IMG/VR virus record: IMGVR_UViG_3300006921_000117
Span: 1-26,721 of that record
Direction: 5' to 3' (one strand)
DNA from: a virus
Length of the DNA stretch: 26,721 nucleotides
Shown: piece by piece, positions 1 to 26,721 of the stretch
Layout of the letters: every line of letters starts with the position of its first letter
How positions within the stretch are numbered: position 1 is the first letter of the stretch
Program-made: the position numbers and the translations under genes
Notes under the pieces: model-generated
The model's input: the letters and a program-made list of their open reading frames with translations, nothing else
Told to the model about the DNA's origin: nothing
Databases searched by the model: none

Positions 1-4
1 AAAA

Positions 5-98
5 ATTTTATTTTAAAATTATGAGAGTATGATACCTGTTCCTACTGAAACTTTTTATTTTAAATGAATGAGAGTATGATACCTGTTCCTACTAAGAT
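5..98. repeat. Tandem direct repeat, two copies with 47-base period
   Basis: An identical 26-base core lies at 21-46 and again at 68-93. It begins ATGAGAG and continues TATGATACCTGTTCCTACT. Both cores follow the same 10-base AT-rich block TTATTTTAAA (8-17 and 55-64), so the unit is about 47 bases, repeated twice. The core contains the 9-base dyad GTATGATAC and a -10-like hexamer TATGAT (28-33, 75-80). It sits just upstream of the first gene of the early operon. An operator, an activator site or a tandem promoter are all possible; no good -35 box stands at the right distance. Only two copies exist here, which is too few for a CRISPR array. Confidence 0.85.
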
Positions 99-106
99 TT
101 TTTAGT

Positions 107-136
107 TTGCAATAACTAATTAAATAGTATTATAAT
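107..136 (+). promoter_or_regulatory. Sigma70-like promoter for the early operon
   Basis: TTGCAA at 107-112 (four of six matches to TTGACA) is followed after 18 bases by a perfect TATAAT at 131-136. Transcription would start near 143, giving a short leader before the strong ribosome binding site at 161-166. It lies directly upstream of a long run of tightly packed genes on the same strand. AT-rich DNA yields chance -10 boxes, so this is a prediction, but the position is what an early promoter would need. Confidence 0.5.
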
Positions 137-173
137 TAAGTATGATTCGTTTTAAATATAGGGAGGAATGAAG

Positions 174-353
174 ATGCCTAGATACGAAGTTACAAGAAGT
201 TATATGACTAATCAGGTAGCTAAAGTTAATGCAAACACCTATGAAGAAGCCTATGGTAGGGCTGTAAGCCAAGGGTACTGGAAAACATATCAAGGTGAGT
301 TTAAACAAGGTGATATTAACATAATAGAAATAGAGGAGGACGACTATGAATAG
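174..353 (+). CDS. Small hypothetical early protein (59 aa)
   Basis: First gene of the rightward operon. A start at 168 would leave only one base after the GGGAGG at 161-166. The next in-frame ATG at 174 has a seven-base spacer, so it is the better start. The protein begins MPRYEVTRSYM, is a mix of basic and acidic residues and ends in an acidic tail (EIEEDDYE). It has no cysteines, membrane segment or recognised domain. Its stop overlaps the start of the following 19-codon gene. Position and size fit a host-takeover or regulatory early protein, but no function can be read from the sequence. Confidence 0.7.
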   Translation: MPRYEVTRSYMTNQVAKVNANTYEEAYGRAVSQGYWKTYQGEFKQGDINIIEIEEDDYE

Positions 354-405
354 ATTTATAGTAGACGATTCACAAAAAGATGGGTGGATTGATGAATATG
401 AGTAA
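346..405 (+). CDS. Tiny ORF (19 aa), possible leader or coupling peptide
   Basis: The ORF encodes MNRFIVDDSQKDGWIDEYE. It has a good ribosome binding site, GAGGAGG at 333-339, with six bases before its ATG. The ATG overlaps the end of the preceding gene, and its TAA (403-405) lies just inside the next gene. It could be a real mini-protein, or a translated leader that carries ribosomes on to the next start, where the Shine-Dalgarno sequence is weak. There is no homology that I recognise. Confidence 0.45.
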   Translation: MNRFIVDDSQKDGWIDEYE

Positions 406-862
406 ATATATAATTGCAGTTGATACAATCTGCGAGGGAATCCAAGCTTTAGAACGTAATGAAAAAGGCAGGATAATAACTTATGCTACCCAAGAGGATG
501 CACAAAAAGAACTGATAGACGACTTTAATGAATTAAATTTAGTTAGAGTTGAGAATGGAGAAGAGCCCGATGAAGAACCAGAAGAGTTTGTGATGGCTTT
601 AGAAGATTATGTTGAAGGACATAAAACAATTTGGAAAAAGGAGAATAAGATGAGTAAAGATTATAGCATAGGCATTTTTGATTGCACCTTCTATAAAATG
701 GATGAAGATGGCAACATGTTAAACAACCCAGATGGAACTGTAAAACTGTTTAGAGCGAATGATGTTGACATGGGCTATTGGTCTGATGGCATAGATGAAG
801 ATGACTTAACTGAAATAGAGGATTTTGAAAACTATGAGGAGATGACTAATGGATACAACTGA
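398..862 (+). CDS. Acidic hypothetical early protein, apparently two-part (154 aa)
   Basis: The reading frame is open from 380, but that ATG has no ribosome binding site. The ATGs at 392 and 398 follow GGTGG (383-387); 398 gives the better spacing and overlaps the stop of the tiny upstream ORF, a coupling pattern common here. The protein begins MSKYIIAVDTICEGIQALE and is rich in Asp and Glu throughout. Around the middle it contains a second start-like stretch, MSKDYSIGIFD, preceded by an AAGGAG at 639-644 and ATG at 650. The ORF may therefore be two fused small genes, or may also make a 70-residue C-terminal product. Its function is unknown. Confidence 0.65.
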   Translation: MSKYIIAVDTICEGIQALERNEKGRIITYATQEDAQKELIDDFNELNLVRVENGEEPDEEPEEFVMALEDYVEGHKTIWKKENKMSKDYSIGIFDCTFYKMDEDGNMLNNPDGTVKLFRANDVDMGYWSDGIDEDDLTEIEDFENYEEMTNGYN

Positions 863-1034
863 GATTGTTAAGATAATTGCTGAATTCAGACATTATGAAG
901 TCAGGTTAAAGAATGCTGAGGACACAATACAGCAGTTAAGAACCAAAGCAGATATTTCTGCCTTAAAACATGATAAGACTGATACAAGGCTACGATATCT
1001 AGAGACAGTACATGTAGTTAGGAAGGATAGATAA
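849..1034 (+). CDS. Small helical hypothetical protein (61 aa)
   Basis: The start overlaps the end of the previous gene and follows GAGGAG at 836-841. The protein, MDTTEIVKIIAEFRH onwards, is almost entirely helix-forming and charged. Its hydrophobic spacing (IVKIIAEF, VRLKNAEDTIQQL, LRYLETVHVV) is that of a short coiled coil, so it probably dimerises. It ends in a basic tail (VVRKDR). It resembles the many small coiled proteins of phage early regions, some of which bind host enzymes, but nothing identifies a partner. Confidence 0.65.
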   Translation: MDTTEIVKIIAEFRHYEVRLKNAEDTIQQLRTKADISALKHDKTDTRLRYLETVHVVRKDR

Positions 1035-1035
1035 G

Positions 1036-1194
1036 ATGATATTTCCTAAACCTGAGTGGATACGATATAAGGTAGAACTAAACCATGCATATTGGGTGCA
1101 GATATATATCTATGCTCATGGCGAACAAATGGTCAGAGATATACTTTCTGATTATGTAGTAAGTAAAATAGAAAGAGAGGATAAAGATGAGTGA
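1036..1194 (+). CDS. Small hypothetical protein (52 aa)
   Basis: This short gene lies in the gap after the coiled protein. GGAAGGA at 1021-1027 stands eight bases before its ATG. The product begins MIFPKPEWIRYKVEL and has an aromatic-rich centre (YWVQIYIYAHG) and a charged C-terminus (KIEREDKDE). There is no signal peptide or known domain. Its reading frame is closed by TGA at 1192-1194, overlapping further small starts. The ribosome binding site and tight packing argue that it is a real gene despite its size. Confidence 0.6.
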   Translation: MIFPKPEWIRYKVELNHAYWVQIYIYAHGEQMVRDILSDYVVSKIEREDKDE

Positions 1195-1202
1195 GGATCA
1201 AA

Positions 1203-1289
1203 ATGAAACTAACATATAGAAGACTGATAATAATTTTAGCAATAGCATCTTTAGTAACGCTATATTTTTTAATTAAGGAGTTAACATGA
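1203..1289 (+). CDS. Very small membrane protein (28 aa)
   Basis: The ORF encodes MKLTYRRLIIILAIASLVTLYFLIKELT. Basic residues (K2, R6, R7) come first, followed by an uninterrupted hydrophobic helix of about 16 residues, so one membrane-spanning segment with an N-in orientation is likely. GAGGA at 1193-1197 is the ribosome binding site, and the gene ends by the ATGA overlap with the winged-helix gene that follows. An alternative 10-codon frame at 1187-1219 exists but encodes nothing convincing. Small phage membrane peptides often disturb or protect the host envelope; the role here is unknown. Confidence 0.5.
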   Translation: MKLTYRRLIIILAIASLVTLYFLIKELT

Positions 1290-1525
1290 ATCAACATAAG
1301 AAAATAATTAGACATCTATCTCACAAAGGCACGATCACTAATGATGAAGCTAGAGATAGGTACAGGATACGCAGCCTAACTAAGGTTATCAGCAACTTGC
1401 GTAAATCTGGATACAGGATATCTGGGCAATGGCGAGTAGATAAGATTGATAAAACTAACTATAAAATTTATCATGTGTACGATAGAGATGATTTTGCACC
1501 CATTGAAGGAGGGATAGAAGAATGA
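1286..1525 (+). CDS. Winged-helix/HTH_39-like DNA-binding protein (79 aa)
   Basis: Residues 4-60 read as a small winged helix: KKIIRHLSHKGTITNDEARDRY, a turn, then SLTKVISNLRKSGYRI and a beta-wing (SGQWRV, YKIYHVY). The pattern 'repeat the start, test rule, L-x-x-R-I-x-x-L-R-x-x-G' is that of the phage HTH_39 family, small DNA-binding proteins common in tailed phages. The start overlaps the preceding stop (ATGA) and the gene overlaps the next by four bases. It is the only obvious DNA-binding regulator in the window and a candidate for controlling the early region or the lysis/lysogeny choice. The family call is from memory of the pattern. Confidence 0.7.
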   Translation: MNQHKKIIRHLSHKGTITNDEARDRYRIRSLTKVISNLRKSGYRISGQWRVDKIDKTNYKIYHVYDRDDFAPIEGGIEE

Positions 1526-1995
1526 GAAATGTATTACTTATAGCAGGGGTAACTGTAGTTATGATTATTGTCTTATACGCTGAAATGACTAGGGCAGATA
1601 CTAAGATAGAAGGTACAGTTGTAGATCATTATGATCAGATCACTGAGTTTACTAATAAAATGTACATCAAGTGTGATGACCGACAGATTCCTATATACAG
1701 AGTGCCTAATTATAACCCTACAGGGCAACAGATACTAGGTGGAGTAATACTAGGTGGCATAATAGGTAAAGCTCTTACTGGCGATGATAAGGGAGCTTTG
1801 GGAGGGGCTGTTGCAGGGGGTTTAGCTTCTTCAGCTAAGAGAGAGCCCTACATTGTAGGATACAGGACTGAAAGATACTGTGAGGAAGTTCCTAAACCTA
1901 TTAGAAGATCAGTGCAAAAGTACAGCCATTCAACAATTAGTTTTACGATAGATGGCGTGTCATACAATTCGGAGTTTATTAAACATGGATTATAA
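1522..1995 (+). CDS. Glycine-zipper envelope protein (157 aa)
   Basis: An N-terminal hydrophobic helix (residues 4-20, RNVLLIAGVTVVMIIVLYA) acts as a signal anchor or a signal peptide that might be cleaved after TRA. The body would then be periplasmic, and it carries two cysteines (C51, C120) that could pair. Residues 73-103 form a glycine zipper (GGVILGGIIGKAL ... GGAVAGGLASS), like the membrane-embedded module of the Rickettsia 17-kDa antigen and SlyB families. The gene lies among other small membrane-protein genes in the early region. A job in altering the host envelope, such as superinfection exclusion, is a reasonable guess but is not proven by the sequence. Confidence 0.65.
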   Translation: MRNVLLIAGVTVVMIIVLYAEMTRADTKIEGTVVDHYDQITEFTNKMYIKCDDRQIPIYRVPNYNPTGQQILGGVILGGIIGKALTGDDKGALGGAVAGGLASSAKREPYIVGYRTERYCEEVPKPIRRSVQKYSHSTISFTIDGVSYNSEFIKHGL

Positions 1996-2155
1996 TTGGG
2001 CAGTCAGTAATATTTTTTCATTAATAATTATGTTATTAATTATTTACTTAATGATATTTTGTGTATGTACATCAGCCGCATCGTATACAATAAGTAAAGG
2101 TGCAGGTAAAAGGAGGAAAACAAAAATGGTAGGAAAGAAAAAAGATAATGGCTAG
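1985..2155 (+). CDS. Small single-span membrane protein (56 aa)
   Basis: The frame is open from 1952, but the ATG at 1985 is preferred because it overlaps the upstream stop (ATGGATTATAA) and follows GGAG at 1971-1974. Residues 9-31 are strongly hydrophobic (IFSLIIMLLIIYLMIFCVC), and the tail after residue 40 is very basic (KGAGKRRKTK ... GKKK). The positive-inside rule puts the C-terminus in the cytoplasm. A strong AGGAGG at 2111-2116 stands inside the gene before an in-frame ATG at 2126, which may help load ribosomes for the overlapping HNH gene. The function is unknown. Confidence 0.55.
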   Translation: MDYNWAVSNIFSLIIMLLIIYLMIFCVCTSAASYTISKGAGKRRKTKMVGKKKDNG

Positions 2156-2543
2156 ACAACTAACAGAAGATCAACAGAAGTTTCTTGATCTAAAAGATAT
2201 AACTGAAGATCGTCAGCTAAACAAAATTAAAAAAAACAGATTGAGATTGCAAAAACGTAAACAATATGGAAAAAAAGTATTAAAAAGATTTAAAACTATG
2301 AAGGGGTGTGCATCTTGTGGTTATAAAAGTCATCATGCCGCCTTAGAGTTTAACCATAGAGTTCCTGATGATAAAGTGTTAACTATAAGCACTGAGGCTA
2401 TGCTAATTAGTTGTCGTAAAACATCCCTTAGTAAGATAAAATTTAAAAGAGAATTAGCAAAGTGTGATGTATTGTGCGCTATTTGTCATCGTATTGTAAC
2501 GTATGAAAAAAAACATCAAGTTAGTAGGAGGTACAAATGCTAA
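2148..2543 (+). CDS. HNH endonuclease (131 aa)
   Basis: A very basic N-terminal half (RLRLQKRKQYGKK) leads into an HNH fold. CASCGY (two Cys of a zinc knuckle) is followed by AALEFNHRVPDDK with the central Asn-His, then CDVLCAICHRIVTYE with the second Cys pair and the final His. This is the compact 'C-x2-C ... EFxHR ... C-x2-CH' type found in many phage HNH proteins. It is a DNA-cleaving enzyme needing a divalent metal. Its start overlaps the upstream membrane gene and its end overlaps the integrase start. It may be a free-standing homing endonuclease or help degrade host DNA or recombine phage DNA; the sequence does not decide. Confidence 0.85.
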   Translation: MARQLTEDQQKFLDLKDITEDRQLNKIKKNRLRLQKRKQYGKKVLKRFKTMKGCASCGYKSHHAALEFNHRVPDDKVLTISTEAMLISCRKTSLSKIKFKRELAKCDVLCAICHRIVTYEKKHQVSRRYKC

Positions 2544-3451
2544 AAGAAAATAATACATTAAATAATTACATAGAATTATATCGAAAAACAAATACGTTTA
2601 AAACTAAAAAAGGTAATACGCAAAAAGATTATATCTATCAACAAGATCACTCCCGAAAGACTGTTGTGTGTGGTAAGCCTTTAGGGGAACACAAGATACA
2701 TAAGATAGGTAGCAAACAGCTTAATGATGCCTACGAAAAATGGCTTATCACAGGTACTCGTACTGCTAACTCACGCAAGAATTCTCTTAACCTAGTATTT
2801 CAATATTGTATGCAACAAGAGGTAATAGATTCTAACCCAATGCGATTGGTTTCGAGTAAACTTAACACAGGTAGAGATACTATGTGGACAAAAGAGCAAT
2901 GCCACTTATTCTTAGATACAGCCTACTCTGAGTACAAGTGGCGAAGCATGGGTGTTCTAGCACAGATTTGTTCAGAGCTTGCTCAACGAGTAGGGGATGT
3001 AAGAAAACTACGTTTTGATCAAGTTAATTTTGATAAGTGTAGGATTGATATAGAGCAAAGTAAAACTGGAGCTAAAGTATACCTTCACGTTGAAGATAAT
3101 TTGCTTTCAGTTCTTAAACAACAAAAAGATACCTTTGGTTTTCAACCTTATGTATGCCCTCGTCCATTACCTATATTTGCTAGGGGTCAAGACTATACAC
3201 ATTATCGTAAAGGTGAGGTCAGTAAGTTTGCTAATCAGATAAAGGAAACAGCAAAATTACCTAAACATTTACAGATACGGGATTTTCGTAGGACTTGGGT
3301 TACCCGTGCGATCAAAGCAGGGGCAGATGCCGTATCAATCATGCAAGTCACAGGACATAAACACATTTCATCTTTAAATGCATATACAGTCAATACTCCC
3401 GAAGGTGCTAAAACTGTTTTAGATAAGGTTAATTCTTACGATGGCGAGTAG
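2537..3451 (+). CDS. int: Tyrosine recombinase / phage integrase (304 aa)
   Basis: It catalyses site-specific recombination between phage and host attachment sites. The C-terminal catalytic half carries R151 (ELAQRVGDVRKLRF), K176 (SKTG), R251 (RDFRRTW), H274 (VTGHKH) and the nucleophile Y283 (NAYTV), nine residues after H274 as in lambda Int. The usual box II His (H-x-x-R) is R248 here. Residues 1-100 form the core-binding region, with no long arm-binding domain. GGAGG at 2527-2531 gives a strong start, and the gene overlaps the primase. Its presence implies lysogenic potential, but I found no tRNA-like attachment site nearby and no clear CI/Cro-type repressor. Confidence 0.9.
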   Translation: MLKENNTLNNYIELYRKTNTFKTKKGNTQKDYIYQQDHSRKTVVCGKPLGEHKIHKIGSKQLNDAYEKWLITGTRTANSRKNSLNLVFQYCMQQEVIDSNPMRLVSSKLNTGRDTMWTKEQCHLFLDTAYSEYKWRSMGVLAQICSELAQRVGDVRKLRFDQVNFDKCRIDIEQSKTGAKVYLHVEDNLLSVLKQQKDTFGFQPYVCPRPLPIFARGQDYTHYRKGEVSKFANQIKETAKLPKHLQIRDFRRTWVTRAIKAGADAVSIMQVTGHKHISSLNAYTVNTPEGAKTVLDKVNSYDGE

Positions 3452-4247
3452 GGTATACAGATTACTTGATACCTTAGACTTAGAGGAAGGGTATGAGAAA
3501 AGATTCCCTTGCCCTGATTGCAATTCTGGAGACCCTGACCTAGGCATAAAGGTTTTTGATGGGCAAGCTATCTGGAATTGCTTTCGGTGCGAGACCAAGG
3601 GTTCAAAGTATTTAGGTATGAAAGCCCATGAGGTTAAGAAAAAGTTTAGAAAAATAAATGAGAGTAAGTGGCAAGAAGATACCTGCCATAAATTAAACTT
3701 AATGGAAGTTCCCCCTTATGTTGTATACAAAGATGACAGTGTCCTTCTTAACGGATTTAAAGCATACTGGGGATTAGAGCACGTTCAATTACAATATGAC
3801 GTTAGAGATAAGAGGGCAGTGTTTCCTATCTATGACGAGGACAATAGATTAATTGATGCTGTAGGAAGGTCTTTGGATGGTTCTTTACCTAAATGGTATA
3901 AGTATACTGGGGCTGCTACCCTATACAAGACTTGCCAGGGTACTTCTAAGGGTGTTGCTGTTGTAGTCGAAGATGTTATTAGCGCACATACTATATGTAG
4001 TGTGTGTCCTAATGTCACAGGAGTAGCCTTGCTAGGCACAGTTATGAATGAAGAGCATATGGAATATTTACAAGATTATTCTAAGGTAATAATTGCTTTA
4101 GATAGAGATGCTTCAAAGAAAACCTTGACATATAAACGAGATGTAGCGTCTTGGACTGGAGTAGACACAATTGCTATGCTCTTGCAGGATGATATAAAGT
4201 ACAAGGAAGAGGATGATAAGACTTTATTAATGGCATTGTGTAAATAA
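3441..4247 (+). CDS. DNA primase, zinc finger plus TOPRIM (268 aa)
   Basis: It makes RNA primers for phage replication. An N-terminal zinc-binding domain (C24, C27, C47, C50: CPDC ... CFRC) resembles that of the T7 gp4 primase half and selects template sites. The TOPRIM domain follows, with E177 in VVVEDVISAHT and the D221-R-D223 pair in IIALDRDAS, which hold the catalytic metals. There is no helicase domain; that activity is in a separate gene shortly downstream, unlike T7, where both are fused. The start overlaps the integrase stop by 11 bases. The assignment is firm from both motif sets. Confidence 0.9.
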   Translation: MASRVYRLLDTLDLEEGYEKRFPCPDCNSGDPDLGIKVFDGQAIWNCFRCETKGSKYLGMKAHEVKKKFRKINESKWQEDTCHKLNLMEVPPYVVYKDDSVLLNGFKAYWGLEHVQLQYDVRDKRAVFPIYDEDNRLIDAVGRSLDGSLPKWYKYTGAATLYKTCQGTSKGVAVVVEDVISAHTICSVCPNVTGVALLGTVMNEEHMEYLQDYSKVIIALDRDASKKTLTYKRDVASWTGVDTIAMLLQDDIKYKEEDDKTLLMALCK

Positions 4248-4251
4248 TAAA

Positions 4252-4488
4252 ATGAACAGGATACTATCTGTTACAGTTACAGGAAAACCTCCAGACAAGT
4301 TTGATGCGTGTGTAGGTTTAGTACAGATAGGTAGATGGGGCGCAGTTAAAGAGTGTTGGAACACAGGTAAGTCTAAGCCACTAAGATGGTACTACTACCC
4401 TATTCCTATGCGTTTCTTTAGTTGGGATAGAAATGGAGCTTTTTTGGGCAGGAGAAAAAGACAATATGACGGAATACAATTTAATTAA
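4252..4488 (+). CDS. Hypothetical basic protein between primase and helicase (78 aa)
   Basis: This is a short, basic, Trp-rich protein (RWGAVKECWNTG, LRWYYYPIPMRFFSWDR). It starts four bases after the primase stop and overlaps the helicase start by 23 bases. There is no clear ribosome binding site, so translation may depend on ribosomes leaving the primase. There is no domain I recognise. Its fixed place between primase and helicase suggests a replication accessory role, for example a helicase loader or primase cofactor, but this is position-based inference only. Confidence 0.55.
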   Translation: MNRILSVTVTGKPPDKFDACVGLVQIGRWGAVKECWNTGKSKPLRWYYYPIPMRFFSWDRNGAFLGRRKRQYDGIQFN

Positions 4489-5689
4489 AACTTTAATATC
4501 GGACAAGGAATTTTATAATTCGCATCAAGGAATACTATGTCCCGAAAAACTATTTACTAAAAACGTCAGAAGAGTCAAACATACTCTAGATGAAGCCGTA
4601 CAAACATATGATACCTGTTCTTTAGCTGATGTAGAAGCACTGTTTTATAGTTCAAACAAAACTATGACTACAGCTAACAAGAAACTTTTCTATGACATAT
4701 TTAGAAAAATAGAAAGTAGTTCAGTATTAAACAAAGAAGTAGCTGAAGATGTTATGTCTAAAATGTTTAGGCATTGTGTCGGGGAAGAGGTAGCTAACTG
4801 TGGTTTTAACTTAGTAAATGGCACAGTAGATAGTCTTGAGCCCTTACGAAAAATTATGGAAGACTATCAAGATGATTTTAAACCTAACTTAAAAGTGGAA
4901 TTTGAGGACATGAGTATAAGTACTTTACTAAAATCTAATGAAACACAGACACAATGGAAATTTAACATACCTACCCTGAGACGCAATGTAGAGGGCTGTA
5001 GTGGGGGTCACTTCGTTATTGTCGGTGCGAGGCCAAACACAGGAAAGACTAGCTTCCACGCCTCTGTAGTGGCTTCTCCTAACGGCTTTGCATCACAGGG
5101 TGCGAAGTGTATGGTTTTATGTAACGAAGAAGCTGCCCATCGGGTGGGTGCAAGATACCTGTCGGCTGCTACAACCATGTCTTTAGATGAGATAAAAGAG
5201 AACAGTGCTAAGGCATCAATGCGCTATGATAAGATAAATAAAAACATACAGATTAAAGATTCTACAGGCAAAGATTTGTCTTGGGTTGAGGCTGTAGTTA
5301 AATCTCATAGACCTGACATATTAGTGCTAGATATGGGAGATAAATTTGCACCCAGGACATCAGATAAGTCAGATGTTTACTTAAGAGATGCAGCAATCCA
5401 TGCCAGGAACATATCTAAGGAGTATGATTGTGTTGTGTTTTGGCTATCGCAATTGAGTGCTGAGGCTGAAGGACGCAAGAAACCTGATCAATCTATGCTT
5501 GAGGGTTCAAAGACTGGTAAGGCGGCTGAGGCTGATCTAATTATATTAATAGGAAAAGATCCTGTGATGGAAGGTAATGAAATGAATGATACAATACGAC
5601 ATTTAAATATAGCTAAGAATAAATTAACGGGTTGGCAGGGAGTTATTACTTGTAATCTTCAGGGCGATATAGCGCAGTATACAGCATGA
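4466..5689 (+). CDS. DnaB-type replicative DNA helicase (407 aa)
   Basis: It unwinds the fork as a RecA-fold hexamer. The Walker A loop is GARPNTGKTS (residues 187-196; K194 binds phosphate) and Walker B is ILVLDMGD (285-292; D289). WLSQLSAEAEGRKKPDQSMLEGS (326-348) and AEADLIILIGKD (355-366) match DnaB motifs H3/H4 and the arginine-finger region. Residues 1-110 form a helical N-terminal domain. The frame is open from 4433, but the ATG at 4466 has GGAG at 4451-4454 and gives MTEYNLIKTLIS, a normal DnaB-like beginning. The stop overlaps the next start (ATGA). Confidence 0.9.
   Translation: MTEYNLIKTLISDKEFYNSHQGILCPEKLFTKNVRRVKHTLDEAVQTYDTCSLADVEALFYSSNKTMTTANKKLFYDIFRKIESSSVLNKEVAEDVMSKMFRHCVGEEVANCGFNLVNGTVDSLEPLRKIMEDYQDDFKPNLKVEFEDMSISTLLKSNETQTQWKFNIPTLRRNVEGCSGGHFVIVGARPNTGKTSFHASVVASPNGFASQGAKCMVLCNEEAAHRVGARYLSAATTMSLDEIKENSAKASMRYDKINKNIQIKDSTGKDLSWVEAVVKSHRPDILVLDMGDKFAPRTSDKSDVYLRDAAIHARNISKEYDCVVFWLSQLSAEAEGRKKPDQSMLEGSKTGKAAEADLIILIGKDPVMEGNEMNDTIRHLNIAKNKLTGWQGVITCNLQGDIAQYTA
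4607..4620. repeat. Third, partial copy of the left-end repeat inside the helicase gene
   Basis: The 14 bases TATGATACCTGTTC match exactly the middle of the 26-base repeats at 21-46 and 68-93. Here they encode part of helicase residues 48-52 (Tyr-Asp-Thr-Cys-Ser). Such a match is unlikely, though not impossible, by chance in a window of this size. It could be a secondary protein-binding site or coincidence. Confidence 0.5.
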
Positions 5690-5847
5690 GATTTTTTAAA
5701 AACGAAGATGAAGTTTACTGTTTTGTTTGTAAGGGGAGAGGACTTATATATGAAGCTGAGTCTTTTCCATCAGATCCAGATAATGTTAGTGTTAATGCTG
5801 AGACATGTTACAAGTGTCTTGGTGCAGGATATGTAAAGAAGAGATGA
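5686..5847 (+). CDS. Free-standing DnaJ-type zinc-finger protein (53 aa)
   Basis: This small gene fills the gap between helicase and polymerase, overlapping both by four bases (ATGA at each end). It encodes two DnaJ zinc-finger repeats: CFVCKGRG (C12, C15, G17, G19) and CYKCLGAG (C41, C44, G46, G48), with 25 residues between the pairs. The four cysteines can bind one zinc, as one of the two zinc sites in the Cys-rich domain of DnaJ. There is no J domain. The polymerase directly downstream carries the same kind of finger inside its own chain. The gene may supply a replication cofactor, chaperone-like or DNA-binding, working with the polymerase; that is inference. Confidence 0.75.
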   Translation: MRFFKNEDEVYCFVCKGRGLIYEAESFPSDPDNVSVNAETCYKCLGAGYVKKR

Positions 5848-7898
5848 GAATAGTACTTGATGTAGAGAACACAGTTACCAAGAGAGATGGTAAAACATTA
5901 CTTGACCCTTTTGAGGAGACAAACTTTTTAGTACAGGTTGGAACTAAGAATGTAGATGCGCCAGAGCAACGCAACATATTTACATTTGAACATGTAGAGT
6001 ACAATGACCGTTGTGGTGACAATAGTAGACTTCTCCAAAGCATACTAGAGAAGACAACTTTATTGATTATGCATAACGCTCAACATGATTTAATGTGGCT
6101 TTGGTCTACAGGCTTTAAATATGACGGAGAGATTTATGACACTATGCTTGCTGAGTATTTGTTGCAGCGAGGACAAAAACAACCCCTTAGTCTACAGGCA
6201 TGTGCTGAACGTAGAAAATTAAACTTTCAAAAAGACGATACCCTCAAACAATATTTTAAAGAAGGATACAACACCAATGAAATTCCCCTTAAAGAACTTA
6301 CACATTATCTTGGCTGCGACATTGATACTACTGCCGAGTTGTTCCTTGCTACTCTTGCCGAAGGATTCTCCAAAAGCGAAGCAAACGGAATGGATCGAAT
6401 TCGAGACATTACCTTCAGAGTCTGTAGAGCCCTTACCCGAATGTATATGCGAGGGTTCAGGGTGGATAGACGAGCCCTTCAAGGAGTAAGAGAAGAGTTC
6501 GAGAAAGAAAAGATAGCTATTGAAAATAGGTTAGCCATACAGATACGAGAACTAATGGGTGACACGCCTATAAATTTAAATAGTCCAGAACAAATATCCC
6601 AGGTTATCTATAGTAGAGCAGTGATAGATAAAAAAGAATGGGTAGACATAATTAATTTTACTAAGAATAAAAAAGAGTTTGAAGAGGCTATCAGGACCAA
6701 CAGTAGGATAATAAAAAGAACCGTAGCATTTAGTTGTCCTAAATGTAATGGGGAAGGTAGTCACTACAAGATAAAGAAAGATGGTTCTAACTTTAAGAAT
6801 CCAAGTAAATGTTCCGACTGTTTATCTAGAGGATATCAACTTAAAGATACTCAAAAGATTGCTGGGCTAATGTTTAAACCTCCTAAAAAAGAATGGGTTA
6901 GTAACAATGGTTTTAGTACGAGCAAAGGAAACCTAGATATACTTATGGCTACAGCTAAGACAAACAACCACACGACTGCTCTTCAATTCTTAACTGATAT
7001 TCAGAGGTTGTCTGCTGTATCAACTTATCTAAGTTCTTTTGTGGATGGTATTGGAATTTATACTAAAGAGACAGGGTTCCTGCACGTTGGTTTAACACAA
7101 CACATTACTGCAACAGGAAGATTTAGTGGTCGTAATCCTAACATGCAGAACATGCCTCGTGGTGGTACATTTCCTGTTAAACGTGTATTTGTATCTCGCT
7201 GGAAGGGCGGTCACATATTGGAGGCTGACTTCGCACAACTTGAGTTTCGTGTAGCTGCATATTTATCTCAAGATAAAACTGCTATGGAAGAGATAGATAC
7301 AGGTTTTGATGTTCACTCATACACAGCTAAAGTAATAAGTGATGCAGGGCAACCTACAACTAGACAGGTGGCTAAGGGACATACTTTTGCTCCTCTTTTC
7401 GGGGCGAGTGGTTTTGGTAGAAGCGATGCGGAGTTTAGATATTACAAACACTTTAACCAAAAGTATCATGGTATTGCTGCTTGGCATAAGAAGTTAGGAG
7501 AAGAAGCTTTAAGATACAATAAGATTGCAACACCCTCTGGCAGACAGTTTGCATTTCCAGATGTTGAACGTAAGATGAATGGTCAGCCAACTCACTTTAC
7601 TAAGATAAAGAATTTCCCGGTACAAAGCTTTGCTACAGGAGATATTGTACCCGTTGTACTATTGGAGCTCGATAAAAGATTAGAGCTACTACAAACATCT
7701 ATTGTTAACTCAGTACATGATTCAGTTGTTTTAGATGTACACCCTCACGAGAAAGAATATGTACTACAAATCATAGCAGATTTAAATAAAGATTTGGATC
7801 AGATAATAGAAGAAGCATTCGATATAAAAATGAATGTTCCTATGTTACTTGAAGCAAAAATTGGCCCTAATTGGCTTGACTTAGAGGACGTTATATAG
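5844..7898 (+). CDS. Family A DNA polymerase with inserted DnaJ-like zinc finger (684 aa)
   Basis: This is the replicative polymerase with proofreading. The exonuclease domain has D6/E8 (LDVENT), N78/D82 (HNAQHD) and Y155/D159 (YLGCD). Residues 298-330 hold CPKCNGEG and CSDCLSRG, a DnaJ-like zinc finger between exonuclease and polymerase domains, a trait described for HMO-2011-like phages. Motif A is DFAQLE (D462, E467); motif B has R507, K511 and F515, the position called 762 in E. coli Pol I; F519 replaces the usual Tyr. Motif C is HDS (625-627), where most relatives have HDE. The start at 5844 (MRIVLDVEN) is chosen because it overlaps the upstream stop; the earlier ATG at 5805 lies within the zinc-finger gene. 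Confidence 0.93.
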   Translation: MRIVLDVENTVTKRDGKTLLDPFEETNFLVQVGTKNVDAPEQRNIFTFEHVEYNDRCGDNSRLLQSILEKTTLLIMHNAQHDLMWLWSTGFKYDGEIYDTMLAEYLLQRGQKQPLSLQACAERRKLNFQKDDTLKQYFKEGYNTNEIPLKELTHYLGCDIDTTAELFLATLAEGFSKSEANGMDRIRDITFRVCRALTRMYMRGFRVDRRALQGVREEFEKEKIAIENRLAIQIRELMGDTPINLNSPEQISQVIYSRAVIDKKEWVDIINFTKNKKEFEEAIRTNSRIIKRTVAFSCPKCNGEGSHYKIKKDGSNFKNPSKCSDCLSRGYQLKDTQKIAGLMFKPPKKEWVSNNGFSTSKGNLDILMATAKTNNHTTALQFLTDIQRLSAVSTYLSSFVDGIGIYTKETGFLHVGLTQHITATGRFSGRNPNMQNMPRGGTFPVKRVFVSRWKGGHILEADFAQLEFRVAAYLSQDKTAMEEIDTGFDVHSYTAKVISDAGQPTTRQVAKGHTFAPLFGASGFGRSDAEFRYYKHFNQKYHGIAAWHKKLGEEALRYNKIATPSGRQFAFPDVERKMNGQPTHFTKIKNFPVQSFATGDIVPVVLLELDKRLELLQTSIVNSVHDSVVLDVHPHEKEYVLQIIADLNKDLDQIIEEAFDIKMNVPMLLEAKIGPNWLDLEDVI

Positions 7899-7904
7899 TA
7901 TAAC
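7876..7904 (+). promoter_or_regulatory. Near-consensus sigma70 promoter inside the polymerase 3' end
   Basis: TTGACT (7876-7881), a 17-base spacer, then TATAAC (7899-7904), each with five of six consensus bases and ideal spacing. It overlaps the polymerase stop codon and faces the SSB-candidate gene at 7943, after one of the few intergenic gaps in the operon (44 bases). It would allow the downstream genes to be made independently of the early promoter. The -10 box is also one arm of a small inverted repeat. Confidence 0.6.
7890..7904. repeat. Perfect short inverted repeat over the polymerase stop codon
   Basis: GTTATA-TAG-TATAAC: six-base arms with a three-base centre that is the TAG stop of the polymerase gene. 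It is too AU-rich and lacks the U-run needed for an intrinsic terminator. It overlaps the -10 box of the predicted promoter, so it may be an operator or simply a product of the TATA-like sequence. Confidence 0.5.
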
Positions 7905-7942
7905 TGTAACTCTTTCACACATAAAAAAACAAAGGTAAAAAG

Positions 7943-8938
7943 ATGAACTCAGAACTTGTAATTCCAGAAGGGAATAAAAAAACATTAGCTGAACTAGTTG
8001 GTGTTTCTATCGAACTATCAGGTAGTGATAATAATAATAATAAACGATCAAAGGTTTCTACTCTAGCTAGGCTAAATCTTACAGGTAAAGCTATCATGGG
8101 AGTTAAGAATATTGAAGGCAAGGACATGAACCTCGAAGTCATTCCTGCTGGAGCGTATGAATTAGAACAAGATGACGGAATTAAGGTGTACTGTATTAAT
8201 CCAATCATTAGAGTTCTTACTTATAGGGAACAGTGGGGCAGGTTTGATGTAGAAAATAATAAACCAAATAAATCAATGATGGCAAAGGGTTCTGTTTTTG
8301 GAAAGGTACTTAAAGATTCTACTGGAGGAACTAATCTAGGTAGAATACCTAATGAGGTTTGTTCTGAGTTTTTTGATGATTATTGGAAAGATAGGTCAGA
8401 GGATTATAAAAAAAGAATTAATGATGTTAAAAGACATAAACTTTTGTTTGGAACAATAGATTTTAATGGAAAGGCTTTGGATGAATTTGGAATGCCTCTT
8501 AAAGATATTAAAGAGCCAATACCCTTTTTGTTTGATGTTAAAAATAGGAAGAGTTTAAGTGAAATAGATAAAAAATTTAATGAGATTGAAGAATATTCCG
8601 CAGATCAATTAGGTTTTCCTAAGAAGGATGATCTTCGTAGAAAAGCAAAGAAAGCTAAAAAACTAGAATTAGAAGCAAAATGTGCTGAAAATTTATTAAA
8701 GAGTAGATTTACATTGGGTTCTGAAATTCACGACACAGGTTTTATATGGAGTTCTGTGACAATAGAAAAGGTACAGCAAGGTGATTATCTTGACGGAGAT
8801 ATCGATAACCTTTTAAAATTTAATGAGTGGATTGAATATATTGACGGTTTAACATTAAATTTATGGAAAGAAAACAACGTAGAACAACTTAGTGAAGCAC
8901 AGGCAGAACTTGTAGAAGAGTTTGTGGATGTTGAGTGA
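7943..8938 (+). CDS. Hypothetical protein, candidate single-stranded DNA-binding protein (331 aa)
   Basis: There is no textbook motif, so this is a call from context and composition. The protein sits directly between DNA polymerase and a RecB-like exonuclease, the usual place of SSB-type proteins in such phages. It begins with a flexible region containing a run of Asn (DNNNNKR, residues 29-35). The centre is beta-rich (ARLNLTGKAIMGV, IKVYCINPIIRVLTY), and a lysine-rich helix (RRKAKKAKKLELEAK) follows. It ends in an acidic tail (ELVEEFVDVE), as in T7 gp2.5 and bacterial SSB, where the tail recruits partners. The predicted promoter stands just upstream. Confidence 0.45.
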   Translation: MNSELVIPEGNKKTLAELVGVSIELSGSDNNNNKRSKVSTLARLNLTGKAIMGVKNIEGKDMNLEVIPAGAYELEQDDGIKVYCINPIIRVLTYREQWGRFDVENNKPNKSMMAKGSVFGKVLKDSTGGTNLGRIPNEVCSEFFDDYWKDRSEDYKKRINDVKRHKLLFGTIDFNGKALDEFGMPLKDIKEPIPFLFDVKNRKSLSEIDKKFNEIEEYSADQLGFPKKDDLRRKAKKAKKLELEAKCAENLLKSRFTLGSEIHDTGFIWSSVTIEKVQQGDYLDGDIDNLLKFNEWIEYIDGLTLNLWKENNVEQLSEAQAELVEEFVDVE

Positions 8939-9698
8939 AGCTGGACATTGGTATGATCAAAAGGGTGCAGCAACATATACTATAATAGGTGCAAACGGAG
9001 AAGAGAGAAACACTACTCTTCGTGATGCCCGTCAGCACGGTTATGTACCATCTGTTACAACTATTATTGGAATGTCAGCAAAACCTCAGTTAGAGAACTG
9101 GAAGATAGACCAAGCTCTTAATTCAGCAATTAACTTAACTCAAAAAGATGATGAAAGTCTTGCAGCATTTACTTATCGTTGCAAGCAAGATTCAAAAGAA
9201 GTAGGTCGTAAAGCTGCAGATAGAGGCACAATTATTCATGGCATGATTGAGCAAGGTTTTGCTGGAGGAACTCTTACAAAACCGTATCTTAAAATTAAAG
9301 AATATTTGGACACAACATTTCCTGGTGAAGAGTGGGTTGCTGAAGATTCTTTTTGTTCTAAATTAGGATATGGTGGTAAAATAGATTTGTACTCTAAGTC
9401 AGGAATATTTGTTGACTTTAAAACCAAGGACGGGTTACAAGATAAGAAAGCATCTAGGTTAGTATTTGATGATCACGGAATGCAATTGTCAGCTTATGCA
9501 CACGGATGTGAATTTGAAGAGCCAGAAAGAGTATCAATCTTTGTAGATAGAAAAACCCCAGAGTTAATTTTAACACATAAGTGGGATAAAGATACACATG
9601 AACGACATCTAGATATGTTCAAAAGTCTTTTGTCATACTGGAAATTATTAAAAAAATATGATCCATCAGAGATCTTAAATAAAAATGAGGCAGCATAA
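8928..9698 (+). CDS. RecB/Cas4-like PD-(D/E)XK exonuclease (256 aa)
   Basis: The nuclease core is clear: H104 (RGTIIHGMIE), D153 in YGGKIDLY, D163 and K165 in IFVDFKTKDG, and Q186/Y190 in GMQLSAYAHG. Together these are the H, GxxD, DxK and QxxxY motifs of the Cas4/RecB/AddB nuclease clan. No Cys cluster for an iron-sulfur centre is apparent. It likely processes DNA ends for recombination or degrades host DNA. The frame is open from a TTG at 8922, but the ATG at 8928, eight bases after AGAAGAG, is the better start and overlaps the SSB-candidate gene by 11 bases. The stop and the next start share a base. Confidence 0.85.
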   Translation: MLSEAGHWYDQKGAATYTIIGANGEERNTTLRDARQHGYVPSVTTIIGMSAKPQLENWKIDQALNSAINLTQKDDESLAAFTYRCKQDSKEVGRKAADRGTIIHGMIEQGFAGGTLTKPYLKIKEYLDTTFPGEEWVAEDSFCSKLGYGGKIDLYSKSGIFVDFKTKDGLQDKKASRLVFDDHGMQLSAYAHGCEFEEPERVSIFVDRKTPELILTHKWDKDTHERHLDMFKSLLSYWKLLKKYDPSEILNKNEAA

Positions 9699-9922
9699 TG
9701 GTAAAAATAAATATTCAAGAAAAAGAATATGAAACAGATGATATGACAGATGAGCAAAAAGGTTTAGTTGAAAGTATACATCAAGGACAAGTAACAGAAG
9801 AAAAATTAAAAGTAGATATTGCGTGTGCAATCTATTCACTCAAAAGTACTCAAGCAATGGGAAGTGCACAAAAAACTAGATTAAAGGCTCTTCTTGACGA
9901 TGGTAAAAAAGACAAAGGCTAG
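9698..9922 (+). CDS. Small hypothetical protein (74 aa)
   Basis: It is coupled to the exonuclease by TAATG and overlaps the endonuclease I start by 23 bases. The protein (MVKINIQEKEYETDDMTDEQ) is charged. It has a short beta-like start, then two amphipathic helices (EQKGLVESIHQGQ, EEKLKVDIACAIYSLKSTQ), ending in a Lys/Asp tail. This 'short strand then helices, with YETDDMTDEQK' layout recurs in small marine phage proteins of unknown role. There is no enzyme motif. Its position between two nucleases suggests a small accessory of recombination or DNA degradation, but that is only a guess. Confidence 0.65.
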   Translation: MVKINIQEKEYETDDMTDEQKGLVESIHQGQVTEEKLKVDIACAIYSLKSTQAMGSAQKTRLKALLDDGKKDKG

Positions 9923-10355
9923 ACGCAGACACAACTCTAGACGCTATCGAAGTGGCCTCGAAGAAACACTTGCTGAATACCTAACACATCACCAAAAAGA
10001 AGTACGATACGAACTTCTTAAAGTTCAGTGGGAAGACTTGCGGTATAGAACTTATACTCCTGACTTCCAACTAGACAACGGCATTATATGCGAAGCTAAA
10101 GGGCTGTTCGATAATGAAGATAGGCGCAAGCATTTAGCTATTCAGAAACAACATCCTGAATTAGATATAAGGTTTGTCTTTAGTAATGCTCAAGCTAAAC
10201 TATATAAAGGTTCTAAAACTCGATACTCAGGGTGGTGTGAAAAGAATAGCTTCAAATGGGCTCATAGAGTTATACCATTAGAATGGTTACTAGAAAAAGG
10301 TAGGTACAATAAAGCTACCGTAATTAAATTAAAAACAAAAAGGAAGGATATATAA
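9900..10355 (+). CDS. T7-type endonuclease I, Holliday junction resolvase (151 aa)
   Basis: It cuts branched DNA, freeing packaging substrates and breaking host DNA. The catalytic set is visible as E21 (RSGLEETLAEYL), D55 (YTPDF), E65 and K67 (ICEAKGLF), nearly the same numbering as E20/D55/E65/K67 in T7 gp3. The length also matches (about 150 residues). The C-terminus carries the conserved 'Y-x-W-C-x-K' stretch (SGWCEKNSFKWA) found in this family. The frame is open from a TTG at 9894; the ATG at 9900 is used instead. A basic N-terminal segment (KKTKARRRHNSRRYR) fits DNA binding. The last base is shared with the next start. Confidence 0.92.
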   Translation: MVKKTKARRRHNSRRYRSGLEETLAEYLTHHQKEVRYELLKVQWEDLRYRTYTPDFQLDNGIICEAKGLFDNEDRRKHLAIQKQHPELDIRFVFSNAQAKLYKGSKTRYSGWCEKNSFKWAHRVIPLEWLLEKGRYNKATVIKLKTKRKDI

Positions 10356-10717
10356 TGGGTTACACATTATCAGATGATGAAGTAGCATTAGTACTACGAC
10401 CAATAAACTATGATGAAGATGGCGTTTGGAGTGGTATGATATCTACAGGTTTAGCAATGGGACCAGAAGGTAATATAGATAAAGTTATACTTAGCGATCT
10501 AATAAAATGTGCCACGTTCTTATCAGCTTTTTTAGACATTGCTCACGAGTACCCGAATATTATGGAGGTAGTAGAGAAACGTAGAGATGAAGTAATTGAA
10601 ATGTTTGAACGGGATGCAGATGAAGAAATCAATGGGCTAGCTGAAGTTGAGATTCAAACTAGCGGAGGTCAAGTTATTAAGTTTGGTCCTACATCTAAAA
10701 CAAAGGGTAACGCATGA
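10355..10717 (+). CDS. Conserved hypothetical phage protein (120 aa)
   Basis: It starts after AAGGAAGG (10340-10347) and overlaps the previous stop by one base. The protein begins MGYTLSDDEVALVLRPINYDEDGVWSGMIS and has a helical middle (LSDLIKCATFLSAFLDIAHEY, VVEKRRDEVIEMFERDADEEI) and a short beta-type tail. There is no catalytic motif, membrane span or zinc site. I recall similar proteins ('LVLRP ... DGxWxG ... G') in cyanophages and pelagiphages as conserved hypotheticals next to DUF3310 genes. Its function is unknown; it lies in the DNA metabolism block. Confidence 0.7.
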   Translation: MGYTLSDDEVALVLRPINYDEDGVWSGMISTGLAMGPEGNIDKVILSDLIKCATFLSAFLDIAHEYPNIMEVVEKRRDEVIEMFERDADEEINGLAEVEIQTSGGQVIKFGPTSKTKGNA

Positions 10718-10947
10718 GTGACGACATGGTTAATAAACCCCCTCATTACAATCATGCAGGTATAGAGTGTATAGAGGCTATTGAAGCAGCACTTACACCC
10801 GATGAGTTTAGGGGCTACTGTAAAGGTAATATGATAAAATATACTTGGAGAGAACAATATAAAAATGGTGATGAAGATCTAAAGAAAAGCTCTTGGTATA
10901 TGAATAGACTTCTTACATATTCAGAACGTATGGCAAACAAAGGATGA
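10714..10947 (+). CDS. DUF3310 family protein (77 aa)
   Basis: The whole protein is the DUF3310 signature: VNKPPHYNHAGIECIEAIEAAL, then FRGYCKGNMIKYTWREQYKNGDEDLKKSSWYMNRLL. The domain is known from T7 gp1.7, which phosphorylates dTMP and dGMP, though T7 gp1.7 is longer than this stand-alone version. A link to nucleotide supply is therefore plausible and agrees with the nearby ribonucleotide reductase, but activity of the short form is not established. It overlaps its neighbours by four bases on both sides. Confidence 0.85.
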   Translation: MSDDMVNKPPHYNHAGIECIEAIEAALTPDEFRGYCKGNMIKYTWREQYKNGDEDLKKSSWYMNRLLTYSERMANKG

Positions 10948-11123
10948 GCTTTAAATCTTTTCATATTAGTTTTACTATGAAAGTTGACGAGGACGGTAAT
11001 ATATTGTCTCTAGTAGAAGAAGCTCACGAAGAGGATGTTAAAGACGTAGTTGCTAACTCCTTACATGATATTGATGATGTTAAGATAGAAAAAATAAAGG
11101 TTAAAGAAAAAGATTATGGGTAA
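10944..11123 (+). CDS. Small acidic hypothetical protein (59 aa)
   Basis: The gap between DUF3310 and the methyltransferase encodes MSFKSFHISFTMKVDEDGN followed by an acidic helix (SLVEEAHEEDVKDVVANSL) and a Lys-rich strand (DDVKIEKIKVKEKDYG). The pattern is beta-alpha-beta, like a small ferredoxin-type fold. It starts by ATGA overlap and ends eight bases into the next gene. There is no homology that I recognise. Tight coupling on both sides supports a real gene. Confidence 0.65.
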   Translation: MSFKSFHISFTMKVDEDGNILSLVEEAHEEDVKDVVANSLHDIDDVKIEKIKVKEKDYG

Positions 11124-11646
11124 GAGATCTAACTTTAAAAGAGTTGAAAGGGATTTTTATCCTACGCCTAAAGCTGCAGTGCTTCCTTTGCTTGAGCATT
11201 TGCCTGAGTGGTTTCACTACGTTGAGCCCTGTGCTGGAGATGGTAGACTAATACAACACCTAACAGAGCTAACTAATGGCGTATGTAAGATGGCAACAGA
11301 CATTGAGCCTAAAGGAAGTAGCATTCTGAAAGAAGATGCTCGAACAATTAAGTGGGAAGTATTTAATAAAACTACCTATTGCATTACAAATCCCCCTTGG
11401 GACAGAGAAATTTTACATCCAATCATAGAAAACTTTATAGCATCAGGAAAGTCCTGGCTACTATTTGATGCTGATTGGATGCACACTAAACAAGCTACAC
11501 CTTTCTTACGATATTGCAGTCGCATTGTAAGTGTAGGTAGAGTAAAATGGATAGAAGATAGTACTAGCACAGGCAAGGATAACTGCGCTTGGTATCTTTT
11601 TGATCAAAAAAATAAAACACCAACAGAATTTTACGGCAGAACATAG
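11116..11646 (+). CDS. DNA methyltransferase-like protein (176 aa)
   Basis: A class I S-adenosylmethionine fold is indicated by motif I, VEPCAGDGRL (residues 36-45), an acidic end of strand two (ATDIEP), and the catalytic motif NPPW (92-95) used by N6-adenine and N4-cytosine methyltransferases. It is short and has no visible target-recognition domain. DFYPTP near the N-terminus is typical of phage members of this group. It could modify phage DNA against restriction, or be a degenerate relative; no partner restriction enzyme is seen. It begins within the previous gene and ends 13 bases before the reductase start. Confidence 0.75.
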   Translation: MGKRSNFKRVERDFYPTPKAAVLPLLEHLPEWFHYVEPCAGDGRLIQHLTELTNGVCKMATDIEPKGSSILKEDARTIKWEVFNKTTYCITNPPWDREILHPIIENFIASGKSWLLFDADWMHTKQATPFLRYCSRIVSVGRVKWIEDSTSTGKDNCAWYLFDQKNKTPTEFYGRT

Positions 11647-11659
11647 AGGGAAAACAACA

Positions 11660-13567
11660 ATGTCTAATACTTTTTTACCAACAGATTATCAATCATTCAT
11701 TCACAAATCACGCTATGCACGGTGGTTAGACACAGAGGGGCGTAGAGAAACTTGGCATGAAACCGTGTCTAGGTACATAGATGAAGTATGTGACAAAACA
11801 ACTGGTATGGACACAGATACTAGGGAAGAACTATATGATGCAATAGTATCACTACAAGTAATGCCATCAATGAGAGCGATGATGACGGCAGGTCCAGCTT
11901 TGCAGCGAGACAATACAGCAGGGTACAACTGCAGTTACCTTCCAGTTGATGACCCTAAAAGCTTTGATGAAGCTATGTTCATACTTTTGTGTGGCACTGG
12001 TGTTGGGTTTAGTGTGGAGAGACAGTTTATATCTAAACTACCTGAAGTACCAACGATGTTTGACAGTGATACAACAATTATTGTTAAGGATAGCAAAGAG
12101 GGTTGGGCTAAAGCATTTAGACAAGTCTTAGCTCTTTTATGGGCTGGTGAGATACCTAAATGGAATATGTCATTAGTCCGACCAGCAGGTGCAAAGCTCA
12201 AGACATTTGGTGGTAGAGCCTCTGGTCCTGCTCCACTTGTAGACTTGTTTAACTTTTGTATTGGTACCTTCAAAGGCGCACAGAACAGAAAACTTTCTAG
12301 CTTAGAGTGTCACGACATAATGTGCAAAGTCGGAGAGATAGTTGTAAGTGGTGGTGTTAGACGCAGTGCTATGATTAGTTTGTCTAATTTAAGCGATGAC
12401 CGTATGAGACACGCCAAGTCAGGCAACTGGTGGGAAAACGCAGGTCATCGAGCTTTATCTAACAACTCAGTTAGCTATACAGAAAAACCTGACATGGAGA
12501 CTTTCTTGCGTGAGTGGACAGCATTAGTTGAATCTAAGTCAGGTGAACGAGGTATCTTCAACAGGCAAGCCAGTAAGAAACAGGCAGACAAAAATGGCAG
12601 ACGTAATTCAGATTGGGAGTTTGGGACTAACCCGTGCAGCGAAATTATATTACGCCCATACCAATTCTGTAATTTAAGTGAGGTAGTTGTCAGAGCTACA
12701 GACGACATCAAGAGTTTATCTAAGAAGGTAAAGTTAGCTACGATAGTTGGTACAGTACAATCTAGCCTAACTAAGTTTCCATATCTTCGTAAGGTATGGC
12801 AAAACAATACAGAAGAAGAAAGACTACTAGGCGTTTCACTGACAGGTATTATGGACAATCCATTGCTTACAAGTAAAAACAAAGGCCTATCTCAAACACT
12901 AAATCATCTTAGACACGTTGCCGTACAAACAAATAAAGAATGGGCAGAGCGTTTAGGTGTACAACAATCCACTGCTATAACATGTGTGAAGCCTTCAGGA
13001 ACTGTATCTCAATTAGTAGACAGTGCAAGCGGTATTCATGCTAGGCATAGTCAACACTACATAAGAACGGTACGAGGGGATAGCAAAGATCCTATTACTC
13101 AATTTATGGCAGATCAAGGTATTCCATCTGAGCCTTGTGTAATGAAACCAGATACTACAGTAGTCTTTAGTTTTCCTATACAATCTCCTAAGAACGCAAT
13201 AACTCGTACTGATGAAACAGCTATTGAACAGTTAGAAACCTGGTTAATATATCAAAGAGATTGGTGTGAACATAAGCCCTCAGTAACCATTACAGTCAAA
13301 GATGACGAATGGATGGAGGTTGGAGCATTTGTATACAAACATTTTGATGAGATGAGTGGTGTATCTTTTTTACCACACTCTGATCACACATATCAACAGG
13401 CTCCTTATCAGGAGTGTACAAAAGAAGAATATAAAGAGTTATTAAAGAAACTACCGAAAAAAATAGATTGGGAAAAACTATCTTCATACGAGCAGGAAGA
13501 TAATACTATAGGTATGCAGACCCTAGCCTGTTCAGGCGATGTCTGTGAAATTGTAGATTTAACATAG
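11660..13567 (+). CDS. Monomeric class II (B12-dependent) ribonucleotide reductase (635 aa)
   Basis: It converts ribonucleotides to deoxyribonucleotides using adenosylcobalamin, with no small subunit. Key residues resemble those of Lactobacillus leichmannii ribonucleoside-triphosphate reductase: C91 (AGYNCSYL), N324, C326 (thiyl radical) and E328 in NPCSEI, C337 in QFCNLSE, PSGTVS (445-450), and the C-terminal redox pair C624/C629 (LACSGDVCEIVDL). The frame is open from 11600, but ATG 11660 after AGAGGG is the true start (MSNTFLPTDY). No R2, NrdA or cobalamin genes accompany it, so the host must supply B12. It supports dNTP demand during replication. Confidence 0.93.
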   Translation: MSNTFLPTDYQSFIHKSRYARWLDTEGRRETWHETVSRYIDEVCDKTTGMDTDTREELYDAIVSLQVMPSMRAMMTAGPALQRDNTAGYNCSYLPVDDPKSFDEAMFILLCGTGVGFSVERQFISKLPEVPTMFDSDTTIIVKDSKEGWAKAFRQVLALLWAGEIPKWNMSLVRPAGAKLKTFGGRASGPAPLVDLFNFCIGTFKGAQNRKLSSLECHDIMCKVGEIVVSGGVRRSAMISLSNLSDDRMRHAKSGNWWENAGHRALSNNSVSYTEKPDMETFLREWTALVESKSGERGIFNRQASKKQADKNGRRNSDWEFGTNPCSEIILRPYQFCNLSEVVVRATDDIKSLSKKVKLATIVGTVQSSLTKFPYLRKVWQNNTEEERLLGVSLTGIMDNPLLTSKNKGLSQTLNHLRHVAVQTNKEWAERLGVQQSTAITCVKPSGTVSQLVDSASGIHARHSQHYIRTVRGDSKDPITQFMADQGIPSEPCVMKPDTTVVFSFPIQSPKNAITRTDETAIEQLETWLIYQRDWCEHKPSVTITVKDDEWMEVGAFVYKHFDEMSGVSFLPHSDHTYQQAPYQECTKEEYKELLKKLPKKIDWEKLSSYEQEDNTIGMQTLACSGDVCEIVDLT

Positions 13568-13575
13568 GAGACATT

Positions 13576-14046
13576 ATGCTACAACCAATCAAAGGGGCTG
13601 TTAACAGAAAGTTCCGTCCTTCATCATACAGGCAGAATGATAATCTAGCTAAAGAGACTATTATAAGTTGCTTAGAAAAAAATGGTCACGAGTTAGTTAC
13701 ACGAGAAGAAGACTACTCTTTTGATATTACTAGTATTAAAAATAATAATACTTACTACTCTGAGGTAGAAATGAAGAACCAATGGAAGGGAGATTGGAAT
13801 CCTTCCTGGGCAGAGATACGTATACCATACAGGAAACACAAGCTCTTGAATAAATTCAAAGCACTTGACGAACCTAAATCTTTTTTACATTTTTATGTTT
13901 TGAGGGGGGATTGTGAATATACTTGGCGTATAAGTAGTAAACTTCTTGAGGAGTCAGAAGTTAAAGAAGCTAACGGTTTTAGAATAGAAAAGGGGGAATA
14001 TTTCTTTCACGTTCCATTTGAAAAGGCAGAACTAGTACAGTTATGA
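13576..14046 (+). CDS. PD-(D/E)XK-like nuclease candidate (156 aa)
   Basis: Residues 46-67 read DYSFDITSIKNNNTYYSEVEMK: an aspartate at the end of a strand (D50), a turn, then the E-x-E-x-K strand (E63, E65, K67). This is the layout of the PD-(D/E)XK nuclease core. The following KNQWKGDWNPSWAEIRIPYRKHKLL is basic and could bind DNA. It starts after AGGAG (13566-13570), eight bases downstream of the reductase stop. Small proteins like this are widespread as hypotheticals in marine phages. Nuclease activity is inferred; a protein-binding use of the same fold cannot be excluded. Confidence 0.55.
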   Translation: MLQPIKGAVNRKFRPSSYRQNDNLAKETIISCLEKNGHELVTREEDYSFDITSIKNNNTYYSEVEMKNQWKGDWNPSWAEIRIPYRKHKLLNKFKALDEPKSFLHFYVLRGDCEYTWRISSKLLEESEVKEANGFRIEKGEYFFHVPFEKAELVQL

Positions 14047-14249
14047 AGTTACAACAAGAAGCCAACGCTCATATAAATAAAAAAAGAAATAAATTTAAAA
14101 ACGATTTTAATGGATTAATGAGGCCTTTACGAGTGTTACTAGAAGGTAGTCTTCACGACAGGGAAGAGCTAGATAATGCATTAATGCACTTAATAGAGGC
14201 AGAAATGTGGGCTAAACGAAGTGTAGAATTATCTGGAATTAAATCCTAG
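14043..14249 (+). CDS. Small helical protein, candidate Acb2/Tad1 hairpin-family sponge (68 aa)
   Basis: This is an all-helical protein with a basic first helix (INKKRNKFKNDF) and a C-terminal helix reading LDNALMHLIEAEMWAKRSVEL after a short loop (HDREE). The pattern 'SRE--LA--LEEA-MWA--A' is one I recall from the hairpin domain shared by anti-Thoeris Tad1 and anti-CBASS Acb2, proteins that trap the nucleotide signals of host defence systems. It is the last gene of the rightward block and overlaps the previous one by four bases. Similarity is by eye over about 35 residues, so the call is tentative; otherwise it is a hypothetical helical protein. Confidence 0.4.
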   Translation: MKLQQEANAHINKKRNKFKNDFNGLMRPLRVLLEGSLHDREELDNALMHLIEAEMWAKRSVELSGIKS

Positions 14250-14251
14250 GT

Positions 14252-17200
14252 CTACTTATATAGGTTAAATAGTTCTTTAGCTTCATCTTTTACAGCTTGT
14301 TGATGTAACTCTGCATCATCTAATAATTGAGTTAGCTGTGCTGCATTCATTTCTTTAAGGTTGGTAGGATGCCCTCGTGCTCTTGATTGATTAATAGCAA
14401 AAGTTCTAGCCCCTGACTTTTTAGCTAAGAATTTTTTTCTTTGCATATCTTCATAGAGAGCTATAGGTTCCCTATCAGGATCGTCAATCTCGCCTGACTC
14501 TAACAAGTCAGAAACATCTTTTCTTAATCGTATTAAGATAGCCTTAAAAGTTTCTCTTCTTTCTACTCTACTTTTATCCATAAAAGATCTATCGGATAAT
14601 AATGAGTCAGACATATTCTCTAATAAGGGAGCTAACACACTGTTAAATACCCTGTCTAAAGAGGCTATGTTTGTTCTTTTATCTGCTGTCCAATCTTTCA
14701 TGTTTAGAACGGAGTATAATTCTTCTGTAGATGTACTCTTCTGATTATATTTAACACCTAATATATCCATAAAGGGATTTGAATTAGCTCGTAGTTTACC
14801 ATCTTTTCTTGCTGATAAAACTTCTTTACCTACTACGTACTTATCTAAAGCTTCTGGGTTATCAATAGCAGTATCTAGTTTTCCTAGAACAGCTTCTAAA
14901 ATGTTATCAATATATTTTGTTGAGGACTGAGCAAATGTTTCTTTAAACCCTTCAGCTTGTCTTAAATCTTTACTAGCATCTGTGTCTGTCACAAAACCTA
15001 CGATGGTATTAACAGAGTCTAAAGGTCTTAAAATACCCCCTAGCCCTGTTCCTAAAGTTCTAGCTAATTCTTGTGTTTTTTGTAGTTGATTGCCATCTTC
15101 ATCACCTAACATAACGTCTACAATTCTAGCTAAGTCTGTACCAAATTGTATGTCACTTGCAGCTTGCCCTACACCTATCTGTTTTAAAACATCTTTTCTT
15201 AACTCAGGATCAATTTGTGCTGTACCTGCCCGTACTGCTGCCCAGTAATCTTTTATTGTAGGCTCTTCATTCCCAAACTCTCTTGCTCTTTGCACTGCTG
15301 CTTTATATCCGTCAGCAGATTGCTTCATAAATTCTCCCCAAGCCAGAATTAAAGAGAAAGGGTATACGTTCTCTAGGTTTACAGTAGATCCTCCTGGTCC
15401 TTCTACATCATATAAACCTAACTCCTCGGCTTTTGTGTAAGCATAGCGTGTTCCCATTGCTATAGCTCCCGTGCCTACCACAGCCCTACTAAAGTTGTTT
15501 ACTAACCTTGCTTGATCTATTGCAGATGCAGGATCTTGTTGAGAAGCCCAGTCAGTAGCTTCTTTTTTTGTAGGGAAATTATCTTTAAGAACAGTCTTGT
15601 TAGCACGAGTAATGGTGGCTTCATATCTACCTTTAACTTTTCTGATAGTAGCTTTTGTTGCTCCTCTAACTGTAGGACTACTTAGTGCCTCAGCTTTAAA
15701 TATTGCTGACATAGCCAGAGGTATTGCTGCTGGCCCTTCTCTATACATTGTAGCAACTACGTTATTAAAAAATCTACCAAAAGGTATTTTAAAGTTTAAG
15801 CCTGGAGTATTAGACGCTTGTTCTACAATCTTTGCTATACCTCTTAATACCTCTGGGGTAGCTTCTGTTGTAAAGTCTTTACTGAAAACAGACTTCATAG
15901 TCTGATCTACTGCTGCAGCAACAGCCTCTTGATCAATGTCTTGTAAGTTACCCTTTTCTAAATAATCTTTTAAAGACCGAGTTCCTTGGCTTTTTAATCT
16001 TATATACTTATCTAACTCTGGTATAAAATACAGAGCTTTGGTTGTCATATCTTGTAATGCTACACCACTAAAACGATTGGCTCCATCAGCAAGAACTTCA
16101 GCAGCTTGAAAAGTCTTGTTTGTTGGATCTATACCAAACTGTTCACCCTTCTTTTGCACACCTTTTATTGTAGTAGATGTAATTATATTCTTAGCGTCAG
16201 GGTTTTGTTCTAAAATAGCTAACGCATCATCAACAGTGTCATAGGGATTTAGTATGTTATTTAACTTTTCTGCTTGTATTTGAAAATGAATTTTAGCATT
16301 TGATAGCATAGCCCTACGTGTTTCAGCATTAGGTGCTAACATTGCCCCAGCTAGGTATAGTCCACTAGACATAACTTCTGCAATAGAGTTAGACCCATAC
16401 ATGTAAGAAAAGCCTTTTATGTTAACGGCTGTTGTTTTAGGTAAGGAAACTAACATTCTTCGCCAAAAGTTAATTGCATATCCTACAGGACGAGCCTTTT
16501 GACCTTTGTCTCCAAACTTAGCTAATAAAGTTTGTCCTGTCTGTCCGTCTTCAATAGTCTTTACTGCCCCTTGCATCTCAATTTCTGCGGCTGTTAAAGC
16601 TGCATTTATTCCATCTTTTGCGTGTCGATAAAAAGCTAACGTCTTACCTGCATCTGCAGCATCCTGCGCCATCAAATCGCCTATGGTATCTCTACGTTTT
16701 TGTGCTTTACCTACCGCAGATTTAACTTTATGTACCTTACCTAGGCCATCTACGTCTACATCTGATCCTGATGCTTTTAGTGCTCTAGCTATTTGATTGA
16801 TTTGTTTATCTGAAGTAAACTGTATCATATCTGAAAAGAAATGTGCTGCCTTAGTATCCTTATGTAATCGAACACCTCCAGAATTTTTTAACCATACTTT
16901 CATTAAACCGCCAACGCCATCTACGCCCTTGCTAGGATCATACGTATCTAAGTTACCTAATAGTATAGTTTTAAGTAAGTCATTATTAATACCTGCCCTA
17001 GTCATGGGCTTGCCATCAGCATCCTTTAAATTAGAACCTCTTTTTGTTTTATCTTTCCACGTATTAATAACACTTATTAAAGCTTCTCCAATTTCAGTGT
17101 CTAATCCTTCTTTGCTTTTGTTTTTAATTTTCTTCCAAGAAGGAGAGTTCAAATATGTGGTAGGACTAGATAAAAACAATTCAGTATTTCTAATATTAGA

Positions 17201-18514
17201 TCGGGCTCTAGCAGAGGCCTTTCCTACAAACGCATCAACAGCTTTTTGTGTTTCTAATCCTCCCTTCAATCCTTCAAGAGGTTTGTATCCTACTATTTTT
17301 TTAGGGTTTTTAGAATCATAAATAGGGTCTAGCTTAGATTCTAATTTACCAGCAGATATTTCAGGCATAAACTTTTTTTCTGCTTCAGAAAGTTCACCGC
17401 CTAAACGTCTACCAAACTTTTTACGCAATGCTCCTGCACCAACCTGAGCCCCTAGACCTATTAAACCTAGACCAAATGTTGCAGCACTTTGTCCATAGTA
17501 GTATTGATCTTGAGCTTCAACCTCAAGTAAGGCTTGTTGATACCCTGCATCTTGAGCTACAGCTAATATACCATCTAAAGCACCTGTTGCATACAATGAC
17601 TTTCTTACGGCATCTGTTTTTAAACTTCTTAAATATACATCTCGTGCAGCAGTTTTAATCTTCTTTGTTTCTATTACTTTAGCTTTTCTTACTGCTTGAG
17701 ATCTTAATAGCTTACCATGAGCAGACTCTGCCATTTGTTTACTCATCCTAGAAGCCATTTGTTCTCCAGCTTCTCGCATAGCTTTAGCTACAGCAGCTTT
17801 ACTACCTTTACGAAGCATAACACTTCGACCTGCATCTATAGCAGCTTTCTTAACAAGTGCTCTGGCTCCAGCAGAAAGACCCATAGCTCCTACTCTTGCT
17901 ATACCACCAGTAGCCAAACCTAAATAATTTGTTGGATCTCTAAATTGAGCATTGACATAGTCCCATACACCATCAACTCTATCTCCAAAAGAACCTGTAG
18001 TAAAAACATTACCCATCTTATCAAAGAGTTGATATGCGTCTCGTGCAGCTAATTTGTCTTTTTCATCAGCATCTCGCATCCAAGCTAACTCACCTACAGT
18101 TGACCCACTGTTAGTAGAGAAAAATCTCATGTGCTCTAAGTAATCGTCAATTACTTCTTCATCAGAAATTCTATTAATACGATTGTTTTGATATCTTTTA
18201 CCTTGTCGAGAAACCATAAAGTCTCTAATAATTTTTGAATACTCAGGACGTTTTAAATCTTCTTTTTTTAGAGAGCCTCCTAAGTCAAGAACATTTTCTA
18301 CTTGATGAATACCATTAGGCCGATCTTTCTTTAAAACAGGGGTAGATAATCCATATTTTTCTCTAACTTTTAGTTCTTCATCATCAAAAGTATTTTCAAC
18401 AACTGCTACACTGCCATCTATGCCTTCAGTTAAACTTTCCTCTAAATTAAACGGTTTAGTAGACAGTCCGTATTTTTCTCTGACGGAAAGCTCTTCTTGG
18501 GATAAACTTGTCAT
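14252..18514 (-). CDS. Very large internal virion protein candidate (1420 aa)
   Basis: This is the last gene of the leftward late block, coupled to the gene before it by TAATG, with GAAGGAA as ribosome binding site. Its N-terminus carries a duplicated motif, EELxVREKYGLST (residues 7-19 and 46-58). Residues 200-380 are Ala/Lys-rich helices with hydrophobic stretches (FGLGLIGLGAQVGAGAL). Residues 958-994 (KGRYEATITRANKTVL, then PTKKEATDWA) resemble the three-stranded arm-binding domain of integrases. Size and place fit the ejected core proteins of podoviruses (T7 gp15/gp16 analogues) that help DNA cross the envelope. No lytic transglycosylase motif was recognised in it. Confidence 0.6.
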   Translation of the reverse strand: MTSLSQEELSVREKYGLSTKPFNLEESLTEGIDGSVAVVENTFDDEELKVREKYGLSTPVLKKDRPNGIHQVENVLDLGGSLKKEDLKRPEYSKIIRDFMVSRQGKRYQNNRINRISDEEVIDDYLEHMRFFSTNSGSTVGELAWMRDADEKDKLAARDAYQLFDKMGNVFTTGSFGDRVDGVWDYVNAQFRDPTNYLGLATGGIARVGAMGLSAGARALVKKAAIDAGRSVMLRKGSKAAVAKAMREAGEQMASRMSKQMAESAHGKLLRSQAVRKAKVIETKKIKTAARDVYLRSLKTDAVRKSLYATGALDGILAVAQDAGYQQALLEVEAQDQYYYGQSAATFGLGLIGLGAQVGAGALRKKFGRRLGGELSEAEKKFMPEISAGKLESKLDPIYDSKNPKKIVGYKPLEGLKGGLETQKAVDAFVGKASARARSNIRNTELFLSSPTTYLNSPSWKKIKNKSKEGLDTEIGEALISVINTWKDKTKRGSNLKDADGKPMTRAGINNDLLKTILLGNLDTYDPSKGVDGVGGLMKVWLKNSGGVRLHKDTKAAHFFSDMIQFTSDKQINQIARALKASGSDVDVDGLGKVHKVKSAVGKAQKRRDTIGDLMAQDAADAGKTLAFYRHAKDGINAALTAAEIEMQGAVKTIEDGQTGQTLLAKFGDKGQKARPVGYAINFWRRMLVSLPKTTAVNIKGFSYMYGSNSIAEVMSSGLYLAGAMLAPNAETRRAMLSNAKIHFQIQAEKLNNILNPYDTVDDALAILEQNPDAKNIITSTTIKGVQKKGEQFGIDPTNKTFQAAEVLADGANRFSGVALQDMTTKALYFIPELDKYIRLKSQGTRSLKDYLEKGNLQDIDQEAVAAAVDQTMKSVFSKDFTTEATPEVLRGIAKIVEQASNTPGLNFKIPFGRFFNNVVATMYREGPAAIPLAMSAIFKAEALSSPTVRGATKATIRKVKGRYEATITRANKTVLKDNFPTKKEATDWASQQDPASAIDQARLVNNFSRAVVGTGAIAMGTRYAYTKAEELGLYDVEGPGGSTVNLENVYPFSLILAWGEFMKQSADGYKAAVQRAREFGNEEPTIKDYWAAVRAGTAQIDPELRKDVLKQIGVGQAASDIQFGTDLARIVDVMLGDEDGNQLQKTQELARTLGTGLGGILRPLDSVNTIVGFVTDTDASKDLRQAEGFKETFAQSSTKYIDNILEAVLGKLDTAIDNPEALDKYVVGKEVLSARKDGKLRANSNPFMDILGVKYNQKSTSTEELYSVLNMKDWTADKRTNIASLDRVFNSVLAPLLENMSDSLLSDRSFMDKSRVERRETFKAILIRLRKDVSDLLESGEIDDPDREPIALYEDMQRKKFLAKKSGARTFAINQSRARGHPTNLKEMNAAQLTQLLDDAELHQQAVKDEAKELFNLYK

Positions 18515-20970
18515 TAGTTAGTTATTCCTTCAATATAGACTTTTGCGTATTTGTCTACTAATGCATTTCTTTCTTTTGAACTTTTTGGTAATGCATTAGT
18601 ACCACCTAGTGCTTTTACAATCATATTACGAAGTTGAGAATTATTTACTTTTAACTTATCAGGATTCTTTTTGATTAATCTACCAAGAGTGGTATTGGGT
18701 TTAATATTATCAATTAAGTATCCTATAACTTTATTATATTCTTTTGCTTCTTCTATTACAACTTTATCTGCATCATAACTAGGGTCATCTGTTTCAATGG
18801 TTGGTGCAGCATCTATGTTTATTGTGCCTTCTCCTAGCCCTGGAGCCGAAGAAGTTTTAGGTAAATTATCTTCCGATACACTTACATCGGGTCTAGATAC
18901 TATATTGTACTCTTCAAATTTAGGTGAAGTGACATCTACCTTTGGCCCTGGCGTATCACTTACAATAACTTCTCTCGGAGGATAGCCTAAATCTGCTTGA
19001 GCATCTTCTAAAGCTTTTGCTCTAGTTTGATCTTCTCTTACTAAACTAGAATACATTTGCCCATCTGCTCCAGCAGTAGAGTCTTCAAGTTGTTGAGCTA
19101 AAACATTGGCTTTGTCTATCTCCCCTGCTCTTACTGCTTCAATCAGCGCAGCTTGTATAGCTTTTTCCATAGCTGCTTTTTCTTCAGCCATTTTAGATGG
19201 AGATACACTGTTATCTATTAAGTTCATAGATGTGCCTCTACCATCAATAGGAAAGGAAGTTTTGTCTGAAACGGAGATAGTAGTATTATCCACAGAAGTA
19301 TCCGTTGTTAGTTGTTCCATAATAGATCTAACATAAGCATCTATACGACCGTCTGCCTCTGGTGCTGAAAAAGATCCAATTGCTTCTTTTAAACTTTTAG
19401 GAGAACGATTTCCTAATAACCAACCTTTAAGTTCTTTCTTAATCTTTGTTAAATCTAAATTACCTTCCGTTTTATATTTTTCTAAATCTGCCCCTAATAC
19501 TTCTATCCCAGCAGCTATATCCGTTTGAGAAGTACCAGCTAACTTAGTAGGAAGTATTATATCAGGAGGATCTCCTACAACCATATTTCTATCTCTGAAA
19601 TTTACTGTCCCTGTTCCCAATGCTTTTTCTGTATCTTCAGATAAACCATATGAGTCGTATTTGTCTAATGTAAGGAACTCCTTCTGTCCATTAGAGGAAA
19701 GAACTTTTAAGTCTGTTGGATCAGTTATAGTTTGTACTACATTTCCTTCTGGATTTCTTATAGTTATGCTTTCATATGAAATTCCATCCTCTTTAAATCT
19801 AAAAGTATAATTTCCTCCTCTTTTTCCTGTTATAGTATATTCTCTTTCTGAAAAATCTTTATCTATAGGAAAGTCAGCACCAATGTTATTAATAGTTTCA
19901 GATATAACTCCATCAAAAAGCTCTGAAGTAAGAACAGATCCTGATATCTCTTCTGCATCCGATACTACACCAAATCTAGAACTGTATCCTTTTCCTCCAA
20001 TAGTATCTAATGTCATAGCAATACCTGGATCGTTTAGGTATTTATCTCCGTACATTTTTATTCCTGAAGCAACAGTAACATTAAGACTAGAAAATTGTAT
20101 GTCATCTATTATTTTTCTTTGTGCTTTTAATAGCTCTTGTTTATGTACTGCTTTTTGAGCAGTATCTAATTTTCCAAAATTAGTTGCCCCCATAAAACCA
20201 GGAACTGTATTTAAATTTCCTTTATTTATCAAATCTATATAAGCATTAGCATTTCTATAATTCTGATTATTTCTAACATTTACCATTTGATTATTTATAG
20301 CTTGTAAAGACTTTGATTGTGCTTGTGAATTAAATTCATTAATTGCATTGTAAGTTATGTAGCCTTGCTCTGTACCACTGGGTGTATACGGAAGGGTAGC
20401 ATCTAACTGAGATAGATCATATGTACTCATCCCAGTACCAAAGGCACTGTCTTCATCAAGAGATGCCCTAACAAAATCTTTTGCATTAAATCCTAATGCT
20501 GTACGCAACATGGACTGCTCTGGCTTTTTAGATGAACCTATCTCCCCAGAAGTAACTCCAAACTGTTTGTACACTTGAGCCTTATAGCCTTCAGTAGGTG
20601 GGCCTTGCATATTAGTAAAGAACTCAGGAACATTTATTCTAAGTTTAGCTGCTTCAGCAGTCCAGTTTCCACCTCCAGCTTCTACGTCTTTTTTCATTTG
20701 CATTAACTGTTGGTTTAATCTTAAAACACCATCAGCACCAGAATCTAAAGCTGATCTAATCATGCCAGGACTAGCATTCAAACCCTCTGCTGTTTTAATT
20801 TGTTGCAGTATACTATTAGCTGCAAGTTTTCTTTGAGAGAAAATAGATTTGTTTTTTTCTGCTTGTTCCTTAATTTTATCTCTATACTCAGCAGCCCTAT
20901 CTTTATTCTCTGTAATGTACTTTGCTGAGTCAGTTAAGAACGCAGTTGCGAATGCTTGCCAATCTGCCAT
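18514..20970 (-). CDS. Large virion protein, probably internal (818 aa)
   Basis: It begins MADWQAFATAFLTDSAKYITENKDRAAEYRDKI, a long charged helix, followed by coiled-coil-rich sequence to about residue 105. The middle (residues 300-480) is beta-rich and acidic (GNYTFRFKEDGISYESITIRNPEG). The last 200 residues are flexible and acidic, with a helical end. It is coupled to the genes on both sides by TAATG overlaps, and GGGAGAAG precedes its start. Similar N-termini occur in marine podovirus and myovirus virion proteins as I recall. It probably works with the 1420-residue protein in the capsid core or tail channel; the function is inferred from context. Confidence 0.55.
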   Translation of the reverse strand: MADWQAFATAFLTDSAKYITENKDRAAEYRDKIKEQAEKNKSIFSQRKLAANSILQQIKTAEGLNASPGMIRSALDSGADGVLRLNQQLMQMKKDVEAGGGNWTAEAAKLRINVPEFFTNMQGPPTEGYKAQVYKQFGVTSGEIGSSKKPEQSMLRTALGFNAKDFVRASLDEDSAFGTGMSTYDLSQLDATLPYTPSGTEQGYITYNAINEFNSQAQSKSLQAINNQMVNVRNNQNYRNANAYIDLINKGNLNTVPGFMGATNFGKLDTAQKAVHKQELLKAQRKIIDDIQFSSLNVTVASGIKMYGDKYLNDPGIAMTLDTIGGKGYSSRFGVVSDAEEISGSVLTSELFDGVISETINNIGADFPIDKDFSEREYTITGKRGGNYTFRFKEDGISYESITIRNPEGNVVQTITDPTDLKVLSSNGQKEFLTLDKYDSYGLSEDTEKALGTGTVNFRDRNMVVGDPPDIILPTKLAGTSQTDIAAGIEVLGADLEKYKTEGNLDLTKIKKELKGWLLGNRSPKSLKEAIGSFSAPEADGRIDAYVRSIMEQLTTDTSVDNTTISVSDKTSFPIDGRGTSMNLIDNSVSPSKMAEEKAAMEKAIQAALIEAVRAGEIDKANVLAQQLEDSTAGADGQMYSSLVREDQTRAKALEDAQADLGYPPREVIVSDTPGPKVDVTSPKFEEYNIVSRPDVSVSEDNLPKTSSAPGLGEGTINIDAAPTIETDDPSYDADKVVIEEAKEYNKVIGYLIDNIKPNTTLGRLIKKNPDKLKVNNSQLRNMIVKALGGTNALPKSSKERNALVDKYAKVYIEGITN

Positions 20971-21548
20971 TAGTCTTCTCCCTCTAAACTTTCGCCATTT
21001 GACCTGCGTGACCCAAGACCTTGTGGGGGTTGTTCTTCTTCAAGAGGTGCTTCTACAGGCATAGCCTCTTCTTCTTCTTGAGGATTAGCGGCTACTATAT
21101 CTTGTAGTAAAGCAACTCCAGGGTCGTCACTACCTTGATCTTCGTCTTCTAATGCTTTGTTTACTAACGCTATAACCCTAGCATATTCTCTTTTCTCAGA
21201 TCTTTGTTCAGGATCAACATTAGTTTCTGGAGCATCAATGCCATAACTTTTCATTGCTGCATGAATAAATGAAGCTATAATTGGTCCAGCTAACATACCC
21301 GTCTCTACTGTATGTACCCCATTCATACTACCTGTCATCATAAGAGTTTCAGTTATAGTTTTTAAATCTCCTCCTAGTTCAAATACAACAGACAAATCAT
21401 CCATTACTTCATCGTCAGCTAACCTATCCACATAGTGCCTAACTACATCCGAAACTTCATTTAACTCGGATGGTTTTTCCCAAGGGGAGTTCTTAGGAAG
21501 ATCTGTTAAGGATTGCCCAGGAATGGGACCTTGCATTAATTGTGACAT
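20970..21548 (-). CDS. Conserved marine-phage virion-type protein (192 aa)
   Basis: It begins MSQLMQGPIPGQSLTDLPKNSPWEKPSEL, a start I recall from many cyanophage and pelagiphage structural proteins. A helical middle (DEVMDDLSVVFELGGDLKTITETLMMTG, GMLAGPIIASFIHAAMK) is followed by a long acidic, disordered tail. It ends PPQGLGSRRSNGESLEGED, a motif shared with the N-terminus of the 476-residue protein two genes upstream. The acidic tail suggests a chaperone, scaffold or linker role in particle assembly. It lies between the holin candidate and the large internal proteins, and its stop is coupled to the next start by TAATG. Confidence 0.6.
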   Translation of the reverse strand: MSQLMQGPIPGQSLTDLPKNSPWEKPSELNEVSDVVRHYVDRLADDEVMDDLSVVFELGGDLKTITETLMMTGSMNGVHTVETGMLAGPIIASFIHAAMKSYGIDAPETNVDPEQRSEKREYARVIALVNKALEDEDQGSDDPGVALLQDIVAANPQEEEEAMPVEAPLEEEQPPQGLGSRRSNGESLEGED

Positions 21549-21561
21549 TTTTTAATATACC

Positions 21562-22002
21562 TTACTTAGTAAATCCTGCACCAAAGTATAGACCAACTAT
21601 GGCTGAGACGAGATGTGTGTCTAGGGGAGTAATTACAAAGCCTCTAGCGGCTTTCCATACAATTGCTTCATTCGGGCCAAACAAGAAGTTAAGAAATCCT
21701 CCTTGCACTTCAGTGTATCCTACTACTACTCCTACTTCAGGATACCACAAAGCTGCTACTTTTGGCAATACAATAATTGCACCAACAGAAGACAATGCAA
21801 TTATTCTACGGGTCCACGCAAAATGAGTATCTTTCATGCCGTATTCTCTGGCACTAGTTACTGCTCTGTTCTGAAACTCTGCTCTTTTTAAAAGCATCTT
21901 TTCACGTTCTGCCCGTGTTTTGTTAGCTTGTCCCCAAATAGACATAAAGCCGCCTAAAAGGGTAGAAGCTAACATAGTTATTAGTTCGAGAGGGAACCCC
22001 AT
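21562..22002 (-). CDS. Three-segment membrane protein, holin candidate (146 aa)
   Basis: Three hydrophobic segments lie at about residues 4-24 (PLELITMLASTLLGGFMSIWG), 66-86 (RIIALSSVGAIIVLPKVAALW) and 118-142 (DTHLVSAIVGLYFGAGF). A charged helical loop (KTRAEREKMLLKRAEFQNRA) lies after the first. I recall this membrane protein as common in marine phages, often without a name. Its size, three spans and place two genes from the lysozyme make a holin likely, but a virion membrane-channel role is also possible. It begins by TAATG overlap with the preceding gene and lies 13 bases before the next. Confidence 0.55.
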   Translation of the reverse strand: MGFPLELITMLASTLLGGFMSIWGQANKTRAEREKMLLKRAEFQNRAVTSAREYGMKDTHFAWTRRIIALSSVGAIIVLPKVAALWYPEVGVVVGYTEVQGGFLNFLFGPNEAIVWKAARGFVITPLDTHLVSAIVGLYFGAGFTK

Positions 22003-23432
22003 TATTTTCCTCCTAGAGGTAGTTTAAAGTTTATACCTGCTCCGTATGCTCTGTCTGATCCTGCATTAGCTTTGAACTGTAAGTTGCCACCAAGGAAGTC
22101 TAAATTCTTTTCGTACTTAACTCCCCCCGAAGCTCCACCTAGACTGCTATAGTCAACAGAAACATCAAAATCCCCTAAGTTTACATTGCCGCCAAGACCA
22201 TACTCAGAAGGAGATACTCGGTAGTTATATTGTCCTCCTAGTTGATTTGGTCCTAACATTCTAAAGTAAGATTTATTTATATTTTCTAGTCCTTCTAAAG
22301 TACCAGCTTCTGCTGTAGCCCCAAAAGGTAAACTCTTACCTACTGTAACATTAGAGGCTCCTAGATCTAACATACTATTTACACCATAAGAGGATAATCC
22401 TCCTTCGTAAGGTTTTGTTCCAGCTTCTACACTAAATGTATAAGGAGGTCTTTCTTTTTCAAGAGTAGGAAAACCTTTAATATTACTCGTTATGTCTGTT
22501 TCTCCAAAACTTAGTTTATCATATATAAAAGTATTGGCTGCAAGTTTAGCTATCTCCCAAGCTCCTGGTCGTCCAGCTTGTAAATCTTTGTTACGTAGAG
22601 CTTCTATATTTTCTTCATAAGATGCAGAGGCTCTATAATCATCTCCTAATTCTCTTTTTAAATCATTAGAGAAAAAGAATGGAGCCCCGTCATTATACTT
22701 ATCTAACAATTCTTCAGTACTTAGTCCTTGAATTTCTGAGGTATCAGAAGCACTAAAATCTACAATTTCTCCTGCATCAAGTCTATTTCTAATTGTTTCT
22801 ATTTCACTAATATGATTAACTTTGGGAGATATTTCTCCTATAAAACTAAAAGGAGTTTGATTAAGTAATTGAGATTCTATGTAATATTCTATACCAGCTT
22901 TTGGATCTATAGCTGCAGGACTTCTTTTCATTGAAGATACAGTAGTACCGTTACTTAACTGTAACGTAGAATCAGATCCGTTAGAGGTCGCTGTATTTTT
23001 AAATATTGCTATGTCTACAGGTTCGTTTGCTTCATCTCCTGTTAAGTTAAACACATCAGTACGAACATCTACATTAATAATCTTTTTTAAATAATTAGAT
23101 TTAGCTACTTGTTTAGCGTTTTGTTGTGCTAAATATGCATTAGTTTTTTTAAAAGTTGAAAGATTAGATCCTTTTACTTCTCGTTCAGTTAAAACAGACT
23201 CAATTCTTTCTTCATCATTATCAACAGACTCAGCAAAATTATTTGCTATTCGTTTTATAATACTAAATAAATTTAATCCTTGAGTATCTTCTCCTTCAGA
23301 AGTTTCTACTACTTTTGGTTTAGAACCTAATCCTTGAGGTTTAGAGTCTTCTTCAGCAGCAGAGCCACTAAAGTTTGTATCTTTAGTTAACCCTTTAAAT
23401 TCATCTTCCCAACCAAAATAACTATACGACAT
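22002..23432 (-). CDS. Beta-rich virion-associated protein with barrel-like C-terminus (476 aa)
   Basis: The N-terminal 50 residues are flexible and contain KPQGLGS and EGED, shared with the 192-residue protein. The middle is polar and mixed. The last ~110 residues alternate in short strands with glycine turns (YNYRVSPSEYGLGGNVNLGDFDVSVDYS, GGVKYEKNLDFLGGNLQFKANAG, AYGAGINFKLPLGGK), the pattern of outer-membrane beta-barrel hairpins. No signal peptide is present, so it is not exported by the Sec route; it may be delivered from the virion. GGATAA before its ATG is the ribosome binding site. The role is unknown; a channel or tail-tip part is a guess. Confidence 0.5.
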   Translation of the reverse strand: MSYSYFGWEDEFKGLTKDTNFSGSAAEEDSKPQGLGSKPKVVETSEGEDTQGLNLFSIIKRIANNFAESVDNDEERIESVLTEREVKGSNLSTFKKTNAYLAQQNAKQVAKSNYLKKIINVDVRTDVFNLTGDEANEPVDIAIFKNTATSNGSDSTLQLSNGTTVSSMKRSPAAIDPKAGIEYYIESQLLNQTPFSFIGEISPKVNHISEIETIRNRLDAGEIVDFSASDTSEIQGLSTEELLDKYNDGAPFFFSNDLKRELGDDYRASASYEENIEALRNKDLQAGRPGAWEIAKLAANTFIYDKLSFGETDITSNIKGFPTLEKERPPYTFSVEAGTKPYEGGLSSYGVNSMLDLGASNVTVGKSLPFGATAEAGTLEGLENINKSYFRMLGPNQLGGQYNYRVSPSEYGLGGNVNLGDFDVSVDYSSLGGASGGVKYEKNLDFLGGNLQFKANAGSDRAYGAGINFKLPLGGK

Positions 23433-23441
23433 TATTTATCC

Positions 23442-24272
23442 TTAAATACTTGCCAATGGCAAAAAAGATTTTACACTATTACTATTTTTAATAAGTCCTG
23501 AATACTGTAATTCTCTTACTACTCTATTATCCATACCCTTAGTGTTTTTTCCTCCAGCTTTTCTTCTTAGTTCTTTAGCAAAATTATTTAAATTCTTTTC
23601 TTTTGCGGCTGTTAAAACTTTGGTAAATTGTTTTCCAGCATTAGTACCCCCAAGATTATAAGCTAAGGACATTAAAGGAAGTTTATACTGACTATCTAAT
23701 TGTTCCCAACTAGTTCCAATTGCTTTTAACTTTGAATCCCATCCTGCTCTACGAGCCTCCATAAGGTGCATTTCCATATCTTTATTAAAGATAATATTTT
23801 TTTGGTTTTGCGTTAAAGGAATGAAGTTTCCTTGCTTATCTATAAAAGGTATACCGTGTATTTGTTTTAACGCCATCTCAGTATCAGTAATTTTATGTCC
23901 ATATGCTATGTCTTTTGTTGTTGTATCCCCTTCGTCATTTGTAGCTTGAGGGATTGATCCATGATCTGATTCAGCAATTAAAGCAATATTAGCAAAAAAA
24001 GATTTTTCTAGTTCAGGGTTTCTTCCTATATTAAAGACAATTTTATTTGTGTCTTGAATACCAATTAAGAATTTACTTTTATCAAATTGTTTTTGAGATT
24101 GGCTCTTAGGCCTTAATATAGGTCTGTCTCCTTCTGGAACAGGATCTGAAAAGGCAACTTCATTTGCAGTACTAAGATCTAACTTTAATTTATCATCATA
24201 TTCAGGATAAAATTTTATATCTCTGTTGTTATCTGTTTTTAATTTTTGTAAGTCTATTGAGTAATTGCTCAT
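23442..24272 (-). CDS. GH24-type lysozyme (276 aa)
   Basis: It hydrolyses peptidoglycan. The C-terminal domain (from about residue 90) matches phage lysozymes of glycoside hydrolase family 24: catalytic E101 (ALIAESDHG), the IAYGHKIT loop (122-128), the LTQNQKNIIFNKDM helix (153-166), QYKLPLMSLAYNLGG (195-209) and NRVVRELQYSG (249-259). The first 90 residues are an extra, non-catalytic part. The start at 24272 has AGAGGTG eight bases upstream. The frame is open to a GTG at 24377, whose extra 35 residues look like a signal peptide but overlap the upstream gene. It may be a virion lysozyme or the endolysin. Confidence 0.8.
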   Translation of the reverse strand: MSNYSIDLQKLKTDNNRDIKFYPEYDDKLKLDLSTANEVAFSDPVPEGDRPILRPKSQSQKQFDKSKFLIGIQDTNKIVFNIGRNPELEKSFFANIALIAESDHGSIPQATNDEGDTTTKDIAYGHKITDTEMALKQIHGIPFIDKQGNFIPLTQNQKNIIFNKDMEMHLMEARRAGWDSKLKAIGTSWEQLDSQYKLPLMSLAYNLGGTNAGKQFTKVLTAAKEKNLNNFAKELRRKAGGKNTKGMDNRVVRELQYSGLIKNSNSVKSFLPLASI

Positions 24273-24288
24273 CGCAAACGCACCTCTA

Positions 24289-26574
24289 TTATCCGATAGG
24301 TTTAAGAATAGCAGCGGCAACACTGCCAAGAGCACCCCATAGCCCAGCACTTTTATTAGCTTTAGCATTTGCTTCACTGGCTTCCCTAGCTAAATTTGCA
24401 GTGGCTAATGTAGTAGCTCTATCTGCATCATTGTTTGCCGTTTGCCAAGCAAAGCTCATTAGATCCCTAACTTCTTGCATATATGCACTGAATCCTAGGG
24501 ACGACATATTGTTAGCCTGGGCAGCAGCTTCTCTGTTTGATTGGTTTATTGCGGCATTATCCGTTGTAGCTATGCTTTGATACCATTGAGCATTAGCTTG
24601 ATCTATAATTAGTCCGTTCTGAGCATTGAAGGTATCTCTTAAATTTACTTGTGTTGAATTAAATTGCTCAATTGCATTAGCTTCACCAACATTAAATTTT
24701 ATCAAACTATTCTGTTGTTCTCCATTAAACTGAGAAATCTGTGTAGCTAAGTTAGAAAAGAATTGCGTAACTTGATTTTCACTAGAGGCATTAAATTGAG
24801 CAGTAGCGTTTGCAGCCGCACTATCTGACATTAGTGAATTAATAACAGCTTGAGATTTAAACATTTCTGTTTGTTGACTGTTTGTTAAGTTAGCCATTTC
24901 CATATCTAAAAATGATTTAGCATTTTGAACTTGAGCCTGTTGCCTATTATTTAAATTAGTTAAGTCTGTTTGTGACAAGGCTGCAGCATCTGCCATTACT
25001 TTAGCATTAGAGGCATTCAAATTAGCTAAGTCTACCGACTGCGTAAGTTGTGCATTTTCTAATGCAATTTGTTGTTGTGAATTAAAGTTAACATTAGCAA
25101 TGTCAGCTACACGAGCAGCATTAGCTACACGAGTTTGAAATGCTTGAGTAAAGTCTACACCTAAAAATTGTGCTCTCTTTTCTGCTGCAAACATAGCAGT
25201 TTGTTGTCTATTAGATAAACTTTGCTCTTCAAATCTAGCAAAGGTAGAAGCATCTATTTGGGCAATTGGTAGCGCAGACTCCATAGCAGCCTGTATGAGA
25301 GCTTGTCCTGCCATACTGGATGCCCCTAGCCCTCTTTGTGCCATAGCTGCTGTAGCGGCTCTCATAGCCCCTGCAGCCCATGCAGGAGGATCTCCTCCCT
25401 CAAAGTCAGCCATAAGCTGAGTTAACTGCCCCTGAACTGTAGCATCTGTAGAAGGAGCTCCTGTAGCCGCAGCAAAGTTAGTTTCAGCTTTAACTGTAGC
25501 CATATCTACGGCTGAACCAGATATGGTTTCACCTGCTTGCAAAGACCTAGCAATAGGAGCCTGTACCTGTGCCGCTTGAGCTATTTGCGAAGGAGTAAGT
25601 GCTAATTGTGCAAGTTGAGAGGGAGTTTGTTGTGCTGCTTGTACGTTGGCATCAGAAGAAACTTGTCCCTGTGCAGCAACTGTTCCTGCTGTAGCTTGTG
25701 CTACTCCAGGTGCTGTTGCCGTTGTTTCTGCTAAAGAAGCAGGGGAAATTGTTGGAGCAGCAGCCGTAACTGCTTGACCCGACTGTGTTGCAGCCTCCCT
25801 CGTTACTCCAGCTTGACCAGAATCGAGTGCAATTGTTCCTGCAGCAGCCTGACCTGGATCTGTAGTTTGAGTGTAACCTTGAGTTACCAAAGATAAAGGA
25901 TCAACGGTACTTTGTTGTATTAACTCTGCTGGAGTAGGCATAGAAGTTTGTTTAAATTGATCTTGTGCTTGAGTTACAGCTTCGTTTAATTGTGCTACTT
26001 TAGAATCTGCAGCCGTTAATGCTGTTAATAAATTTTCATTACTTGGATCAGCAGCTAAGGCATCTCTTGCAGATTGTTGAGAGGCTAATGCATTTGAATA
26101 ATTTTGTTGTGTGGTGTTTAAAAATGTTTGAGCTGGATCTTCAACGGCTTGAGTAGGCGGCTGTACTCCAGCTTGGGGAGGACGATATGCTACAGTACCA
26201 CCTTCTTGAAATCTTCGTGTGTCTTCTTGTGGCAGGGGAAAGGTGTTTTGTAATTTATTTACTGCTGCTGTCTGTTGTTCAATGTTTTCCCCATATTCAG
26301 GATTATCTTCTAAGTTTAACCTATTAACATTTCCTTTAGCATTTTTACTAGGAAACACAAAACCACCATTTGCCATGTTACGCATTTTATCTATAGGTTT
26401 ACCTTCAACCATTTGTCGAGCAGCTTCTGTATATCTTCCTAGTTGAGAAGCGGCTCTAGGACTAGCAGCCAGAAACATATCAATTTCATCTGTTTGCATT
26501 GAACCTTTATACCCTAATTTAGGCAACAATACTTTCATTTGCTCTGGGGTAAAACCGCCAAACTTCATAGCCAT
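24289..26574 (-). CDS. Ala/Asn/Gln-rich repetitive virion protein (761 aa)
   Basis: The N-terminal ~60 residues are a compact domain (FGGFTPEQMKVLLPKLGYKGS, DEIDMFLAASPRAASQLGRYTEAARQMV) that I recall from marine phage virion proteins. Residues 200-380 are low-complexity Ala/Gln/Thr. Residues 500-700 repeat a loose 'F-N-x-x-Q-x-N-x-x-x-x-F-N' theme (QFNSTQVN, QFNASSEN, TFNAQNGL) in long helices. It ends in a small hydrophobic segment (SAGLWGALGSVAAAILKPIG) able to insert in a membrane. AAGGA precedes the start. An internal or tail protein that becomes membrane-active on infection would fit; the role is inferred. Confidence 0.55.
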   Translation of the reverse strand: MAMKFGGFTPEQMKVLLPKLGYKGSMQTDEIDMFLAASPRAASQLGRYTEAARQMVEGKPIDKMRNMANGGFVFPSKNAKGNVNRLNLEDNPEYGENIEQQTAAVNKLQNTFPLPQEDTRRFQEGGTVAYRPPQAGVQPPTQAVEDPAQTFLNTTQQNYSNALASQQSARDALAADPSNENLLTALTAADSKVAQLNEAVTQAQDQFKQTSMPTPAELIQQSTVDPLSLVTQGYTQTTDPGQAAAGTIALDSGQAGVTREAATQSGQAVTAAAPTISPASLAETTATAPGVAQATAGTVAAQGQVSSDANVQAAQQTPSQLAQLALTPSQIAQAAQVQAPIARSLQAGETISGSAVDMATVKAETNFAAATGAPSTDATVQGQLTQLMADFEGGDPPAWAAGAMRAATAAMAQRGLGASSMAGQALIQAAMESALPIAQIDASTFARFEEQSLSNRQQTAMFAAEKRAQFLGVDFTQAFQTRVANAARVADIANVNFNSQQQIALENAQLTQSVDLANLNASNAKVMADAAALSQTDLTNLNNRQQAQVQNAKSFLDMEMANLTNSQQTEMFKSQAVINSLMSDSAAANATAQFNASSENQVTQFFSNLATQISQFNGEQQNSLIKFNVGEANAIEQFNSTQVNLRDTFNAQNGLIIDQANAQWYQSIATTDNAAINQSNREAAAQANNMSSLGFSAYMQEVRDLMSFAWQTANNDADRATTLATANLAREASEANAKANKSAGLWGALGSVAAAILKPIG

Positions 26575-26585
26575 TTATATAATCC

Positions 26586-26721
26586 TTAATTTTGAGACGC
26601 TATACGCTCTACGTGAGTTCGTATTGCTTTGATGTTCTCGTCTATTCGTGCTAGAGCTACAGCTTGGCCTTGCACTGCCATCTCTAGCTTCTCTGTTCGT
26701 GTTTCTAATCTGATGAGGTTT
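26586..26721 (-). CDS. Partial small coiled protein, N-terminus beyond the window
   Basis: The visible C-terminal 45 residues end NLIRLETRTEKLEMAVQ ... ARIDENIKAIRTHVERIASQN. Hydrophobic residues recur every three or four positions (L, I, L, T, L, M, V, A, L, I, I, I, V, I), so this is a coiled coil. The stop lies 11 bases before the start of the 761-residue gene, in the same late operon. It may be a small tail or lysis accessory protein; with the start missing and no membrane segment visible, no family is assigned. Confidence 0.55.
   Translation of the reverse strand, partial: NLIRLETRTEKLEMAVQGQAVALARIDENIKAIRTHVERIASQN

Follow-up and report, generated by a model that had tools for sequence, protein, structure and literature searches.

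A conserved but accessory zinc-finger gene beside the DNA polymerase gene in one clade of HMO-2011-type marine phages

Background

Wedged between the helicase and DNA polymerase genes of an uncultured marine phage, known from the IMG/VR virus record IMGVR_UViG_3300006921_000117, lies a reading frame of 53 residues whose product is little more than a DnaJ-type zinc finger, and the polymerase next to it carries another such finger of its own. The locus therefore raises a double question. Firstly, is so short a frame a gene at all and, secondly, what might its product do beside a polymerase that already contains a similar motif? The window referred to below is the whole stretch of DNA that was analysed (26,721 bases). 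Its relevant features are as follows.

2537..3451, plus strand: tyrosine integrase gene, directly downstream of the second site used for the finger gene in relatives; that site is unoccupied in the window
4433..5689, plus strand: DnaB-like helicase gene, immediate upstream neighbour of the small gene, with an ATGA overlap
5686..5847, plus strand: free-standing zinc-finger gene, 53 aa, CFVCKGRG-x21-CYKCLGAG, cysteines C12, C15, C41 and C44; based on homologues and selection
5844..7898, plus strand: Family A DNA polymerase gene, HMO-2011 type, 684 aa, with an ATGA overlap with the small gene; AF2 model of Pol I fold
6630..6908, plus strand: insertion in the polymerase thumb (residues ~263-355, equivalent to Pol I ~597-611); based on secondary structure and on alignment by MAFFT to E. 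coli Pol I and T7 gp5
6729..6839, plus strand: DnaJ-type finger within the thumb insertion, residues 296-332, cysteines C298, C301, C323 and C326, basic; based on motif, PF00684 and charge

Results

The small reading frame is a gene

The protein read from positions 5686-5847 is MRFFKNEDEVYCFVCKGRGLIYEAESFPSDPDNVSVNAETCYKCLGAGYVKKR. Its four cysteines, the 21 residues separating the two CxxCxGxG motifs and the four-base overlap of its stop codon with the polymerase start (ATGA, with the polymerase ATG at 5844) had all been described in an earlier, sequence-only reading of this DNA, and all are borne out. Absent from that reading was a second overlap of the same kind, in which the ATG of the small frame shares four bases, again ATGA, with the stop of the helicase gene.

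When the window was randomised 300 times by a first-order Markov model, no randomised window (0/300) contained an ORF of 25-200 aa with the pattern C..C.G.G-x(8-40)-C..C. Because a tblastn search of phage records with the 53-residue protein gave chance-level matches only (best E ~1), we turned to IMG/VR contigs for homologues, and about 30 of these contain one. All four cysteines are kept in 21/21 aligned members, and they belong to eleven positions that are invariant in this alignment. Close pairs have a pN/pS of about 0.2 (mostly 0.15-0.25), the family means overall being 0.67 for pS and 0.20 for pN, and differences fall on codon positions 1, 2 and 3 at 0.25, 0.17 and 0.45, with an excess at the third. 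Absence of the pattern from random windows, together with purifying selection in related contigs, means that the small frame did not arise by chance; it is a real gene under selective conservation. The view of it as a chance ORF or decaying remnant, for which a relative with a stop codon inside the finger frame directly after the first CxxC could be quoted (L108:3820-3981, remaining frame intact), is contradicted by these selection data, by the conserved cysteines and overlaps and by the random windows, and deserves practically no credence. The stop in L108 is either a sequencing error or a recent loss.

A shortened finger of 48 aa (L119:4958-5104, also in L120-L123) ends shortly past the fourth cysteine. 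It has lost the second GxG but retains the four cysteines, an indication that the property being maintained is metal ligation. The AF2 model of the small protein was not confident (pLDDT 45.7). A profile scan of genome contigs with the small-finger alignment yielded no confirmed relative, and around the gene, promoters and terminators were predicted no more often than in shuffled sequence. In the open-access literature we found no paper on a free-standing finger gene in HMO-2011-type phages. A conserved family of small proteins is thus now defined, with its range and its positions in the genome.

The gene is optional and occupies two sites

It had been supposed that the small frame might always precede polA. 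We searched 11 complete cultured HMO-2011-type genomes over their whole length and found the gene in none of them (0/11); the only weak matches, in HMO-2011 and CRP-738, fall inside the long reading frame of the polymerase itself. It is likewise missing from all loci whose polymerase is less than 70% identical to that of the window (0/165). Above this threshold (71-98% identity), every contig with enough sequence contains at least one copy, and a 98/100 branch of the polymerase tree parts the finger-less rows on one side from the finger-bearing rows on the other. The supposition thus fails for all cultured HMO-2011-type genomes examined and for the sister clade, and even within its own clade the gene can lie 3.3 kb off. 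The small finger gene is optional, stands outside the HMO-2011-type core and belongs to one clade only.

Within this clade, copies occur at the helicase/polymerase junction (slot A) or, some 3.3 kb further upstream, in front of the integrase gene (slot B). Slot A is filled, and slot B visible and empty, in the window, L097, L098, L109, L119, L120, L122 and L123. Slot B is filled in L103, L105, L106, L111 and L124-L126, where helicase and polymerase genes adjoin directly; in finger-less relatives, too, the helicase gene often abuts or overlaps the polymerase gene. The contig of L012 likewise has its finger copy upstream. In L013, L018 and L020 slot A is empty and slot B is not covered, so that they are uninformative. 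We considered the two slots to be mutually exclusive and dropped this idea, since contig G044 (IMGVR_UViG_3300030105_000417) has both of them filled (L112:493-645 and L118:2445-2609), besides the polymerase finger. The polymerases of L118, from this contig, and of L103, with slot B only, are identical and their finger sites differ; the arrangement of the finger gene therefore changes fast.

Several variants of the locus were seen. Slot B copies are mostly preceded, with a small overlap, by a short helical-looking ORF of 36-50 aa (L105:188-298, L111:1290-1409, L124:3467-3619). In the contig of L012 a comparable ORF is present but separate from the finger (L132:995-1105), and the finger itself makes up the C-terminal portion of a longer ORF (117 aa, L132:263-616), the N-terminal portion of which looks helical. 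About 365 bases lie between finger gene and polymerase gene at L115:2058-2423. Further, a 44-aa relative of the finger adjoins a helicase-like ORF (L128:5995-6129) in a phage whose polymerase looks, by eye, C-family; this type of finger is thus not confined to the HMO-2011-type group.

The polymerase finger sits at the tip of the thumb

The polymerase (PF00476 at 7.9e-48, PF01612 at 2.9e-7) is 66% identical to that of CRP-603 and 56% identical to that of HMO-2011, and it has the features by which the HMO-2011 type is recognized, i.e. Family A, a 3´-5´ exonuclease and a partial DnaJ domain with two CXXCXGXG motifs. Its AF2 model (59 sequences, mean pLDDT 90.4) has the Pol I fold, with Z ~33 to Bacillus Pol I. 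The four finger cysteines lie where they had been reported, but the second motif, taken then for a complete one, actually reads CSDCLSRG and misses its first glycine, as it does in many HMO-2011-type polymerases. Every full-length polymerase that we collected (203 polymerase loci) carries the finger, with or without the free gene. The earlier proposal that the small protein could replace the inserted finger does not agree with this universality.

The DnaJ-like insertion has usually been placed between the exonuclease and polymerase domains (PMC9038755, PMC6918029). In our alignment to E. coli Pol I it falls between NLNSPEQISQVIYS and GFSTSKGNLD, i.e. at the thumb tip (Pol I ~597-611), the exact borders of the gap resting on sequence alignment in a variable region. 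For an insertion already known, this location is a modest new point. T7 gp5, also a phage polymerase of family A, has its thioredoxin-binding domain inserted in the thumb as well. However, the T7 insertion precedes FNPSS and has no such finger, whereas that of the phage follows the corresponding NLNSP (NLNSPEQ), one helix later. We had considered that the finger might occupy exactly the thioredoxin-binding position of T7, and dropped this since the alignment puts it after NLNSPEQ. Deletion of the thumb tip of Klenow polymerase (residues 590-613) reduces both its binding to DNA and its processivity, which makes a DNA-gripping role of the basic finger plausible. We regard the polymerase finger, which is basic and common to the whole group, as an element in its own right. 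Its probable role is to grip the DNA product, and the placement at the thumb tip makes this directly testable.

The two fingers share a motif and differ in charge

Both fingers, earlier recognized as DnaJ-type, are similar to motifs 2-3 in the cysteine-rich domain of DnaJ. They align to positions 15-56 of PF00684 with E-values of 2.6e-6 (polymerase finger) and 6.7e-5 (small ORF), neither of which reaches the curated cut-off. Mean net charge is -4.7 for the free fingers and +4.5 for the polymerase fingers; exceptions to the acidity of the former are the window's own copy (0) and that of L124 (+2). The small protein has the same motif as the partial DnaJ domain of the polymerase. The latter is, however, basic, fused to the thumb and universal, whereas the former occurs free, tends to be acidic and is restricted to one clade.

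Discussion

The small gene is real but accessory, and free-standing partial DnaJ fingers are of a known kind. We propose, with a probability of roughly one half, that it is an optional member of an early replication operon and encodes a zinc-held, mostly acidic adaptor or inhibitor that binds another protein, in the manner of anti-TRAP. Judging from the motif, the four cysteines would coordinate a single zinc and so form a "half DnaJ" finger. An adaptor or inhibitor is favoured because most family members are acidic, and for such a family protein binding seems likelier than DNA binding or than duplicating the polymerase finger. According to the ATGA overlaps, translation of the slot A copy would be coupled to that of helicase and polymerase, and coupling at this junction makes a target in early replication or host takeover likely.

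The closest precedent in size and build is anti-TRAP (RtpA/AT) of Bacillus (PDB 3lcz), a zinc protein of 53 residues which exerts its effect by attaching to another protein (PMC2896485). Like the small protein, it is free-standing and has two CxxCxGxG motifs, which bind zinc in anti-TRAP and presumably do so in the phage protein. The NCBIfam model of anti-TRAP RtpA (NF058604) is matched by 19/21 family members, the best E-value of 3.2e-4 being below the cut-off (19.8 bits against 65), so that the phage proteins fall outside this family. There are also structural differences. The linker between the motifs has about 6 residues in anti-TRAP and 21 in the small protein, and anti-TRAP continues into C-terminal helical regions (PMC2896485), whereas the phage chain stops soon past its second motif. 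Further, anti-TRAP binds TRAP as a zinc-dependent trimer or dodecamer, and no TRAP target is known for the phage. The matches of the small family to anti-TRAP, DnaJ and Q-like families go no further than the motif. This counts against an adaptor, as does the low confidence of the AF2 model, and so do two further observations. Most copies found adjoin the polymerase start, a position for which an adaptor aimed at some other target would have no need, and acidity is not universal, as the window's own copy and that of L124 illustrate.

Alternatively, the small protein could be a phage-encoded polymerase partner, its finger docking on the basic thumb-tip finger or elsewhere on the thumb and altering processivity as thioredoxin does in T7. 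The slot A copy adjoins the polymerase gene and is coupled with it, the charges of free and polymerase fingers are mostly opposite, and the polymerase finger lies in the very subdomain where T7 thioredoxin binds. Still, we consider such a partnership possible at best and rather unlikely. Most phages that have this type of polymerase lack the gene, the slot B copy is not adjacent to the polymerase, and the insertion site differs from that of T7. Moreover, when we looked for polymerase changes specific to the finger-bearing clade, just five fixed differences between the clades emerged, none of them clustered; one, a conservative substitution at residue 297, is the sole such change in the thumb insertion and falls in its finger. 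The polymerase thus shows no sign of co-adaptation, and the processivity role suggested in the sequence-only reading gained no positive evidence. Pairing of the small protein with the polymerase finger is possible, is not favoured and is in part contradicted. Its most explicit version, in which the free finger serves as a processivity or specificity factor, an acidic finger set on the basic thumb-tip finger as a clamp by way of translational coupling, strikes us as distinctly improbable; if true, this finger-on-finger clamp would be the zinc counterpart of the T7-thioredoxin pair.

A transcription regulator of Q-like or other type, whose finger would contact nucleic acid or RNA polymerase like the finger of lambda Q, is also unlikely. 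Lambda Q contains CRDCHGTG and CGRCKGVG at similar spacing, and the Q-family profiles PHROG 127 (E 0.018) and PHROG 6060 (E 0.0053) match 14/21 and 13/21 family members, weakly and over the finger only. An hhalign comparison with lambda Q, however, reaches only 22.7, the 53 residues leave no other Q domain, and the family is mostly acidic. Partial DnaJ fingers have already been described in phage proteins, namely in gp45 of Acinetobacter phage Loki, where two CXXCXGXG motifs occur together with a Q match (PMC5313236), and in a Riggi protein (PMC3853051). By description they resemble the small family in having the two motifs and differ from it in that these are C-terminal in a protein.

It is more doubtful still that the small gene originated as a duplicate of the polymerase finger, as the term "duplicated module" had implied. 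Both fingers represent DnaJ motifs 2-3, and hhalign relates the two families with a probability of 95.7. This value is, however, of the same order as those obtained against motifs 2-3 of E. coli DnaJ (90.2 for the small family, 96.0 for the polymerase finger). Once cysteine and glycine positions are masked, the probability between the two families falls to 0.1, so that alignment of the fingers, proposed as a check of common ancestry, leaves no similarity beyond the Cys/Gly motif; the mostly opposite charges agree with this.

A DnaK co-chaperone or recruiter, which the likeness to zinc site 2 of DnaJ might suggest and which had been offered as one possible role, is very improbable, since the window has no J-domain (no PF00226 match at E 10, with 12/14 control genomes matched) and the protein has only half of the cysteine-rich domain. 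It aligns to DnaJ motifs 2-3, but has two motifs instead of four and scores 20.6 bits against the PF00684 gathering score of 32.7, and so does not belong to DnaJ.

Other small genes in the neighbourhood

Two further types of small ORF with cysteine pairs were observed. The window contains, just before the integrase gene, a 131-aa ORF (2148-2543) with CASCGY...HHAALEFNHR...CAICH, which looks like a small, putative HNH-type nuclease. Some finger-less relatives have, upstream of the helicase gene, a different small zinc-ribbon-like ORF that ends with a C..C...C..C segment and CLEEE (L001:3896-4072, L003:3784-3918, L029:563-793, L035:2121-2351, L045:382-558, L088:620-931).
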